A DNA stretch of 64,000 bases, from assembly GCA_022402565.1 (NCBI GenBank), contig JAKRSC010000005.1, positions 87,240 to 151,239 of the forward strand, given 5' to 3'. Shown here one piece after another: positions 1 through 64,000 of the stretch (the first letter of the stretch is position 1; each line of letters begins with the position of its first letter). This DNA comes from Hydrotalea sp. Its GTDB lineage: Bacteria; Bacteroidota; Bacteroidia; Chitinophagales; Chitinophagaceae. Both the position numbers and the translations under genes were made by a program. The notes beneath the pieces were generated by a model. The model had not been told where the DNA came from. It was given only the letters and a program-made list of their open reading frames with translations, and did not search any database.

Positions 1-1
1 T

Positions 2-151
2 TTTGACTTTCGTGCAGATCAACTAGTAGATACTCAAAAAGATGCTGAAATCTTTAGATGGGTACCCTATCATCAACTTCATCCAAATATCTTTAGCTTG
101 CCTATTGACAAAATTGTTATAGAAAAACTGCTTAATAACTTAACAAAATAG
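2..151 (+). CDS. C-terminal fragment, possible Nudix-type hydrolase
   Basis: An open frame enters from the left edge and ends at TAG 149-151, giving about 49 residues. The tail contains EIFRWVPYHQL followed by a short gap and LPIDKIVIEKLL. A Trp-Val plus a Leu one helix turn later, then a basic Leu-rich helix, is how many Nudix hydrolases end, but the Nudix box itself would lie outside the window. The call is a weak inference from the C-terminus alone; the frame being coding is supported by its length without stops and a stop shortly before an intergenic promoter. Confidence 0.4.
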   Translation, partial: FDFRADQLVDTQKDAEIFRWVPYHQLHPNIFSLPIDKIVIEKLLNNLTK

Positions 152-231
152 GGCAAAAAGCCGTTTTATTGTGTATTTTTTACACATTATTGATAGTTTA
201 TTCACATCTTCAACATTGCTGGGTTACAATC

Positions 232-239
232 TACGTTTG
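232..239 (+). promoter_or_regulatory. Bacteroidota -7 element TACGTTTG
   Basis: TACGTTTG matches the Bacteroidota sigma-A -7 consensus TAnnTTTG and sits 27 nt before the ATG of the E-set protein at 267. No clear TTTG was found at the usual -33 distance. Confidence 0.5.
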
Positions 240-266
240 TAGGAATTAAATGGAAAGCAAGCAATT

Positions 267-557
267 ATGGTACAAAAAACTTATTTCAAGACTAAAGATT
301 ACTGTAAAGTAAAATTCAATGTAGTGTTCGACCAAGCTGAAACTGTTGAAATTCTTGGCTTAAACAGCGATTGGGAAAAGGGCATTATCATGAGTAAGAA
401 AAAAGACGGTACATTCTCATGCGATGTACAACTTCCAAAAAACTCAACACACGAGTTCTTATACCGCGTTAACCAGTCAAATTGGGCTGCCGAGGAAGAA
501 GCCGACGGAAACGTTCCTAATCCTTACGGTGGAAATAATAGTTTATTGGTTCTTTAG
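267..557 (+). CDS. Stand-alone isoamylase N-terminal (E-set/CBM48-like) domain protein
   Basis: The 96-residue product is essentially one immunoglobulin-like early-set domain: KVKFNVVFDQAETVEILGLN..W at the start, a YRV strand near residue 66, and a PNPYGGNNS segment near the C-terminus. In glycogen branching enzymes and isoamylases such domains precede the catalytic barrel; here there is no catalytic domain and no signal peptide, so it is probably a cytoplasmic carbohydrate- or protein-binding module. It is monocistronic, preceded by a TACGTTTG promoter element and followed by a convergent hairpin. Family assignment is from fold-like sequence pattern; ligand unknown. Confidence 0.7.
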   Translation: MVQKTYFKTKDYCKVKFNVVFDQAETVEILGLNSDWEKGIIMSKKKDGTFSCDVQLPKNSTHEFLYRVNQSNWAAEEEADGNVPNPYGGNNSLLVL

Positions 558-562
558 AAAAA

Positions 563-597
563 TTTGGAAGCGACTCTATTAATTGCTCGCTTCCAAA
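563..597 (-). terminator. Hairpin terminator between convergent genes
   Basis: Perfect 11-bp inverted repeat TTTGGAAGCGA / TCGCTTCCAAA with a 13-nt loop. On the minus strand it is followed by a short T run (AAATTTTTC), so it suits the queuosine-transporter transcript, whose last codons it overlaps; it may also stop the plus-strand gene ending at 557. Confidence 0.7.
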
Positions 598-1400
598 CTA
601 TTTTCCTTGTTCATAGCCGCTTTTTTCATTGCCATTGCCGTAGTTGGTCCAAGATAGCGATCAATTAAGTAGTGCATCAGGTATATGACTGGCGTTAATG
701 CAAGTGCAACCACTGCCTTGTAAATATAATTGACTGTGCCTACTGCAAGGAACAGTTTAAACGACCAAATAAAGTCACCTTCCTTTGCTCCTATCCTACT
801 ACCTACATAAAAGGCAATAAAGAGTACCACATAGCTATCAATAAATTGCGAAATAAATGTTGACCCTGTTGCTCTCAGCCAAATCATTTTTTCTCCGGTA
901 GCTTGTTTGATTTTATGAAATGCCATTACATCTATGAGCTGACCAAGTAAAAAAGCTACAAGCGAACCAATGATAATTTTACCTCCTTGTCCAAGTACAC
1001 TTTCATAAGCTACTTCCATATTAGGCACCCCCGTACTTACTTTACTACTAACAAAAAAAGGTGCAGGCTCCAATTCCATAGCACCATAAAACATCAAAAA
1101 AGCATACGCAATTAAACCAGCAGCTAAAAACGATAAAAAGCGAACTCCTTTTTGTCCATAATACTCATTAATCAAGTCAGTCATAATAAAGACAACAGGC
1201 CACAACAACACACCGGCCGTTAAATTCAAGCTTAAAAGCTCCCCAAAAACATTCAATTCAAGAGGAGCAAATCCTAATGTTTTCTCAAGCGAAAAAATCT
1301 TCACTCCAATCACTTCGGCAATGAGTGCATTGGCGACAAAAAAACCACCTAATATGAGGAATAAGCGAGTGGGTTTATCCTGCGTAATCTTTGTAATCAT
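579..1400 (-). CDS. yhhQ: Queuosine precursor transporter, YhhQ (VUT) family
   Basis: This 273-residue inner-membrane protein has about six hydrophobic segments and the family signature TDLINEYYGQKGVRFLSF near residue 75-92, together with FISQFIDSYVV later on, both typical of the vitamin uptake transporter family that imports queuine or preQ0/preQ1 for tRNA modification. Length matches the family. It is the second gene of a two-gene minus-strand operon, overlapping the upstream 93-aa gene by 4 nt (ATGA), and its end overlaps a terminator hairpin. Which queuosine precursor is taken up cannot be told from sequence. Confidence 0.9.
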   Translation of the reverse strand: MITKITQDKPTRLFLILGGFFVANALIAEVIGVKIFSLEKTLGFAPLELNVFGELLSLNLTAGVLLWPVVFIMTDLINEYYGQKGVRFLSFLAAGLIAYAFLMFYGAMELEPAPFFVSSKVSTGVPNMEVAYESVLGQGGKIIIGSLVAFLLGQLIDVMAFHKIKQATGEKMIWLRATGSTFISQFIDSYVVLFIAFYVGSRIGAKEGDFIWSFKLFLAVGTVNYIYKAVVALALTPVIYLMHYLIDRYLGPTTAMAMKKAAMNKENSLEASN

Positions 1401-1678
1401 GTTAAAAAAAAGTAAACAATTTGAAATACAAAAAAGATCAAATTGACAGTTAAAAGATAGGTGGGTATCGCTTCTTCTTGTTTAGTAATTTTTCTCAAAA
1501 TTTGTATTCCCCAAGTAATGATATTGCAAATGGGAGAAACAAAGAAGCCAAGAATAATAATTGTACCGTCGGCCCATTGCTGATGCATTTGCCATCCAAT
1601 ATGCCTGAAAATACAGGCCAGCAAAAACATGAGGTTGCAAATGAAAGCAACCCGATGCATAAATAATAGGCGTACCAT
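1397..1678 (-). CDS. Small membrane protein, unknown function
   Basis: A 93-residue, strongly hydrophobic protein with three likely transmembrane segments (around residues 10-25, 38-60 and 74-92) separated by short polar loops such as IRKITKQEEAIP. I do not recognise a family. It starts with ATG at 1678 (an internal ATG lies six codons in) and its stop overlaps the start of the queuosine-precursor transporter by 4 nt, implying translational coupling. Two other frames over this stretch are also open but lack the membrane-protein pattern and the coupling. Confidence 0.6.
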   Translation of the reverse strand: MVRLLFMHRVAFICNLMFLLACIFRHIGWQMHQQWADGTIIILGFFVSPICNIITWGIQILRKITKQEEAIPTYLLTVNLIFFVFQIVYFFLT

Positions 1679-1730
1679 GAGTTTTATTCGTTGAAAATAC
1701 CATTAATTTGCTAACCTCAAAATCTTTTCG

Positions 1731-4220
1731 ATGAATCAGTTTTCGTGGAAATCATTATTACCGCATGGTATAGCAGTTGGAATTTTTTTGCTTATTTCTG
1801 TTTTGTATTGCAAACCAGCGCTAGATGGCATGGTGCTAACTCAAAGTGATATTGCACATTGGAAAGGAATGGCTAAAGATGCCGAAGATTATAAGGCCAT
1901 TCATGGAAGTTATCCATTATGGACAAAAAGTATGTTTGGTGGTATGCCCGCCTATCAAATTACAGGAGCTAATAGCAACAACCTAATTACCCCCTATTCT
2001 CATAAAATATTATCGCTGTTTCTTCCAGAGCCCATTAGCTTTTTCTTTTTGGCCTGTATTGGATTTTACATCCTAGCTATTAGTTTAGGTGTACGTTCAT
2101 GGATAGGTATTTTAGGGTCTCTTATGTATGCTTATGCAACATACAACCCAATTATTATAGCAGTTGGACACGTAACTAAAATGTATGCAATAGCATATAT
2201 GCCTGCTTTGTTGGCTGGTGTTATTCTGATTCTCAAAAAGCATTATTGGATTGGCACAGCCATGACAGCTTTATTTAGCTCATTGCTCATATCCATGAAC
2301 CACTTGCAAATCACCTATTACTTCTTTTTAATGGCGGTGGTTCTTGGATTGGTCTATTTAATTGAATTCGCTCGCGAAAAAGCCTACACACATTTAGCAA
2401 AATCGGTAGGGCTGGCACTTATTGCAGCACTCGCAGGTATTGCATCGAACGCAGTTGTTTTGTTAACTACTTATGATTACTCTAAAGCAACTATGCGAGG
2501 TGGTTCTATTAGTCATGCAGCACAATCAGATACAAATAAAAATTATGGGAAAGGCGGATTGAGTGTTGATTATGCATTTAGTTGGAGTTATGGAGTTGCT
2601 GAAACATTTACCTTCTTAATTCCAAACTTTTACGGAGGCAGCAGTGATGGAGGACAATTAGGTGAAGGCTCAAAAGTTGTTACTAAATTAACCTCTCTGG
2701 GTGTTCCTGATGATCAGGCTATTCAATTTTCTAAATCCTTACCAACCTATTGGGGTGACCAACCAGGAACTTCTGGTCCGGTTTATTTGGGCGCCCTCAC
2801 TTGTTTATTATTCATTTTTGCAATGGTTTATTTGAAAGGGCCATTAAAATGGTGGGCACTAGCAATCACAATCATTTCTGTAATGATGAGTTGGGGCAAA
2901 AACTTTTCAGCATTCAATGAATTCTTATTCAGCTACTTGCCTTTCTATAATAAATTCAGAGCACCTAGTATGATTTTGGTGATTCCTCAATTGGTATTTC
3001 CAATGATGGGTATTCTGGCATTGAATCAATTTTTGAATGAACCAGATTCAAGAAAAGATGAATTAAAAAAGGTACTTCAAACCACTCTTTATATAGCAGG
3101 CGGATTAATTGCAATGATGTTCGTTGCATACATCAGTATGTCGTTTACCAGCAGCAATGATGAACAACTCAAAAACTATTTATTGCAAGCGTTTGGAAAT
3201 AATAGTGAAGCGGGCACATCTGTTTTCAATGCATTTATTGAAGACAGAAAACAACTCTTTTTGATGGATTTGCTTCGTTCTTCTGCTATTATGTTTGCTG
3301 GCATTGCATTGATCTGGACTTTTATTCATCAAAAATTAGCTGTCAAATGGGCTGCTTATGCTTGGATTGTATTAATCTTAATTGATTTAATGCCAATTGA
3401 TAGAAGATATTTAAATAGCAACAACTTCATTGAGAGTGGCGACTATGATCAAGCTTTTCAATTTGTGCCTTCAGGAATCGATAATATGATTCAACAAGAT
3501 ACCAGCGATTATCGTGTTTTCAATTTATCATCAGGCGATCCTTTCTCTGATGCCATTACTGCGTATCACCATAAATCGGTTGGTGGATACCATCCAGCAA
3601 AACTTTCACTAACTGAAGATTTATTAAACGAACATTTACGTAAAAATCCCCTTACCCTTCCCATCTTACACATGTTGAATACAAAGTATATCATCATGCC
3701 AGGAGACGACAGGAAACCTCGTTTACAAGTGAATCCAGAAGCTTGCGGTCCTGTTTGGTTAGTGAAGGGTATACAGCAAGTGGCTGATGCTAATGCAGCT
3801 TTAAAGCAAATCGGAAATTTCAATCCAACGGATACTGCAATTATAGAATCAACAATTGCAAAAGAAATACCTGCCTTTCAATGGGATAGTACTGCAACCA
3901 TTCAGGTTGTCAAAAACGAAAATGATTATGTTGAATATAGTTTTTCAGGCAATCAAGCTCAGTTTGCTGTATTCAGTGAAGTTTACTACGATAGAGGTTG
4001 GAAAGCTTTTATTGATGGAAAAGAAGCTCCAATTTATCAGGTGAACTATTTACTAAGAGGTATGCATATTCCGGCAGGCAGCAAATCTATCACGTTCAGC
4101 TTTGAACCAACTTCTTATACCACAGGAAGAACACTCACAGGAATTGGTCAGTTCCTTATGCTTGGATTTGTTTTAGCTGGAATTGCTATGGCTTATAGGT
4201 CTAAAAAAGAAGCTGTCTAA
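1731..4220 (+). CDS. YfhO-family multi-pass membrane protein (putative glycosyl transfer)
   Basis: The 829-residue protein has an N-terminal membrane anchor, a first extracytoplasmic loop with SDIAHWKGMAKDAEDY and SYPLWTKSMFGGMPAY, then about ten further membrane spans, a soluble region from roughly residue 580, and a last span at the C-terminus. This is the architecture of Bacteroidota YfhO proteins, GT-C-like membrane proteins implicated in adding sugars to surface polymers using lipid-linked donors. It opens a long operon: the next glycosyltransferase begins 2 nt after its stop. In Firmicutes YfhO glycosylates lipoteichoic acid; the acceptor here is unknown but is probably a surface glycan. 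Confidence 0.85.
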   Translation: MNQFSWKSLLPHGIAVGIFLLISVLYCKPALDGMVLTQSDIAHWKGMAKDAEDYKAIHGSYPLWTKSMFGGMPAYQITGANSNNLITPYSHKILSLFLPEPISFFFLACIGFYILAISLGVRSWIGILGSLMYAYATYNPIIIAVGHVTKMYAIAYMPALLAGVILILKKHYWIGTAMTALFSSLLISMNHLQITYYFFLMAVVLGLVYLIEFAREKAYTHLAKSVGLALIAALAGIASNAVVLLTTYDYSKATMRGGSISHAAQSDTNKNYGKGGLSVDYAFSWSYGVAETFTFLIPNFYGGSSDGGQLGEGSKVVTKLTSLGVPDDQAIQFSKSLPTYWGDQPGTSGPVYLGALTCLLFIFAMVYLKGPLKWWALAITIISVMMSWGKNFSAFNEFLFSYLPFYNKFRAPSMILVIPQLVFPMMGILALNQFLNEPDSRKDELKKVLQTTLYIAGGLIAMMFVAYISMSFTSSNDEQLKNYLLQAFGNNSEAGTSVFNAFIEDRKQLFLMDLLRSSAIMFAGIALIWTFIHQKLAVKWAAYAWIVLILIDLMPIDRRYLNSNNFIESGDYDQAFQFVPSGIDNMIQQDTSDYRVFNLSSGDPFSDAITAYHHKSVGGYHPAKLSLTEDLLNEHLRKNPLTLPILHMLNTKYIIMPGDDRKPRLQVNPEACGPVWLVKGIQQVADANAALKQIGNFNPTDTAIIESTIAKEIPAFQWDSTATIQVVKNENDYVEYSFSGNQAQFAVFSEVYYDRGWKAFIDGKEAPIYQVNYLLRGMHIPAGSKSITFSFEPTSYTTGRTLTGIGQFLMLGFVLAGIAMAYRSKKEAV

Positions 4221-4222
4221 AT

Positions 4223-5314
4223 GTGGCCAGGTTAGCTATTGTAGCATGGTATTCAATTCTGCCTAACAGATATGGTGGACAACAAGCAGTGCACTCAATG
4301 TTGAAGGTTGCAGCTGTTCAACATGAGGTGTATTGTATTGGTACCTCAGTTGATATTAGAGTAAGTAAACCTGACAACTATATTCCAATCTTCGCAGGTA
4401 GTAAACGCGAACTATTTTCCATTAAAACATATCAAAAGCTTAGAAGAGTAATTCTTGATAAAAGAATTGATGTTGTAATTATTGAGCATCCTTACTTAGC
4501 ATGGATGTGTTGGCTTATTCAATTCGTTCATCCAATAAAATGGGGCATACATGCTCATAATATTGAATGGGAAAGATTCAAAAATCAAAGTGCAAAGGGG
4601 TGGAGATTACTCAAATTGTATGAAGGTTGGGCTTTCAAGAAAGTTCATTTTAGCATATGGCTCAATAATCATGAACGAGATTCGGCTGTACAATCATGGA
4701 AGCTGGACTTAAGTAAATGTTTGCACTTACTTCCTCTAATGTCACCAAAACCATTAATAGCATCAGCAAAAGAAATAATATGCAAGACGCATCAAATGAA
4801 CACTACAGATACTGTCGTCTTGTTTTCAGGAACGCTCGATTATTTACCAAATGCAAAAGCGGTTGAATGGATTTATGATTCAATTGCGCCATCACTGGTT
4901 ACAAAAAAAGATGTTCAAATTTTAATTACAGGCCGATTGCAAAAAAATGAATTTCAGTACCTAAAAAAACTACAGCATCCTCAGGTTCACTATATAGGAG
5001 AGGTAGATGATGTGGATGCGTACATGCAAGCAGCTGATGTGTTTATTATACCAATCCTTGATTCAAGTGGAGTTAAACTAAAACTATTGCAAGCACTGTC
5101 AAACCACACTCCAGTTATTGCTTTCAAATCTGCCGCACATGGTGTTCCCTTAACGTATATTGATCAAGCAATTAGAATAATTGAAGACGGAAATACAGCG
5201 GCTTTTATTGCGGCAATTCTAAATGCGCCCCAAAAACCAATAAAAATTGATAGGCAGTTTTGGGAAAAAATGAATCCTGAATATCAGTCAGAACAACTCT
5301 CAGATATCATCTAG
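4223..5314 (+). CDS. GT-B fold glycosyltransferase (GT4-like)
   Basis: The 363-residue product begins with a Rossmann-type strand ARLAIVAWYSILPNRYGG and ends with the donor-binding half: VLFSGTLDYLPNAKAVEW, HYIGEVDDVDAYMQAADVF and IPILDSSGVKLKLLQAL, the usual layout of family 4 glycosyltransferases that use nucleotide-sugars at the cytoplasmic face. The start is GTG at 4223, since the ATG at 4221 is out of frame and quickly terminated; it lies 2 nt after the YfhO stop, so coupling is likely. It is somewhat shorter than many GT4 enzymes but has both domains. Sugar specificity is not predictable. Confidence 0.85.
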   Translation: MARLAIVAWYSILPNRYGGQQAVHSMLKVAAVQHEVYCIGTSVDIRVSKPDNYIPIFAGSKRELFSIKTYQKLRRVILDKRIDVVIIEHPYLAWMCWLIQFVHPIKWGIHAHNIEWERFKNQSAKGWRLLKLYEGWAFKKVHFSIWLNNHERDSAVQSWKLDLSKCLHLLPLMSPKPLIASAKEIICKTHQMNTTDTVVLFSGTLDYLPNAKAVEWIYDSIAPSLVTKKDVQILITGRLQKNEFQYLKKLQHPQVHYIGEVDDVDAYMQAADVFIIPILDSSGVKLKLLQALSNHTPVIAFKSAAHGVPLTYIDQAIRIIEDGNTAAFIAAILNAPQKPIKIDRQFWEKMNPEYQSEQLSDII

Positions 5315-5322
5315 TATCTTTG
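5315..5322 (+). promoter_or_regulatory. Internal promoter -7 element TATCTTTG
   Basis: TATCTTTG fits TAnnTTTG and sits in the short gap after the GT-B gene, only 10 nt before the ATG at 5333. Transcripts from it would have almost no leader. It argues against the in-frame TTG at 5324 as the start of the next gene. Confidence 0.5.
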
Positions 5323-5332
5323 TTTGAACAAC

Positions 5333-6109
5333 ATGCAGATATCCATCGTTACCATATGTTTTGAAAATCTTGAAGAATTACAAGAAACCATTGCATCAAT
5401 TGATATGCAATCGTATTTACCTTATGAACATTGGATCATTGATGGGTCTAAAAACAATTTGATTAAAGATTGGGCATCAAGTCAAAATCACCCCTCCTAT
5501 CGCTTTTTTGTCCACGAACCCGATAAAGGAATATCTGATGCTTTTAACAAGGGCATTTTAAAATGCACTGGTAATCTCATTCATATTCTAAATTCTGGCG
5601 ACACCTACCATAATGCAAACATTTTAGCTTTGATCAATCAAGTGTTTGAAGAAAATCCTCAAATTAATTGGGTGCATGGACAATACCTTCAATATAGAGG
5701 TCAAATGCATGTAGTAAGCGGTACTAAATTTGATTCTAAACAGCTATGGAAAGGTATGCGCATGGTTGCTCATCCAACCATGTTTATTAAAAAGAAACTA
5801 TATGACAAGGTTGGCCTATTTAAGCTGGAGAAAAAAGTTGCCATGGATTATGACTTCTTGGTGCGAATTAGGAATTTCCCTTTTGAATATATAGAGCAAC
5901 CAATCATCAATTTTGCACCAGGTGGTACCAGTAGTATTCAATTTGAAAGGGGCTTACAGGAAGTGAAAGAAAGCTATACACAATATATGGGTATTTCTTT
6001 CAAAATTATTGTTTGGCAGTTGAGGCAAAAACTACTGAATAAGTTCATGTCGACTAGCCTAGGTAAATTATGGTTTCAGTGGAAAAATAAATCAAATCAA
6101 GTAGAATGA
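5333..6109 (+). CDS. GT-A glycosyltransferase, family 2 (WcaA-like)
   Basis: The 258-residue protein starts MQISIVTICFENLEELQETI, the nucleotide-binding strand of family 2 enzymes, followed by EHWIIDGSK, EPDKGISDAFNKGI and the metal-site motif HILNSGDTYHN. ED-type catalytic features appear around MDYDFLVRI near residue 180. I chose ATG 5333 over TTG 5324 because the promoter element ends at 5322 and the ATG gives a standard family start. Its stop overlaps the next start by 4 nt. It probably adds one sugar to the surface glycan made by this operon. Confidence 0.88.
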   Translation: MQISIVTICFENLEELQETIASIDMQSYLPYEHWIIDGSKNNLIKDWASSQNHPSYRFFVHEPDKGISDAFNKGILKCTGNLIHILNSGDTYHNANILALINQVFEENPQINWVHGQYLQYRGQMHVVSGTKFDSKQLWKGMRMVAHPTMFIKKKLYDKVGLFKLEKKVAMDYDFLVRIRNFPFEYIEQPIINFAPGGTSSIQFERGLQEVKESYTQYMGISFKIIVWQLRQKLLNKFMSTSLGKLWFQWKNKSNQVE

Positions 6110-7023
6110 AGCCCATTGAAATCATAGTAATCACATACAATCGTCCCGAAGATACGCTTGAACTCTTGGAGAACTTATGTTCGCTGGAAGATGCAGTAAC
6201 CTATCTTGAGAAAATTATACTTCTCAACAACGCTTCAACATCTGACTATAGTAGAGTGGAAAATTTTATCAAGAATCAATCCTCTATTCCCATTCATTAC
6301 ATTCAATCAAACAAGAACTTAGGCGTAACAGCTGGAAGAAATCATGCACTCCAATTTAGCCAAACCCCAATTATCGTTTTCTTAGATGATGACGCACTAT
6401 TAGAAGACAACAATACTTTAAAAAATATCCTACACGCATTCGAAAAAAAGTCACCCCAAAATCGAGAAACGGGCTTAGTAAGTTTTCGTGTGCTCTACTA
6501 TCCTTCTTTAGTTCCTCAAATCAATGCCCTACCACATAAAAAGGTTGACAAATATTTACACCAAGACTTTTTTGCAACTTATTATTTTGCTGGAGGTGCG
6601 CATGCCATCAAAAGAGATTTACTATTGCAATTAGGTGGCTTACCTGAGGATTTTTTCTATGGAATGGAAGAATATGACATTAGCTACCGTCTGTTAGAAG
6701 CTGGCTATGGAATTGTATATGACGCATCTATTACTATGTTACATAAAGAATCGCCGCTAGGAAGAACCACAAAAAAGGAAAAGTGGCAAATGATGTGGTT
6801 GAATAAATGTCGCGTTGCCTGGAGATACTTACCCAAGAAGTACTTCTATTCTACAGCTATTCTCTGGTCATTTAAATACTTGTCGGCAACCAAAATGGAT
6901 ATCAAAGGCTGGTGGCATAGTTGGATAAAAATTTTATCTATTCCTACAAACGAAAATAGATTTCCAATTTCTACTGATAGTTTGAAATACCTTGAAAAAG
7001 TTGAAGCTCGTTTATGGTATTGA
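6106..7023 (+). CDS. GT-A glycosyltransferase, family 2
   Basis: A 305-residue enzyme with IEIIVITYNRPEDTLELLEN at the N-terminus, NKNLGVTAGRNHAL, and the metal-binding triple Asp in VFLDDDALLEDN. Later, YFAGGAHAIKRDLL and FFYGMEEYDISYRLLEAGY form the acceptor side and the Glu-Glu/Asp pair typical of rhamnosyl- and galactosyltransferase-like GT2 members. It overlaps the preceding gene by 4 nt and is followed after 49 nt by the FkbM methyltransferase. Donor and acceptor cannot be inferred. Confidence 0.88.
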   Translation: MKPIEIIVITYNRPEDTLELLENLCSLEDAVTYLEKIILLNNASTSDYSRVENFIKNQSSIPIHYIQSNKNLGVTAGRNHALQFSQTPIIVFLDDDALLEDNNTLKNILHAFEKKSPQNRETGLVSFRVLYYPSLVPQINALPHKKVDKYLHQDFFATYYFAGGAHAIKRDLLLQLGGLPEDFFYGMEEYDISYRLLEAGYGIVYDASITMLHKESPLGRTTKKEKWQMMWLNKCRVAWRYLPKKYFYSTAILWSFKYLSATKMDIKGWWHSWIKILSIPTNENRFPISTDSLKYLEKVEARLWY

Positions 7024-7072
7024 TTTTTTAGAAAGCTAACAATGCCTTTACTTTACAGCAAAATGATTTGTT

Positions 7073-7837
7073 TTGAGGGCAATTGGAATTTTCTTAGCTA
7101 GACTAATCGCAATTTCTCGGCATTGGGGCTATCCAACTGGTTTAAAAGTTGCATGGAGCATTTTTATCAAGAATAGTGAAAAACTTGAATGGAAATTGCC
7201 CATTTTTAAAAACTCTATTTCACTTAGAAAGGCACAATCAGACCTACCCATATTTGAACAAATATTTGCTGACCTTGAATATAAATTTCCTCACCCTTCT
7301 GCAGAGAAAGTTACTACAATCATAGATGCAGGAGCCAATATTGGTTTTGCTGCGCTCTATATGAGCACTGTGTATCCTAATGCAAAAATCCTTTGTTTGG
7401 AACCTGACCTAAATAATATAGAACTTCTGAGATATAATACAAGAAACTATACAAATATTGAAATTCTGCACGGTGCACTTTGGCACAACAACTCCCCTAT
7501 TGAAATTTCGAACCCAAATGAACTAAGTGCTGGATTTGTAATTACAGAATCAAAAAGTAATACAACTGTTATTCCAGCATATACTCCCAAACAGTTGATT
7601 GAAAAAATGGGGGGGCATGTTAATTTATTCAAAATGGATGTTGAAGGTGCAGAGTTAGAAATTTTTTCAAACACAACTAATTGGCTGAATGATATAGATG
7701 GACTTATCATTGAGCTGCACGATTGGATGCGACCAGGTTGCTCCTATCCTTTTTACAAGGCTATTGCTGATTTTAAATGGATAACGCATATAGCTGGTGA
7801 GAACTTAGTATTGTTGAAACAAAAACAAGTACCATGA
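7073..7837 (+). CDS. FkbM-family SAM-dependent methyltransferase
   Basis: The 254-residue product has motif I in TTIIDAGANIGFAALYM (around residue 83), the acidic motif II in ILCLEPDLNN, and the FkbM hallmark NLFKMDVEGAELEIF near residue 185. Such enzymes O-methylate sugars in surface polysaccharides and lipid-linked glycans. The frame starts with TTG at 7073; the nearby ATG at 7063 is out of frame and no early internal ATG gives a complete N-terminal region. It overlaps the following methyltransferase by 4 nt, so the operon carries two adjacent methyl-transfer genes. Confidence 0.85.
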   Translation: MRAIGIFLARLIAISRHWGYPTGLKVAWSIFIKNSEKLEWKLPIFKNSISLRKAQSDLPIFEQIFADLEYKFPHPSAEKVTTIIDAGANIGFAALYMSTVYPNAKILCLEPDLNNIELLRYNTRNYTNIEILHGALWHNNSPIEISNPNELSAGFVITESKSNTTVIPAYTPKQLIEKMGGHVNLFKMDVEGAELEIFSNTTNWLNDIDGLIIELHDWMRPGCSYPFYKAIADFKWITHIAGENLVLLKQKQVP

Positions 7838-8652
7838 GAAAAGTTGTAGAAACATGGTATAGAAAAATATTTCCCAAGCGAGTACCAAAATACCAAACAT
7901 ATCGACCATTTTTTCTTGAGCGAACAGGATTAGAAATTGGCGGCCCAAGTCCAATATTTCAAAACAGTGGCTTTTTGCCAGTGTACAATTGGTTACAGCA
8001 ATTAGATAATTGTACATTCAGTAATGAAACTGTTTGGGAAGGACGATTAGAAGCAGGTAAATCTTTTCGTTATAGTCCAGGAAAATCTGGTTATCAATTC
8101 TTTTCAGAAGGCAATGACTTACAATTTGCACAAGACAACACCTATGACTGTGTGCTATCAAGCCATAATATAGAACATTATGCCAATCCAATAAAAGCAT
8201 TGCGAGAGTGGAAGCGTGTGGTAAAAAAAGGAGGAATACTTTTATTAGTGGTACCGCATAAAGATAATACGTTCGATCATGCTCGGCCGCTTACAACCAT
8301 TGAACACTTGATTCTTGACGCAGATACAAATATGCAAGAAAACGACACCACACATTTTGAAGAAGTGATTCAATTACATGATTTAAAAAAAGATCCTGCT
8401 GGCATCTCACAGGAAGAATTAAAAGAAAGGACTTTGAATAACATTCAAAACAGATGTGTGCACCATCATGTCTTTAATACACCACTTGTTGTGAAAGCAC
8501 TAGATGAAGCTGGCTGGACAATAAGAAAGATTAACTGGATGAACCCATATCACATAATTGTGCTTGCGCAGAATATAGGTAATAAGCCCAATAATACCAA
8601 TTGGCTGCTCCCGAAAGCATTCAGCGAAAGTCCTTTTCCTTCAGATAAATGA
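7834..8652 (+). CDS. Class I SAM-dependent methyltransferase
   Basis: A 272-residue protein with a shortened SAM-binding loop, GLEIGGPSPIF near residue 31, then TYDCVLSSHNIEHYANPIKA and REWKRVVKKGGILLLVVPHK, the post-I and motif IV region of methyltransferase-11-like enzymes. Basic N-terminal segment, no signal peptide. It begins inside the FkbM gene stop (ATGA) and ends inside the next glycosyltransferase start, so it is part of the glycan operon; a role in glycan methylation or capping is inferred from that context. Confidence 0.8.
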   Translation: MRKVVETWYRKIFPKRVPKYQTYRPFFLERTGLEIGGPSPIFQNSGFLPVYNWLQQLDNCTFSNETVWEGRLEAGKSFRYSPGKSGYQFFSEGNDLQFAQDNTYDCVLSSHNIEHYANPIKALREWKRVVKKGGILLLVVPHKDNTFDHARPLTTIEHLILDADTNMQENDTTHFEEVIQLHDLKKDPAGISQEELKERTLNNIQNRCVHHHVFNTPLVVKALDEAGWTIRKINWMNPYHIIVLAQNIGNKPNNTNWLLPKAFSESPFPSDK

Positions 8653-9488
8653 ATCAGGAAATCAACCATATTGCTGCCGGTGTTGTTCTCTATAATCCCA
8701 ATGAAAACTGGTTACAACATGTAGAAAGCTATGTGTCTGAAGTAGATGCATTGATTATCATTGATAACAGCCTACATCCTATTTCTAAAGATCTTCTTAA
8801 TTTTCATCCACAGATTCAATATGAACATTACCCTCAAAATATAGGTGTTGCTGCTGCAATTAATAGAATGTTAGAACAAGCGAGTCAATTGAACTGCACT
8901 TGGCTAATGACTATGGATCAAGATTCCTATTTCAATAAGAATGAAGCTAAAGAATATATCAGACAAGTTAAATTACAAGAAAAACATACAATAGGTGTTG
9001 GCCCATCAATATCTCATCATCCAATAGAGTCAACCAATCCACTTATTTTGATTAGCTCAGGTATGTGTATTCGCGTAAAAGAAACAATTGAAATAGGAGG
9101 CATGAAAGAAGAACTCTTTATAGATCAGGTAGACCATTTTTTTTGCCTACAAGTGCAAGCAGCTGGATTTAATATGAAGATGGTTCCAGAGATTGTTCTA
9201 CAACACTCACTTGGCGAAAGCAGAAATATCAGCAATAAACAGCATGCTAATAAAACCGTTTACCTACACAATCCAACTAGACTCTATTATATGACTAGGA
9301 ATGTGTTCTATCTTAGTAAACATTTCAACAACACATATCCCGCTTTTGTAAAACAGCAAAAAGTTGGTCTATTTCATCGAATTAAAAACAGAATCAAATA
9401 TGAAACTGATCGATGGGAAACTATAAAAATGGTTTTACTGGGTATCTTACATTTCTATCAAAATAAAATGGGAAAATTACAATCGTAG
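8649..9488 (+). CDS. GT-A glycosyltransferase, family 2 (rhamnosyltransferase-like)
   Basis: The 279-residue enzyme starts HIAAGVVLYNPNENWL with ALIIIDNS, HYPQNIGVAAAINRML and the metal motif MTMDQDSYF, followed by ISSGMCIRVKETIEIGGM and ELFIDQVDHFFCLQVQAAG. This order matches rhamnosyltransferase-like GT2 proteins. The C-terminal part is basic (KNRIKYETDRWETIK) and could contact the membrane. It starts in the preceding methyltransferase stop and is followed by the last glycosyltransferase after 1 nt. Confidence 0.85.
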   Translation: MNQEINHIAAGVVLYNPNENWLQHVESYVSEVDALIIIDNSLHPISKDLLNFHPQIQYEHYPQNIGVAAAINRMLEQASQLNCTWLMTMDQDSYFNKNEAKEYIRQVKLQEKHTIGVGPSISHHPIESTNPLILISSGMCIRVKETIEIGGMKEELFIDQVDHFFCLQVQAAGFNMKMVPEIVLQHSLGESRNISNKQHANKTVYLHNPTRLYYMTRNVFYLSKHFNNTYPAFVKQQKVGLFHRIKNRIKYETDRWETIKMVLLGILHFYQNKMGKLQS

Positions 9489-9489
9489 T

Positions 9490-10518
9490 ATGAGTCAATT
9501 AGAACCCATATATTTCTCTATTATTATTCCTGTAAAATGGAAAGGCGATTATCTGGAGCCAGCCCTACATTCCATTGCAAAACAAACATATCCGTATTTC
9601 GAAGTATTAATATTGTTAGATAAAAGCAGCATTGAAAATGGAACTGTTGCGTGGTTACAAGATCAAAAAATTGTACCTGTTACCTTGCACGTCAGCTACC
9701 AAGAATTTGGTATTGCCGAAAATTGGGGTAGAATTAAAGATATTGATAAGAAGCCTTACATGACTATTATGGGTTACGACGACCTGCTATACCCAAATTT
9801 TCTTGAACAAATGGCTGCCAGTATTCAAGAGCATCCAGAAGGCTCTTTGTTTCATGCTCATTTTGATCTCATTGATGCAAAAGGTAATAAGATGGGTGAT
9901 TGTAAACCCATGAAATCTGAGTACAATGCTTCGCAATTTATGGAGGCTATGATTCGATTTTCGATTACACAAATGGCTACGGGTTACGTATTCAGAAGCA
10001 GCGACTACAATGAGATTGGTGGTATTCCCACACAATACCCTAACATCATCTATGCCGATATTGATCTATTTCTTCAATTAAGCTTAAGAGGTAAGGTACA
10101 TGTATTACCTGATACACTCTTTGCTTTTAGGTGGCACCAAAGTACTACAAGAACTTCCAAGCTTGAAACACTCTTACAGGCACTCAATCTGTTTGCAGAT
10201 CAATTAGCTCAATGGAAACAAACAACACCTGCATTTGCTAATTCAATTGAATTTTATGCTGGTGATTATTTATTAAAAGAATATCGCTCTCTTGCTCATA
10301 GTTCTTTACGACTAACTAAGCAAGAAAGAGGACAATATTCCGTGCTATACTTCATGTACTCTTTCAAAAACGCCTATCAAAAGATTTATCAATCTAAATC
10401 ACCAGCACTCTTTAATGACTGGAGTTGGTTTTTGGCATGGTGCATAGATCAAGTTGCTCCACTAAGAGAGCTATTTCGTCAATGGAGAAACAAAAGAAGC
10501 AAACCTATTATTTTGTAA
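9490..10518 (+). CDS. GT-A glycosyltransferase, family 2
   Basis: The 342-residue protein starts with IYFSIIIPVKWKGDYLEPAL and has SIAKQTYPYFEVLILLDKSS, then the metal site TIMGYDDLLYPNFLEQM near residue 100. The family 2 fold spans about residues 8-220; the rest is a helical, basic tail ending near KRSKPIIL. It is the final gene of the glycan operon and overlaps the 3' end of the convergent mqnA by 11 nt. No polymerase, flippase or transport gene follows, so export must be encoded elsewhere. Confidence 0.83.
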   Translation: MSQLEPIYFSIIIPVKWKGDYLEPALHSIAKQTYPYFEVLILLDKSSIENGTVAWLQDQKIVPVTLHVSYQEFGIAENWGRIKDIDKKPYMTIMGYDDLLYPNFLEQMAASIQEHPEGSLFHAHFDLIDAKGNKMGDCKPMKSEYNASQFMEAMIRFSITQMATGYVFRSSDYNEIGGIPTQYPNIIYADIDLFLQLSLRGKVHVLPDTLFAFRWHQSTTRTSKLETLLQALNLFADQLAQWKQTTPAFANSIEFYAGDYLLKEYRSLAHSSLRLTKQERGQYSVLYFMYSFKNAYQKIYQSKSPALFNDWSWFLAWCIDQVAPLRELFRQWRNKRSKPIIL

Positions 10519-11269
10519 TTAGAGGAGGCAAAGCTTTCAGGTAATCATGAAAAAGCTGAATAGCCTGACGTTTTGCATCATTTAACCTGTAATCAATATT
10601 TTCTGTATAGTACGTTTTCAAGTCGTACAAAGGATATTCAACACCTTCTAGCACTTCATCAATATGTTGAACCCCATATCCATTCGCCATATTAAACCCA
10701 TCTAAAAAATTAGAATCAATTGCTTTATTAGCAGCCCATACAGCAAAAACAAATGGCAAACCAGTAAAATCCTTCCATGCCTGACCCAAATCATATACAT
10801 ACGGATATTGCAGTAAAGCTTCAAATGCCCGATCACCTATCACAACAGCTGCCTCATTTCCCTGAATGTTCTTTTCAAAACCTGGGGCTGATGGTTTAAA
10901 GTTTACATCCAACTCCCAATGGTACTTACATAAAATGCGTACTAAATTCACTGAAGTACGACTTTGATAATCGAGCTGAATGGTCTTGATTTCTTCCAAA
11001 GGAACCTGACTAAACAAAGCAACAGAAGCTACAGTTCCATTTGTACCTATACAATAGTCAGTCACAATTTCATAGTGCTCTAATAAAGGCAAAACAGCTA
11101 CAGGCACTAAACCTATATCAATTTTATCATGTAATAAAGCTGAAGCAATATTTGCAGGATAATCTCTTTTTAAATCAATCATCCGCATCAATCCACTTCG
11201 CTCAACACCAAATAACAAAGGTTTAGTATTTAAATAGCTTACTGCTCCTATCGACCATATCTCCTTCAA
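10508..11269 (-). CDS. mqnA: Menaquinone biosynthesis enzyme MqnA (chorismate dehydratase), futalosine pathway
   Basis: The 253-residue protein begins IWSIGAVSYLNTKPLLFGV, the characteristic MqnA start, and contains HDKIDIGLVPVAVLP, TVASVALFSQVP, VVIGDRAFEALL and a WxxxTGLPFVFAVWAA segment, all of the periplasmic-binding-protein-like fold used by MqnA/MqnD. MqnA dehydrates chorismate to 3-enolpyruvylbenzoate as the first step of the futalosine route to menaquinone. The frame starts with TTG at 11269 directly before the conserved N-terminus; no in-frame ATG fits. MqnD is the main alternative, but the VSYLNTKPL start favours MqnA. Confidence 0.85.
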   Translation of the reverse strand: MKEIWSIGAVSYLNTKPLLFGVERSGLMRMIDLKRDYPANIASALLHDKIDIGLVPVAVLPLLEHYEIVTDYCIGTNGTVASVALFSQVPLEEIKTIQLDYQSRTSVNLVRILCKYHWELDVNFKPSAPGFEKNIQGNEAAVVIGDRAFEALLQYPYVYDLGQAWKDFTGLPFVFAVWAANKAIDSNFLDGFNMANGYGVQHIDEVLEGVEYPLYDLKTYYTENIDYRLNDAKRQAIQLFHDYLKALPPLITK

Positions 11270-11275
11270 TTCTGC

Positions 11276-11283
11276 TAAATTTG
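11276..11283 (+). promoter_or_regulatory. Candidate -7 element TAAATTTG for purB
   Basis: TAAATTTG matches TAnnTTTG in the divergent region between mqnA and purB, 65 nt before the purB ATG. No -33 TTTG at the expected distance, so support is moderate. Confidence 0.35.
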
Positions 11284-11348
11284 CCGCAAAGAAAAGAAAA
11301 AAGACGGCTTTAATAGACTTTTCCTACATCCAAAACAAAGTAATATAC

Positions 11349-12695
11349 ATGCAGTTTCAAACACTTACAGCTATTTCCCCAATAGATGGGCGCTATCGCA
11401 AACAAACTCAAGCACTTGAACATTATTTTTCTGAATATGCACTCATCAAATACAGGGTAATTGTTGAAATAGAATACCTGGTCTTTTTGGCTGATAAGAA
11501 GCTATTTACGCTTCCCGCGAAAGCCAGAAAGCATTTGACCGAGTTGAAAGAAAGATTTGGATTAGATGAGGCACAACAAATAAAACAAACAGAAGCTACA
11601 ACCAACCACGATGTTAAAGCCGTAGAATACTTTTTAAAAGAGCAACTTGAAGCAGCTGGTGCAAGTCAATTGAAAGAATGGGTTCATTTCGGATTAACTT
11701 CTCAAGACATCAATAATACTGCCATTCCATTAAGCTGGAAGCACTTTATAGAAAACGAATATCTACCTGCACTTATTAATCTCAAACAACAATTGACCAA
11801 ATTAGCTAAACAATGGAAAGGCATTCCTATGTTATCGAGAACGCATGGCCAGCCTGCTTCTCCTTCTACCCTGGGCAAGGAAATGATGGTCTTTGTTGAA
11901 AGGCTCAATCACCAAATTCAATTATTAAGTACAATTCCTTTTGCTGCAAAGTTTGGAGGTGCAACTGGTAATTTCAATGCACACCATGTTGCCTTTCCAA
12001 AGAAAAATTGGATTGCATTAGGAAATGAGTTTGTAGAAAACCGTCTTGAATTACAAAGAATGCAATTCACCACACAAATTGAACACTACGATCTACTTGC
12101 AGCGCATTTTGATAATATGAAACGAATTAATCAGATATGGATTGATTTTTGTCGTGATATCTGGACTTACATCAGTATGGATTACTTCAAACAAAAAACT
12201 AAAAAAGGTGAAGTAGGTTCTAGTGCAATGCCACATAAAGTCAATCCAATTGACTTTGAAAATGCAGAAGGTAACTTAGGTTTAGCTAATGGAATTTTTG
12301 AACACTTGTCTGCAAAACTTCCTATTAGTCGCTTGCAACGTGATTTAACGGATTCAACGGTATTAAGAAATATTGGAGTTCCAGCCGCACATAGCATTCT
12401 ATCTTTCAAGAGTATTGAGAAAGGGCTTTCAAAATTGGTACTAAACCAAGATAAAATGCAAGCAGATTTAGAACAGAATTGGGCAGTAGTGGCAGAAGCT
12501 ATTCAAACCATTCTTAGAAGAGAGAATTTCCCTAATCCTTACGAAGCTTTGAAAGACTTAACGAGAGGTAATGCTTCTATCAATAAAGAGACCATGCATC
12601 AATTCATTCAACAGCTCCCAATAAGTGCAGCTTTGAAAAAAGAATTAAAAGCAATTACTCCACATAACTACACAGGGATTCATCCGAATTTTTGA
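11349..12695 (+). CDS. purB: Adenylosuccinate lyase
   Basis: A 448-residue enzyme that releases fumarate from adenylosuccinate and from SAICAR in purine synthesis. It starts FQTLTAISPIDGRYRKQT, has HFGLTSQDINNTAIPL, SRTHGQPASPSTLGKEM, and the superfamily signature GSSAMPHKVNPIDFENAE near residue 290, with LQRDLTDSTVLRNIG after it. The ISPIDGRY start and the length match the E. coli-type PurB rather than the shorter Bacillus type. It is monocistronic, divergent from mqnA. Confidence 0.96.
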   Translation: MQFQTLTAISPIDGRYRKQTQALEHYFSEYALIKYRVIVEIEYLVFLADKKLFTLPAKARKHLTELKERFGLDEAQQIKQTEATTNHDVKAVEYFLKEQLEAAGASQLKEWVHFGLTSQDINNTAIPLSWKHFIENEYLPALINLKQQLTKLAKQWKGIPMLSRTHGQPASPSTLGKEMMVFVERLNHQIQLLSTIPFAAKFGGATGNFNAHHVAFPKKNWIALGNEFVENRLELQRMQFTTQIEHYDLLAAHFDNMKRINQIWIDFCRDIWTYISMDYFKQKTKKGEVGSSAMPHKVNPIDFENAEGNLGLANGIFEHLSAKLPISRLQRDLTDSTVLRNIGVPAAHSILSFKSIEKGLSKLVLNQDKMQADLEQNWAVVAEAIQTILRRENFPNPYEALKDLTRGNASINKETMHQFIQQLPISAALKKELKAITPHNYTGIHPNF

Positions 12696-12703
12696 TTCAG
12701 CAT

Positions 12704-13135
12704 TTAAACCCTGTTATAGTCTGCTTTCCAGTTTTGAATTTGCTTTTTGATGTCTTTAGGTGATAAAGATTCTTGTAAAGCTTTCTCGACCAATACTGGA
12801 AACTCTTCATCGGAGGCAAATCTTAGTGCTATAATTTGTCCCATTCGTAAACCAGTAGGTAATGTCTTTCCTGTAAGCACATAATATCTGAATGATTCTT
12901 CTGCTCGAATTGCTCTGTCTTGGGCTTTTAATGCAAAGCTTCTAGCATACCAAAAGAAGGAAGCGAAAATACATGCTATTAAAAGTAGCAAAGCGGCATT
13001 TAACCAATTAGTTGAATCAGACTTTATCAATAATGAAATACTGCCAATAATCAATAGTAACAATAAAAAGAAAGTATATCCGTGATAACCTCTTACTAAG
13101 CGAACATGGTTACTATAGTTTTGTGTTTTTTTCAT
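12704..13135 (-). CDS. DUF6526-family membrane protein
   Basis: The 143-residue product starts KKTQNYSNHVRLVRGYHGYTFF and has two transmembrane segments (about residues 20-38 and 46-65) followed by a cytoplasmic helical part with AQDRAIRAEESFRYYVLTGK and ALRFASDEEFPVLVEKAL. This matches the small Bacteroidota family DUF6526, of unknown function. Its start overlaps the stop of dacB by 4 nt, so it is the downstream cistron of a dacB operon. Confidence 0.75.
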   Translation of the reverse strand: MKKTQNYSNHVRLVRGYHGYTFFLLLLLIIGSISLLIKSDSTNWLNAALLLLIACIFASFFWYARSFALKAQDRAIRAEESFRYYVLTGKTLPTGLRMGQIIALRFASDEEFPVLVEKALQESLSPKDIKKQIQNWKADYNRV

Positions 13136-14520
13136 GGTTGTTTAATTTCTTGTAGCAAAGAAAACATTTTTTGAACGAGTGCACTCGCAGAACCTTGGTA
13201 ATTATTCACAATAAATGCAACCGACACATCTCCCCATTGCCGATGTTTATAATAACCAGCATAAGCTTTTACCCCTCCAATCGTTCCACTCTTCAACTTC
13301 ATGCCCGACTGTATTGGAAAACTGCTCTCAAAAGATTGAAACCACTCTTTCTTTCGTGCATACTCCAAAAGGTCTGTCAATGCTTTTGCAGTAACCCTAT
13401 TTTGGGGAGATAATCCAGACCCATCTACAATACGCAAATAGGCAGGATCTAACTGAATTTGTTGTTTCCAATAATTGCGAACCCATTGTGTAGCATCTTG
13501 TGTTGATGACTTACCCGATTTTTGTAAAGAAATTGTTTTTAGAAGCGCCTCTCCATAAAGATTGATGCTTTTTTGCATGAATGGGAAAATCAAACTATCA
13601 AGAGAGGGCGATATAGAACGATAAATAATTTTAGTTTGATGATTAGTCGGAATTAAAGTAGCACCAACAGTTATTCCATTCTTCTGTAATTCTTGTTTTA
13701 AAATAGATTCTAATTGAAAGGAAGGATCTGGCATAGAACCAGCAATCACAAATTTATTTTCACCTACTGGAATTGTACCACGAATAATACCCAGTGTAGC
13801 AAAAGGAGGTAAATAAATATAAGCATTATCACCAGTTCCTTTTGCCGCTGCTTTTAGCTCACTTTTCCATTTTACGCCATAAAGTGCAGGTTGGGTTCTT
13901 ACTATTTCAACATCTGATCCCAATTCATTTCCAGATCGTAAATGAACATCATATTGATTTTCTCTCCAATTCAGTCCCCACGCACCCGCACCATAATAAT
14001 TGCCAATATCATCCCAAATCCATCCACCTGGAACTGCATGACTATTCCAATTGGGTGCATTCACTTCAATACTACCTTTCACTTCACGAATTCCCGACTT
14101 CAAAATTTCTTGCACCCAATTTTTTATCACAACCGAATCGCTGTGGTTTAGGAATCGCCACGAACCTAAACTGGGGTCTCCTGAACCTTGGATGAAAATA
14201 TTTCCATGAAGAACACTATTTTTCAATTCACCTTTCCAGCCCAAATAGGTTGTATACTTAAAATCACTTCCTAGCACATCTAATGCAGTAATTGAAGTCA
14301 GCACCTTTAACGTACTTGCAGGCGCCAAACCAATATCAGCCTGATAATCCACCATTACTTTGCCCGTGCTTGACTGAACAATTTTTAAACCAACACTTGC
14401 TGCTTTTAACTGTGTATCTGACAAAAACTGAGTTAACGCTGCTGGTTGTTGAGCAGTATTCTGTGCAATAGCATGAGATAAAAAAGAAATGAAAACAATT
14501 ATGAAAATGAAACGTTGCAT
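13132..14520 (-). CDS. dacB: D-alanyl-D-alanine carboxypeptidase/endopeptidase (PBP4 type)
   Basis: The 462-residue protein has a signal peptide (FIFIIVFISFLSHAIA) and the three penicillin-binding active-site motifs of the S13 peptidase family: PASTLKVL (Ser-x-x-Lys, near residue 83), VDGSGLSPQNRVT (SxN equivalent, near 370), and LKSGTIGGVKAYAGY (KTG equivalent, near 412). PBP4 enzymes trim or cleave peptidoglycan cross-links in the periplasm. Its stop overlaps the DUF6526 gene, and its 5' end lies next to the divergent cinA-like gene with only a short shared promoter region. Confidence 0.92.
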   Translation of the reverse strand: MQRFIFIIVFISFLSHAIAQNTAQQPAALTQFLSDTQLKAASVGLKIVQSSTGKVMVDYQADIGLAPASTLKVLTSITALDVLGSDFKYTTYLGWKGELKNSVLHGNIFIQGSGDPSLGSWRFLNHSDSVVIKNWVQEILKSGIREVKGSIEVNAPNWNSHAVPGGWIWDDIGNYYGAGAWGLNWRENQYDVHLRSGNELGSDVEIVRTQPALYGVKWKSELKAAAKGTGDNAYIYLPPFATLGIIRGTIPVGENKFVIAGSMPDPSFQLESILKQELQKNGITVGATLIPTNHQTKIIYRSISPSLDSLIFPFMQKSINLYGEALLKTISLQKSGKSSTQDATQWVRNYWKQQIQLDPAYLRIVDGSGLSPQNRVTAKALTDLLEYARKKEWFQSFESSFPIQSGMKLKSGTIGGVKAYAGYYKHRQWGDVSVAFIVNNYQGSASALVQKMFSLLQEIKQP

Positions 14521-14524
14521 CTGT

Positions 14525-14532
14525 TAGCTTTG
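14525..14532 (+). promoter_or_regulatory. -7 element TAGCTTTG for the CinA-family gene
   Basis: TAGCTTTG matches TAnnTTTG and lies 21 nt before ATG 14554, which has an AAGGA ribosome-binding-like stretch at about 14545. Its position rules out the longer reading frame that begins at 14515 inside the divergent gene. Confidence 0.5.
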
Positions 14533-14553
14533 ATTTTTAAAAGTAAGGAAACA

Positions 14554-15813
14554 ATGACAGAGGTAAAAGCATTGATTATAACAATTGGAGATGAGTTGTT
14601 AATTGGACAAGTAATTGATACGAATAGTGCATGGATTGCACAACAATTGAATCAAATTGGTATAGCAGTGGTAGAAAGAAGATCGGTGGGTGATAGTAGA
14701 GAACAAATTTTAGCTGTTTTAAAAGAAGCCGAAACAATTGCCCCCATTGTCTTAATTACTGGTGGCTTAGGCCCTACGGCAGATGATATTACCAAGCCAG
14801 TCATGTGCGAATATTTTGGTGGCTCTATGGTTATGCATGAACCCACTCTGGCGCATATAACAAGAATTTTTGAAGAAATTCTAAAAAAGCCAATGATTGA
14901 AAGGAATCGTCAGCAAGCTCTAGTTCCTAGTTCATGCACCGTACTTATGAATGAAAAAGGAACCGCACCAGGCATGATGTTTGAAAAAAATAATACCATT
15001 TACATTTCCATGCCAGGTGTACCAACAGAAATGAAATGGCTTATGCAACAGCATGTATTACCCATGTTGCCGAAGAAATATGAACTAGGTGCATTTTTAC
15101 ATAAAACTCTTTTAACTGCGGGCATTGGTGAATCTTTTTTAGCAGAAGAAATTGAATCTGTTGAAACTGCACTTCCAAACAACTGCAAATTGGCTTATTT
15201 ACCTAATTATGGTATGGTGCGTTTGAGATTAAGTGTGTACGACAAAAATCATGCGGCTGCCGAATCTTTACTCAATAATTGGTTCAACAAATTGAAAACA
15301 GCTGTAATGCCCTATTTGGTTGCTGATGAAGACATCCCAATTTATATAGCTTTAACCAGGTTATTGCAATCTAAAAATGCTACTGTTTCTACTGCTGAAA
15401 GTTGCACCGGAGGCTATATGGCGCACTTGCTAACCTCTCAACCTGGATCTTCTGCATCATTTAAAGGCTCCATCATTGCTTACGATAATGAAGTGAAACA
15501 TAGTGAGTTGGGAGTAAGCTATGAAGTTTTGCAAGAACACGGCGCTGTTAGTCAGCCCGTAGTTGAACAAATGGCCAAAGCTGTTCGTGAAAAAATGAAG
15601 ACCACGTATAGTATTGCTGTAAGTGGAATTATGGGCCCAGATGGAGGTACGGAAGAAAAGCCTGTTGGCACTGTATGGATGGCCGTAGCTTCTGAAAATA
15701 AATGTGTAAGCAAGAAAGTACAATTACGGTATAATAGGCAGCTCAATATTGAAGCAACTGCCAATCAAGCTATCCACATGCTACAGCGCCTAATTGTGGA
15801 TAACCCATCTTAA
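14554..15813 (+). CDS. cinA: CinA-family protein (competence/damage-inducible, NMN deamidase-related)
   Basis: The 419-residue protein has the N-terminal MoCF-like domain (KALIITIGDELLIGQVIDT, ITGGLGPTADDITKP) and the C-terminal CinA domain with TVSTAESCTGGYMAHLLTS and YSIAVSGIMGPDGGTEEKP. The C-terminal domain deamidates nicotinamide mononucleotide in the pyridine nucleotide cycle, and the N-terminal domain has been linked to ADP-ribose hydrolysis. I use ATG 14554 instead of 14515 because of the promoter at 14525, the AAGGA motif and the conserved start. Cytoplasmic and monocistronic. Confidence 0.9.
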   Translation: MTEVKALIITIGDELLIGQVIDTNSAWIAQQLNQIGIAVVERRSVGDSREQILAVLKEAETIAPIVLITGGLGPTADDITKPVMCEYFGGSMVMHEPTLAHITRIFEEILKKPMIERNRQQALVPSSCTVLMNEKGTAPGMMFEKNNTIYISMPGVPTEMKWLMQQHVLPMLPKKYELGAFLHKTLLTAGIGESFLAEEIESVETALPNNCKLAYLPNYGMVRLRLSVYDKNHAAAESLLNNWFNKLKTAVMPYLVADEDIPIYIALTRLLQSKNATVSTAESCTGGYMAHLLTSQPGSSASFKGSIIAYDNEVKHSELGVSYEVLQEHGAVSQPVVEQMAKAVREKMKTTYSIAVSGIMGPDGGTEEKPVGTVWMAVASENKCVSKKVQLRYNRQLNIEATANQAIHMLQRLIVDNPS

Positions 15814-15831
15814 AATTTCCACATTTACAAG

Positions 15832-15839
15832 TATTTTTG
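15832..15839 (+). promoter_or_regulatory. Candidate -7 element TATTTTTG
   Basis: TATTTTTG fits TAnnTTTG, 18 nt after the cinA stop and 159 nt before the E2 start at 15999. If used, it gives the E2 gene an unusually long leader for this window. No -33 match seen. Confidence 0.35.
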
Positions 15840-15998
15840 TTAATTAGTAGGTGAGCTGCATTTTGGTGTTTCGCGATTGCTTCATGGTCAATTTGTTATG
15901 CATGTATCATTCCGACATACCTTAAACAACCACCTCTCTTAGAACGGAATTGGGTTCAAGTAGGTTACATATTACTCAGTAAAACTGAAAGAAAACGT

Positions 15999-17795
15999 AT
16001 GGCTATAGCAGAACTGGTGATGCCCAAACTGGGCGAAAGTATCATGGAAGCAACCATTCTTAGATGGCATAAGAAAGTTGGAGATTCTGTGAAACAAGAT
16101 GAAACTGTATTGGATATTGCTACCGATAAAGTTGATAGTGAAGTCCCTTCTACAGCAGCAGGCATCATTACAGAAATTTTATACAACGAAAACGATGTTG
16201 TACCTATTGGTACTGTCATCGCAAGAATAAATACTGAAGTAGGTGCATCGGTTGCTGCAGCTCCTGTAGCTCCACCTCAACCTGTTCAGACTGCACCGCC
16301 TCCTCAACCTGTTCAGTCTGCACCTCCTCCCCCTTCAGTTCAACAAACTTTCACTCCTCCGCCACCTCCTCCAACTCCAGAACCATCGGTACCCTATGTG
16401 CCTGCTGAAATGGCAACTCCTTCTAAGTCTGGAGCAAACAATAAATTTTTCTCACCATTGGTTCTGAATATAGCCAATAGCGAGGGAATCAGTTTGAGCG
16501 AATTAGAAAGAATTGCAGGAACTGGCGCTGAAGGAAGAGTAACTAAAAAAGATATTTTACAATATGTAGCGGATAAGCGCGCTGGAAGAGCTCCTATTTT
16601 TGTTCCTCCTGTTGTTTCTGCACCAGCACCTCAACCTGTTGCAGCTCCTACACCTGCTCCTATTGTTGAAACACCTACTCCAATACCAGCAGCCCCAGTA
16701 GTTGAGGCCGCTCAAGCAACTGTTTCTTCGGAGCCAGTTGCCGCTCCTAGCCCTGCTCCTATTGTTTCTACTCAAGTTCAAACAAATAGCATTGAAGCTG
16801 AGCCTGCACCTAATGCAGCTAAGCATTGGCCAGAAATGGAGTCTCCTGCGCCAAGTTATGATCCTACACCAGCACCTGCTCCAGCTAAGCCTGTTGCAGT
16901 TCCTGCTATGCAAGCACCAGTTGCTGAGTCTGTTGCTCCTCCTCAATTGAAAGGAACGGAACAACCAATTGCAGCTGCTGTACCTACTGTTGGAGCCCCA
17001 GCAGTACCTCCACTTGCCCCTGCACCTACTTTTGCGGGTAAAAAATCTCACCCATCTCATGTAACTCCAACTGGAAATACTGAAATCATTGAAATGGATC
17101 GTATGCGTAAGCTTATTGCAAAGCATATGGTCGATAGTAAAGCAACTAGTCCACATGTAACTTCTTTTGCAGAAGCAGATGTAACTAATATGGTGCTTTG
17201 GAGAGAACGTGTAAAAGGTGAGTTTGAAAAGAGAGAAGGCACAAAGCTTACTTTTACGCCCATGTTTATTGAATGTATCACTAAGGTAATTCCTCGATTC
17301 CCTTGGGTGAATGCATCTGTAGAAGGAGATAAAATCATAGTAAAAAAAGACATCAACCTTGGAATGGCTACGGCACTTCCATCTGGTAACTTAATTGTTC
17401 CTGTAATCAAAGCTGCAGATCAATTGAATATAGTTGGATTGAGTCATGCTGTTAATGGAATGGCAGATGCTGCACGCAACAACCGTTTGAAACCAGACGA
17501 CACTGTTGGTGGTACTTTCACACTTACCAATGTGGGTACATTTGGAAGTTTAATGGGCACACCAATTATTAGTCAGCCGCAAGTTGCCATCTTAGCAGTA
17601 GGCGCTATTAAAAAGCGTCCAGTGGTCATAGAATCGCCTAATGGTGATACTATTGGAATCAGGCATATGATGTATTTGTCGTTGAGTTATGATCACCGAA
17701 TTGTTGATGGCAGCATAGGCGCTAGCTTCTTAACTGAGGTTGCTAAAGAAATGGAAAGATGGGATATTAATCGCGCATGGTATCAATACGTTTAA
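15999..17795 (+). CDS. 2-oxo acid dehydrogenase E2 (dihydrolipoyl acyltransferase)
   Basis: A 598-residue E2 component. The lipoyl domain (residues 1-80) has the lipoylated Lys44 in DIATDKVDSEVP. A Pro/Ala/Gln linker (about 82-145) leads to the E3-binding domain (FFSPLVLNIANSEGISLSEL to KKDILQYV, about 148-190). A second, very long Pro/Ala/Val linker (about 195-350) precedes the acyltransferase domain, whose active site is H566 and D570 in SYDHRIVDGS. It transfers acyl groups to CoA in a branched-chain or 2-oxoglutarate-type complex; the substrate cannot be fixed because no E1 gene is adjacent. Reverse-strand frames over the linker are compositional shadows. Confidence 0.9.
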   Translation: MAIAELVMPKLGESIMEATILRWHKKVGDSVKQDETVLDIATDKVDSEVPSTAAGIITEILYNENDVVPIGTVIARINTEVGASVAAAPVAPPQPVQTAPPPQPVQSAPPPPSVQQTFTPPPPPPTPEPSVPYVPAEMATPSKSGANNKFFSPLVLNIANSEGISLSELERIAGTGAEGRVTKKDILQYVADKRAGRAPIFVPPVVSAPAPQPVAAPTPAPIVETPTPIPAAPVVEAAQATVSSEPVAAPSPAPIVSTQVQTNSIEAEPAPNAAKHWPEMESPAPSYDPTPAPAPAKPVAVPAMQAPVAESVAPPQLKGTEQPIAAAVPTVGAPAVPPLAPAPTFAGKKSHPSHVTPTGNTEIIEMDRMRKLIAKHMVDSKATSPHVTSFAEADVTNMVLWRERVKGEFEKREGTKLTFTPMFIECITKVIPRFPWVNASVEGDKIIVKKDINLGMATALPSGNLIVPVIKAADQLNIVGLSHAVNGMADAARNNRLKPDDTVGGTFTLTNVGTFGSLMGTPIISQPQVAILAVGAIKKRPVVIESPNGDTIGIRHMMYLSLSYDHRIVDGSIGASFLTEVAKEMERWDINRAWYQYV

Positions 17796-18520
17796 AAAAA
17801 TATTTCAAGCTTTACATACAAGCCGGAGTTATTGCTTCGGCTTTTTTGTCATGCCTATATACACAAGCTCAAACAGATGGATTAGGTTCATGGAATATTG
17901 TGAACTTGAAATACAATGTCAATAGTAAATGGTCTTTGTTTGGTGAAGCACAACTTCGTTCGTTGCTTTTTTATAACAATTTCCATTACCACGAATACAA
18001 AGGTGGCGGAACTTATATCTTAAGTAAGAACTTCTCAATCACGGCTGGTGTAGGTCGCTATAGCACTTACAGAGAGGGCGGTAATTTTAGAACTCCTATG
18101 GCCAATGATGAACTTAGAACTTGGCTACAAGTAAATATGACAAATGCTTTAGGTGATGTGCAATTTGAACACAGATATAGAGCTGAGCAAAGATTTACTT
18201 CTGCAAATGGCTATAGAAATAGATTTCGCTATCGTTTGGCAGTAGCTGCTCCAATTGCACGTAAGAATAACGATAAAATTTACTTCAGCATTTGGAATGA
18301 ATTGTTTTTAACCAATGAGGCTCCTTATTTCGAGCGCAATCGTTTTTTTGCTGGACTCGGTTATGAATTCAGTCAAAATTTCACTTGGCAACTTGGCTAT
18401 GTGAATCAACTTGATTATCGTATCAATGATGAAACGGGGAGAAACTTTTTACAAACCTCTTGGCTTTTTACATTTCCTTGGAAACAAAGAAAATCATTGT
18501 TACAATATTTGCCACAATAA
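17777..18520 (+). CDS. DUF2490 family secreted protein, probable outer-membrane beta-barrel
   Basis: The 247-residue product has a signal peptide ending near CLYTQA/QTDG, then SWNIVNLKYNVNSKWSLFGEAQLRS and alternating aromatic/polar strands ending in WLFTFPW, consistent with an outer-membrane beta-barrel of the DUF2490 family. FEHRYRAEQRF and YRNRFRYRL are typical repeats of that family. The gene starts 19 nt inside the E2 gene in another frame, so it may be translationally coupled despite an unrelated role. The function of the family is not known. Confidence 0.75.
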   Translation: MVSIRLKKYFKLYIQAGVIASAFLSCLYTQAQTDGLGSWNIVNLKYNVNSKWSLFGEAQLRSLLFYNNFHYHEYKGGGTYILSKNFSITAGVGRYSTYREGGNFRTPMANDELRTWLQVNMTNALGDVQFEHRYRAEQRFTSANGYRNRFRYRLAVAAPIARKNNDKIYFSIWNELFLTNEAPYFERNRFFAGLGYEFSQNFTWQLGYVNQLDYRINDETGRNFLQTSWLFTFPWKQRKSLLQYLPQ

Positions 18521-18592
18521 AACCCATTATATTACAACAAGTATTGGATAATTGAGTAAAAGAAAGTAAATTTCATATGCAAGTAATCGCTT

Positions 18593-19321
18593 ATGAAATC
18601 ACTCTCTCAAACTTGGTTTGCCGACGGCTACATTGATTTTGAATTGAAGAAGTATACTCTACTTGCATATTTGCAAGAGGTAGGTAAATGTTTCAATGAG
18701 AATAAATTATATCCTCAATTGGCAGATGTAATATTTCATTTCAATAACCTTGTGGCTTTTCGAGAAAACAAGAAGTATCTCCAAGAACAATTTCCCAAAA
18801 AACTCACGGGCCTGCAACTTGAAAAATTGCAGTTGCTCTATGAGCAAATGATTGAAGATGATGAATTAATGTCTGAATTGGAAGATATTATTCAGTTTGC
18901 TGAAGCTAAAATGAAGAGAACCATTTCGAGTGGAGCTGAAATCTATGAATTCGTTGAAAACAAACTCACTATTGAACCCGTTGGTATTATTCCGCTTGAT
19001 AACCAAGAAGGCTATTTTATGTTATGTGAAGGAAATACAAAAAACACTTGGGTGTATTATTACAAAATGATGTTTTTTGAAAAACATGATGAGCAATACA
19101 GAACTATTCGGACTGAGTTTGTGAGTGAATGGAAAAGAAGTTTTTCTAACAGCTTTCAACAAATTAAATCTGAACTCATACAAACTAGAAAAGAACTTCC
19201 TAATCCGGCTGTTTACAGCATCGAAACCGAATACAGGTTCCCATTAGAAGAAACACTTTTACCCATTGCTAAAAGAAGCTTAGCACGCTTCATATCTCTG
19301 CAACAAAAAGGCAATGCATAA
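18593..19321 (+). CDS. Conserved-looking cytoplasmic protein, unknown function
   Basis: The 242-residue protein has no signal peptide or membrane segment. Its N-terminal half is helical and charged (FELKKYTLLAYLQEVGKCF, LQLEKLQLLYEQMIEDDELM, EDIIQFAEAKMKRT); the second half looks like an alpha/beta domain with EPVGIIPLDNQEGYFMLCEG and a C-terminal helix LLPIAKRSLARFISLQQ. I do not recognise a family. It is followed by a terminator-like hairpin that belongs to the convergent S9 peptidase. A near-match promoter element, TAAATTTC, lies at 18567-18574. Confidence 0.7.
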   Translation: MKSLSQTWFADGYIDFELKKYTLLAYLQEVGKCFNENKLYPQLADVIFHFNNLVAFRENKKYLQEQFPKKLTGLQLEKLQLLYEQMIEDDELMSELEDIIQFAEAKMKRTISSGAEIYEFVENKLTIEPVGIIPLDNQEGYFMLCEGNTKNTWVYYYKMMFFEKHDEQYRTIRTEFVSEWKRSFSNSFQQIKSELIQTRKELPNPAVYSIETEYRFPLEETLLPIAKRSLARFISLQQKGNA

Positions 19322-19352
19322 TTTTTATTCTAACCGTCCCTTCTTCATAAAA

Positions 19353-19385
19353 AAACGGCTGTATCTTCATAGATAACAGCCGTTT
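19353..19385 (-). terminator. Rho-independent terminator of the S9 peptidase gene
   Basis: Inverted repeat AAACGGCTGT / ACAGCCGTTT with an inner ATCT/AGAT extension. On the minus strand it is followed by a run of seven T, placed about 20 nt past the stop of the S9 peptidase. Confidence 0.85.
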
Positions 19386-19405
19386 CATTGTTAGAGTGTT
19401 TTATC

Positions 19406-22369
19406 TTAATAACCTAATCCCCAATCTATTCCTTTAAGCGTAGCAGGAACACCCGATTTCATCCATACAGGCATTGGCGCTCCTTTCAAATAGTGATCAA
19501 AGAATTGAGCCAAACGTATGCTTAAATCTTTTCTATTTCTTCTTTCAGCCAAGTTGTGTACTTCATCATTGTACTGTAACATCCATACTGGTTTTCCTAA
19601 ACGCTTTAAGGCAGTGAAATACTCAATACCTTGGTACCATGGTACAGCATCATCTTTATCATTGTGCATAATTAGTAAAGGGGTCTTCACTTTATCAGCT
19701 TTGAATAAAGGTGAATTTTTAATATATAAATCGGGCTTCTGCCATAATGTTGCACCGATTCTACTTTGACTTCTTTCATATTGGAACTGGCGAATTAATC
19801 CGCTACCCCATCTTACTCCTCCGTATGCACTGGTCATGTTACTTACAGGAGCGCCTGCACCAGCAGCTGCAAACATATTTGTTCTTGTAACGAGATAGGA
19901 AACTTGATAACCACCCCAACTTTGTCCTTGTATGGCCATCTTAGTACTATCTACCCATTTCATTTTGCTTAAATACCTAGCAGCCGAAACTATTGCATTG
20001 TAAGCATCTTCACCTGGCTGTCCTGTTTTATAATATATATTCGGATCAAAAACTAAATAGCCATTGCTTGTAAAGTAGGGAATGTTAATGGTAGAAGCAC
20101 TTGGTGCTGGCGCACGATAATTGTACCTAGTATCTGCATTCTTTTCATAGAAATAAAAAATAACTGGATACTTTTTGGTACTATCAAAATTCTCTGGTTT
20201 AAATAATAAACCTTCACTCATTTTCCCATCAAACATTTTCCATTTGTGCAACTCAACTGTAAACCAGTTGTAGCTTTCTTGTTGTGGATTAAGCTTGCTT
20301 AATGTTGTTGCGGTTCCCATCTTGTACTGCTTCCCGTTTGCATCTTCTGAAGAATCTATAGTGGTAACAATAGTAACTGTGGAACTAACATTGGGCTGAC
20401 TGGTAACATAGCTGAACACCATTGCATCTTTAGATTTAATTGGAGCTGCTATGTTCATAGGCTTAGTTGGATTTTGTTTTGCATCCCAATTAAACTTTGC
20501 GCCAACGGAATGTAACTGCATGGTATAACCCTTTTCTTTATTGTCAAAAATGCTGATACCAACTACATCACCCACCGATACAAAACGCTTTTCTCTATCA
20601 AAAGTAGTTTGTCTAAAAGTGAGTTGATTCTTCCTTCCAATTCCATTGGTGATATTTATAGGTGCTTTCTGTCCTTTTGGATCCAACTGCCAAATATCAA
20701 ACTTGTCGTAAATCATCATTGCCTCATCTCCTTCTGCCCATCCTGCTACTCCGTGAGGAGGAGGATCATCTGGATGATCATCATCTTCATCCCATACAGT
20801 CACTTTTAATGATTGCGATACATTGGTTACTTTTTTAGTAGCAATTTCATAAGTAAAATAATTTTTCTTTTCCCAGTCATACCAAGCTATAAACTTACCA
20901 TCAGGTGATGGACTATAGTTTCCTCTAATATCACCATTCACCTGCGTACGTTGACCGGTGGCTATATCAATTAAAAATGCACGTGACTTAGCAAATCCTT
21001 GCCATTGAGATGCAATTCTATTTCCTTTAGAAGAAGTAGCCAGTACAAATGGTGCATCACCTTCCTGAACCAACTGCACATTCTCTGCATCTTCTGCACC
21101 TAGCATTACCACCTTAGTTGACTTCGGCTGCCATACAGCCATAAAACTTCTTCTTAGTTCATTATTCAGTTGCAATAGCTGTTGTGGCTGGTTTTGCTCA
21201 TCCTGATAATGCCAAATATCTAATCGAGCTGTTTCAAAGTCTACCAAACTGGTATCTTTTATAGGACGAATGGGTGCAATGCCAAAGAACACTTTTTTTC
21301 CGTCTTTGCTAAATCGATTGAAGAAATTATCACTTACAGTATGATTCGCAGGAATTCCTGAAGTTGTTTGATGAATCACTTTCTCTGCCTCTTTCATGCC
21401 TTGTTGATAGTACCAAACCTGATAAAACTTGCGCAAGGCTTTTGCTGAACTATCGCGCTCTGCAACAAACACCAACTGTGTTCCAGACTCGTCCATTGCA
21501 TAGCTTTTTGCATCATTGAATTTTTTGAAAATAGTATCTGTGGTTGCTTTGTTTAAGTCAACCCAAATAACTGCTGCCACAGAATTTGCAACACCGTTCT
21601 TCCTAGTTGTTTCTACAATGAAACTATTGCCATTTTGCGAAAAATAATACTCACTTGCAAGTGGAAATCTCCATTCCTTTCCTGTTAAAGTATTGAGCAA
21701 AACCAATTCGGTGCCTTCTTCAACTGGATCAAGCTGTGGAGTAGCTGATCTGTTATTTGCAGCCCCACCTCTCAAACTTGCCATACCTGAAGTTTGTACT
21801 TGTACAACTTTATTACGAATACTATCCGCTATTTTTAATAAGCTATCTGCCATTTGCAACATCTGTTTCACCTGTGTTGCGGAATCGGGCGTAGTTCTAA
21901 CAGGAGCAACTGGCAAAGCTTTTTCCAAATGATAGGCCAACCAATTTCCTGATTTCTCTGGCATCTTATAGGATTTCACCCTTGCAAATTTTGTAATTGC
22001 AAGATTTTGTAAGCTAACCCACCCAATGCTATCTTTTGGCATATCGTCGGGTCTACGCTTCTTAATCCTCGCTTCCCTTGTATCTTGAAACTTTGCACGA
22101 ATTTTAAATACCAAATACTGATTATCTTCTGAAAAGCGAGCGGTATATCCGCGAGGAACTTCCATGCTAGATTTACCATCTGTACTTTGAAGGACTAATC
22201 GCCCATCTCCCTCCTGTACGTTAATTGTATAAGCAATCCATTTACCATTATTGCTTAAAATGCGTTCTCCTAAACTTTCCCATGAGTCATATACACTATG
22301 ATCAATGGGTTTCTTTTGCGCTAATAAAAAAATGGGCGCTAAAAGAGCTACAAGCAGTAGTTTCTTCAT
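19406..22369 (-). CDS. Secreted S9-family prolyl oligopeptidase-like peptidase
   Basis: From ATG 22369 the protein has 987 residues: signal peptide KKLLLVALLAPIFLLAQ, a long beta-propeller-like region with repeated strand motifs (ISPSPDGKFIAWYDW, TGKEWRFPL), and a C-terminal alpha/beta hydrolase domain. The catalytic triad is visible as Ser in MAIQGQSWGGYQVSY, Asp in MHNDKDDAVPWYQ and His in YNDEVHNLAERRN. Members degrade peptides in the periplasm or outside the cell. The reading frame extends 24 codons upstream, but that start would place the signal peptide internally. Ends at a strong terminator. Confidence 0.9.
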   Translation of the reverse strand: MKKLLLVALLAPIFLLAQKKPIDHSVYDSWESLGERILSNNGKWIAYTINVQEGDGRLVLQSTDGKSSMEVPRGYTARFSEDNQYLVFKIRAKFQDTREARIKKRRPDDMPKDSIGWVSLQNLAITKFARVKSYKMPEKSGNWLAYHLEKALPVAPVRTTPDSATQVKQMLQMADSLLKIADSIRNKVVQVQTSGMASLRGGAANNRSATPQLDPVEEGTELVLLNTLTGKEWRFPLASEYYFSQNGNSFIVETTRKNGVANSVAAVIWVDLNKATTDTIFKKFNDAKSYAMDESGTQLVFVAERDSSAKALRKFYQVWYYQQGMKEAEKVIHQTTSGIPANHTVSDNFFNRFSKDGKKVFFGIAPIRPIKDTSLVDFETARLDIWHYQDEQNQPQQLLQLNNELRRSFMAVWQPKSTKVVMLGAEDAENVQLVQEGDAPFVLATSSKGNRIASQWQGFAKSRAFLIDIATGQRTQVNGDIRGNYSPSPDGKFIAWYDWEKKNYFTYEIATKKVTNVSQSLKVTVWDEDDDHPDDPPPHGVAGWAEGDEAMMIYDKFDIWQLDPKGQKAPINITNGIGRKNQLTFRQTTFDREKRFVSVGDVVGISIFDNKEKGYTMQLHSVGAKFNWDAKQNPTKPMNIAAPIKSKDAMVFSYVTSQPNVSSTVTIVTTIDSSEDANGKQYKMGTATTLSKLNPQQESYNWFTVELHKWKMFDGKMSEGLLFKPENFDSTKKYPVIFYFYEKNADTRYNYRAPAPSASTINIPYFTSNGYLVFDPNIYYKTGQPGEDAYNAIVSAARYLSKMKWVDSTKMAIQGQSWGGYQVSYLVTRTNMFAAAGAGAPVSNMTSAYGGVRWGSGLIRQFQYERSQSRIGATLWQKPDLYIKNSPLFKADKVKTPLLIMHNDKDDAVPWYQGIEYFTALKRLGKPVWMLQYNDEVHNLAERRNRKDLSIRLAQFFDHYLKGAPMPVWMKSGVPATLKGIDWGLGY

Positions 22370-22492
22370 ACAAAATTTCATTTGGACTAAAATAAGTGGT
22401 TTCAAAAAGAAATGATTTGTTTTTATATAATCGGCAATCATTTTTTGTTTATCAAATTGCGGTCATATATGAATTTATTTTTATATTTAGAC

Positions 22493-22978
22493 ATGCGAAA
22501 TACTACTTTTAAGTATACCGTAACGGGAGTCCTATTTGGATTGCTTTTCCCATTATTTGCTTGGGCAACAGAGTTAATTCTTTTAGACCTTCCATTTTCG
22601 CTTGAAACGTTTCTTTTAATTCATCGGTCTAATAAGCTAATCTTAATCATTGAAACTGCTCCAATCGTTCTTGGATTCGTATTTTATTTTCTTGGCAAGA
22701 AGCAACAACAGTTAAAAAGATTTAATAATGAACTGAATGTACAAGTAGCCGACAAAGATGATATCATTAAAGACAACCTAGCTAAAATTAGAAATATTAA
22801 ACAAACACAATCTCATGTTGTACGACGTCCTTTATCAAATATCATGGGATTAATTTCACTTTTGAATATGACTCAACTCAGTGAAACTCAAAAAGAAATC
22901 TTGGAGCAATTATCTGAATCATCCAAAGAGCTCGATGATGTTATTAGAGATATAGTTCAACAGTCGAAAGAAAATTGA
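22493..22978 (+). CDS. Membrane protein with a lone HisKA-like dimerisation domain
   Basis: From ATG 22493 the product has 161 residues: two transmembrane segments (about 10-29 and 48-67), a coiled-coil-like linker (KQQQLKRFNNELNVQVADKDD), and a HisKA-like hairpin with the potential phospho-acceptor H108 in QSHVVRRPLSNIMGLISLLN, ending ELDDVIRDIVQQSKEN. No HATPase catalytic domain follows; the frame simply stops and the next gene is convergent. It could be a phosphotransfer partner of another kinase, a dominant-negative regulator or a decayed kinase. The upstream ATG 22412 is possible but lies in the S9 peptidase promoter region. Confidence 0.7.
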   Translation: MRNTTFKYTVTGVLFGLLFPLFAWATELILLDLPFSLETFLLIHRSNKLILIIETAPIVLGFVFYFLGKKQQQLKRFNNELNVQVADKDDIIKDNLAKIRNIKQTQSHVVRRPLSNIMGLISLLNMTQLSETQKEILEQLSESSKELDDVIRDIVQQSKEN

Positions 22979-23011
22979 TTCATGTAATAATCTTAAAATA
23001 GTTGTTCAACT

Positions 23012-23875
23012 TTATTGAGTTGCCCGCCTCATTTGTAATACTACTGATAATACAATCAAACAAAATCCTACGTAAAAAGACCATCCAAGAAGCGCTGCTT
23101 CATCAAATAATAAAAAGGCAATTAAAATCGTATAAACAGGCTCTAGGTTCAATGCAATATTTTGAGTAAATGCACTTACGTGCCTGAGTGCTTGTAAGGA
23201 TAAATACATAGCAAAAACTGTACAAACACCACTTAGAATAATCAGCCAAAACCAATCCATTCCTGTTGGAATTTGAAATGTTGGCTGAGCTACAATTCCA
23301 AAGAATGGCAAACACAATGTCAAGAATAAAGCGCCACCTCCTAACTCATACAACATCATTGTATCTGCTTTTACAGATGCAACGAGTTGTTTATTAATTA
23401 TTGAAAAGATAGTACTCAATAGAGTAGATACAATCCCTAAAATAATACCGATTCTATATTGCACATCAAAATGAAAAATGAGGTAAATTCCTACAACACC
23501 TAAAGTACCAATAGCTAGCTCTACTGGTCTAAAATTTGTTTTGCGCATCACTGGCTCTAATAAAGCTGTGAATAGGCCAGCCGATGACAAACACACCAAT
23601 GCAACAGAAACATTTGCATATTTAATACTTCCAAAAAAGCAAACCCAATGCAAGGCAATGATTGCACCAGTTCCAACTAATTGAAGCAATGTTTTTTTGG
23701 GTGGTAATCGAAGCGAATTTTTGAACTGTAAAATAGCTAGTAAAATGAGGGTAGTAAGAATCATTCTATACCAAACAAGCCATCCCTCCGAAAGTGTTAT
23801 GAGTTTACCCAAGATACCTGTAAAACCCCAAAGAAATACAGCAGCATGTAATTGCAGAATTGGCTTCTTGAACAT
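23012..23875 (-). CDS. EamA-family (DMT) inner-membrane transporter
   Basis: A 287-residue protein with about ten transmembrane segments arranged as two EamA repeats: AVFLWGFTGILGKLI at the N-terminus and ILGIVSTLLSTIFSIINKQLV plus SLQALRHVSAFTQNIALNLEP in the second half. Members export metabolites such as amino acids or are uncharacterised; the substrate cannot be predicted. It follows the polyprenol-phosphate sugar synthase by 9 nt on the minus strand, forming the end of a three-gene operon. Confidence 0.88.
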   Translation of the reverse strand: MFKKPILQLHAAVFLWGFTGILGKLITLSEGWLVWYRMILTTLILLAILQFKNSLRLPPKKTLLQLVGTGAIIALHWVCFFGSIKYANVSVALVCLSSAGLFTALLEPVMRKTNFRPVELAIGTLGVVGIYLIFHFDVQYRIGIILGIVSTLLSTIFSIINKQLVASVKADTMMLYELGGGALFLTLCLPFFGIVAQPTFQIPTGMDWFWLIILSGVCTVFAMYLSLQALRHVSAFTQNIALNLEPVYTILIAFLLFDEAALLGWSFYVGFCLIVLSVVLQMRRATQ

Positions 23876-23884
23876 GTCAATTTC

Positions 23885-24610
23885 TTATTGCAATTTTTTA
23901 TTTTCTTGATGCATTTTCCAAACCCCTATAACACCCTCTTGAATAATTCCTTTAGTCATTTTAGACGCACCTGCTTTTCTATCAACAAATACTATTGGAA
24001 CTTCTACTATTTTCAGCCCAAGCTTCCAAGCTTTGAATTTCATTTCAATTTGGAAGGCATAACCAATAAACTGAATATTGGGTAAATTAATTTGCTCTAA
24101 AGCTTCTCTTTTATAGCATACAAAACCAGCAGTAGGGTCTTTAACTGGAATGCCTGTTATTAATCTAGTATAAAATGCCCCGCCTTTTGAATAAATATGT
24201 CGGTCAAGTGGCCAATTCTCAATTTTACCCCCAGAAACATATCTACTCCCAATAGCTACATCGGCACCATCAATACATGCTTGTAATAACCTAGGTAAAT
24301 CATTGGGGTTATGGGAAAAATCTGCATCCATTTCAAAAATATAGTCATAACTTCTTTGTATAGCCCATTGAAATCCTAGGATATAGGCAGTTCCCAAACC
24401 TAACTTTCCACTTCTTTCAATCAAAAACAGTCTGTCTGAATTAACTTCTTGAAGCTGTTTTACAATGCCAGAAGTTCCATCTGGAGAGCCGTCATCTATA
24501 ACCAATACATGAAAAGGCGGTGTTTGAGTAAACACTGCTTGAATAATAGAAGAAATATTCTCCTTCTCATTATAAGTTGGTATGATAACAAGGGCTTTCA
24601 AGGGGGGCAA
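23885..24610 (-). CDS. Polyprenol-phosphate mannose synthase-like GT2 glycosyltransferase
   Basis: The 241-residue enzyme has KALVIIPTYNEKENISSII, VLVIDDGSPDGTSGIVKQL, the metal site FEMDADFSHNPNDLP, and VAIGSRYVSGGKIENWP near residue 140, as in polyprenyl-phosphate mannosyltransferases (soluble Dpm1 type without C-terminal membrane helices). It would load mannose or another sugar onto a lipid carrier, a donor for YfhO/GT-C-type enzymes such as the one at 1731. The frame begins with TTG at 24610 or TTG at 24601; no ATG fits. It follows the exonuclease gene by 4 nt. Confidence 0.85.
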   Translation of the reverse strand: MPPLKALVIIPTYNEKENISSIIQAVFTQTPPFHVLVIDDGSPDGTSGIVKQLQEVNSDRLFLIERSGKLGLGTAYILGFQWAIQRSYDYIFEMDADFSHNPNDLPRLLQACIDGADVAIGSRYVSGGKIENWPLDRHIYSKGGAFYTRLITGIPVKDPTAGFVCYKREALEQINLPNIQFIGYAFQIEMKFKAWKLGLKIVEVPIVFVDRKAGASKMTKGIIQEGVIGVWKMHQENKKLQ

Positions 24611-24614
24611 AAAA

Positions 24615-25388
24615 TTATTTCTTAAGCTTTGTTCGCATGTAAATCTCCGTCAGTTTCGACTTGGTGTGCAAAGGGAAATCCCCTTTCATCATCCAATCGT
24701 AATATGATGGCTCATCACGAAGTACATCTGCAACAGGCTTTCCTTTATGCTTGCCAAAGTTGAATACCTCTACCCCATTTTCCATTACAAATCGACGCGC
24801 AAAATCAACAATCTCTTCATCGCCAATAAATTTCAAAATACTATCTACCGTATCTCCCATTTGAGGATATCTTTCAATTTGCGCTAATAATACTTCCCAT
24901 GTAGCATCAACATCTGCTTCTGCACTATGCGCATTATCCAAATTTTTATCACAGTAAAATTTATAAGCAGCACTTAGTGTTCGCTGTTCCATCATGTGGA
25001 ATATCTTTTGAACATCTAACAATTTCCTTCCATCTGTTTTAAAAAAATCTAATCTAATGCGCATAAATTCTTCCATCAACATTGGAATATCAAAACGATT
25101 GCTATTATATCCAGCTAAATCACAGTTATCTAGGAACTGGCGTAATTCATCTGCAACTTTATCAAAAGTAGGTGCATCTTTCACCATATCGTCTGTAATG
25201 CCATGCACCGCTGAAGCAGCCTCTGGTATAGGTCTGCCTGGATTAATAAGCTTCCTTTTCTTTAAAGGCTGATTAGACCCAGGTAAAAATTTAACGATTG
25301 CTATTTCAATAATTTTATCAGTTCCAACATTAACCCCAGTAGTTTCTAGATCAATAATTGCGATGGGCTTGCTCAATTGTAATTTCAT
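24615..25388 (-). CDS. DnaQ-like 3'-5' exonuclease
   Basis: A 257-residue DEDDh exonuclease: Exo I in PIAIIDLETTGVN, Exo II in DLAGYNSNRFDIPML, and Exo III in NAHSAEADVDATWEVL with the catalytic His. After the nuclease domain (1-180) comes a small C-terminal domain with EVFNFGKHKGKPVADVLR and DEPSYYDWMMKGDF, as in exonuclease X-type proteins. It is a cytoplasmic single-strand or proofreading-type nuclease rather than polymerase III epsilon proper. First gene of the operon that continues with the sugar synthase and the EamA transporter. Confidence 0.88.
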   Translation of the reverse strand: MKLQLSKPIAIIDLETTGVNVGTDKIIEIAIVKFLPGSNQPLKKRKLINPGRPIPEAASAVHGITDDMVKDAPTFDKVADELRQFLDNCDLAGYNSNRFDIPMLMEEFMRIRLDFFKTDGRKLLDVQKIFHMMEQRTLSAAYKFYCDKNLDNAHSAEADVDATWEVLLAQIERYPQMGDTVDSILKFIGDEEIVDFARRFVMENGVEVFNFGKHKGKPVADVLRDEPSYYDWMMKGDFPLHTKSKLTEIYMRTKLKK

Positions 25389-25493
25389 ATGTCAAATTAC
25401 GTAAATATATCGCAGTGTAGCTAAAAAAACTACATATAACAATAATCTAAACTTTACCAAAAATTGAATTCAGCAGAAAATAACTGAAAACCT

Positions 25494-25501
25494 TACTTTT
25501 G
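25494..25501 (+). promoter_or_regulatory. -7 element TACTTTTG
   Basis: TACTTTTG fits TAnnTTTG and ends 18 nt before the ATG of the 40-aa lipoprotein at 25520; the bacilliredoxin gene follows in the same transcript. Confidence 0.5.
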
Positions 25502-25519
25502 ATACCAAAATATAGAATT

Positions 25520-25642
25520 ATGAAACCAATTATGGTCATAGTCTGCCTTGCATTTACTGCAATTTTATTCAGCTCATGTGTATCTAGCCGCGGTTCTAAT
25601 GGATCTTGTCCAACTACCAATCCTCGTTATTTCAAACCTTAG
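25520..25642 (+). CDS. Small lipoprotein, 40 residues
   Basis: A short frame starts MKPIMVIVCLAFTAILFSSC and ends 14 nt before the bacilliredoxin start. The hydrophobic stretch followed by LFSSC is a clear lipobox, so the mature product would be only about 21 residues long, with VSSRGSNGSCPTTNP and one further Cys. A TACTTTTG promoter element sits directly upstream, which supports expression. No function is known; small Cys-containing lipoproteins of this form are common in Bacteroidota. The neighbours deal with low-molecular-weight thiols. Confidence 0.6.
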   Translation: MKPIMVIVCLAFTAILFSSCVSSRGSNGSCPTTNPRYFKP

Positions 25643-25656
25643 TTTAGTTCCTGCAG

Positions 25657-26001
25657 ATGAATTGGATTCAGTTGAATAGCATAGATCAACTTGAAGAGAT
25701 TGCTAAGAAATCTCACGACCGTCCGCAAGTTATTTTCAAACATAGCACTCGTTGCAGTATTAGCATGGTTGCTAATAGACGTCTATCTGATGCCGACCAG
25801 CCAGATCATTCAGACTTTTACTTTCTTGATTTATTGCAGCACCGCAATATTTCTAATGCCATAGCCGAACAATTCAGCGTTTATCATGAATCACCTCAGG
25901 TTTTATTGATTCATAAGGGCGAATGCATCTACGACGAAAGTCATGGCAGTATTTATATGGATGATATTAAAGAAGAAATATCAAAAATTACTTCCGCTTA
26001 A
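25657..26001 (+). CDS. ytxJ: Bacilliredoxin-like protein, YtxJ (BrxC) family
   Basis: The 114-residue thioredoxin-fold protein carries FKHSTRCSISMVANRRL, aligned with the family motif in which a single redox Cys (here C33) follows His-Ser-Thr. YtxJ/BrxC proteins are monothiol bacilliredoxins that remove bacillithiol from proteins after oxidative stress. ESPQVLLIHKGECIYDESHG matches the conserved cis-Pro and following strand. It comes 14 nt after the small lipoprotein and about 90 nt before a CstB-like persulfide dioxygenase, suggesting a thiol-homeostasis locus and implying that this organism makes bacillithiol. Confidence 0.85.
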   Translation: MNWIQLNSIDQLEEIAKKSHDRPQVIFKHSTRCSISMVANRRLSDADQPDHSDFYFLDLLQHRNISNAIAEQFSVYHESPQVLLIHKGECIYDESHGSIYMDDIKEEISKITSA

Positions 26002-26034
26002 TTTAAAACAAACATTTTTCCCTGTGTGACAAAA

Positions 26035-26054
26035 GTCATTGTACAGTCAATGAC
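26035..26054 (+). promoter_or_regulatory. Putative operator, inverted repeat GTCATTG-N6-CAATGAC
   Basis: A perfect 7-bp inverted repeat with spacer TACAGT lies 38 nt upstream of the CstB-like gene. It is embedded between two copies of TGTGAC (26025-26030 and 26070-26075), the half-site type recognised by Crp/Fnr-family regulators. It is a plausible regulator site for persulfide or redox control; the regulator is unknown and this is inference from symmetry and position. Confidence 0.45.
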
Positions 26055-26091
26055 GTAGGTTCAATTTTGTGTGACCTAAAACAACACACAC

Positions 26092-27510
26092 ATGAAAATT
26101 GAGCAAATTTACACAGGCTGCCTTGCACAAGGCGCTTATTACATTGAAAGCAATGGCGAAGCTATTATCATAGATCCTCTAAGAGAAGTTTCTCCCTATA
26201 TCCAGAAAGCAGACAGATCAGGAGCAAAAATCAAATATGTTTTGGAAACCCATTTCCATGCCGATTTTGTATCTGGACATATTGACTTAGCGAAAGCAAC
26301 AGGTGCAACCATTGTGTATGGTCCAACCGCGAAACCTGGATTTGAAGCACATGTTGCAGCCGATGGTGAAATTTTACATGTTGGAAATATTACAATTGAA
26401 GTGGTGCATACACCTGGACATACCATGGAAAGTACTTGTTTCTTATTAAGAGATGAAAATGGTGAACCCAACTCCATTTTTACAGGTGATACCTTATTCA
26501 TTGGCGATGTGGGTCGCCCCGATTTAGCTCAAAAAGTGATTGCTGAACTCACACAAGAAAAATTAGCTCGTCATTTATATCAGTCGCTTCATAATAAAAT
26601 TATGACCTTACCAGACCATTTAATTGTTTATCCAGGTCATGGCGCAGGTAGTGCATGCGGAAAAAATATGAGTAAGGAAACAACCGATACTCTAGGCAAC
26701 CAAAAGAAAACAAACTACGCACTTCAAACTAATCTTACAGAAGATGCTTTTGTAAAAGAAGTGCTTACTGGACTTGTAGCGCCTCCACAATATTTCCCTG
26801 CCAATGTATTAATGAATATTCAAGGGTATACAAGTATTGATACTGTTTTGAAAAAAGGAACACAACCTTTAAGTGTTGCTGCTTTTGAAGCTGCTGCTAA
26901 TGAAACAGAAGCTGTTATAATTGATACACGTTCTGCACAAGAATTTGCAAAAGGTTTTATTCCTAATTCCATTAATATTGGAATTGATGGAAGCTTTGCT
27001 CCATGGGTAGGAACACTTATTCCAGATATCCGTCAGCCTATTCTTTTAGTAGCCGATCCTGCCATGGTTGAAGAAGTAGTAACTCGTCTTGCACGTGTGG
27101 GTTATGATGAAGCAATTGGTTATTTAGAAGGCGGTTTTGAGTTATGGAAAAATGCAGGTATGGAAACTGATTCTATTGAAAGTATCAGCGCTGCAGAATT
27201 TGCAAGCTTGTACGAAGATGGCAAAATTGAGGTACTAGATGTTCGTAAAAAAAGTGAATATGATAGTGAACATATTATTGGAGCAATAAACGCCCCACTC
27301 GACTTTATCAATGATAGCATGCTACTAATTGATAAAACCAAAACTTACTACGTGCATTGTGCTGGTGGATACAGGTCTATGGTATTTATTTCAATTTTAA
27401 AAGCAAGAGGATTCGAAAATCTAATTGATGTTGCTGGAGGATTTAAAGCAATTAAAGAAATTGGCAAGGTAGCTGTCACAGACTACGTTTGTCCAACAAC
27501 TATGCTTTAA
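26092..27510 (+). CDS. CstB-like persulfide dioxygenase / rhodanese fusion
   Basis: The 472-residue protein joins a metallo-beta-lactamase domain (1-240) to two rhodanese domains. Iron ligands typical of ETHE1-type dioxygenases are seen: H54, H56, D58 (THFHADF), H110 (HTPGH) and D133 (FTGDT). The first rhodanese domain (about 265-360) has PILLVADPAMVEEVV where the catalytic Cys should be, so it is a pseudo-rhodanese; the second has C423 in YYVHCAGGYRSMVF. This three-part order matches Staphylococcus CstB, which oxidises low-molecular-weight persulfides, including bacillithiol persulfide, and makes thiosulfate. The bacilliredoxin next door fits this. Terminated by a strong hairpin. Confidence 0.88.
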   Translation: MKIEQIYTGCLAQGAYYIESNGEAIIIDPLREVSPYIQKADRSGAKIKYVLETHFHADFVSGHIDLAKATGATIVYGPTAKPGFEAHVAADGEILHVGNITIEVVHTPGHTMESTCFLLRDENGEPNSIFTGDTLFIGDVGRPDLAQKVIAELTQEKLARHLYQSLHNKIMTLPDHLIVYPGHGAGSACGKNMSKETTDTLGNQKKTNYALQTNLTEDAFVKEVLTGLVAPPQYFPANVLMNIQGYTSIDTVLKKGTQPLSVAAFEAAANETEAVIIDTRSAQEFAKGFIPNSINIGIDGSFAPWVGTLIPDIRQPILLVADPAMVEEVVTRLARVGYDEAIGYLEGGFELWKNAGMETDSIESISAAEFASLYEDGKIEVLDVRKKSEYDSEHIIGAINAPLDFINDSMLLIDKTKTYYVHCAGGYRSMVFISILKARGFENLIDVAGGFKAIKEIGKVAVTDYVCPTTML

Positions 27511-27531
27511 TTAGCATTACCCCTAAGGAAA

Positions 27532-27561
27532 ACGGCCACTTCAAATGAATGAAGTGGCCGT
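27532..27561 (+). terminator. Rho-independent terminator after the CstB-like gene
   Basis: Perfect 11-bp stem ACGGCCACTTC / GAAGTGGCCGT with an 8-nt loop, followed by AATTTTTTAATT on the plus strand. It lies between convergent genes and may also help end the thiolase transcript. Confidence 0.85.
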
Positions 27562-27583
27562 AATTTTTTAATTCTAACTCTAT

Positions 27584-28762
27584 TTAAAGTTTCTCTATGA
27601 CCATAGCACTTGCACCGCCACCACCATTACAAATTCCAGCAGCACCATATTGTGCATCTTTTTGTTTCAATACATTCAAAAGTGTAACTATTATTCTAGC
27701 ACCACTGCAACCTAAAGGATGACCTAAACTTACAGCCCCTCCATTTACATTCACTTGTTGCGGATATAACTTCATTTTTTCACTATTCACAATACCAACC
27801 ACACTGAACGCTTCATTGAGTTCGAAGTAGGCAATATCTTCCATTTTCAATCCAGCTTTTGCAACTGCTTTTGGAACTGCCATAGCTGGTGTTGTAGTAA
27901 ACCATTCTGGAGCTTGTTCTGCATCTGCATAGCTGCGAATTTTTGCCAATGGTTGCAGACCTAGCTCTTTTGCTTTTTCTGTGCTCATTAGTACCAAAGC
28001 AGCAGCACCATCATTCATAGTACTAGCGTTTGCGGCAGTAACAGTACCATCCTTTGAAAATGCTGGCTTCAGTTCAGGAATCTTATCAAACTTTACATTA
28101 AATGGTTCTTCATCCTTACTGAACATAATTGGATCTCCTTTTCTTTGTGGAATAGGAACTGGAACAATTTCCGCATCAAATCGGCCTTCGTTCCATGCAG
28201 CTTGACTTCTCTTATAACTTTCAATAGCAAAATTATCCTGATCTTCACGACTTACATTACATGACTTAGCCGTTGCATCTGCAAAAATGCCCATAGCCCC
28301 TTGTTGATACACATCGGTCAAACCATCTTTAGCCAATCCATCCACCACAGTAATATTACCGTACTTACTTCCCCAGCGTTGGTTTTGATTGTAAAAAGGA
28401 ACATTACTCATGCTCTCCATTCCTCCTGCAACTACAATATCGCTGTCTCCCAACATAATACTTTGAGCAGCCTGAGCAATAGCTTTCATACCGCTCGCAC
28501 AAACCTTATTCACAGTTGTTGCAACTACTTTATCAGGTAGCCCTGCAAACTTTGCAGCTTGTCTTGCGGGTGCTTGTCCAAGACCAGCTTGAATAACACA
28601 TCCCATTAATACTTCATCTACTTGTTCTGGCTGAATACCAGCTCTTTCTACAGCCGCTTTTATAGCAATAGCACCTAATTGTGTAGCAGTAAAATCTTTT
28701 AATGATCCGCCAAAACTACCCATAGGCGTGCGCACAGCGGAAACAATTACAACTTCTTTCAT
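27584..28762 (-). CDS. Acetyl-CoA C-acetyltransferase (thiolase)
   Basis: A 392-residue thiolase beginning [20 protein letters not shown]. The acylated Cys is in [16 protein letters not shown] (near residue 88), the His/Cys pair in [18 protein letters not shown] (near 348), and the second Cys in [15 protein letters not shown] at the C-terminus. It condenses two acetyl-CoA molecules or cleaves 3-ketoacyl-CoA in fatty or amino acid breakdown. It appears monocistronic on the minus strand; a near-match promoter, TATCTTCG, reads on the minus strand at 28795-28788. Confidence 0.93.
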
Positions 28763-28831
28763 GGCAAGTGATTTAATTTTTCAGCCGCGAAGATACAAGT
28801 TGAATAAATCGTTGAAATAGAATTAACATAA

Positions 28832-28855
28832 AAAAAGTGCCCTAGGGCACTTTTT
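28832..28855 (-). terminator. Palindromic terminator AAAAAGTGCCC-TAGGGCACTTTTT type
   Basis: A perfect 24-nt palindrome: five A, GTGCCC, TA, GGGCAC, five T. It lies 25 nt past the stop of the DUF6580 gene on the minus strand. Being symmetrical it would end transcription in either direction. Confidence 0.85.
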
Positions 28856-28880
28856 GAATTTCTTACAGGTAAATCAGATA

Positions 28881-29447
28881 CTAGGCAAACTTAACAGCAC
28901 TTCTTCTTATGAAGGCATAGCCACCAAATAAAACTGCACCAAAGACAACAGTTGACAATAAACCCGTGTTGTAAAACGGCAAACCATCTGCATAACACAT
29001 CATCAATCCACCTGGAGTCAAAGGTCTATGGTACCCACCACCACTAATCCATACAATAAAGTTAGAAACCAAGAAGAAAGCGGTTGGTCCAGCTAGTAAA
29101 CCGGCTGCAACTCGACTGAATTTAGCAGTACCCATCCACCAGCCAATGGTTGCTAATGAAGCAATTAAAATATAGTTTATCCATTGACCACCATAAAATC
29201 CTTGAATAGAACTTAATCCATTGATATAGAGCACCTGATAAATTGCATCAGATAAAAACATACTTGCAAGTGGCAGTGCAAAAGACCAAGCTCTATTCTT
29301 TTGAAACAAAGCACCTGCAAACAAAGCAATAGCCATTTGTGGTGCAAATCCTGGTAGTCTGCCAGGTATAATACGGTATAAAGCCGACAAAGCAATCAGC
29401 ACCAATAATGTTATAACAATTGAACGATTTAATTTCATAAAGGCCAT
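28881..29447 (-). CDS. DUF6580 family putative membrane transport protein
   Basis: The 188-residue protein has five or six membrane segments. It contains PGRLPGFAPQMAIALFAGAL and FALPLASMFLSDAIYQVLY, a Gly/Pro- and Asp-containing pattern like that of the DUF6580 family and reminiscent of S components of ECF vitamin transporters. No energising ATPase genes are adjacent and no riboswitch can fit in the 66-nt upstream gap. A second start at 29438 (MKLNRS) is equally possible. Function unknown. Confidence 0.7.
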   Translation of the reverse strand: MAFMKLNRSIVITLLVLIALSALYRIIPGRLPGFAPQMAIALFAGALFQKNRAWSFALPLASMFLSDAIYQVLYINGLSSIQGFYGGQWINYILIASLATIGWWMGTAKFSRVAAGLLAGPTAFFLVSNFIVWISGGGYHRPLTPGGLMMCYADGLPFYNTGLLSTVVFGAVLFGGYAFIRRSAVKFA

Positions 29448-29513
29448 ATTTCGAGCAAAAATAAGTGTTAATGAGATTTAAAAAAATGTGGTTTTCAGCA
29501 CAATGTGAATAAA

Positions 29514-30704
29514 CTATAGTGGCACATACGCTTTAAATATAGTACAGGATTTACCAGTTTCTACTGCGAATTCGCCATCTGCAAATACTACACAGGCTTC
29601 ACCAGCTTTCATTTGCATCTGCTTATTAACGGTACAGCCACCTTCACCTACCCACCAAATTTGCATAGATTCGGCTGTCCCACTCCATTCTTCATTGGCT
29701 TGAATGACCACTTTGTTTAGTGCAAAATCGGGAACTGGACACGGATAATTCCACTCAAAGTGATTCACAGCATTGCCTTTCATAACCTGCGGTTCAACTG
29801 GTTCAAATGCAGTGTGCTTTAATAATTCGGGCACGTCTACATGCTTTGGGGTCAATCCGCCTCTTAAAACATTATCGCTATTGGCCATCAATTCTACATT
29901 TTGCCCCTCTAAATAAGCGTGTGGAATACCTGCTCCCTGAAAAACAGCTTCTCCGGGCATTGCCTTGACTATATTGAAAAAGTAAATTGAAAAGATACCT
30001 TTATCATAATCGCCTTCGGGTAATTGATCTGCATATAACTTGGCTACCCACCAACCTGGATCAAACCTTGTGAGATCTCCAGCATGGAACCTAATTAATT
30101 CCCTCTTAACCAATGATTGAAGCACATGATTGGCATCAGTCGCATCCATCTCCATGATAAGCTGATACAGTGCTTTATATCCTTCCTTTCTAAACAAAGT
30201 TGAAAAAACCTGAAACTCGGGTGTTTGTTCTAGTAAATATTCTAATGAACTTTTGGAACGAAAACCGTGCAAGAGCCAAAACTCGCTTAATGCTACCATG
30301 ACTTCAGGCTTATGATTTCTGTCCTTGTAGTTTCTATGTGGAGCAGTAATAGAAATGCCAGCTGCTTCTTCTGCATCAAACCCTTTTTCTGCTTCTTTTT
30401 TGGTGGGATGGACTTGAATAGAAAGCATGTCTTTTACATCCAGTATCTTAAATAAATAGGGTAATTCTCCAAACTTTTCCCATACCCTCTTTCCTACTGT
30501 TTCTTGGGGATTTTCTTGAATAATTTCTAGTAAACTTTTTGACTGTCCTTCTAATTTGGCTGCTGCACTTGGATGCGCACCCATCCAATATTCCGCACAT
30601 GGTTTATTGTCGAAACTAGCCGACAGTAAATCTGGTATAAATTGATTGCCACCCCATGCATAATGTTGTACAACACCTTTAATTTTATATATCTTGTTAC
30701 CCAT
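29514..30704 (-). CDS. manA: Mannose-6-phosphate isomerase, type I
   Basis: A 396-residue cupin enzyme that interconverts fructose-6-phosphate and mannose-6-phosphate. It starts YKIKGVVQHYAWGGNQFIP, has the metal-binding segment MLSIQVHPTKKEAEKGF (near residue 95) and AGIPHAYLEGQNVELMANSDNV (near residue 260) with the family's second metal ligands. Length fits type I PMI. It provides mannose precursors that fit the surface glycan operon and the polyprenol-phosphate sugar synthase. Divergent from yraN with only 12 nt between start codons. Confidence 0.93.
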   Translation of the reverse strand: MGNKIYKIKGVVQHYAWGGNQFIPDLLSASFDNKPCAEYWMGAHPSAAAKLEGQSKSLLEIIQENPQETVGKRVWEKFGELPYLFKILDVKDMLSIQVHPTKKEAEKGFDAEEAAGISITAPHRNYKDRNHKPEVMVALSEFWLLHGFRSKSSLEYLLEQTPEFQVFSTLFRKEGYKALYQLIMEMDATDANHVLQSLVKRELIRFHAGDLTRFDPGWWVAKLYADQLPEGDYDKGIFSIYFFNIVKAMPGEAVFQGAGIPHAYLEGQNVELMANSDNVLRGGLTPKHVDVPELLKHTAFEPVEPQVMKGNAVNHFEWNYPCPVPDFALNKVVIQANEEWSGTAESMQIWWVGEGGCTVNKQMQMKAGEACVVFADGEFAVETGKSCTIFKAYVPL

Positions 30705-30716
30705 ACGTTAGCAATT

Positions 30717-31073
30717 ATGTCTAGAAATAAAGATACAGGAAAACAAGGTGAAGAAATTGCAATTGCTCACCTATTACAAAATGGTTTTTCAATAGCCGAA
30801 AAAAATTGGCGCTGGAAGCGAAAAGAGGCAGATATAATTGCCATTAAAGGCAATACTATTCATCTTGTTGAAGTAAAAACACGCAACCAACTTACGAGTG
30901 GCTTACCTGAAGAAAGTATAACGCAAACTAAAATGAATCATTTAATTGAATTAGCTGAAGCATATTGGCAACTACATCCTGCATTTACAGCTATTCAAAT
31001 TGATGTAATTGCTATCATCCTTCATAAAGGTTCATTACATGAGCTCAAAGTATTTGAAGATGTTTTTTTCTGA
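30717..31073 (+). CDS. YraN family endonuclease-like protein (UPF0102)
   Basis: The 118-residue protein begins SRNKDTGKQGEEIAIAHLLQ and has WRWKRKEADIIAIKGNTIHLVEVKTR, the PD-(D/E)XK-type core (E..D..ExK) of the YraN family, often called Holliday-junction resolvase-related. The longest frame starts at 30642 inside manA, but the GKQGEE start follows ATG 30717, which is the family start. It ends 3 nt before the convergent cysteine-cluster gene. Function of the family is not established. Confidence 0.88.
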   Translation: MSRNKDTGKQGEEIAIAHLLQNGFSIAEKNWRWKRKEADIIAIKGNTIHLVEVKTRNQLTSGLPEESITQTKMNHLIELAEAYWQLHPAFTAIQIDVIAIILHKGSLHELKVFEDVFF

Positions 31074-31076
31074 TGT

Positions 31077-31586
31077 TTATAATTGGTGACCAGTTGCTTC
31101 CATCATTTTCTCGACCCATCTATAGGTTGCCGGGCAATACTCTACATTTTGCTGATGAACATGAACGTATTCAATGAGTTTCTTTTTCTTTAAATGTGGG
31201 AAGCCTGCACAGTCGGCTGGACGAACCTCATAAATAGAACACATATTCGTTTTCAAATTAAGAAACTGACAAGGCTGACTCTTATTCATCCAATCGCCTT
31301 CTTTTTTATCGAACCATAACCACTTCTCTTTAAAAGCGGCGGGTTTCATATCTAAATGCTTAGATATTCTTTTAATGTCGGTCTCTGTAAAAGTTGGACT
31401 CATTGTTTTACAACAGTTCGCACAAGTTAAACAGTCTACTTCTTTCCAAACTTCTTTATCTAATCGCTCTGCTAATTGATCAACCCCTCGTGGTGGCTTT
31501 TTTTCAATCTTTCCTAAAAAACGCTTAAAAGCTTTTTTATTGTATCTGACTTTCTGCTTAAATGAACGAAGGTTTGTAGTTGACAT
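31077..31586 (-). CDS. YkgJ-family cysteine cluster protein
   Basis: The 169-residue protein carries the cysteine pattern DCLTCANCCKTMSP (CxxCxxCC), then QPCQFLNLKTNMCSIYEVRPADC (C..C..C) and a final Cys in VEYCPATY, the CxxCxxCC/C set of the UPF0153/YkgJ family, thought to bind zinc or an iron-sulfur cluster. I start at ATG 31586 because the extension to 31649 overlaps the xerD promoter area. The basic N-terminus (SFKQKVRYNKKAFKRFLGK) is notable. Role unknown. Confidence 0.8.
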   Translation of the reverse strand: MSTTNLRSFKQKVRYNKKAFKRFLGKIEKKPPRGVDQLAERLDKEVWKEVDCLTCANCCKTMSPTFTETDIKRISKHLDMKPAAFKEKWLWFDKKEGDWMNKSQPCQFLNLKTNMCSIYEVRPADCAGFPHLKKKKLIEYVHVHQQNVEYCPATYRWVEKMMEATGHQL

Positions 31587-31670
31587 ACAAAATGAATATT
31601 TGGCAATATCTGTATAGCGCGTGTCTTTACCAAAATTTTTCAATATCAATTCGCTTATTACCTTTAAACT

Positions 31671-32582
31671 ATGTGGGATGCTTACAAGAAAGGATATATG
31701 GCTTACTTGCGATTGGAAAAGTCGCTAGCTGAGCATTCTATAGATGCTTACTTGGGCGATGTTCAAAAGCTAACTGATTACTTACAGTTACAATCACAGC
31801 TCCTTGAACCTGTGCAAATTGAACTTAGCCACTTACAACATTTTGTGCAATGGATTGCTGAATTGGGAATGAAACCTAGCTCTCAAGCACGACTAATTTC
31901 AGGACTAAGAAGTTTTTTCACCTATTGCTTAACTGAACAAATCATTTCAATTAATCCTAGTACACTGCTTGAAGCTCCTAAAATGAAAAGAGCACTGCCA
32001 GATTTTCTTTCTTTTGAAGAAATTGAAATGATGCTGGCAACCATTCCACTCAATACTTCAGAAGGTGCTAGAAATAGAGCTATGTTGGAAACTATGTATA
32101 GCTGCGGATTACGCGTAAGTGAGCTAATTGGATTACAAATTTCTTGCCTCTACCCCGATCTTGGATTTGTTCGTGTAATTGGAAAAGGGAATAAAGAACG
32201 ACTCATTCCAATTGGAAAGGATGCGCTTAAATACATTCGAATTTATAAAGAGGAAATTCGGGTACACATGAAAATCCAAAGAGGAAAGGAAGACTTCCTC
32301 TTCTTAAACAAACATGGTAATCCACTTAGCAGGATAATGGTTTTTTATATCATTAAAGATGCTGCTCAAAAAGCCGGTATTAATAAAAAAATATCACCAC
32401 ACACATTTCGTCATTCTTTTGCCACACATTTGGTTGAAGGCGGCGCCGACTTGAGAGCAGTTCAGCAAATGCTTGGACATGAAAGCATCACAACTACTGA
32501 GATTTACACGCATTTAGACCGCGATTTTTTAAGAAGTACCTTGCAACAATTCCACCCGGCCTTTCAATCCACTCCTACCTAA
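31671..32582 (+). CDS. xerD: Tyrosine recombinase XerD/XerC type
   Basis: The 303-residue protein has the N-terminal SAM-like core-binding domain ([20 protein letters not shown]) and a C-terminal catalytic domain with Arg in [13 protein letters not shown], Lys in [14 protein letters not shown], His-x-x-Arg in [17 protein letters not shown], a second His in [13 protein letters not shown] and the Tyr nucleophile in [12 protein letters not shown]. It resolves chromosome dimers at dif during division. XerD is favoured over XerC by the [20 protein letters not shown] block. No adjacent phage or integron genes suggest a mobile integrase. A TACCTTTA near-match promoter lies at 31659. Confidence 0.9.
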
Positions 32583-32632
32583 TTTACAAGACACACATGA
32601 AGTTTTCTGTATTTTCGAAAAAAATAGTTTGT

Positions 32633-33145
32633 ATGAAATGGATTCGATTGTTCTTCATATTGATTTGTATTGTGGTACAAGCACAAGCGCAAGATGTGGT
32701 ATACCTATTGGTTCGCCATGCTGAAAAAGACACATCACAAGCTGGGGCTACAATGATGATGGCGGATCCTGCTTTAACAGTAACTGGACATGCAAGAGCT
32801 AAAAAACTTGCCGAACTTTATCAAAAAGAACCTATTCAAGCTTTATATAGTTCGAATTTTCAAAGAACTAAGAGTACACTTGCGCCTCTTGCAGAGAAAA
32901 AAGGGTTGCAAATTCAAACCTATAATCATAAAGAATTACAAGCTTTGGCCAATCAATTGCTTGAAATTAAAAATGGCTGGGTAGTAGTTGCTGGCCATTC
33001 CAACACAACCCCCAGCCTGGTCAATCTGCTGCTTAAAGAAAAGAGGTTTGAACCTTTTGATGAATCTAATTACAACACCTATTTCATAGTTCGAAGAAAC
33101 AAGGATCAGTTCTCAGTTGAAAAATTGGAGTATCCACCTTTCTAA
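32633..33145 (+). CDS. Secreted histidine phosphatase (phosphoglycerate-mutase-like)
   Basis: From ATG 32633 the 170-residue product has a signal peptide (KWIRLFFILICIVVQAQA) and the phosphohistidine core VVYLLVRHAEKDTS, with ALYSSNFQRTKSTLAPLA and WVVVAGHSNTTPSLVNLLL (second catalytic His). It belongs to histidine phosphatase branch 1 and would act in the periplasm on an unknown phosphoester. The frame begins at 32597, but the ATG at 32633 places the signal peptide correctly. It is the cistron after xerD (50 nt). Confidence 0.82.
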   Translation: MKWIRLFFILICIVVQAQAQDVVYLLVRHAEKDTSQAGATMMMADPALTVTGHARAKKLAELYQKEPIQALYSSNFQRTKSTLAPLAEKKGLQIQTYNHKELQALANQLLEIKNGWVVVAGHSNTTPSLVNLLLKEKRFEPFDESNYNTYFIVRRNKDQFSVEKLEYPPF

Positions 33146-33154
33146 ATCTTTCGC

Positions 33155-35050
33155 TTACCACTGCTGACTCCAATCTTCTTTTTGCTGCCTTTGCTGAGCT
33201 ATACCCCAAGCCATTTTAGCCAATTTGAGGAATTCTGCTCTGTAGCCACCTTCATCAATTCCCTTTGCTGCATGTATTCTATTGATAGCTTGCTGAAAGG
33301 ATGCATTGGAACGATAAGGAGATTCCATTAAAAGAAGTCCTATTTCGGCTACAGCACTTGCATAGCGCATATTTTCTGATGCTTGTTGAATTGGCTTGGG
33401 CTTTCCCTGTAACGTCTGTTGCAGCAACTTGCTTGCACCACCTTGTATAGGTTGGTATCGAACCTGAACAGTCAGCCATTCTTGACTAGTTTTTTTATTA
33501 GTACTAGTGGTTGTTTGGGTATATTTTCTATTTACATTTTCTGTAACAAAAGAACTCTCAATACCCACAGGAATAATTTCATATATAGCAGTGACTGTAT
33601 GTCCGCTTCCCATTTCTCCAGCATCAACTGAATCATCTTCAAAATCCTCAGTATCTAAATGCCTGTTCTCGTATCCAATCAACCTGTACGCTTGTACCAA
33701 TTGTGGGTTGAATTCAACTTGTACTTTTACATCCTTTGCTACGGCATATAAGGTTCCTCCGAATTCTTTCACCAATACCTTTTTGGCTTCCGAAGGACTA
33801 TCAATATACGCATAGTTACCATTTCCTTTTGCAGATAACTTTTGCAGTCTTGCGTCTTTATAATTGCCCATTCCAAATCCTAACACTGAAAGATAAATTC
33901 CAGTAGAACGTTTCTGTTCAATCATTTTTTCCAATGCTGCATCACTACTTACCCCTACATTAAAATCACCGTCGGTGCAAAGTATTACTCGATTGTTGCC
34001 ATTCTCCACATAATTCTCTTGCGCTAATTTATATGCAAGCTGAATACCTGATGCACCTGCTGTTTGTCCACCTGCCTGCAAGCTATTAATTGCTTTACGA
34101 ATCAACTCTTTTTGATAACCACTAGTTGAAGGTAAAACAACACCAGTTCCACTTGCATACACCACTATTGAAATTCGATCTTGCTCTCTGAGTTGTTCAA
34201 CCAACATCAACAAACCTTCCTTTACCAGAGGCAATCTATTAGCTGGCATCATACTTCCACTTACATCTACTAAAAACACAAAATGACTAGGTGGCAATTC
34301 ATTGGTTGATAATTGTTTTGCTTGAAGCGCCAATTTCACAATATAATGCTGATCGTTCCAAGGTGCATTTGCAATTTCTGAATGAATGGCCATTGGATGA
34401 ATGCTTTGTGTTTGCGGATAGTTATAGGGAAAATAATTCAGCATTTCTTCAATGCGAACAGAACCTGCAACAGGCCACTGACGCATCTCTAGAAACCTAC
34501 GCATCACTGCATAAGAAGCTACATCTACATCAATCGAAAATGTTGACAATGGAACCTGTTGTGCTTTTTGGAACCTTTGTTCATTGACCGTTTCAAAAAC
34601 ATCGGTAGAACCTCGCCTTCTCATAAATGGTGCCGATTCAAACGTGGGATGTCCATCCAAGCTCCTTCTTGAAGATGCACTTGCTTGCTCTGCACTGGCC
34701 AACCGTAACCCATCGTGCATGGTGGTTGCTTCTTGAAGAAACTTATTAGCAACAACTTCATTTTTCAATTGAATGCGAAGAGGTCGTTGGTCAATCACAT
34801 CCACAATTTTAGATGTATAGCCTTTTGCGGAGATGCTAAGTTGTGCCCGTTTTCCAGTAACGATTATTTTAAAATATCCTTTTTCATTCGATTTGACCGA
34901 TAATTTGCTGCCTACCGCATGAATAGTTGCACCAATAATAGGCTGTCCAAATTCGTTTTCAATATTACCCTGAACTAAGAACTCAGAGGTGCTTTTGAAT
35001 GAAAAAAGCATGGTTAGAATGAGAATCCATGAAAGATATATGCGTTGCAT
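33155..35050 (-). CDS. Secreted von Willebrand factor A domain protein (YfbK-like)
   Basis: The 631-residue protein has a signal peptide, a carboxypeptidase-regulatory-like beta domain (VQGNIENEFGQPIIGATIHA, about 27-95), a linker, a segment FETVNEQRFQKAQQVPLSTF and FSIDVDVASYAVMRRFLEM typical of YfbK proteins, then a VWA domain with the MIDAS motif FLVDVSGSMMPANRL and ILCTDGDFNVG. The C-terminal 200 residues resemble DUF3520. Such proteins are thought to form surface or periplasmic adhesive/chaperone assemblies; function here unknown. Convergent with the histidine phosphatase and divergent from the sigma factor gene. Confidence 0.88.
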   Translation of the reverse strand: MQRIYLSWILILTMLFSFKSTSEFLVQGNIENEFGQPIIGATIHAVGSKLSVKSNEKGYFKIIVTGKRAQLSISAKGYTSKIVDVIDQRPLRIQLKNEVVANKFLQEATTMHDGLRLASAEQASASSRRSLDGHPTFESAPFMRRRGSTDVFETVNEQRFQKAQQVPLSTFSIDVDVASYAVMRRFLEMRQWPVAGSVRIEEMLNYFPYNYPQTQSIHPMAIHSEIANAPWNDQHYIVKLALQAKQLSTNELPPSHFVFLVDVSGSMMPANRLPLVKEGLLMLVEQLREQDRISIVVYASGTGVVLPSTSGYQKELIRKAINSLQAGGQTAGASGIQLAYKLAQENYVENGNNRVILCTDGDFNVGVSSDAALEKMIEQKRSTGIYLSVLGFGMGNYKDARLQKLSAKGNGNYAYIDSPSEAKKVLVKEFGGTLYAVAKDVKVQVEFNPQLVQAYRLIGYENRHLDTEDFEDDSVDAGEMGSGHTVTAIYEIIPVGIESSFVTENVNRKYTQTTTSTNKKTSQEWLTVQVRYQPIQGGASKLLQQTLQGKPKPIQQASENMRYASAVAEIGLLLMESPYRSNASFQQAINRIHAAKGIDEGGYRAEFLKLAKMAWGIAQQRQQKEDWSQQW

Positions 35051-35112
35051 AGCTTAATTTAGCAACAGGATGCAGATTTTAACAGCATTACATAACCAAG
35101 GGAAAGAATTGC

Positions 35113-35682
35113 ATGTCCAATAGAAAAGATTTTCAAGAATGGCCCGATGAGGAACTGGTGAGTCGGTATAGAATCACTGGTGAGCAGGAAGTATTGGCAA
35201 CGGTATTTTTACGTTATCAAAGCATGATTTATGCTGTTTGCGTAAAGTATTTAACCGACCAAGACTTAGCTAAGGATGCCGTTTGGAGTATTTATGAGGA
35301 ATTGGTCAAAAAAGCTCAATTACATAATATTGAAAACTTCAGAAGCTGGGTTTATGTGATGGCTAGAAACCACTGCCTAATGCAACTTCGACAGAGCAAA
35401 AAAATGCCAACAACAGAATTTGAAGGCGATTTTATGCAATCTGTAGAAAATTCGCATCCTCTGGAGGAAGCCCTTGAAAGAGAGCATCAACTCACTAGTT
35501 TGGAAAAGTGTATTGAAGGTTTGCAAGAAGAACAAAAACAAAGCATCCGGTTATTCTATATCGAAGAAAAATGTTACAACGATATTGCTAAAATAACTGG
35601 ATTCGATTGGAACAAAGTGAGGAGCCTTATTCAGAATGGGCGTAGAAACCTTAAAAATTGTATGGAACAACATGCGGCCTGA
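35113..35682 (+). CDS. ECF-type RNA polymerase sigma factor
   Basis: A 189-residue sigma-70 family protein with region 2 (FLRYQSMIYAVCVKYLTDQD to FRSWVYVMARNHCLMQLR) and region 4 (LQEEQKQSIRLFYIEEKCYN, DWNKVRSLIQNGRRNLKN). It lacks region 3 and is of ECF size. The partner gene starts 11 nt before its stop, in a different frame, which fits sigma/anti-sigma coupling. It is paralogous to the sigma factor at 45292, with which it shares NHCLMQLR and IQNG-RNLK. Confidence 0.9.
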   Translation: MSNRKDFQEWPDEELVSRYRITGEQEVLATVFLRYQSMIYAVCVKYLTDQDLAKDAVWSIYEELVKKAQLHNIENFRSWVYVMARNHCLMQLRQSKKMPTTEFEGDFMQSVENSHPLEEALEREHQLTSLEKCIEGLQEEQKQSIRLFYIEEKCYNDIAKITGFDWNKVRSLIQNGRRNLKNCMEQHAA

Positions 35683-36829
35683 AATAAAAAAATATAACGA
35701 AGCTGATATTCAGCGCTATATCGACCAAAAGATGTCGCCTGAGGAAATGTATGCTTTTGAAAAAGCACTGGCGGCAGATCCATTTCTTTCAGATGCCGTA
35801 GATGGATGGATGGCCAGCAACCCCTCTTTGCAAAACAAACATCTTGCGGAGTTAACCAAAAAAATTCAACCCGCTAACAATTCCGAAAATGTTACACCAG
35901 TAGTACCCATTGCAACTGCAACACCACAAAGTGGAGCAACTGTACATAGCATTGCTTGGTACCGTCAGGGTTGGCTACAAGCAGCTGCGGTATTCATTCT
36001 TTTAGCAGGATTGGCTTGGTTTGCGTACGATAAATTCTACAACAAAGAAACAAGCGAAATTGCTTTAGAGGATAAAGTAGCTGAAGAAGAATTAGCGTAT
36101 AGTGCACCGTTAGAACCTGCTGAGGAAGGAGCTATTAATATACCTCTTGACGGTCCAGTAAATGTTCCACTAGACACGCAAACTGATGTTGCTGTAGCTG
36201 AAGCGCCAAAAGAAAAACCGATTAATATCCCAGCTCCAACCAATAATTACAATCCTCCTGTAGTGAGCCAAGCTCCTCGAAAAGAACCTCAACAACAAAC
36301 AGCATCTGTTCCTCCAAGTAATAAGACTAGAACAACTAAAACAAATCCAACTGAATTTAATGAAGAGGAAGTATCTGTTCAAAATGCATCTGCAACAAAA
36401 CAAGGTAATAGCATTTTGTACACCCCATCTGCAGGTCAACCCTATAAGCCAGTTACTAACGTAAGAAATAACCAGCAAGCAACTCAACAACCTGCAACAG
36501 TTCCTCAAGTAAATCCTCAACAAGTCGCTCCTAGCCCTCAATCTGCTCCAAAATACGATTATGATAGCACCTATGGGCCTTTAACTGGATGGCATGCTTA
36601 CATAACCTACCTTGAAAGTGAAACACGTAAAAGGCAAAACCTGGCTCAAAGAGGCGTGGTAAAATTGTATTTTAACATTGATAATAGGGGGCGCCCTATT
36701 GATATTGATGTTACGGGCGATCAAAGTCCAGAACTCAGGCAATTAGCATTGGATATTTTGAACAATGGCGCTGGTTGGAGAAGGATAACTGAAAAGGGTA
36801 AAATGAGTCTTACGGTTCATTTCAAATAA
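35672..36829 (+). CDS. Anti-sigma-like membrane protein with TonB-like C-terminal domain
   Basis: From ATG 35672 the product has 385 residues. The N-terminus (IKKYNEADIQRYIDQKMSPE and FEKALAADPFLSDAVDGWM) resembles the sigma-binding part of anti-sigma factors of this lineage; one transmembrane segment follows at about 106-125 (GWLQAAAVFILLAGLAWFAY). A long Pro/Gln/Asn-rich periplasmic linker (about 130-300) leads to a TonB-like domain (RGVVKLYFNIDNRGRPIDID to SLTVHFK). It overlaps the sigma gene by 11 nt. This is an inferred transmembrane regulator, not a proven anti-sigma factor. Confidence 0.75.
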   Translation: MRPEIKKYNEADIQRYIDQKMSPEEMYAFEKALAADPFLSDAVDGWMASNPSLQNKHLAELTKKIQPANNSENVTPVVPIATATPQSGATVHSIAWYRQGWLQAAAVFILLAGLAWFAYDKFYNKETSEIALEDKVAEEELAYSAPLEPAEEGAINIPLDGPVNVPLDTQTDVAVAEAPKEKPINIPAPTNNYNPPVVSQAPRKEPQQQTASVPPSNKTRTTKTNPTEFNEEEVSVQNASATKQGNSILYTPSAGQPYKPVTNVRNNQQATQQPATVPQVNPQQVAPSPQSAPKYDYDSTYGPLTGWHAYITYLESETRKRQNLAQRGVVKLYFNIDNRGRPIDIDVTGDQSPELRQLALDILNNGAGWRRITEKGKMSLTVHFK

Positions 36830-36867
36830 ACCCATGTTAAATTCCTAAAAAAGAAACTAACAAGTAG

Positions 36868-36875
36868 TAGGTTTG
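36868..36875 (+). promoter_or_regulatory. -7 element TAGGTTTG
   Basis: TAGGTTTG matches TAnnTTTG, 22 nt before the ATG of the DUF2911 gene at 36898. Confidence 0.5.
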
Positions 36876-36897
36876 TGCTTCAAAAAAATATTGAAGT

Positions 36898-37731
36898 ATG
36901 AAACAGTTTCTATTGGCAGCAGCAATGCTAACAACAGTTTCTTTAACAGCGCAGGTGCGCATGCCGCAGCCTAGCACATTACAAACCATTAGCCAAGACT
37001 TTGGACTAGGCAAAGTTGAGTTAAGTTACAGCCGCCCAAACCTAAAAAACAGAAAAGCCTTTGGTAAACAAAGTCTTCTCGCTCCAGTTGGTGAAGTTTG
37101 GAGAACAGGCGCAAATAACGCAACAACTCTAAATTTCACAGATCAAGTTATTATTAACGGCGTTAATATTCCAGCAGGTAAGTATGGCCTATTAAGTATT
37201 CCAGAAGAAAAAACCTTTACAATCATTTTGACAAAGGACTTAAATGTAACCTCTCCTGCTGCTTACAAAAAGGAAAATGATGTTGTAAGAGTTGATGTTC
37301 CTGTTATGAAAATGAAAGATAATATGGAAACATTTACTATGCAGTTTGCAAATGTGCAATATGAAAGCATGGAACTTCATATTATGTGGGACAAGAATGC
37401 TGTAAGCTTACCAATAACAACTCAGATTAAAGATCGAATTAAAGCAGATATGGATAAAGCTATGGCTGGCGACAAGCCTCCATTCAGTGCGGCTGCAAGT
37501 TTTTATCACGAGTGGATGAAGGATTACCCAAAAGCTCTTGAGTACATCACAAAAGCAATTGACGCTAATAAAAAGGCATTCTGGTTGTATTTAACAAAAG
37601 CTAGAATTCAAAAAGATATGGGCGATAAAGTGGGTGCTAAGGCATCTGCAGAAGCTTGCATTGAATTAGCTAAAGAAGCAAAAAACGACGATTACGTGCG
37701 CATGTCTAACGAACTTATTAAGTCGCTTTAA
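36898..37731 (+). CDS. DUF2911 domain secreted protein
   Basis: The 277-residue product has a signal peptide (KQFLLAAAMLTTVSLTAQV) and the DUF2911 signature: LSYSRPNLKNRKAFG, PVGEVWRTGANNATTLNFT and VNIPAGKYGLLSIPEEKTF, to about residue 165. The remaining C-terminal part is helical and TPR-like (AASFYHEWMKDYPKALEYIT and KAFWLYLTKARIQKDMGDK). DUF2911 proteins are periplasmic or surface proteins of unknown role, frequent in Bacteroidota. It has its own promoter and a strong terminator. Confidence 0.85.
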   Translation: MKQFLLAAAMLTTVSLTAQVRMPQPSTLQTISQDFGLGKVELSYSRPNLKNRKAFGKQSLLAPVGEVWRTGANNATTLNFTDQVIINGVNIPAGKYGLLSIPEEKTFTIILTKDLNVTSPAAYKKENDVVRVDVPVMKMKDNMETFTMQFANVQYESMELHIMWDKNAVSLPITTQIKDRIKADMDKAMAGDKPPFSAAASFYHEWMKDYPKALEYITKAIDANKKAFWLYLTKARIQKDMGDKVGAKASAEACIELAKEAKNDDYVRMSNELIKSL

Positions 37732-37754
37732 ATATTTAGATCATAACTCACACC

Positions 37755-37781
37755 AAAGCCATCGCTCAAAACGATGGCTTT
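37755..37781 (+). terminator. Rho-independent terminator of the DUF2911 gene
   Basis: 10-bp stem AAAGCCATCG / CGATGGCTTT, 7-nt loop, followed by a run of T. Confidence 0.9.
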
Positions 37782-37805
37782 TTTTTAGCCTGAGAGCAAA
37801 TAAAA

Positions 37806-37833
37806 AACCATCCTATGTTGCCACAGGATGGTT
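37806..37833 (-). terminator. Rho-independent terminator of dnaK
   Basis: 9-bp stem AACCATCCT / AGGATGGTT; on the minus strand it ends in a TTTTTTA run and lies 23 nt after the dnaK stop. Confidence 0.88.
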
Positions 37834-37856
37834 CTCAAACCAAAACCAAACGAATC

Positions 37857-39755
37857 TTATTTTACTTCTTCGTATTGTGCATCTTCAACATGATCACCTG
37901 CATTACCTGCATTTGATTGCGCACCAGCATCACCTGTTGGTGCCTCACCCGCTTGTTGTGCTTTGTAAATTTCTTCACTTGCAGCTGTCCATGCAGTATT
38001 CATTTCAGCCATAGCAGCATCAATTGCAGCAATATCCTGCGATTGATGAGCCGACTTTAATTTTTCTAATGCACTTTCAATTGGCGCTTTTTTATCTGCA
38101 GGAATCTTTTCACCAAACTCTTTTAATTGTTTTTCAGTTTGGAAGATCAAACTATCAGCCTGATTCACTTTTTCAACTTTTTCACGAGCTGCCTTATCTT
38201 CTGCTTCATGTGCTTTTGCTTCAGACTTCATGCGCTCAATTTCTTCCTTGCTTAGTCCACTTCCCGCTTCAATACGAATCTTCTGCTCTTTACCAGTTCC
38301 CTTATCCTTTGCACTTACATGTAATAAACCATTCGCATCAATATCAAAAGTTACTTCAATTTGAGGAACTCCACGTGGTGCTGGAGGGATACCATCTAAG
38401 TTGAAAATTCCTAAGCTCTTATTCTGATTAGCCATTGGACGCTCGCCCTGTAGTACATGAATTTGCACGCCAGGTTGATTATCGCTAGCTGTTGAGAATA
38501 CTTCTGTTTTCTTGGTTGGAATGGTTGTATTAGAAGGAATCATTGCAGTCATAACTCCACCCATAGTTTCTATTCCAAGACTTAACGGAGTTACATCTAA
38601 CAATAAAACATCTTTCACTTCACCAGTCAATACCGCACCCTGAATTCCAGCTCCAATAGCAACCACCTCATCTGGGTTAACACCTTTGTTAGGCTTTTTA
38701 CCAAAGAACTTCTCTACAATTTCTTGTACTTTAGGTATACGTGTAGAACCTCCAACTAAAATTACTTCATCAATATCATTTGTGCTATAACCCGCATCTT
38801 TTAAAGCAGCCTCACAAGGTTTCAAACAACGCTCAAATAAGTTATCAGCAAGTGCTTCAAACTTAGCACGAGTTAATTTTTTCACTAAGTGCTTAGGCAC
38901 TCCATCAACGGCTGTGATATAAGGAAGGTTAATTTCAGTTTCAGAAGAAGCACTCAACTCGATTTTCGCTTTTTCAGCAGCTTCTTTCAAACGCTGTAAA
39001 GCCATTGGATCTTTACGTAAGTCAATTGCTTCATCAGTTTTAAATTCTTCAGCCAACCAATCCATGATTACTTTATCAAAATCATCACCACCTAAGTGTG
39101 TATCACCATTGGTTGATTTTACTTCAAATACTCCATCGCCCAAATCGAGGATTGAAATATCGAATGTACCACCACCTAAATCGAATACTGCAATCTTTTG
39201 GTCTTTACCTTTCTTATCCAATCCATAAGCTAAGGCCGCTGCTGTTGGCTCATTCACAATTCGGCGCACAACCAACCCAGCAATCTCTCCCGCTTCTTTG
39301 GTAGCCTGACGCTGTGCATCGTTAAAGTAAGCTGGAACTGTAATAACAGCTTCAGTTACTTCTGTGCCTAAATAGTCCTCAGCAGTTTTCTTCATTTTTT
39401 GAAGAACCATTGCTGAAATTTCCTGTGGTGTATACAAACGACCATCAATATCAACACGAACTGTGTTGTTATCGCCTTTTGTTACTTTATAGCTCCAATG
39501 ACTAATCTCTTCTGTTACCTCGTCAAAACGACGCCCCATGAAACGCTTTACACTGCTAATGGTATTGTGCGGATTGGTTATAGCCTGACGCTTTGCAGGG
39601 TCACCTACCTTTCTCTCACCATTCTTCAAAAAGCCCACCACTGAGGGGGTGGTACGACGACCTTCTTCGTTGGCAATTACCACTGGCTCGTTACCTTCCA
39701 TAACTGAAACGCAACTGTTGGTTGTACCAAGGTCAATTCCTATAATCTTTCCCAT
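37857..39755 (-). CDS. dnaK: Molecular chaperone DnaK (Hsp70)
   Basis: From ATG 39755 the protein has 632 residues. The ATPase domain shows [55 protein letters not shown] and [18 protein letters not shown]; the substrate-binding domain follows ([20 protein letters not shown]) and then the helical lid. It ends in EEVK after a Gly/Asp-rich tail. The frame continues 11 codons upstream, but the family start is MGKIIGIDL. No dnaJ, grpE or CIRCE operator is adjacent. It is an abundant cytosolic chaperone. Confidence 0.98.
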
Positions 39756-39831
39756 AGTTCTTGAATTAATTGATTTGCAATAGTTCAATCTTCATGCCAT
39801 GGTATAACAGGGTGAAAAAATGTCATAAAAA

Positions 39832-39860
39832 AAGCCTGCGGGATGGTTCCTCACAGGCTT
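39832..39860 (-). terminator. Terminator of the alpha-amylase gene
   Basis: Stem AAGCCTG / CAGGCTT around a 15-nt loop; on the minus strand followed by a run of seven T. It lies 20 nt past the amylase stop and before dnaK. Confidence 0.82.
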
Positions 39861-39880
39861 GAACATGTCAGTTGTTTGTT

Positions 39881-41260
39881 TTAATAGGTGTATACTTTAT
39901 AGCCCCAAGCAGGCAAACTCCATTGCTGTCCAGCCTCCAAAGCATCTTTTGCGCCTGAAAACAGCTCCGTTGCCTTTCCTGTTACCAGTGTATTAGTAGT
40001 TGTAAATTGTTGTTGTTTGTCTGACAAATTGAGTAATACCAATACCTTTTTATCGCCTTTTTGTCGCACAAAAGCATAAATAGCAGCATCCTGATCGGTT
40101 ATAACTTTTGTGAAAGATCCGTTTGCACTTAATGCTGCATTTGATTTTCTTAGTTCTAGTAATTTTTTATAGAAAGGTGCTCTTTCGTATTTACCGAAGG
40201 TGATGGTGTCTTTCACAAAAAACTTCAAACTGTCTAAGAAAGGCTCTTCTTGTCCACAGTAAATCAGTGGAAGTGTTCTTTTTATGGTTTGCGTCATAAC
40301 AGCAAATGGTGCATGAACGGCTCCTGGCATGGTTAGAAAATCTGCTCCATTCCAACTATTCTCATCGTGGTTGCTGGTGAAATACATGCGAATTGCGTTA
40401 GGAACAAAAGCAGTGTCGTGTTTTAGGATAATACTATCCATTGCATGAGCAGGAGCTTTTCCTTTGGCAATTTCTTTCATCTTAGCAAAATCCTCCCAAG
40501 CATAGCTGGCATCAAATCCAGCAGAATGCAAACTAGGCCGATCTCCTTCAGCTAACATAAAAATATTCTTCATTTTCTTTAACTCAGGAATACATTTCGC
40601 CCAAAAAGAATCGGGTACTTCTCCCGCTACATCGCATCTAAAGCCATCTATGTCTGTTTCTCTAATCCAAAACTGCATAGCGGCAATCATGCTGTCTACC
40701 ATTTGAGGATTATTATAATTTAGTTTACGCGTATCTGACCAGTCATATTGGCTAATTGGCTGACCTGTTTTGGGATCTTTTACATAAAAGTCTGGATGCT
40801 TATCTAACCAAGCATGGTCGGCACCACTATGGGTTGGCACCCAGTCAATAATCACTTTAAAACCCTTGCTATGAGCCTCATTAACCAAAGCCTTCCAATC
40901 ATCCATATTACCATATTCAGGGTTAATAGCAGTATAATTGGCAACAGCATAGTAACTTCCTAATTCAGTTGTATCTCGCTTTCTGTCCTTCATGCTTATA
41001 GGGTGAATAGGCATAAACCAAAGGGTTTGCACACCCATTTCCTTCAAGCGATCTAAATGAGCTGAAAAGGCTTTGAAAGTTCCCTCGGGTGTAATTTGAC
41101 GGGTATTGACTTCATAAACATTGCCCTGCATAATCCATGCAGGATGCCCATCTTCTTGGGCTGCATCGTTTTGAGTTGAATCATCCTTGTTTTCTTGTAA
41201 GAAACAACCTTGCAACAAAAAGAATACCGCCACAAGGAATGACCAGTTAATAGTACGCAT
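39881..41260 (-). CDS. Lipoprotein GH13 alpha-amylase-family hydrolase
   Basis: From ATG 41260 the 459-residue protein has a lipoprotein signal (FLVAVFFLLQGC, lipobox LLQGC) and a GH13 (beta/alpha)8 barrel. Conserved region I is IIDWVPTHSGADHAW, II is DGFRCDVAGEVP with the Asp nucleophile, III is MLAEGD with the acid/base Glu, and IV is TSNHDENSWNG with the transition-state Asp. A short all-beta C-terminal domain follows (VLVLLNLSDKQQQF). It is anchored to the membrane and degrades alpha-glucans outside the cytoplasm. There are no SusC/D genes beside it, so it is not part of a classical polysaccharide utilisation locus. Confidence 0.92.
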   Translation of the reverse strand: MRTINWSFLVAVFFLLQGCFLQENKDDSTQNDAAQEDGHPAWIMQGNVYEVNTRQITPEGTFKAFSAHLDRLKEMGVQTLWFMPIHPISMKDRKRDTTELGSYYAVANYTAINPEYGNMDDWKALVNEAHSKGFKVIIDWVPTHSGADHAWLDKHPDFYVKDPKTGQPISQYDWSDTRKLNYNNPQMVDSMIAAMQFWIRETDIDGFRCDVAGEVPDSFWAKCIPELKKMKNIFMLAEGDRPSLHSAGFDASYAWEDFAKMKEIAKGKAPAHAMDSIILKHDTAFVPNAIRMYFTSNHDENSWNGADFLTMPGAVHAPFAVMTQTIKRTLPLIYCGQEEPFLDSLKFFVKDTITFGKYERAPFYKKLLELRKSNAALSANGSFTKVITDQDAAIYAFVRQKGDKKVLVLLNLSDKQQQFTTTNTLVTGKATELFSGAKDALEAGQQWSLPAWGYKVYTY

Positions 41261-41359
41261 GACAAGCTGAGTTTGTTTCGGTAAAAATAAGGATAATATG
41301 TAAAATGTACACATTAAAAGGTCTTTTTTCTACCACCCGAAATGTATTTTCTTTGTAGT

Positions 41360-42424
41360 ATGTCAGAATCCCTTTACTATGGCTCTTATTTGCACTTAGA
41401 TAAAGTGCTTGCAGCTCAGCATCCAGTAAGTTTTAGGCCAGGAAATGAGCCTGCGCACGACGAAATGTTGTTTATTAGCATACACCAGGCTTATGAAATT
41501 TGGTTCAAGCAAATTTTGTTTGAGTTAGATTATTGTTTGAATATTTTTGGGAAAGAAGCTATCAACGATAATTCAGAGGACTTAAACTTAGTTCGCCATA
41601 GACTAAAAAGAATCATCAAAATTTTGGATCTATTGAACCAACAGGTGCATGTATTAGATACTATGACACCACTCGACTTTCTTGAGTTTAGAAATTTACT
41701 TACGCCTTCTTCAGGCTTCCAAAGTATGCAGTTCAGATTAATTGAAGCGAAACTTGGATTGCAATTAGAGCAAAGACATCAGGCTGATTATTACAAGAGA
41801 ACCAACGAAGGAGGTTTTACTGAAAAAGATTATAATCATATTTCTTCCACTGAATCCTCCCCCAACCTTTTACAAAGAGTGAACAATTGGTTGGAAAGAA
41901 TGCCTTTCTTTGACACAGCTTTTTGGCCAAACTGTACAAACTCTGAACCTGAAAATCATCCATTTTGGATGGCATATAAAGAGGTATATGTAAACGGATT
42001 AACCGATCGAGAAAAAAACAAACTGCAAGATTTTGATCAGTTATTCTTTGAAAAAGGAAATAATACCAATATTACACAACCCCTCTTCTCAAGTGCAGCT
42101 ATGCGATCTGCATTGTTTATAATGTTGTACCGCGACTTTCCAGTATTCCAAACCTCCTACCAAATACTAGATGCACTTATAGAAATTGATCATTTATTGA
42201 GTACATGGCGGCATAAACACTTGGTAATGGTTCGCAGAATGATTGGCATGCGTGTTGGAACAGGTAACACAAGTGGTGCTGGTTATTTGGAAGGAGCATT
42301 ACAAAAACATTTTGTATATCGAGATTTATCAGGATTATCAACCTTCCTCATCGAAAGAAAAAAGCTACCTCATCTTCCTGAAACTTTATTAGCACACGTT
42401 GGATTTGCACCTTTGAAAAAATAA
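41360..42424 (+). CDS. Tryptophan 2,3-dioxygenase family heme protein
   Basis: The 354-residue protein begins SESLYYGSYLHLDKVL and contains HDEMLFISIHQAYEIWFKQIL with the active-site His, TMTPLDFLEFRNLLTPSSGF and, near residue 280, LSTWRHKHLVMVRRMIG (heme-ligand His) and GTGNTSGAGYLEGAL. It would open the indole ring of L-tryptophan to N-formylkynurenine. ATG 41360 is chosen over 41342 because it gives the conserved start. No kynurenine-pathway gene follows; the operon continues with unrelated small genes after 2 nt. Confidence 0.88.
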   Translation: MSESLYYGSYLHLDKVLAAQHPVSFRPGNEPAHDEMLFISIHQAYEIWFKQILFELDYCLNIFGKEAINDNSEDLNLVRHRLKRIIKILDLLNQQVHVLDTMTPLDFLEFRNLLTPSSGFQSMQFRLIEAKLGLQLEQRHQADYYKRTNEGGFTEKDYNHISSTESSPNLLQRVNNWLERMPFFDTAFWPNCTNSEPENHPFWMAYKEVYVNGLTDREKNKLQDFDQLFFEKGNNTNITQPLFSSAAMRSALFIMLYRDFPVFQTSYQILDALIEIDHLLSTWRHKHLVMVRRMIGMRVGTGNTSGAGYLEGALQKHFVYRDLSGLSTFLIERKKLPHLPETLLAHVGFAPLKK

Positions 42425-42426
42425 TT

Positions 42427-42837
42427 ATGAAAAAACTGATTTACATTTTATTAACCACCTTCATGCTAGGTTCATGCAGTTCAAGTTCAGAATCAGCTCC
42501 AGAGCCAGCAGAATCTGCACTTGAAGCAGGAAGAGAATTTGTGGATGCTTGTTTGAAAGGAAATTTTATTCGCGCAAAGTTGTACATGTTAAACAATGTT
42601 GCCAATGAAGGGCTTTTAGCAGATGCTGAACAGAAATACCGACAACTAGATAGAACAGAACGACAACAATACAGAGAGGCCTCTATCATCATTGAACAAG
42701 AAGAAGTATTAGATGAGAATAGTACCATTATCTTTTACAGAAATTCGTACGACAAAGAAGCAAGAAAAATTAAAATAGTACAGCAAGGTAAGGAATGGCG
42801 TGTTGATTTTGCATATACCTTTAATCCCAATTTATGA
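42427..42837 (+). CDS. Small lipoprotein with NTF2/DUF4878-like domain
   Basis: The 136-residue product has a lipobox (LLTTFMLGSC) and, after a Ser/Pro/Ala linker, SALEAGREFVDACLKGNFIRAKL, an amphipathic helix pattern then strands ending in KIVQQGKEWRVDFAYTF. This is the pattern of small SnoaL/DUF4878-like lipoproteins, which have no single known function. It starts 2 nt after the dioxygenase stop and overlaps crcB by 4 nt. Confidence 0.7.
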   Translation: MKKLIYILLTTFMLGSCSSSSESAPEPAESALEAGREFVDACLKGNFIRAKLYMLNNVANEGLLADAEQKYRQLDRTERQQYREASIIIEQEEVLDENSTIIFYRNSYDKEARKIKIVQQGKEWRVDFAYTFNPNL

Positions 42838-43196
42838 GTTGGTTGAATCTTGTATACGTTGGATTAGGTGGTATGCTAGGAAGTATATTACGTTATTGGA
42901 TTGGATGGATGATTCCTGCAACTTGGTTTCCTTTGGGCACCCTCACTGTAAATTTGGCTGGAAGCTTTGCTTTAGGTGCTCTAACTGGATTAGCTTCAAA
43001 AAGCCAGTTATCTCCTACTCTTCTTTTACTCTTAGGTACCGGTTTATGTGGAGGCTTTACTACCTTTTCAACTTTTAGTAATGAGATTCTTGTATTAATT
43101 CAATCTGCAAAATGGACAACTGCAGTGAGCTATGTGCTCACCTCTGTCTTAGGAGGATTGGTTTTTGCTTGGTTAGGATATATTCTTTTAAAATAA
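42834..43196 (+). CDS. crcB: Fluoride ion exporter CrcB/Fluc
   Basis: The 120-residue, four-helix membrane protein shows YVGLGGMLGSILRYWIG, PLGTLTVNLAGSFALGAL (the conserved Asn of the channel pore) and LLGTGLCGGFTTFSTFSNEI, the Phe-box and Na+-binding motif of Fluc channels. It forms a dimeric fluoride channel that protects enzymes such as pyrophosphatase, which is encoded next. It overlaps the lipoprotein gene by 4 nt, so there is no room for a fluoride riboswitch in front of it. Confidence 0.93.
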   Translation: MSWLNLVYVGLGGMLGSILRYWIGWMIPATWFPLGTLTVNLAGSFALGALTGLASKSQLSPTLLLLLGTGLCGGFTTFSTFSNEILVLIQSAKWTTAVSYVLTSVLGGLVFAWLGYILLK

Positions 43197-43206
43197 AATT
43201 CATTCT

Positions 43207-43749
43207 ATGACAAACGTTTTACACCCATGGCATGGGGTTGAGTGTGGAGAACAAGCTCCAAGAATTGTAAATGCAATCATTGAAATCCCACAGGGTTCAA
43301 GATGTAAATATGAAATTGATAAGGATTCAGGATTATTGAAACTAGACCGAGTTATTTTTTCTTCTTTTTACTATCCTGTGAATTATGGTTTTATCCCTCA
43401 AACCTATGGAGATGATAAAGATCCACTAGATATACTTGTAATTACTTCACTACCTGTGGTTCCGCTTACTTTAATGCAAGCGAAAGTAATTGGTGTCATG
43501 CAAATGATTGATAGTGGCGATGCGGATGATAAAATTATTGCAGTTGCCAATAATGATCCAGCTGTTTATCATTATAACAATATTGAAGAATTACCGCGTC
43601 ACTTTTTTGAGGAATTACGTCACTTCTTTGAAGAGTACAAAAGGCTAGAAAAGAAAACCGTTGTTGTGGAAGAATTTGGCGATAAATCGGCTGCCTTGCA
43701 AATTGTGGAAGCTGGTATAGATTTGTACAAGAAACACTTCAAAAAATAA
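43207..43749 (+). CDS. ppa: Inorganic pyrophosphatase, family I
   Basis: The 180-residue soluble enzyme has NAIIEIPQGSRCKYEIDKDS, FYYPVNYGFIPQTYGDDKDP and the metal-binding signature DDKDPLDILVIT (DxDPxD near residue 71). It hydrolyses pyrophosphate and is inhibited by fluoride, so placement 10 nt after crcB is biologically sensible. A tandem-like KHFFEELRHFFEEYKRLEKK helix precedes the last strand. Family length is typical. Confidence 0.95.
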   Translation: MTNVLHPWHGVECGEQAPRIVNAIIEIPQGSRCKYEIDKDSGLLKLDRVIFSSFYYPVNYGFIPQTYGDDKDPLDILVITSLPVVPLTLMQAKVIGVMQMIDSGDADDKIIAVANNDPAVYHYNNIEELPRHFFEELRHFFEEYKRLEKKTVVVEEFGDKSAALQIVEAGIDLYKKHFKK

Positions 43750-43759
43750 CCTAAAACCT

Positions 43760-44185
43760 ATGCGTATGACCACCATCATCATTTTGTTACTTATTGGATT
43801 AGCTGCTGGTATGTTAAGTGGTATGGTTGGTATTGGTGGCGGAGTTGTAATTGTACCCGCCTTGGTTTATTTTTTGGCTTTTTCACAAAAAACTGCACAG
43901 GGTACTTCATTGGCTATGCTAATGTTTCCTGTTGGAATTTTAGGCGTATGGCAGTACTACAAACAAGGACATGTAGATTTTAAAATTGTTGTTTTTGTAG
44001 CACTCGGATTTATTCTAGGTAGCTTACTTGGAAGCAAAATATCACTTGGAATGAGCGACGATAAAGTAAAAAAGTTTTTTGGGATTGTTATGCTGTTGGT
44101 CAGCCTCAAAATGTTGTTTTTCGACAAGAAAAAGCCCGACATAAAAGCACAAACAGGTACTGTGACAGAAGTTAAAAAAATCTAA
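43760..44185 (+). CDS. Half-size TauE/SafE (TSUP) family transporter
   Basis: The 141-residue membrane protein contains one TauE/SafE repeat: LLIGLAAGMLSGMVGIGGGVV, AQGTSLAMLMFPVGILGVWQ and VKKFFGIVMLLVSLKMLFF, about four transmembrane helices. Full-length TSUP proteins have two such repeats and about 250 residues, so this one must work as a dimer if functional. The family moves sulfite, sulfoacetate or other organosulfur anions. It starts 10 nt after the pyrophosphatase; a second ATG two codons later is possible. Confidence 0.8.
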   Translation: MRMTTIIILLLIGLAAGMLSGMVGIGGGVVIVPALVYFLAFSQKTAQGTSLAMLMFPVGILGVWQYYKQGHVDFKIVVFVALGFILGSLLGSKISLGMSDDKVKKFFGIVMLLVSLKMLFFDKKKPDIKAQTGTVTEVKKI

Positions 44186-44222
44186 TTTTTATCCACAGAC
44201 TTCAGATTAACCATTCAACCCA

Positions 44223-44230
44223 TATCTTCG
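44223..44230 (+). promoter_or_regulatory. Near-match -7 element TATCTTCG
   Basis: One mismatch to TAnnTTTG, 17 nt before the ATG of the 52-aa membrane peptide. The same variant occurs on the minus strand before the thiolase gene. Confidence 0.35.
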
Positions 44231-44247
44231 CACAAAATTAGACATCC

Positions 44248-44406
44248 ATGGAAGCAAAAAAATCAAGAACAAAATACTGGGCACTCTGCTTTTTCTGGAC
44301 TGCTTTAATGGCAGCAATGTTGATCATGCCCGATTTCAGACAATGGTTTTGGTTAGCATTACCAGGTGCTACTACTTACTTTGCACTAGGCATGGATATC
44401 ATGTAA
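44248..44406 (+). CDS. Small membrane peptide, 52 residues
   Basis: A short frame, EAKKSRTKYWALCFFWTALM and onwards, encodes a basic N-terminus followed by two hydrophobic helices separated by PDFRQWF. It lies in an otherwise empty gap, has a promoter-like TATCTTCG before it and a terminator directly after it, so it is probably a real gene. No family recognised. The C-terminus ends GMDIM. Confidence 0.55.
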   Translation: MEAKKSRTKYWALCFFWTALMAAMLIMPDFRQWFWLALPGATTYFALGMDIM

Positions 44407-44426
44407 TCTTACCTTTCTATTCATAC

Positions 44427-44448
44427 AAACCCCGTACTTACGGGGTTT
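44427..44448 (+). terminator. Terminator after the 52-aa gene
   Basis: Stem AAACCCCGTA / TACGGGGTTT with a minimal loop followed by T residues on the plus strand; it sits directly before the stop of the convergent NlpC/P60 gene. Confidence 0.85.
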
Positions 44449-44450
44449 TT

Positions 44451-45248
44451 TTATACATCAAACTCTACAAAACTGCTTGGTACTACTCGTTTAATAATGC
44501 GCAAACGATGTGTTCGCTCTCCCGAAATTTTGTGTACAATACCCATATGATCAATTGGGTCTAGTCGAACAGAACCTAAAGCATGCCATATTTCACTAGA
44601 GTTTGCAAGAATACCTACATGAATAATTTCACCCTGTTCATTATCAAAAAAAGCTAAATCGCCACATTTCGCTTCTTGAATGAAACCTACCGTTTCTCCA
44701 AGCTGAGATTGATCGGCTGCATCTCTGGGCAATACCTGGTGAAAAAATCGAAATACCAATTGCGTAAACCCGCTGCAATCAACGCCTACTATAGACCTTC
44801 CACCCCACAAATAGGGTACATGCAAAAAGTGATCAACCACCCATTTGATTGTTTCTGCGTTAAAATGCGCTTCAGCAGCATTCCAAAAACGTCCCTCATA
44901 TAGCCAATCCATGTCGGCAAAATGAGCTTTACCATGGTCAAATGCAGACAATGGCGAGCCAAATAACATGGTAACACGCTCTCCATTACAAGTAACTTCC
45001 CTATACGGGTCTCCATTAATCATTTTTGGATGAGGCCCATGTTGTAGCCCATCTTCGAGCAAAATCACTTGAAACCTATGCACCCAACCTTCATATCCAT
45101 CGTACAAACATTTGACTTGAAAAAAGTCTTTCTCATTAGAAAGTATTTCCATGTCTTCCATGAGCAAAAGTTGGCTTACCATCTCTGAGCGATGATCTGG
45201 CTCTTTTCGTAAGGGAGCAACGGTTACAATACATCTAGCAGTTTTCAT
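44451..45248 (-). CDS. C40-family (NlpC/P60) cell-wall peptidase with SH3-like domain
   Basis: The 265-residue protein has an SH3b-like N-terminal part (TVAPLRKEPDHRSEMVSQLL to GYEGWVHRFQV) and a C-terminal NlpC/P60 domain. The catalytic Cys is in GVDCSGFTQLVFRFF (near 170) and the His in GEIIHVGILANSSEIWHALG. The pattern is like YkfC gamma-D-glutamyl-L-lysine/diamino acid endopeptidase. No signal peptide is seen, which points to recycling of peptidoglycan peptides in the cytoplasm. Monocistronic, divergent from the second sigma factor. Confidence 0.85.
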   Translation of the reverse strand: MKTARCIVTVAPLRKEPDHRSEMVSQLLLMEDMEILSNEKDFFQVKCLYDGYEGWVHRFQVILLEDGLQHGPHPKMINGDPYREVTCNGERVTMLFGSPLSAFDHGKAHFADMDWLYEGRFWNAAEAHFNAETIKWVVDHFLHVPYLWGGRSIVGVDCSGFTQLVFRFFHQVLPRDAADQSQLGETVGFIQEAKCGDLAFFDNEQGEIIHVGILANSSEIWHALGSVRLDPIDHMGIVHKISGERTHRLRIIKRVVPSSFVEFDV

Positions 45249-45291
45249 ATTTTGAAGGTAGCATTTTGATGAGTTTCAAAAAAGCCCTATT

Positions 45292-45888
45292 TTGCAATGC
45301 TTGCAATCCAAATATTCTCATATCAGCGATCAAGACCTGTTACAAAAATTTTATCAGGAGCAAAACAACCAATGGCTTGGAATTCTCTTGCAGCGTTATA
45401 CTTTATTGGTTTTAGGTGTTTGTATGAAATACCTGAAAAATGAAGAAAAAGCCAGAGATGCAACCCAACATGTTGCTTACAAAGTATTGTATGAACTTCA
45501 AAAGCATCGAGTAGACCATTTTAAAAGTTGGTTGTATATGGTTGCAAAAAATCATTGCTTAATGCAATTGAGGAATGCGCATATGGTATTGGATATCGAC
45601 AATGTACCATCCGATAAATGGGCCGAGGAAGAGTTCGATAAAGAACACCATTTGCAAAGAGAAATAACGCTTCATCACATGGAGCTTTCAATTGATGAAC
45701 TTTCTAAAGAACAAAAAACCTGTATTCAGCTCTTTTTTTACAACAAAAAAAGTTATGTAGAAATTTCAAGAGAAACGGGCTATACTGTTCAACAAGTGAA
45801 GAGTTATATTCAGAATGGAAAAAGGAATCTGAAGATTCTTCTAGATAAAAAAATGCATGTAGAAAAATGGAAAACAAAAGCGAGCTAA
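45292..45888 (+). CDS. ECF-type RNA polymerase sigma factor (second copy)
   Basis: The 198-residue sigma-70-family protein has region 2 (LLQRYTLLVLGVCMKYLKNE, FKSWLYMVAKNHCLMQLR) and region 4 (LSKEQKTCIQLFFYNKKSYV, YTVQQVKSYIQNGKRNLKIL). No ATG is available near the start: TTG 45292 or TTG 45301 would begin translation, so the exact N-terminus is uncertain. It resembles the sigma factor at 35113 and likewise overlaps a downstream membrane partner gene. Confidence 0.88.
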   Translation: MQCLQSKYSHISDQDLLQKFYQEQNNQWLGILLQRYTLLVLGVCMKYLKNEEKARDATQHVAYKVLYELQKHRVDHFKSWLYMVAKNHCLMQLRNAHMVLDIDNVPSDKWAEEEFDKEHHLQREITLHHMELSIDELSKEQKTCIQLFFYNKKSYVEISRETGYTVQQVKSYIQNGKRNLKILLDKKMHVEKWKTKAS

Positions 45889-46211
45889 TGCTGCAGGAAA
45901 AAGATTTACTTGAATACCTTCAGAAAAAAGGTGACAGTAAGGCTGCGCATGATATTGAAGCAGCTATGCAGGAAGATCCCTTTCTTCACGATGCATTTGA
46001 AGGACTTTCGCAGTTCAACAGTACGCAACAAATAGAAAGCTTTGTAGGTGAAATTCAAACTGAAATTAGGCGTAAAACCAGGAGAAAAAAAGGGTTAGAT
46101 AGAAAATCTAAAATTTTTAAAGAAGATAATTGGGTGGTGTTGGCCGCCATAGTTCTGGTGTTAGCAATTGCTATGGCATATTTCTTCATTCAATACCTGG
46201 GTACTATTTAG
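45867..46211 (+). CDS. Putative minimal anti-sigma membrane protein
   Basis: The 114-residue product has an N-terminal helical part with YLQKKGDSKAAHDIEAAM and DPFLHDAFEGLSQF, a basic stretch (RRKTRRKKGLDRK) and one C-terminal transmembrane helix (WVVLAAIVLVLAIAMAYFFI). The segment DPFLHDAFEGL mirrors DPFLSDAVDGW in the partner of the other sigma factor, here without any periplasmic domain. It overlaps the sigma gene by 22 nt, or starts at ATG 45888 inside the sigma stop. Role as a membrane anchor for the sigma factor is inferred. Confidence 0.72.
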   Translation: MENKSELMLQEKDLLEYLQKKGDSKAAHDIEAAMQEDPFLHDAFEGLSQFNSTQQIESFVGEIQTEIRRKTRRKKGLDRKSKIFKEDNWVVLAAIVLVLAIAMAYFFIQYLGTI

Positions 46212-47344
46212 TTTTTATGTCCCTTTCTTTTTTTCCAATCATGTACAGCCCAATGCAACCACAATTGATAGCTAGCAAGTCCCGCAGATTCTCCATTGGC
46301 CACTAAGTAAGTCTGATAGGTTGCTTTAGAAATATCTTGTACCCACGAAGAAAAATTGGTTTCTTCATTTAGAAAAAAAAGAAGGTACTGCTTTCTATCC
46401 ATCCTAACCATTATATCTACTTCGGCCTTATATCTCCCAACGTACATGTTTCTATACTCTTCATCCTGATCAAATAATGCCTGATCAACTAAAAATAGTA
46501 AGTCCATATAGGCAGAATACCTAAAAAGGAGGTCGTGTGAAGATTTTGCGGCCAAGAACCCATACCAACTCGCTTCACTTTCTCCTGCTTGTCCAAGTTG
46601 ATGTGCTATTTCATGTGTTATCACAGATGGTAAAGCCATTGCTGGCAATTGTGCCCTAACCTGCGCTTCATGGGTAAACGGATTGAAATAACCAGTAAAT
46701 CCAATATACTTGCCCAACTTGTTTAAAAGTGTGGGTTTAACTGTGCTATTGGAATATGCTAAAGAAGGAAATTGCTTGTGCAATGAGTCATACGCTTTAT
46801 TCGCATTCACTTGTAACTCCTTCCAATTCGGTTTTTTTAAAACAGTATCACTACCTAAATGGTTCCTCAGTATGCGAACAGAGTCAATGAGTTCACAACG
46901 TAGAGCATGTAAATCGGCCACACTAGCGGGGGTAACCCTCTCCCAACCCATTTGCTCCTCTATACTTGATCTGTTGTATAAAAGCCCCCATGATAGCATG
47001 AAGTAAACATATATCTGCAAAACCCTTACTAATAAAACACGCCCAATCTCCCTTCGAAATACAGATTGAAGTTTGTTTTTTATGAGAAATTGAACTGCTT
47101 TAATAAGCTTGAATACCAAATAGAAGAATAAAGCCATATATATGATATCCCCTACACTAAATGGAATCCATCCAAATAGCCAGTTTAATGCACCAGACCA
47201 GCGTGGATAAATAGATTTTGCATAAAAAGTTTCCACAAAAAAAATCGATTGACTGCATCCAAAAACACTGATTGCCAATAAAATCCAAAAGAATAAAGTC
47301 GATTGGGTATTGATTTTCAATGCATTTAGTATTTTAGCTGCCAT
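46208..47344 (-). CDS. DUF3810 membrane protein with HExxH-like motif
   Basis: A 378-residue protein with three N-terminal transmembrane segments (about 15-37, 52-75, 95-115) and a long extracytoplasmic part carrying PSVITHEIAHQLGQAGESEA, a zincin-like HEIAH with downstream Glu in GESEASWYGFLA. This matches DUF3810, a Bacteroidota family related to M56-like metallopeptidases. Function is unknown but the motif suggests an envelope metalloprotease. Its stop is 4 nt inside the anti-sigma-like gene end, so the two are convergent. Confidence 0.82.
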   Translation of the reverse strand: MAAKILNALKINTQSTLFFWILLAISVFGCSQSIFFVETFYAKSIYPRWSGALNWLFGWIPFSVGDIIYMALFFYLVFKLIKAVQFLIKNKLQSVFRREIGRVLLVRVLQIYVYFMLSWGLLYNRSSIEEQMGWERVTPASVADLHALRCELIDSVRILRNHLGSDTVLKKPNWKELQVNANKAYDSLHKQFPSLAYSNSTVKPTLLNKLGKYIGFTGYFNPFTHEAQVRAQLPAMALPSVITHEIAHQLGQAGESEASWYGFLAAKSSHDLLFRYSAYMDLLFLVDQALFDQDEEYRNMYVGRYKAEVDIMVRMDRKQYLLFFLNEETNFSSWVQDISKATYQTYLVANGESAGLASYQLWLHWAVHDWKKRKGHKN

Positions 47345-47386
47345 AAATAGTCAAAACTGTGCTGGGCAGCTAAAATAGAATTAAAC

Positions 47387-47418
47387 TTTGACTAATTCAA
47401 GATATTAAACTACCTTTG
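47387..47418 (+). promoter_or_regulatory. Complete sigma-A promoter TTTG-N20-TACCTTTG
   Basis: TTTG at 47387-47390 and TACCTTTG at 47411-47418 are separated by exactly 20 nt, the best match to the Bacteroidota consensus in this window. It lies 19 nt before the YceD gene start and should drive yceD-rpmF-plsX. Confidence 0.75.
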
Positions 47419-47437
47419 CCCACCCCAAAAACGAGCT

Positions 47438-47977
47438 ATGATTCACCGCAGGGAGTATGATATTGCTTTTGTAGGTCTTAAGCCCGGCGTTCATACGTTC
47501 GAATATGGCATCAACGATCAGTTCTTTATTCCTTATGGCGAACAGGATTTTCGCAATTGCAATGCAGAAATTGTGTTGCACCTCGATAAGAAATCGAGTT
47601 TCATGCAGCTCAAATTCGAAATTGGCGGTCAGCTTGAGCTAATTTGCGATAGATGTGGCAACACGTTGCAAAAGCAGTTGTGGGATGAGTTTGTGATGAT
47701 TGTGAAAATGGTTGATGAGCCAGAGTTGATGAACGAGCAAGAAGAAGACCCCGATGTATTTTACATCAGTCGAGGTGAAAGCCACTTGCACTTGGCCGAT
47801 TGGTTTTATGAGTTCATTAATCTCTGTATCCCGCTTCAAAAAAGTTGTGATGAGCCTGGTGGTGAACAATGCAATAATGAAGTTTTGGAACAATTGCGCC
47901 GTATGGAAGAAGAAATAAAAAAAGACCAAAACCCAATCTGGAAAGGATTGGATCAACTTAAAAACCTAGATAGTTAA
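47438..47977 (+). CDS. YceD family (DUF177) protein
   Basis: The 179-residue protein has the DUF177 pattern: FVGLKPGVHTFEYGINDQFF at the N-terminus, a zinc-binding-like ELICDRCGNTLQKQLWDEF and a second Cys group in CIPLQKSCDEPGGEQCNN. YceD is regularly encoded before rpmF and is linked to ribosome or rRNA processing; in plants the homologue affects 23S rRNA. It is the first gene after a strong promoter and 18 nt before rpmF. Confidence 0.9.
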   Translation: MIHRREYDIAFVGLKPGVHTFEYGINDQFFIPYGEQDFRNCNAEIVLHLDKKSSFMQLKFEIGGQLELICDRCGNTLQKQLWDEFVMIVKMVDEPELMNEQEEDPDVFYISRGESHLHLADWFYEFINLCIPLQKSCDEPGGEQCNNEVLEQLRRMEEEIKKDQNPIWKGLDQLKNLDS

Positions 47978-47995
47978 TTTTTTAAACCTGTAGAT

Positions 47996-48190
47996 ATGCC
48001 AAATCCTAAACGCAGACACTCTCAACAGCGCAGCGCTAAGAGAAGAACACACTATAAGGCTCAGGAAGTGACTTTAACAAAAGACACAACAACTGGTGAG
48101 ATTCACGTTCGTCATCGTGCGCACGTAAGCGAAGGAAAATTGTATTACAAAGGAAAGTTGGTTGCTGAAAAAGCTCCTCTTAAAGCCTAA
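47996..48190 (+). CDS. rpmF: 50S ribosomal protein L32
   Basis: A 64-residue ribosomal protein starting PNPKRRHSQQRSAKRRTHYK. Many L32 proteins carry two Cys pairs that bind zinc; this one contains no Cys and ends VRHRAHVSEGKLYYKGKLVA, the zinc-independent form seen in related Bacteroidota. Between yceD and plsX, the usual arrangement. Confidence 0.96.
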   Translation: MPNPKRRHSQQRSAKRRTHYKAQEVTLTKDTTTGEIHVRHRAHVSEGKLYYKGKLVAEKAPLKA

Positions 48191-48219
48191 GTTTTCACAT
48201 TCTTTCTGAATCAAACCAC

Positions 48220-49188
48220 ATGAACATTGGATTGGACATGATGGGTGGCGATTTTGCACCACTTGAAGCGTGCAAAGGTGTTGCTCGTTATTTTCAAGAA
48301 AATCATGACAACCTTTTGTCGGGCAAAATTGTCCGACATTTGTATTTATTTGGACAATCTGAAATAGCTGCTCCCAAAAGCCATATCCCAGAAGAATATG
48401 CCTCTTTTTATAGTTGGGTAGAATGTCCTGAAATAATAGGTTACCACGAGCATCCAACTAAGGCACTCAAAGAAAAGCAGCGATCTTCTATTTCAATTGG
48501 ATTCCATAATTTAGCAACAGGTAAAATAGACGCTTTCATTAGCGCTGGTAATACAGGCGCAATGCTGGTGGGAGCTATGTACAGTATTAAGCCAATAAGT
48601 GGACTCTCCCGACCTACCATAGCAACTGTACTACCTAAAATGGATGGCTCAACAGGTTTATTGCTTGATGTTGGATTGAACGCAGATTGTAAACCCGAGC
48701 ATTTACTTCAGTTTGCTACCCTTGCTAATATTTACGCAGCACAAATACTAGGTATTCAAGATCCAAAAGTGGCACTTCTAAATATTGGAGAAGAAGAAGG
48801 TAAAGGAAATCTCTTGGCCCAAGCGGCTTATACGCTCTTTAAAGAAAATAATTCATTCAACTTCATAGGTAATGTTGAAGGTCGTGATTTATTTGGTAGC
48901 AAAGCCGATGTATATGTTTGTGATGGATTTACAGGCAATATTGTATTAAAGATGGCGGAATCAATTTATGAAGTTGCCCAGGCACGTGGGCTAGCCCATG
49001 ATGCTTACTTTAAGCGTTTTCATTACGAAAACTATGGTGGTACGCCAGTTTTAGGTGTGCATAAACCCGTTATTATTGGACATGGTATTAGTGAATCACC
49101 TGCATTTTCTAATATGATTCTGTTAGCTGCGAAAATGATTGAGTCGGCATTTTGCGAAAAAATTCAAGCCGCTTTTTCTACCGAGTAA
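48220..49188 (+). CDS. plsX: Phosphate acyltransferase PlsX
   Basis: The 322-residue enzyme starts NIGLDMMGGDFAPLEACKGV and contains SAGNTGAMLVGAMYSIKPIS, GLSRPTIATVLPKMDGSTGL and DVYVCDGFTGNIVLKMAESI. It converts acyl-ACP to acyl-phosphate for phospholipid synthesis. In many bacteria fabH follows; here plsX is followed by a repeat-bearing intergenic region and unrelated genes, so fabH must be elsewhere. Confidence 0.95.
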   Translation: MNIGLDMMGGDFAPLEACKGVARYFQENHDNLLSGKIVRHLYLFGQSEIAAPKSHIPEEYASFYSWVECPEIIGYHEHPTKALKEKQRSSISIGFHNLATGKIDAFISAGNTGAMLVGAMYSIKPISGLSRPTIATVLPKMDGSTGLLLDVGLNADCKPEHLLQFATLANIYAAQILGIQDPKVALLNIGEEEGKGNLLAQAAYTLFKENNSFNFIGNVEGRDLFGSKADVYVCDGFTGNIVLKMAESIYEVAQARGLAHDAYFKRFHYENYGGTPVLGVHKPVIIGHGISESPAFSNMILLAAKMIESAFCEKIQAAFSTE

Positions 49189-49197
49189 TTTATTCTC

Positions 49198-49295
49198 AAC
49201 CAATCCCAGCGGGATTGAATATCATTATCTCCAAAAGCAAGCTTTCAATTAACCAATCCCAGCGGGATTGAATATCATTATCTCCAAAAGCAAGC
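49198..49295. repeat. Two REP-like 45-bp direct repeats with internal hairpin
   Basis: Two identical 45-nt units (49198-49242 and 49251-49295) start AACCAATCCCAGCGGGATTG and are separated by 8 nt, giving a 53-nt period. Each has the palindrome AATCCC-AGC-GGGATT followed by GAATATCATTATCTCC. Such short hairpin units with a conserved tail resemble the REP sequences mobilised by IS200-like RAYT transposases in Bacteroidota; no transposase is in the window. They follow plsX by 9 nt. Only two copies with a tiny spacer exclude a CRISPR array. Confidence 0.75.
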
Positions 49296-49480
49296 ATTAA
49301 GACCCTATATCAATGGTTATAACTCTGCAAATCGGAGTTGCAAATCATAAAAAATTCAATTTTCATCCTCAATTTTTACCGCTTATCACATTTCAAAAAA
49401 GAGCGAAAATTCAAATTTCAGCTCTAATAAATTGATATTCAACACGTTTATTGCTATGTCAGATATTTTGCTAAGGAAAT
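49296..49480. other. Intergenic stretch with one weak hairpin
   Basis: The 385-nt gap from 49189 to 49573 holds the REP-like repeats, then this AT-rich stretch. An imperfect hairpin built on GAGC/GCTC and GAAAATT/AATTTC lies around 49402-49425. I see no reading frame or RNA gene here. Confidence 0.4.
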
Positions 49481-49515
49481 TACCATCCTTAAGATGGTAC
49501 TATGTTTTGCATAGT
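49481..49515 (+). promoter_or_regulatory. Two adjoining inverted repeats overlapping a -33 element
   Basis: IR1 is TACCATC-CTTAA-GATGGTA (49481-49499) and IR2 is ACTATG-TTTTG-CATAGT (49499-49515); both have perfect arms and share one base. The loop of IR2 contains the TTTG that would be the -33 element of the promoter at 49530. The arrangement suggests two operator sites, with IR2 able to block RNA polymerase. Confidence 0.5.
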
Positions 49516-49537
49516 ATTAAAATTCGATATATCTTTG
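49506..49537 (+). promoter_or_regulatory. Complete sigma-A promoter TTTG-N20-TATCTTTG
   Basis: TTTG 49506-49509 and TATCTTTG 49530-49537 with exactly 20 nt between them, 36 nt before the ATG of the 59-aa gene. Confidence 0.7.
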
Positions 49538-49573
49538 TTCTATCAAATTAAAAAAAACAAAAAAACTATAACC

Positions 49574-49753
49574 ATGAAAAAGTTCTTCAACAACCTCGCA
49601 GTAGTAGCAACCTTAGCTTTAATACCTGCACTTTTTGCAGCATATTCTGTAAACACTGCTGAAGCAGATATAGAAACAGTTCAAAAGGAAGCTCCCGCTA
49701 AAAGTACCTCTCGTGTAATTGATGCCTCTGTGCAAATTCTGCGTAGTTTCTAA
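49574..49753 (+). CDS. Small exported or membrane peptide, 59 residues
   Basis: The peptide KKFFNNLAVVATLALIPALF and onwards has an N-terminal signal- or anchor-like helix (residues 6-24), then a short charged tail (ADIETVQKEAPAKSTSRVID) ending ILRSF. The frame is open from ATG 49502, but that start lies in the promoter; 49574 has an appropriate leader and a normal signal. A perfect terminator follows. The strong promoter with operator-like repeats points to a regulated small protein. I know no family for it. Confidence 0.7.
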   Translation: MKKFFNNLAVVATLALIPALFAAYSVNTAEADIETVQKEAPAKSTSRVIDASVQILRSF

Positions 49754-49774
49754 GCACCTAAAAACAACCAATAT

Positions 49775-49802
49775 AAGTCGGTCTAAATTAATAGACCGAC
49801 TT
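49775..49802 (+). terminator. Rho-independent terminator
   Basis: 11-bp stem AAGTCGGTCTA / TAGACCGACTT with a 6-nt loop followed by a T run, 21 nt past the stop of the 59-aa gene. Confidence 0.9.
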
Positions 49803-49851
49803 TTTTTATGTCTGTTAACAAAACAAACAACCGTTAGCAAGAGCAAAACTC

Positions 49852-49859
49852 TATTTTTG
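49852..49859 (+). promoter_or_regulatory. -7 element TATTTTTG for the cystathionine beta-synthase gene
   Basis: TATTTTTG ends only 4 nt before ATG 49864. Transcription from it would start at or inside the first codon, implying a leaderless or near-leaderless message unless the ATG used is further downstream. Confidence 0.5.
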
Positions 49860-49863
49860 CGAC

Positions 49864-51225
49864 ATGAAGATTAAACAGAATATCCTTGAAACAATTGGCA
49901 ATACGCCATTAATTAAATTGAACAAAGTTGCAAAAGACTTGCCATGTACTGTGTTAGCCAAAGTGGATTATTTTAATCCAGGTAACTCTATTAAAGACCG
50001 TATGGCTTTAAAGATGGTTGAAGTTGCTGAAAAAGAAGGCAAATTAAAACCAGGTGGAACTATTATTGAATGTACAAGTGGAAACACGGGTATGGGACTT
50101 GCGTTAGCAGCTTGTGTAAAAGGATACAAATGTATTTTCACTACAACCGACAAGCAATCAAAAGAAAAAATGGATATTCTGAAAGCTGTTGGTGCGGAAG
50201 TAATTGTTTGTCCAACCAATGTTGAACCAGATGACCCGAGAAGTTACTATTCAATTGCTAGAAGATTGGCAAAAGAGATTCCAAATTCATTCCACTGTAA
50301 TCAATATGATAACCTAGCAAATAGACTGGCACATTATGAAAGTACTGGACCAGAAATTTGGGAACAAACTGAAGGAAAAATAACTCATTTGGTTTGCACT
50401 GCAGGAACTGGAGGAACCATTACAGGAACAGCTCAATATTTAAAAGAAAAAAATCCGAATATTCAAATTTGGGCTATTGATGTGTATGGTAGTTTATTAA
50501 CCAATTATTTCAAAACAGGTGAGATAGATATGAGCTATGTACACCCATATATTAGTGAAGGGTTTGGCGAGGATTTTGTTCCTGAGAACTATGATATGTC
50601 GGTCATAGATCACTTTGAACAAGTAACCGATAAGGATGGTGCTATTGTAGCAAGAAGACTGGCAAAAGAAGAGGGTTTGTTTTGTGGTTACAGTGCTGGC
50701 AGCTGTTTTCAGGGTTTATTGCAGTTGAAAGATAGATTGAAAAAAGACGATGTGGTAGTTTGTATTTTCCATGACCATGGAAGCAGATATGTTGGAAAAA
50801 TATACAACGATCAATGGATGATGGAGCGTGGCTTCCTAGAAGTTAAAACATGCAAAGACATCATAAACGCACGTCAGCATAAAAAACTAATTGCCGTTCA
50901 CCCCAATCACCAAGTTTCAGAAGCGGTTAATTTGATGAAGAAATATGATATAGAAAATATTCCTGTAATGAGTGAGGATGGACAACCTATTGGAAGTATT
51001 TCTGAACAAGGTCTATTCCAAAAAATGTTTGGCGACCAAGACTTACGTGGTGCAAATATTGAAGCGGTGATGGAACCTGCTTACCCATTGGTGGAATTGA
51101 ATAGTCCAGTGGAAAAGCTAGGTAAACTTATAACAAAAGAAAATGGTGCAGTATTGGTAAAAGATGAACAAGGTAACTACCACATCGTAACCAAATACGA
51201 TATCATTCAAAGTATGGCTCAATAA
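49864..51225 (+). CDS. cbs: Cystathionine beta-synthase with C-terminal CBS domains
   Basis: The 453-residue PLP enzyme has the pyridoxal Lys in NPGNSIKDRMALKMVE, the phosphate-binding loop TAGTGGTITGTAQYLKEKN, and ECTSGNTGMGLALAACVKG. Two CBS domains follow from about residue 335 (NARQHKKLIAVHPNHQVSEA and LVELNSPVEKLGKLITKENG). It makes cystathionine, or cysteine, from serine/acetylserine; CBS domains usually add allosteric control by adenosyl ligands. No heme-binding N-terminal extension is present. It is followed after 6 nt by a helical-backbone receptor gene. Confidence 0.9.
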   Translation: MKIKQNILETIGNTPLIKLNKVAKDLPCTVLAKVDYFNPGNSIKDRMALKMVEVAEKEGKLKPGGTIIECTSGNTGMGLALAACVKGYKCIFTTTDKQSKEKMDILKAVGAEVIVCPTNVEPDDPRSYYSIARRLAKEIPNSFHCNQYDNLANRLAHYESTGPEIWEQTEGKITHLVCTAGTGGTITGTAQYLKEKNPNIQIWAIDVYGSLLTNYFKTGEIDMSYVHPYISEGFGEDFVPENYDMSVIDHFEQVTDKDGAIVARRLAKEEGLFCGYSAGSCFQGLLQLKDRLKKDDVVVCIFHDHGSRYVGKIYNDQWMMERGFLEVKTCKDIINARQHKKLIAVHPNHQVSEAVNLMKKYDIENIPVMSEDGQPIGSISEQGLFQKMFGDQDLRGANIEAVMEPAYPLVELNSPVEKLGKLITKENGAVLVKDEQGNYHIVTKYDIIQSMAQ

Positions 51226-51231
51226 ATTGAG

Positions 51232-52044
51232 ATGCCGCAGTATGTAGATCATATTGGCAATACAATTGAAATAGAAAACACACCAAAAAGGATTGTTTCT
51301 TTAGTCCCTTCTCAAACAGAGTTGTTGTACGACCTTGGTCTAGAAGAGGAAGTTGTTGGTATTACTAAGTTTTGCATTCATCCTAACCATTGGTTTAGAA
51401 CCAAAAAAAGAATTGGAGGAACTAAGAATGTTCATATTGATTGGGTAGCGGAATTAAAACCCGATTTAATCATTGCAAATAAAGAAGAGAATGTACAAGA
51501 ACAGGTGAATGAATTACGCAATATTGCACCTGTTTGGACCAGTGAAATTAGTTGTCTTGCTAGTGCAGTTCGTATGATCAGAGATATTGGAATCATTACA
51601 AATAAGTCCGAACGCGCTTTGCAAATTGCAGTTGAAATTGAATCATTGTTCAACAAAATACAAATCCCTGAAAAAAAGCTGAGTGTATTGTACTTAATTT
51701 GGAGAGACCCTTATATGGTTGCTGGTGGAGATACATTTATTCACCAAATGTTGGGTTATTGTGGATGTAAAAATGTTGTTGAACATATCAATCGATATCC
51801 AACATTAAGTGCAAATGAAATACAATTGCTCAATCCGGCTGTCGTAATGTTATCCTCAGAACCCTACCCTTTTAAAGAAAAGCATATATTAGAATTGCAG
51901 GATTTATTACCAAACTCAAAATTGTTACTAGTAGATGGCGAATTGTTTAGTTGGTATGGAAGTAGGTTACTGAAGAGCACATCTTATTTTAGAGAACTGC
52001 AATCAACTTTGACCGATTTTAATTTTAACAACTTAGGGTTGTAA
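51232..52044 (+). CDS. Signal-less helical-backbone metal/cobalamin receptor (BtuF-like)
   Basis: The 270-residue protein matches periplasmic binding proteins of the TroA/BtuF fold: KRIVSLVPSQTELLYDLGLE, VDWVAELKPDLIIANKEENV-like strand, and PYMVAGGDTFIHQMLGYCGC. Unlike BtuF it lacks any signal peptide or lipobox (it starts PQYVDHIGNTIEIENTPKRI), so it would stay in the cytoplasm. No ABC permease or ATPase is adjacent. It is the second gene of the CBS operon. Function in this cytoplasmic form is unknown; cobalamin or heme binding is possible. Confidence 0.8.
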   Translation: MPQYVDHIGNTIEIENTPKRIVSLVPSQTELLYDLGLEEEVVGITKFCIHPNHWFRTKKRIGGTKNVHIDWVAELKPDLIIANKEENVQEQVNELRNIAPVWTSEISCLASAVRMIRDIGIITNKSERALQIAVEIESLFNKIQIPEKKLSVLYLIWRDPYMVAGGDTFIHQMLGYCGCKNVVEHINRYPTLSANEIQLLNPAVVMLSSEPYPFKEKHILELQDLLPNSKLLLVDGELFSWYGSRLLKSTSYFRELQSTLTDFNFNNLGL

Positions 52045-52076
52045 GTATTACCTCACTTTAACAATCTTTTGCAAGA

Positions 52077-52084
52077 TAAATTTG
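52077..52084 (+). promoter_or_regulatory. -7 element TAAATTTG
   Basis: TAAATTTG fits TAnnTTTG, 12 nt before the ATG of the 39-aa membrane peptide at 52097. Confidence 0.45.
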
Positions 52085-52096
52085 CATTTTGCAAGT

Positions 52097-52216
52097 ATGC
52101 GTTCTATTTGGCAAGAAGTATTAGACTTTTTAGAAAGATATTGGATCTTCTTTTTCTTAATTGGTGTTCTTATTGGAGCATGGTTTGCTTTTACAGAACA
52201 TATTATGTCGACTTAA
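52097..52216 (+). CDS. Small single-pass membrane peptide, 39 residues
   Basis: The frame RSIWQEVLDFLERYWIFFFL and onwards encodes a short amphipathic helix followed by one transmembrane helix (about 14-33) and a tail EHIMST. It ends 3 nt before the next membrane protein and has a promoter element directly upstream, so the pair looks co-expressed. No family is recognised; it is too short for usual gene finders. Confidence 0.6.
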   Translation: MRSIWQEVLDFLERYWIFFFLIGVLIGAWFAFTEHIMST

Positions 52217-52219
52217 ACA

Positions 52220-52645
52220 ATGATTGAACAAAAAAAACACCTGCCTCTTCATTTGTACGTGCGCGTACTAGGTGGACTCATGCTTATATATATCACCTAT
52301 CAAGTACACACAACCATCGATAATTTTCCAATATGGTTATTACTGATGTCGTATTTCATTTTCGGACTAGGAACCATTCTTTCATTCATTCGCTTATTTA
52401 AGGAAACACCCACATCTGAAAAAATTGAAGAGCGCAAAGAAGCAGACAAATCACTAAAAGATAGAATTCTATATAACCTCTTGTGGTCTATTCCTGCCAT
52501 GCTCCTATCGCTTTTCTTATTGTATCAAAAAGGAGAAATGCATTTATTAAAAACTTCACAGTTACTCAAAATTGGAGGTGGATGGATAGCTGCTTTGCTT
52601 GTAATCAGTTTAGTACAAAATATTTATTGGAAACAAAGAAGATAA
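52220..52645 (+). CDS. Four-helix membrane protein, unknown function
   Basis: The 141-residue protein has four likely transmembrane helices (about 13-30, 38-58, 88-106, 116-136) and a charged cytoplasmic loop (FKETPTSEKIEERKEADKSL). I do not recognise a family. It follows a 39-aa membrane peptide after 3 nt, which suggests a small two-component membrane complex. Confidence 0.6.
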   Translation: MIEQKKHLPLHLYVRVLGGLMLIYITYQVHTTIDNFPIWLLLMSYFIFGLGTILSFIRLFKETPTSEKIEERKEADKSLKDRILYNLLWSIPAMLLSLFLLYQKGEMHLLKTSQLLKIGGGWIAALLVISLVQNIYWKQRR

Positions 52646-52675
52646 CCAAGAAATTAAGCTAATAAAAAAAGAGGA

Positions 52676-53911
52676 ATGCATATATTCAGATTGGGTTACT
52701 TCATTTTTTTCTTAGCTACTGGGACATTTTTAACATATGGCCAGTCAGATGGCCTACTTTTTAACAAGTATCCAACCTTATTAGAAATAACAAAAAGGGC
52801 CGAGGCGGAGAATAAGAATATATTAGTTTATCTCCATTACAAGGGATGTGTGTACTGTGCAAAAATGGAAAAAGAGGTTTTTCCGAATAAGTATGTAGCT
52901 AACCAATACAACAACCAATTTGTAAATGTTTCATTAGACATTTACAAAGATTCATTGGGAACTTATTTGAACGAAACGTACAAACCTTCTGGATTTCCTG
53001 CCTTCCTGTATTTAGACAAAAATGGTCAGTTAGAATTTCAATCGGTTGGATATAAAACAGTAGATGAATTTGTGAAAATTGGACAACAATTTGCCACTTT
53101 GTCGGGTGAGTTCAAAAAGTATGAAACACTGATTCAAAATGGAAATATAACTGCACAAAATTTGAATCATTACTTTTCTTTAGCTTCTAAACGACTGCCA
53201 AAGGATTCATTAATTCAGGTTTTTTTATCAAATGCATCTGTTGAAGAGAAATTTTCAAAAGAAACTTGGATCTTACTTTCCACTCATGCTAGATATTATA
53301 AAAGTCCTTTTTTCACGTTTATACTTTCCAACGAAAACAAATTCAGAAATATAGTGAGCAATAAAGAAGTTGACGATTATCTTATATCAACTTGGTCCTT
53401 TATGATTAATCAATGGAGTCCATGGTGGGCAAATGATTTCCAAAGAAACAAGATGAAAAAGCGTTTAAAAGAGACGCAACATCCACTTGTAGAAAGAATC
53501 ATACGCTCTGTTGACTATACAATAAGAATAGACAGGGCTTTTACTTGGAAAAAATCAAAGCACAAGTGGAATAAAATGATGGATGCTTCAAAAGTATATA
53601 TTAAATATGGCTATGATGATTGGGAAAATTATTACAGGGCTGCCTGGATCATCCTATTGAATTATCAAAAAATGGGTAACTCCCAAGATCTGGAAGTAGC
53701 ACTACAGCTAGCAATGAAAAGTATTAATGATCGAAAAGAATTCATGAATCATTTTATATATGCATTTGTATTGTATGAATTAGGGCGTAAAGAAAAAGCT
53801 ATTGCAACGATGACAACAGCCCTTTCATTAAAAAATGGCTCAACCGAATTTCGTTATATTGAATCAGCAGAAGAAAATCTTGACAGTTGGATTAAGGAAA
53901 TGCAAAAATGA
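52676..53911 (+). CDS. Secreted thioredoxin-fold protein with long helical C-terminus
   Basis: The 411-residue protein has a signal peptide (LGYFIFFLATGTFLTYGQ) and a thioredoxin-like domain with active-site CVYC in LVYLHYKGCVYCAKMEKEVF (about residue 59-62) and a cis-Pro region in KPSGFPAFLYLDKNGQLEF. The remaining 270 residues are helical, TPR-like towards the end (QDLEVALQLAMKSINDRKEF). It belongs with Thioredoxin_7-type redox proteins of the periplasm; the helical part may bind a client protein. It follows the membrane gene by 30 nt. Confidence 0.78.
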   Translation: MHIFRLGYFIFFLATGTFLTYGQSDGLLFNKYPTLLEITKRAEAENKNILVYLHYKGCVYCAKMEKEVFPNKYVANQYNNQFVNVSLDIYKDSLGTYLNETYKPSGFPAFLYLDKNGQLEFQSVGYKTVDEFVKIGQQFATLSGEFKKYETLIQNGNITAQNLNHYFSLASKRLPKDSLIQVFLSNASVEEKFSKETWILLSTHARYYKSPFFTFILSNENKFRNIVSNKEVDDYLISTWSFMINQWSPWWANDFQRNKMKKRLKETQHPLVERIIRSVDYTIRIDRAFTWKKSKHKWNKMMDASKVYIKYGYDDWENYYRAAWIILLNYQKMGNSQDLEVALQLAMKSINDRKEFMNHFIYAFVLYELGRKEKAIATMTTALSLKNGSTEFRYIESAEENLDSWIKEMQK

Positions 53912-54062
53912 CTAATAACGGAAACAGCTTTTATTCAAAACTCCTTGAACTATTAATACCTTCAATACGTTTGGTACCTCTTTTCTATTTTTTAGTAGAA
54001 TCTAGTTGCTTGACAACTTCTAAAGTTAGATAAGCATAGATTATTATTATAAGGCACTTATT

Positions 54063-54080
54063 GGTACATTTGATAGTACC
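54063..54080 (+). promoter_or_regulatory. Promoter element TACATTTG inside inverted repeat GGTAC-N8-GTACC
   Basis: TACATTTG (54065-54072) matches TAnnTTTG, 17 nt before ATG 54090. It lies within GGTAC (54063-54067) and GTACC (54076-54080), so a dimeric regulator binding the repeat would cover the -7 element. Confidence 0.45.
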
Positions 54081-54089
54081 GAATAAAGT

Positions 54090-55193
54090 ATGACACCCTT
54101 GCACTTTCATCAACAAGAGCTTACCCATCCACCTTCACGTAAGAAGCCCTCCTATCCTATTTCTAACGACTTTCGACAGTATTTACGCCAGCATGGAAGA
54201 GAGGTGCAGTTGCCCGTGCAATACCAAGACTTGCAAAGGTTTACTTATTCAGTTCCACTTATGGATCGTGCCGGGAACTACACTTTATGGGAGCAGATTA
54301 GCTACGATATGAAAGAATGGGAATGGATCAGAGATGGTTTGGTGCATATGTATGCTATTTTAAAAACTGAAGGTGATTTGAGGTTTAGTAAACACCTTAA
54401 GGTGGCGCGAATTGACTATTGCACTTTTGGTAACAGTAATCCTTTTAGAATCAGGATTGTCAATCAGTATAACGATAACTACGATCATTTTTATATCAAA
54501 GTGGCCGATGCTTCAAGAGTATATGGATTGGAATTGGAACATATTTTATCGCCCGACCATATCAATTTTTTCACATGTGGTGAAACCTTGGTTGAAGAAC
54601 ATATTCCAGGTATTCCAGGCGATGTATTTATTCAAGATTATTTGCCGCAAGCCAATACCAATCTCATTCGTTTTGCTAAAGAGTTTGTGAAGTTCAACGA
54701 ACGCTGTTTTGTACGTTTACTTGGAGATATGCGGAGCTATAATTTTGTAGTGAATATTATTCCAGATATTGAAGATGTTCAATATAGGATAAGGGCCATT
54801 GACTTTGATCAGCAATCTTATGAAGGCCGAAAAAAACTCTACCTACCTCAGTTCTTTAAAGAGAATTTACCGCTGGTTCAAGTGTGTATGGATCATTTGA
54901 ATGATGACTCTATAGAGCAATACCAAACAGAAGAAAAAAGTTTGATGGCGTATCGTGTAAGCGCATCTCGCTATCGATTGGCTTCGTTGATTCAGTTGAT
55001 GCAAGAAGACACATTATCAACAACAGAAAAAACAGAACAACTAGCCAAGGAACTATATGAGCATTACCAAGATGAAGCATTTTTGCAGTGTTCACAAATG
55101 GGTGCCATCGTCAAAATGCAACTCAAAAAAACACTCTACGCTAAACTGCAACAAATTACGAAAGACCATCAGTCGGGTTTCTTTTCTTCATAG
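54090..55193 (+). CDS. Putative protein-kinase/APH-fold protein of unrecognised family
   Basis: The 367-residue cytoplasmic protein carries motifs in the order of kinase folds: a beta3-like Lys in HFYIKVADASRVYGLELEHI with a following Glu as in helix C, a hinge-like ETLVEEHIPGIPGD, a catalytic-loop-like RLLGDMRSYNFVVNI (Asp and Asn), and a metal-binding IRAIDFDQQSYEG in the DFG position. The substrate is unknown; small-molecule phosphotransferase and protein kinase are both possible. The N-terminal 100 residues match nothing I know. Fold assignment is inference from motif order and spacing. Confidence 0.65.
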   Translation: MTPLHFHQQELTHPPSRKKPSYPISNDFRQYLRQHGREVQLPVQYQDLQRFTYSVPLMDRAGNYTLWEQISYDMKEWEWIRDGLVHMYAILKTEGDLRFSKHLKVARIDYCTFGNSNPFRIRIVNQYNDNYDHFYIKVADASRVYGLELEHILSPDHINFFTCGETLVEEHIPGIPGDVFIQDYLPQANTNLIRFAKEFVKFNERCFVRLLGDMRSYNFVVNIIPDIEDVQYRIRAIDFDQQSYEGRKKLYLPQFFKENLPLVQVCMDHLNDDSIEQYQTEEKSLMAYRVSASRYRLASLIQLMQEDTLSTTEKTEQLAKELYEHYQDEAFLQCSQMGAIVKMQLKKTLYAKLQQITKDHQSGFFSS

Positions 55194-55264
55194 TGAATGG
55201 TTCTTGACTAAAAGCTGATGTTAATTTGCTATTGATCGACTAATCAAGAAATTCAAGTTCTTCA

Positions 55265-55308
55265 TGACACTGTAAACTTGCAAATTGACACTGTAAATGA
55301 CACTGTAA
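55265..55308. repeat. Three direct repeats TGACACTGTAA in a 316-nt gap
   Basis: The unit TGACACTGTAA occurs at 55265-55275, 55286-55296 and 55298-55308, with start-to-start distances of 21 and 12 nt (about two and one helical turns). The gap 55194-55509 is otherwise AT-rich, with a small inverted repeat TTGAT-CGACTA-ATCAA at 55232-55247 and no reading frame. Iteron-like spacing suggests binding of a protein to one face of the helix, perhaps a regulator of the gene at 55510. Confidence 0.6.
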
Positions 55309-55509
55309 TCTATTGGATCAATGGACGTTATTAGAATTTTAGTCCACGATGAATGATCAAATCACCTCATCATTGAATTAGAGTCAAAACAAGGGAAAAC
55401 CATGATTCATTCAGAAATATGGTAATGAAAATGACCTAATTGAGCTTAAACCTCTTGTTAAATTTCAGTTCAATATTATCTTATTGTTAATTTTTCGTAA
55501 CTTACGTCC

Positions 55510-56706
55510 ATGCAGCAATGGAAAATGAACAGCGGAATATTGGCAGTATGCTTAATTGCGTGCACATTTTTTGCTGCAGCTCATTCAAAATCAGGTACTT
55601 ATCCGCAAATCATACCATTTTATGGCGATACATTGCAAATTCAACTTCCTACAACAGAGTCTTGCAAATCGCCTATAAACTTAGACGAAAACGCTATTAC
55701 TCAATTTATTGAGGAACTAGATAACCTCAATTGGCAGTCTACCATAGAAAACTTAGAACGCTTTAGGAAAGAAAAAAGGCTTGATGATTGGCTGTATTAC
55801 CAAATTATTCGTAAAGTGGCACAAGAAGTATTTCCTAAGCAAGCCAATTACTACGCATACACCATCGCCAAATGGCATTTGCTGGATGAACTAGGTTATG
55901 CGGCTGCAATCAGCTTTGGAGAAGAACAATTGTTACTGTACGTGCATACCAAAGAAAGCATTTTCAATTTGCCCGTACACCAATACAACAATAAACAGTA
56001 TGTATGCCTCAATTTACACGATTATCAATTCAACTATCATCAAACAGGGGGCAAAAGTAGAAGTATCTATAGCAATGAGTTTGGTAAACCTTTCTCATAC
56101 CAGATTTCCTCCTTACCTACATTAGCTTCTACAACTACAACCAGACAAGTGAAGTTTCAGGAAGTGCATTTTGAATTCCAATTAAATGAATCCATACAAC
56201 AAATATTTAAGAACTATCCAACTGTAGATTATGCAGTTCAGTTTAATATGCCCATGAGCGCTGCAACGTATGGTTCACTCATTCCAACTATTCAACAGCA
56301 ACTCAAAGGCAAGTCACAACAAGCTGCTATAGAATGGCTCATGCAGTTCACCCGTTATGCTTTTTTATATGAGCCCGATCACAGTTATTTTGGAAGAGAA
56401 ACCAGATTGAGTCCTGAGCAAACCCTTTTTTCTCCTGCAAGCGACTGTGAAGACAGGTCGGCGCTTTTTTACTTCCTCGTAAAAGAACTGTTTAATCTAC
56501 CAATGATTGTATTAGAATACCACGATCATTTGACTATTGCTGTAGCTTTAGAAAAAGGAAAAGGCAAGCCTATCATGTATCAAGGAAAAAAATATTATGT
56601 ATGCGAGCCTACACCTCAGGAAATAGATTTGCGTATTGGTGAATTACCTCAAAAATACCGTTCAGCTCCTTTCGACATAGTTTTAGCTTACCAACCGCAC
56701 CAATAA
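55510..56706 (+). CDS. Secreted transglutaminase-like cysteine peptidase fold protein
   Basis: The 398-residue protein has a signal peptide (GILAVCLIACTFFAAAHS) and, in its C-terminal third, the Cys-His arrangement of transglutaminase-like enzymes: SPASDCEDRSALFYFLVKEL (Cys near residue 317) and VLEYHDHLTIAVALEKG (His near 342), then KYYVCEPTP, where the third catalytic residue would be expected. About 220 residues of beta-rich sequence precede it. It probably acts in the periplasm as a peptidase or cross-linking enzyme; the substrate is unknown. It lies after the kinase-like gene with a repeat-bearing gap between them. Confidence 0.72.
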   Translation: MQQWKMNSGILAVCLIACTFFAAAHSKSGTYPQIIPFYGDTLQIQLPTTESCKSPINLDENAITQFIEELDNLNWQSTIENLERFRKEKRLDDWLYYQIIRKVAQEVFPKQANYYAYTIAKWHLLDELGYAAAISFGEEQLLLYVHTKESIFNLPVHQYNNKQYVCLNLHDYQFNYHQTGGKSRSIYSNEFGKPFSYQISSLPTLASTTTTRQVKFQEVHFEFQLNESIQQIFKNYPTVDYAVQFNMPMSAATYGSLIPTIQQQLKGKSQQAAIEWLMQFTRYAFLYEPDHSYFGRETRLSPEQTLFSPASDCEDRSALFYFLVKELFNLPMIVLEYHDHLTIAVALEKGKGKPIMYQGKKYYVCEPTPQEIDLRIGELPQKYRSAPFDIVLAYQPHQ

Positions 56707-56763
56707 TACCTTATTTTCTTATAAAACATGAGAAATGTGGTTTTTTCAAAATATTGGAGTACC

Positions 56764-56771
56764 TATATTTG
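56764..56771 (+). promoter_or_regulatory. -7 element TATATTTG for the aldolase gene
   Basis: TATATTTG fits TAnnTTTG, 59 nt upstream of ATG 56831, which supports the shorter start of the aldolase. Confidence 0.4.
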
Positions 56772-56830
56772 CTTCCACTTCAGTCAGCTTTATCGCTGCT
56801 GGTTATTTCAAAACAAAACTATACCCAACT

Positions 56831-57889
56831 ATGGCAAATGCTAAGATTCAGGCTTTATTGGGCGACAAAGCAGAATATCTGCTCTCGCACAAGTCCAGCA
56901 CCATCGATCAGTCACAACTGCACCTCCCATCTTCAGATCATGTTGATAAAATTTGGACATACAGTAATAGAAATGCGCAGGTTTTGCGTTCCATGCAACA
57001 ATTGTTAGGAACTGGTCGCTTGGCTGATACTGGCTATTGCAGCATTTTCCCAGTTGACCAGGGTATTGAGCACAGCGGTGGTTCTGCATTCTCACCCAAC
57101 CCAATGTATTTTGATCCTGAAAACATCATCAAACTAGCTATTGAGGGCGGTTGCAATGGAGTTGCTTCAACTTATGGTGTTCTTGGTATTATGAGTCGTA
57201 AGTATGCTCACCGCATTCCATTTATTGTAAAAATTAACCACAACGAATTCCTAAGCATGCCAAATAAGTTTGATCAAACTATGTTTGGAACTGTTAAGAG
57301 TGCTTGGAATATGGGCGCTGTTGGTGTAGGTGCAACAATCTACTGGGGAAGCGCTGAAAGTGCTCGTCAATTAAAAGAAGTTGCTGAGGCTTTTGAATAT
57401 GCACATGAATTGGGAATGTGTACCATCCTTTGGTGTTATACCCGCAATAATGGCTTTAAAGTAGATGGTATTGATTACCATACCAGCGCCGATTTAACAG
57501 GACAAGCTAACCATTTGGGTGTTACATTACAAGCCGATATTATCAAGCAAAAATTACCAACTAATAATGGCGGATACCTTGCTACAAAACACGGTAAAAC
57601 CAATAAGTTGGTGTACGAAAAATTAACTACAGACCATCCAATTGATCTTACTCGCTATCAGTTAGCCAACTGCTACATGGGAAGAGTTGGATTAATTAAT
57701 AGTGGTGGCGAAAGCAAGGGCGCATCTGACTTAGCTGAAGCAGTTGAAACAGCGGTTATTAATAAGAGAGCAGGCGGTATGGGATTGATTTTAGGAAGAA
57801 AAGCATTCCAGAAATCCTTCGCTGAAGGCGTAGAATTGCTTCAATCTGTTCAGGATGTGTATCTAGATGAAAGCATCACGATTGCTTAA
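56831..57889 (+). CDS. Class I fructose-bisphosphate aldolase
   Basis: From ATG 56831 the enzyme has 352 residues. Features of the DhnA/archaeal-type class I aldolase are visible: [35 protein letters not shown] (near 155), [12 protein letters not shown], and [20 protein letters not shown] at the phosphate-binding end. It cleaves fructose-1,6-bisphosphate through a Schiff base. The frame is open to 56735, but the promoter-like TATATTTG and the conserved length favour 56831. A strong inverted repeat follows. Confidence 0.92.
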
Positions 57890-57913
57890 TATAGAAAAAC
57901 GTATCTTGCAATA

Positions 57914-57943
57914 ACAATGGCGAACTAATTGGTTCGCCATTGT
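57914..57943 (+). terminator. Inverted repeat after the aldolase gene, likely terminator
   Basis: Perfect 12-bp arms ACAATGGCGAAC / GTTCGCCATTGT with a 6-nt loop, 25 nt after the stop. The T run (TTTTTTG) begins about 10 nt later, so termination efficiency is uncertain. Confidence 0.65.
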
Positions 57944-57996
57944 ACCCTATATGTTTTTTGTATGGGTAAGCTTGTTGAACGTAACCCCCTTTTGGA

Positions 57997-58929
57997 ATGA
58001 AAAAAGAACATACTGAAGATATTGAGTCGCGCTTAACTGGTGAAGATGTGAAACCGGCAGAGCAAGAAGTGCAAGAGGAAAAAAGAAGTTGGTTCAAGAG
58101 AAAACGTCAAGGTATTTTAACTTCTACAGCCGATAAGAAAGAGTTCCCCGAGGGACTTTGGAATAAATGTCCATCTTGTAACCATATTTGTACCACTCAG
58201 GAGCTTAAAGCAGCGCTTTTTGTATGCCCTAGCTGCAATTATCACCATAGAATTGGCAGCAAAGAATACTTCGAAATTTTATTCGATAAAAACGAATACA
58301 CTCCGCTATTCGATGAAATTAAAAGTAAGGACCAACTTGGTTTTACCGACCTTAAAAACTATCAGAAGCGCCTTGATGAAATTCATGCCAAAACCGACCT
58401 CAAAGACTCTATGCGAGTTGCTGTAGGAAAAGTACATGGTCAGGAAATTGTTGTGGCGTGTATGGATTTTGAATTCATTGGTGGATCATTGGGTAGTGTT
58501 ATGGGTGAAAAGTTTAGTCGTGCTGTAGATTATTGCATTCAGCATAAACTTCCTTACATGGTTATTAGCAAAAGTGGTGGTGCAAGAATGATGGAAAGCG
58601 CATTCAGTCTCATGCAGCTCGCAAAAACAAGTGGTAAACTGGCACAACTGAGTGATGCAAAACTCCCCTACATTTCTATGCTTACAGATCCAACCTTTGG
58701 TGGTATTTCTGCCAGCTTTGGTATGTTAGGCGATTTAAATATTGCTGAACCCGGTGCTTTAATTGGTTTTGCTGGACCCAGAGTTATAAAAGAAGCCACT
58801 AAAAAAGACCTTCCTCCTGGATTTCAAAAAAGTGAATTTTTACTAGAACATGGTTTCTTAGATTTCATTGTTGATAGAAAGCAATTGAAAGAAAAGATAG
58901 CCCAACTGGTAACTTTGTTTCAACATTAA
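57997..58929 (+). CDS. accD: Acetyl-CoA carboxylase carboxyltransferase subunit beta
   Basis: The 310-residue protein has a zinc ribbon LWNKCPSCNHICTTQ with a second pair in ALFVCPSCNYHHRIG (about residues 54-77), then the crotonase-like carboxyltransferase core: SKSGGARMMESAFSLMQLAK, SDAKLPYISMLTDPTFGGIS and GFAGPRVIKEATKKDLP. With AccA it transfers carboxyl from biotin to acetyl-CoA, the first step of fatty acid synthesis. The acidic N-terminal 35 residues are extra. accA is not adjacent. Confidence 0.96.
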   Translation: MKKEHTEDIESRLTGEDVKPAEQEVQEEKRSWFKRKRQGILTSTADKKEFPEGLWNKCPSCNHICTTQELKAALFVCPSCNYHHRIGSKEYFEILFDKNEYTPLFDEIKSKDQLGFTDLKNYQKRLDEIHAKTDLKDSMRVAVGKVHGQEIVVACMDFEFIGGSLGSVMGEKFSRAVDYCIQHKLPYMVISKSGGARMMESAFSLMQLAKTSGKLAQLSDAKLPYISMLTDPTFGGISASFGMLGDLNIAEPGALIGFAGPRVIKEATKKDLPPGFQKSEFLLEHGFLDFIVDRKQLKEKIAQLVTLFQH

Positions 58930-58954
58930 TATTGGTTGTACTTTTACACTGCAC

Positions 58955-58993
58955 AATTCCCCAATAAGGGCCATTAGCCTATCTTGGGGAATT
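58955..58993 (+). promoter_or_regulatory. Inverted repeat AATTCCCCAA-N19-TTGGGGAATT before smpB
   Basis: Perfect 10-bp arms around a 19-nt loop that can itself pair through AGGGC/GCCT. There is no T run, and the right arm ends 22 nt before the smpB ATG, so it may be an accD terminator variant or an RNA structure near the smpB start. Confidence 0.45.
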
Positions 58994-59015
58994 GATGTTA
59001 TAGCTGTTGATATTC

Positions 59016-59444
59016 ATGAACAATAAACAAGCATATTTCAATTACCTTATTGAAGATAAGTACCAAGCCGGAATTGTACTCTTGGGAACAGAGGTGAAAA
59101 GTATTCGCGAGGGCAAAGTAAGCTTTCAGGATTCTTACTGTTTATTTCATGATGGCGAGTTGTGGTTACGTGGATTATATATTGCTGAATACAAAATGGG
59201 TACTGTCAACAACCACATTGCCGTTCATGACAGAAAGCTGTTGCTTACTAAAAGAGAACTAAAAAAGTTACAGGCTGCTATGAAAGAAAAGGGTTACACC
59301 ATTGTTCCACTTTCTATCTTTTTCAATGACAAGAATTTAGTGAAAATTGAAATTGGATTAGGCAAAGGAAAGAAAACCCACGACAAACGAGAAACCATCA
59401 AAGCGCGTGATACGCAACGAGAAATCAAGCGTTACCTAAAGTAA
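59016..59444 (+). CDS. smpB: SsrA-binding protein SmpB
   Basis: From ATG 59016 the 142-residue protein shows the SmpB OB-fold: NKQAYFNYLIEDKYQAGIVL, LLGTEVKSIREGKVSFQDSY and the C-terminal basic tail GKGKKTHDKRETIKARDTQR ending in KRYLK. It partners tmRNA in trans-translation, rescuing stalled ribosomes. The frame also reads from TTG 59007, but ATG is standard. The tmRNA gene is not in this window. It directly abuts the convergent 143-aa membrane protein gene. Confidence 0.96.
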   Translation: MNNKQAYFNYLIEDKYQAGIVLLGTEVKSIREGKVSFQDSYCLFHDGELWLRGLYIAEYKMGTVNNHIAVHDRKLLLTKRELKKLQAAMKEKGYTIVPLSIFFNDKNLVKIEIGLGKGKKTHDKRETIKARDTQREIKRYLK

Positions 59445-59876
59445 TTAACTATACTTGCTTTTCTTTTCAGGCTCATAAGAAAGCTGTTCCAGCAATGCTT
59501 CAGGAGTTGGCTGGGAGGTAATTGAAACCGCTGCCGCCAACATTCCTCCCAACAACAAGAGAGACATAATACATTCATCCCATCTTAGCCAATAACCCCA
59601 CCAATATTTCACTTTGGCTTTTTCCGGGGCCGACTTATCATAGATCACCACCACTTCTTGTCCATTCTGGAATTGTCTGAAAATATACTCATCTTGAATG
59701 ACAAACTCCTTCCATCCAGTATGAAACCTAATCTGATGAACAGTTGTTCCTGAAGAATCAACCACTTGCTCTACTACTCCATTTGCTTGTTCTCCATCAA
59801 TAAAATCTGGCTGCCGTGTAAACAGTACATACACTCCGAAGCATACAACGTACAAAACAATGGCTAATGATTTCAA
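59445..59876 (-). CDS. DUF3592-like membrane protein, full-length copy
   Basis: The 143-residue protein has an N-terminal transmembrane helix (about 3-17), a small beta domain (HQIRFHTGWKEFVIQDEYIF, GQEVVVIYDKSAPEKAKVKY) and a second helix at about 101-118, with an acidic cytoplasmic tail. The layout resembles DUF3592 proteins. The start is TTG at 59876: an in-frame stop lies five codons upstream and no ATG fits. The first 76 codons are duplicated at 61521-61748 in the same orientation. Its stop abuts the smpB stop. Confidence 0.7.
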   Translation of the reverse strand: MKSLAIVLYVVCFGVYVLFTRQPDFIDGEQANGVVEQVVDSSGTTVHQIRFHTGWKEFVIQDEYIFRQFQNGQEVVVIYDKSAPEKAKVKYWWGYWLRWDECIMSLLLLGGMLAAAVSITSQPTPEALLEQLSYEPEKKSKYS

Positions 59877-60070
59877 TACATTCGGTTAAATGATGAAAGG
59901 CAAAGTAAAGGATTAAAAACCTTGGGATTTATTGTTTAATCGAATTTTATTTATTCCTAAAAGTTTTATACCATCTTCTCTAAAAGTGACTTTACAACTT
60001 TCATGTTTGAATGAAAATAATCAAGAAATAAGTCTGTAATTTGTAAGACCAGATTAAAACTTTAGGTGTT

Positions 60071-60754
60071 ATGCATAAAATGATATCACTCAACACTTCA
60101 TTTTTATTCACTTTTTTAGTTTTAACATCAATTGTGTCGGCTCAATTTAGCAGAACTGAAAAATCAAATTTTTTCCGAGTTGGTGTTTCTCATAGTCTAC
60201 CATTGATTAGTGCAGGGGCATATTTTTTTGGTGATGCTTCTTATTGGGGAACTTTCCGAGGAACAATTGATTTTGGTATGACACATTCTTTAAAAAATGG
60301 ATTTGCAATAACTAATTTAATAAAATCAACTATTCGCAACCCCCTTATTGGAAGAAGTTTACAAAGAACACCTGAAGGTAGTAGAGATCGTGCGAGGTTA
60401 ATTTTCGATTACGAATTTTCTTTAAATAAACTATTTTTTAAAGACGAGAAATATATTGGATACATTGGACTAACAGGTGGGTTAAATTTTATTGGTGTGA
60501 ATTATAAAGCTAGGGACCTAGTGCCTGTTACAAACTTTTCACCTTGGGCTGCAGCCGTTGGTTATGGCATTGAAAAACACAGTCTCATGTTTCCATCTTT
60601 TGGCATAAACATTGGCGTTCCTATTAGTAAAAATAAGCTAACACATATAGAAATTGAATGCGATTATCTCCCCTATTATGATCAATCACGCACATTCAAC
60701 AATATGGGATTTATTAGGGGCGGCCTCGGGATTGTAAGATTTATTAAAATGTAA
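60071..60754 (+). CDS. Secreted protein, probable outer-membrane beta-barrel (cargo 1)
   Basis: The 227-residue product has a signal peptide (ISLNTSFLFTFLVLTSIVSA/Q) and then amphipathic strands such as RVGVSHSLPLISAGAYFFGD, KYIGYIGLTGGLNFIGVNYK and HIEIECDYLPYYD, finishing GGLGIVRFIKM, a pattern of small beta-barrels. No family recognised. It is followed after 4 nt by another signal-peptide protein, making a two-gene unit. It lies between the full-length membrane protein gene and the smc-tail relic. Confidence 0.6.
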   Translation: MHKMISLNTSFLFTFLVLTSIVSAQFSRTEKSNFFRVGVSHSLPLISAGAYFFGDASYWGTFRGTIDFGMTHSLKNGFAITNLIKSTIRNPLIGRSLQRTPEGSRDRARLIFDYEFSLNKLFFKDEKYIGYIGLTGGLNFIGVNYKARDLVPVTNFSPWAAAVGYGIEKHSLMFPSFGINIGVPISKNKLTHIEIECDYLPYYDQSRTFNNMGFIRGGLGIVRFIKM

Positions 60755-60758
60755 ACAA

Positions 60759-61424
60759 ATGAAAAACAGAATCATTCTTTGCTTATTCATTCTAACATTT
60801 ATTCCATGTTTTGTTTTAATTGCACAACAAACAGAAAATAAATTAAAGGTTCAGACTTTTTTTGGTTGGAGTGGCAACTTTTATGTTAAATCGCCTGATT
60901 ATAATACTCCTAACCCAAATGAAAGACGTTTTTTTAGGAAAGATTTTTCGGGTACTGGTGCAGGTTTTGATATAAGTTATCAAATTGGAAAAAGAGGAGC
61001 AATTGGCCTAGGTTATGCCAGGTCTGTTAATAAAGGTACTCAAGATTGGGAGGTTGCAATTGGCTCAAATACACTAGCGCTACAAAGTTTTGATACTAGA
61101 CATGAGAATGTTTTTGTAAACTTATTCTATGAACATAAACACAATTTAAAAAACGAATTCTATGTTTCTTGGCAAGTTGGTTTCTCTTGGTTTTATTCAA
61201 ATCAACAAGAAATATCTATCTCGAACAATGACCCATTAAGAACTCTCTATACATTTCAGGAAAGGAAAAGAATGGAAAATGGAGGCGTAATTAGTGGAAT
61301 TGAATTTGGAAGAAAATTAAGTTCTCATGTTGACCTAGGTATCAGAACAAGGCTATATTGGATAACTCCTACAGGCTTATTTGAGTCTATTTTTGTTTCC
61401 CCAGTGTTGTCTGTAAAATTATAA
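60759..61424 (+). CDS. Secreted protein, probable outer-membrane beta-barrel (cargo 1)
   Basis: The 221-residue product has a signal peptide (IILCLFILTFIPCFVLIA/Q) and alternating-strand sequence with GAGFDISYQIGKRGAIGLGY, ENVFVNLFYEHKHNLKNEFY and VSWQVGFSWFYSNQQE, ending IFVSPVLSVKL, i.e. a beta-barrel-like end with a hydrophobic C-terminal strand. No family recognised. It partners the gene at 60071. Its TAA stop is formed with the first bases of the A run of the smc-terminator relic, so cargo 1 ends exactly where the repeat starts. Confidence 0.6.
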   Translation: MKNRIILCLFILTFIPCFVLIAQQTENKLKVQTFFGWSGNFYVKSPDYNTPNPNERRFFRKDFSGTGAGFDISYQIGKRGAIGLGYARSVNKGTQDWEVAIGSNTLALQSFDTRHENVFVNLFYEHKHNLKNEFYVSWQVGFSWFYSNQQEISISNNDPLRTLYTFQERKRMENGGVISGIEFGRKLSSHVDLGIRTRLYWITPTGLFESIFVSPVLSVKL

Positions 61425-61493
61425 AAAAAGCCCCCGCAGAAAACAGCATGGGCGGTTATAGAACAGATTAAATCAGACGATAATTAAGTGATC
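61423..61493 (-). repeat. Relic of the smc 3' end and terminator (71 bp)
   Basis: This 71-bp stretch aligns without gaps to 63260-63330 and is identical at 65 of 71 positions. The original contains the smc terminator and the last codons of smc; here the hairpin has lost pairs (two mismatches), so it is probably a weak terminator. It is joined, after 27 nt, to the truncated copy of the 143-aa gene. Confidence 0.85.
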
Positions 61494-61517
61494 TCAATAA
61501 GGGTGAAACTAAATTAT

Positions 61518-61748
61518 TTACACCACTTCTTGTCCTTTCTCGAATTGTCGGAAAATATACTCATCCTGAATTACAAACTCCTTCCATCCAGTATGAAACC
61601 TAATCTGATAAACAGATGCACCAGCAGAATCAACCACTTGCTCTACTACTCCATTTGCTTGTTCTCCATCAATAAAATCTGGCTGCCGTGTAAACAGTAC
61701 ATACACTCCGAAGCATACAACGTACAAAACAATGGCTAATGATTTCAA
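61518..61748 (-). pseudogene. Truncated copy of the DUF3592-like gene
   Basis: The frame encodes 76 residues almost identical to residues 1-76 of the gene at 59445, with a few changes such as SAGASVY for SSGTTVH and FEKGQEVV for FQNGQEVV. The DNA alignment 61521-61748 against 59649-59876 is gapless over 228 nt and begins exactly at the TTG start codon. The remaining 67 residues, including the second membrane helix, are missing and replaced by 27 nt of other sequence and the smc-terminator relic. It is most likely a recombination remnant, although a short anchored peptide could still be made. Confidence 0.85.
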
Positions 61749-61986
61749 AGTTTACAATTAATGTTATGAATAATTAACTTGACAAAGAACGCTGAATTTC
61801 TTATCATAAGCATTTAAATAGTTTTTTCAACTTGATCGACTATTTACATGCCTTCATTCAATCACCAAATTTTTGTGAAGAAAGTTAAAAATTCGAAATA
61901 TTATGATAGATTTATAATGAAATTGATTTGATTAAGATGTTTTTACCAAAACAAATCAGCGATTTATAACCCTAAAACTAATCAAA

Positions 61987-62490
61987 ATGAAAAAAATTAT
62001 TCTGTTAATCGCAATTATTGCATTTCAAGTTTCAACTGGTTACTCACAAAAAATTACAGATGGTGCCACCATAGACCTTGACGGGCTTTCAGTAACTTTT
62101 AACATTTTAAATAAAGAATCAATTTCAGTAGGGAATAAAAATTTCGACCGATATAAAGTCTCAGCTACACTGGTAAACAATACAGGAAAAAACTTGGGGT
62201 TTCGCTTAAATAGCTATCCTCAAATAGTTTCAAATACAGAACTGGTTGAATTGAATTGTGTGAATGCAACTGGAGCAAGACAAACATCCAAAAGACTTAA
62301 ACTTAAATTGAATACACATCTTGTACAAGCCACTTACTCAGCCATGAATAAAGATGGTAAACTTCAAAATAATATCTTAACCGTTACAGCAGGATACTAT
62401 CTAGATAATGGTGCATCTGTAAAAGACGAAGCAATTTTCATTGTTCCAGAAGGGGAAGAACCCAATGTAACAGTTAGAAAAACTATGTAA
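61987..62490 (+). CDS. Secreted protein, unknown function (cargo 2)
   Basis: The 167-residue product has a signal peptide (KKIILLIAIIAFQVSTGYS/Q) and a beta-rich body (TIDLDGLSVTFNILNKESIS, RYKVSATLVNNTGKNLGFRL, NNILTVTAGYYLDNG) that looks like one or two immunoglobulin-like or beta-sandwich domains. No family recognised. A 238-nt gap precedes it, in which an inverted repeat AAATAGT/ACTATTT lies around 61816-61847. It forms a two-gene unit with the DUF3667 gene 44 nt downstream. Confidence 0.6.
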   Translation: MKKIILLIAIIAFQVSTGYSQKITDGATIDLDGLSVTFNILNKESISVGNKNFDRYKVSATLVNNTGKNLGFRLNSYPQIVSNTELVELNCVNATGARQTSKRLKLKLNTHLVQATYSAMNKDGKLQNNILTVTAGYYLDNGASVKDEAIFIVPEGEEPNVTVRKTM

Positions 62491-62534
62491 TACCAAAACT
62501 CAATTTACAGAAATTAGCTTACTAACTTATTGCG

Positions 62535-63245
62535 ATGATAACATGTAAGAATTGTGGTCATATTTTCGCTGGGAATTATTGCAACAATTGTGGTCAGTCT
62601 TCAAAAACAAAAAGAATTGATGTCAAGTTTATCTGGACAGATATCGAACATGGACTACTCCATGTAAATAAAACGCTGTTTCATTCATTAAAAAATTTAT
62701 TTCTCGATCCAGGTAGAACTATCAAGGAATTTTTGGAAGGAAAAAGGATTCATCATATCATGCCAATATCTTTATGCATCATATTGGCTACTATTTATGC
62801 GGTGCTGTATCATGTTTTAAGAATTAATTTATCTACTTCACATGAAAGAAATGTAGAGGAAGCAACTGAATATTTTTTTAGTCACTATTATTGGTTTGTA
62901 GTTGCTACCATTCCAATTTACGCTTTTACTACAAAACTGTTTTTTAGGTTCAAGCAATATAATTATTGGGAGTATCTTGTTGTTGCTGCATACAAACTTT
63001 CGCAAAGACTTTTTGTGCACATCCTTTCAATTCCTATTTTTTATATGCTAACAACAGATGCTGCCATAAAAAACTTTCTTTTAGTGCTTTCGTGTATAGA
63101 TGTTGGGCTTATCATTTGGACCAATCTTCAGTTTTTTAATCAGCTATCCAGATTTAAGATAATTCTCTATTCAATTTTGAGTACACTTTTATTTACACTC
63201 ATTATTTTAATCCTGATAACATTAATTCTAATTATGGTAAGCTGA
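62535..63245 (+). CDS. DUF3667 membrane protein with zinc ribbon (cargo 2)
   Basis: The 236-residue protein starts with a zinc ribbon, TCKNCGHIFAGNYCNNCGQS, then RIDVKFIWTDIEHGLLHVNK and LFLDPGRTIKEFLEGKRIHH, the signature of DUF3667. Four or five transmembrane helices follow (from about residue 73). This is a Bacteroidota membrane family of unknown function. It is the last gene before the real smc terminator and ends 14 nt before it. Confidence 0.85.
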   Translation: MITCKNCGHIFAGNYCNNCGQSSKTKRIDVKFIWTDIEHGLLHVNKTLFHSLKNLFLDPGRTIKEFLEGKRIHHIMPISLCIILATIYAVLYHVLRINLSTSHERNVEEATEYFFSHYYWFVVATIPIYAFTTKLFFRFKQYNYWEYLVVAAYKLSQRLFVHILSIPIFYMLTTDAAIKNFLLVLSCIDVGLIIWTNLQFFNQLSRFKIILYSILSTLLFTLIILILITLILIMVS

Positions 63246-63259
63246 GCCCATAATTGCTC

Positions 63260-63330
63260 AAAAAAAGCCCCCGCTGAAAACAGCAGGGGCGGTTATAGAA
63301 CGGATTAAAACAGACGTTAATTAAGCGATC
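63260..63330 (-). terminator. smc terminator and last codons (parent of the 61423 relic)
   Basis: On the minus strand GCCCCTGCTG-TTTT-CAGCGGGGGC followed by seven T is fully paired (one T-G wobble), a strong terminator at 63290-63260. The adjoining 63317-63330 encodes the end of SMC. The whole 71 bp is repeated at 61423-61493. Confidence 0.88.
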
Positions 63331-64000
63331 GAAAATCGACCGGTACTAATTTACTTACACCAGGTTCTTGCATGGTCACTCCATAAATGACATCCACAGC
63401 ACCCATCGTCATTTTGTTGTGGGTTACAATAATGAACTGTGAATTTTCGCTGAATTGTTTGATCATATTGGTGAACTTACCAACGTTGGCATCATCCAAT
63501 GGCGCATCTACCTCATCCAAAATACAGAATGGAGCCGGCTTAATCAGGTAAATAGAAAACAATAAGGCCGTTGCGGTTAAAGTCTTCTCTCCCCCGCTTA
63601 ATTGGGTAATAGACGATGGACGCTTACCCTTAGGCTTGGCAATAATATCAATTCCTGTTTCAGCCAAGTTCTCCGGATTTTCAAGCACTAAATCGGCAGT
63701 ATCCTCCTCGGTGAACAATGCTTTAAACACTTTCTGGAAATTATCACGCACCTGATTGAATGTCTCCAAGAATTGTTGGTTAGCGGTAGCCTCCACCTCT
63801 TGAATGGTTTGAAGCAAACTTTCCTTAGCAGTGGTTAAATCATTTTTTTGCTCTAAAATGAAATCGTAGCGCTTCTTCATTTCTTGAAAGGCTTCAATAG
63901 CAGTTGGGTTTACTTCACCCATATTCTCTAAGCGCTTTTTTAATCGGTCAGACGATGCCTGTAACTCTTCAACCGTATCTGTACCAGTTCTAGCCTGATC
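63317..64000 (-). CDS. smc: Chromosome segregation protein SMC, C-terminal part
   Basis: The frame runs off the right edge, giving the last 227 residues. A coiled-coil end (EELQASSDRLKKRLEN, FQEMKKRYDFILEQKNDLTT) leads into the C-terminal ATPase half: signature motif ITQLSGGEKTLTATALLF, Walker B PFCILDEVDAPLDDANV and the H-loop FIIVTHNKMTMGAVDVIYG. Together with the N-terminal half (outside the window) this forms the condensin-like ATPase that organises the chromosome. A Met at 63922 is internal, not a start. Confidence 0.95.
   Translation of the reverse strand, partial: DQARTGTDTVEELQASSDRLKKRLENMGEVNPTAIEAFQEMKKRYDFILEQKNDLTTAKESLLQTIQEVEATANQQFLETFNQVRDNFQKVFKALFTEEDTADLVLENPENLAETGIDIIAKPKGKRPSSITQLSGGEKTLTATALLFSIYLIKPAPFCILDEVDAPLDDANVGKFTNMIKQFSENSQFIIVTHNKMTMGAVDVIYGVTMQEPGVSKLVPVDFRSLN

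Follow-up and report, generated by a model that had tools for sequence, protein, structure and literature searches.

Several described systems place different genes at one position of a bacterial genome by recombination. The dimorphic variable segments of microdiversity loci have been explained by homology-assisted illegitimate recombination (PMC2884548), and the T6SS orphan immunity arrays of Vibrio cholerae arise by successive displacement, for which homology-facilitated illegitimate recombination has been proposed (PMC5361080); the process itself is described in PMC2884548, PMC5361080 and PMC3240628. The locus presented here, from Hydrotalea sp., may be a further example of such recombination-driven variable loci. 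It lies in a window of 64,000 nucleotides, by which we mean the whole stretch of DNA that was analysed. Like the dimorphic segments as presented in PMC2884548, its two cargos are short and unrelated and occupy a single site of an otherwise conserved backbone, for the most part without known mobile elements; there, however, the alternatives are found in different strains, whereas here a single genome has both, separated by a relic. The V. cholerae arrays as described in PMC5361080 would share with it a new module anchored by flank homology and old material stacked behind, but here there is no known effector-immunity function, each cargo seems complete and both flanks have left relics.

Replacement flexible genomic islands also hold different genes in the same place through homologous recombination in similar flanks, and border divergence is likewise raised and mostly synonymous; in contrast, those islands replace whole surface-structure gene clusters instead of stacking them, and were shown by strain comparison (PMC4033161). 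Transformation merodiploids of Streptococcus pneumoniae, in the account of PMC3784515, similarly carry two versions of a locus in tandem through exchange, but these span ~100 to ~900 kb and form via repeats, whereas the unit here is about 1.9 kb with a 5-nt join. In appearance the stacked cargos are a mark left when strains exchanged DNA in the ordinary way, not the product of a dedicated gene-swapping machine.

Organization of the locus

Table 1 Features of the interval between smpB and smc, with the basis of each assignment
Feature	Position	Strand	Basis or remark
smpB, left core neighbour	59007..59444	+	convergent with membrane gene; Pfam SmpB 1.4e-57
Full-length 143-aa DUF3592-like membrane protein gene, TTG start	59445..59876	-	ORF list
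Cargo 1, 1546 bp, GC 32.3%	59877..61422	+	divergent intergenic stretch and two ORFs
c1a, cargo 1 gene a, 227 aa	60071..60754	+	signal-like N-terminus by eye
c1b, cargo 1 gene b, 221 aa	60759..61424	+	signal-like N-terminus, outer-membrane-barrel-like by eye
smc-end relic, weakened terminator and ~15 last codons	61423..61525	-	85/103 versus 63260-63362
Point where smc relic meets truncated membrane gene, with 5-nt microhomology CACCA	61521..61525	.	alignments
Truncated membrane gene copy, codons 1-76	61521..61748	-	217/228 versus 59649-59876
Cargo 2, 1511 bp, GC 30.6%	61749..63259	+	sequence comparison
c2a, cargo 2 gene a, 167 aa	61987..62490	+	signal-like N-terminus by eye
c2b, cargo 2 gene b, 236 aa	62535..63245	+	Pfam DUF3667 9.5e-11; N-terminal CxxC zinc-ribbon-like motif by eye
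Intact smc terminator	63260..63316	-	fold energy
Real smc 3' end, gene continues beyond window	63317..64000	-	SMC_N 1.4e-29

A blastn self-comparison of the 64-kb window (dust on, E ≤ 1e-4) returned two direct repeats and one 30-nt palindrome, to which a repeat scan of 57000-64000 added short 25-30 nt matches at 73-80% and nothing else. One direct repeat joins the membrane gene and its truncated copy without gaps (217/228 identical, E 4e-100), and the other joins 61423-61493 to the end of smc at 63260-63330 (65/71 identical, E 2e-23). A chance origin of the two is excluded, and the repeat blocks reported in the first-pass annotation of this DNA are real; the cargo lengths and edges are also as given there. 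The 27 nt that it had listed between the smc relic and the truncated gene are decayed smc sequence rather than a spacer, since the smc copy extends in register to 61525 (61508-61525 versus 63345-63362, 16/18). Over its total length of 103 nt, which includes a 14-nt patch with 10/14 positions mismatched, the relic remains 85/103 identical to the native end, and it adjoins the truncated gene at a common 5-mer. As in an illegitimate join, one end of the joint thus has little homology, namely the five nucleotides CACCA.

Judged by its sequence, the smc relic is dead, because its stop codon has been lost (TAA to TAT), the conserved smc residues PVDF have become SPLL, and its hairpin is weakened to -11.6 kcal/mol, compared with -21.8 kcal/mol for the native segment 63255-63300 (smc strand). 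These changes bear directly on whether the arrangement is an artefact of assembly or of a strain mixture. The genome is in 35 contigs and an assembler could join two alleles; however, the private substitutions, lost stop and decayed hairpin of the relic are absent from the native copies, and since merging two working alleles does not create such changes, we regard an artefact as very improbable.

The claim that the two cargos carry different genes was borne out by comparison of their DNA. The alignment score was 27 on the same strand (shuffled mean 27.6, maximum 44) and 30 on the opposite strand (shuffled mean 27.3, maximum 37), so that similarity is no higher than in shuffled controls and the interiors are not detectably paralogous. 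A plain tandem duplication with diverged interiors is rejected because the interiors are not alike.

Divergence of the relics and origin of the arrangement

How, then, did two unrelated cargos come to lie in one interval? The join itself can be read from the DNA: it brought the smc end up against codon 76 of the membrane gene at the 5-nt microhomology and left relics of both flanks between the cargos. The relics are ~10% diverged from their native copies, save for the 123 nt beside cargo 2; these show no difference from the full gene, so their renewal was more recent. All 11 mismatches of the 228-nt repeat are confined to the distal 105 nt (hypergeometric P 1.5e-4; for an equally long mismatch-free run anywhere in the repeat, P 0.0015), and the older relic parts, counted without the 14-nt scrambled smc patch, show 19/194 differences against 0/123 beside cargo 2 (Fisher P 1e-4). 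This mosaic divergence therefore took two events or more: the illegitimate join came first, and an exchange or gene conversion followed at a later time. In codons 42-76 of the truncated gene, 5 synonymous and 6 nonsynonymous changes were assigned by hand (per-site ratio 0.29), giving P 0.047 in a neutrality test that is weak and ignores transition bias. The residues found in the family at the membrane-gene differences do not tell which copy is older.

We hypothesize, at roughly even chances, that the two cargos occupied the slot in different strains of the lineage and were stacked via ordinary recombination. The interval from the smc terminator to the start of the DUF3592-like gene would be a tolerated insertion slot, in which two different gene pairs resided in different strains before being stacked. 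Incoming DNA with the other cargo would have found its anchor in homology on one side, within smc or within the membrane gene, while its opposite side was joined illegitimately. Such an event would be homology-facilitated illegitimate recombination, or an unequal exchange of equivalent effect; afterwards the edge at the membrane gene would have undergone gene conversion or been exchanged a second time. No recombinase belonging to the locus would be needed. This course agrees with the microhomology junction, at which the relics of both flanks keep register, with the dead smc relic beside an intact native smc and terminator, with the mosaic divergence and with the unrelated interiors. The identical 123-nt tract would fit long-homology joining to a hypothetical donor at the other end, and the pattern in codons 42-76 would be expected if some of the copy's divergence built up while it was a working allele of a different strain. 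On the other hand, gene conversion alone could account for the identical tract, which need not involve cargo exchange, and decay of the smc relic shows that some of the divergence postdates the join, so that divergence between strains need not be assumed. Genes of the dprA and comEC types are present, but competence is not demonstrated by them because the same domain searches were positive in 11/14 and 10/14 control genomes, respectively; a search for Ku found none.

A different course of events is possible, although we would not call it probable. It would begin with a tandem duplication of the cargo-1 locus, from codon 76 of the membrane gene to ~15 codons inside smc, and cargo 2 would later have replaced the second interior by a double crossover with a cargo-2 strain, the left crossover falling inside the truncated gene. 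These two events cover the junction, the ~10% drift, the mismatch-free tract bordering cargo 2 and the difference between the interiors, and the right edge of cargo 1 is indeed old and drifted (6/71 differences). No remnant of cargo 1 surrounds cargo 2, though clean crossovers would leave none, and the selection-like changes in the truncated gene, as read by the weak test above, would be unexpected for a pure pseudogene. The relic records the join in its microhomology, its age in drift and a later exchange in the identical tract. Stacked alternatives with a datable relic in one genome are, in our judgement, rarely caught, and the locus offers a testable case of small gene pairs moving between core genes without mobile elements.

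The interval in related genomes

The membrane protein matches DUF3592 below the Pfam cut-off (E 1.4e-4; 22.9 bits against 25.3), and homologues of its gene were found in 71/294 family genomes searched, own included. A search of genome contigs with the protein gave a single partial match, of 33 residues, in Pontibacter. In relatives the gene is the usual neighbour of smc, typically at a distance of about 95 bp; in two species of the same genus it adjoins lipA and smc lies elsewhere. The gap exceeds 400 bp in 5 of 33 intervals from relatives, the other 28 measuring 2-260 bp, compared with 0/34 for two control intervals. The occupied intervals hold three kinds of content, found in 3 of 15 genera: a Kir-type channel, ORF6N and the candidate defence pair HEC-01, a label without a hit among the papers listed in a literature search. 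Among the papers listed, nothing bore on the smc–membrane-gene site itself. Gene content thus supports the interval as an apparent variable slot across genera, and these insertions in three other genera favour the stacking hypothesis; within this Hydrotalea species, we infer that alternative cargos occupy the slot. The slot beside smc, with its candidate defence pair in one relative, could guide a search for uncharacterised modules.

The first-pass annotation had proposed a variable slot with fixed edges. An occasional insertion spot in the family is upheld by the counts above, and of the two outcomes named there as telling against the slot, neither was seen: relatives do not share a uniform arrangement with conserved interiors, and the cargos are not detectably paralogous. 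Fixed edges as a general property found no support. In all five occupied relatives the main ORFs have the opposite orientation to the Hydrotalea cargos, and between 5 and 58 nt separate their ends from the start of the membrane gene (a distance of ORF ends, not insertion edges); copies of the flanks or stacking are seen in none of the five, which also weighs against the stacking hypothesis, and no recombinase was recognised among four proteins from these intervals. Is a dedicated cassette system with fixed boundaries, integron-like or otherwise site-specific, at work in Hydrotalea? The edges of the two cargos do coincide to the nucleotide, and their lengths are similar, but neither a recombinase nor an integrase gene occurs among the nine ORFs of 57997-63922 (Pfam), and 57000-64000 holds no attachment-site-like repeat at both cargo edges besides the two gene-derived blocks. 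Given also the reversed contents and unduplicated flanks in relatives, such a system seems barely plausible.

Cargo genes

The four cargo genes differ widely in distribution. Of the 293 other family genomes searched, none had a match to c1a at E ≤ 0.001; c1b, which has a paralogue at G000:C14, matched in 13/294 (own included; three weakly, E about 3e-4 to 5e-4), c2a in 20/294 (own included), and the DUF3667 family of c2b is common (209/294). No shared ancestry of c1a and c1b was seen (best BLASTP E 9.6). Among the four proteins Pfam revealed no recombinase, NCBIfam gave only matches far under cut-off, and PADLOC gave no match at E ≤ 0.1, so the cargos were rejected as known defence genes. Likewise rejected was an identity as phage or plasmid genes, for which c1b and c2a were the queries: neither gave a relative in plasmids or in viral contigs, where a single-protein query reaches close relatives only.

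These results bear on integration of the Campbell type, in which a circle carrying the 5' end of the membrane gene, a cargo and the end of smc, closed at CACCA, would integrate through one crossover, located in either the membrane gene or smc. One step would yield the same gene order with two different cargos, and crossover plus conversion inside the membrane gene would yield a mosaic like that observed. However, within the duplicated unit no vector, replication or mobilisation gene was recognised, the match of c1b to TraF_2 falling short of the cut-off (12.4 of 25 bits), and with the plasmid and viral results above we regard this route as improbable.

Single-sequence structure predictions were too poor for use (mean pLDDT 34 for c1b and 50 for c2a). 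In profile searches against solved structures c1b had no match, and the two matches of c2a were at chance level (E 0.43 and 0.94). It seems unlikely to us that the slot is family-wide, takes small defence or surface gene pairs, and here accumulated two that were both kept by selection; if this were true, cargo 1 and cargo 2 would be new surface or defence modules. A scan of 59400-63400 with the Bacteroidota promoter motif gave no two-part match and one -7-type match, which lies inside c1b.

A recombination scar between smc and a membrane protein gene

Between smc and a 143-aa membrane protein gene lies a genuine and well-preserved recombination scar, in an insertion slot that is occupied now and then; the mechanism behind the scar is ordinary. 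The window belongs to contig C30 of a genome of 2.98 Mb and 35 contigs. The membrane gene has a Pfam match to DUF3592 that lies below the cut-off (E 1.4e-4), and all four cargo genes are directed towards smc. Both cargos are AT-rich, with GC contents of 32.3% (cargo 1) and 30.6% (cargo 2). The window as a whole is at 37.2%, smpB at 36.8%, and smc and the membrane gene at 41%. The gap before accD contains an imperfect palindrome that is probably a terminator.

Features of the smc-membrane gene locus, in + strand order
Feature	Coordinates	Strand	Description
Palindrome	57914-57943		30 nt, imperfect
accD
smpB
Membrane gene	59445-59876	-	full length
Cargo 1	59877-61422		c1a (227 aa), c1b (221 aa)
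smc relic	61423-61525	-	copy of native smc end
Scrambled patch	61494-61507		14 nt, within smc relic
Truncated membrane gene	61521-61748	-	partial copy
Cargo 2	61749-63259		c2a (167 aa), c2b (236 aa)
Native smc end	63260-63362	-

Structure and divergence of the junction

The first-pass annotation had described two repeat blocks, one from the end of smc and one from the membrane gene, and both are borne out by repeat search and alignment. The 27-nt spacer that it placed between them is not, since the smc copy continues in register to the end of the relic, with 16/18 matches to native smc over the last 18 nt. The scrambled patch is mismatched at 10/14 positions and register is kept on both sides of it. 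The relic and the truncated membrane gene overlap at CACCA, which is common to both parent sequences; this overlap and the in-register smc copy thus identify a direct join of smc, ~15 codons from its end, to codon 76 of the membrane gene through a 5-nt microhomology. The relic has lost the stop and the PVDF residues, which are kept in 33 of 34 smc tails from relatives (the 34th reads quite differently), and its terminator segment folds at -11.6 kcal/mol versus -21.8 kcal/mol for the native one.

With the 14-nt patch excluded post hoc, after inspection, 8/89 positions of the relic disagree with native smc, and the distal part of the truncated gene differs from the full copy at 11/105, rates that are not different (Fisher P 0.81). 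The part of the truncated gene next to cargo 2 shows 0/123 differences against the pooled 19/194 (P 1e-4). A single old event would not yield this mosaic, and the comparison points to renewal of the cargo-2-side edge of the truncated gene, either by conversion between membrane-gene copies or by a later homologous exchange that also imported cargo 2. Codons 42-76 of the truncated gene carry five synonymous and six nonsynonymous changes by manual assignment (per-site ratio 0.29, P 0.047 versus neutrality), which hints weakly that some of the divergence may have accumulated in a functional allele. The residues that the family carries at the altered positions do not discriminate which copy of the membrane gene is ancestral.

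How did two unlike cargos come to lie side by side? We favour, with about an even chance of its being correct, a homology-assisted illegitimate join that would have stacked two alternative occupants of the slot, after which conversion or exchange would have altered the edge at the membrane gene. A tandem duplication in which one interior was later replaced comes close behind, though it is less likely than not. Stacking and duplication with replacement alike presuppose strains in which other cargo lay between the same edges. Either route therefore implies a slot that varies in the population, and both can do without a dedicated enzyme. Genes of the dprA and comEC types are present in this genome, compatible with DNA uptake, and the same profiles match in 11/14 and 10/14 control genomes, respectively; Ku was not found in this genome and is matched in 1/14 controls. 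Earlier reports describe events of the same kinds in other settings (PMC5361080, PMC3784515, PMC2884548, PMC4033161, PMC3240628). No title addressing the smc-membrane gene site appeared in literature on DUF3592/DUF3667 or, among the matches listed, on Chitinophagaceae cassettes and recombination. The scar is of moderate interest, as a record of successive events and for its cargo of unknown function.

The slot in related genomes

The membrane gene is present in 71/294 family genomes (own included) and 28/101 genera. Wider stretches were taken for 62 of the 70 other genomes, the eight lowest-scoring being left out. Upstream smc on the same strand was found in 33/62, at a median gap of 95 bp; 28/62 have no smc within the fetched stretch (relocated or past the contig end) and one has it on the other side. 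The variable cargo slot proposed by the first-pass annotation stood up to this comparison across genera, in that content varies, with three kinds of insert among five of 33 gaps exceeding 400 bp and the remaining 28 spanning 2-260 bp. Three species of genus g53 (L096, L098, L102) carry a Kir-type potassium channel gene, a call based on one of the three proteins (IRK_C 8e-18), and their sister is empty at 98 bp (four species fetched). Genome G215 (g87) carries an ORF6N protein (1.1e-32; sisters 83 and 109 bp). The slot of G199 (g48; L119) holds a pair matching HEC-01A (8.7e-98) and HEC-01B (3.2e-56), a candidate defence system named per the PADLOC library alone; its sisters have 24, 63 and 160 bp.

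Control intervals exceeded 400 bp in 0/18 (membrane gene-smpB) and 0/16 (smpB-accD) cases (Fisher P 0.025), a soft comparison: the genomes do not count as independent samples, with a single genus supplying three of the five occupied sites; the orientation of the genes is not uniform; and controls are measurable only with smpB inside the fetched stretch (18/62), so that bigger insertions or relocations on the smpB side go uncounted. A hairpin and T run directly follow smc, before the cargo, at four of the five occupied sites (not G199), and none of the five carries flank copies. Among the sites compared, stacking is confined to this genome and slot occupation recurs.

Cargo genes and their relatives

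Both cargo 1 proteins have signal-like N-termini. c1a has no Pfam match and no match in the other 293 family genomes; c1b is outer-membrane-barrel-like by eye, with a TraF_2 match below the Pfam cut-off, and is matched in 13/294 genomes including its own (three weakly), with a paralogue at G000:C14. No c1a relative was found in the 11 c1b loci read (tblastn E <= 1). An ORF of 419-459 aa adjoins c1b relatives in 4/11 loci (L010, L012, L014, L023; one is this genome), with a lipoprotein-like start, by eye, in 3/4.

In cargo 2, c2a has a signal-like N-terminus and matches in 20/294 genomes including its own, and c2b is a DUF3667 protein (Pfam 9.5e-11) of a type common in the family (209/294). On contig G043:C240 (L142), a 60%-identical c2a relative is flanked on both sides by c2b-like (DUF3667-type) genes in opposite orientation, and the gene association of cargo 2 therefore recurs at least once. 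PADLOC models matched none of the four cargo proteins.

Matches to c1a, c1b and c2a are all absent from the two same-genus species, G001 and G002, which nevertheless carry c2b-type proteins elsewhere in the genome. In both (L006, L007, L072, L074) the membrane gene lies apart from smc, beside what we take from its translation to be lipA, and smc stands in another place, followed by a GTPase gene that presumably resembles prfC.
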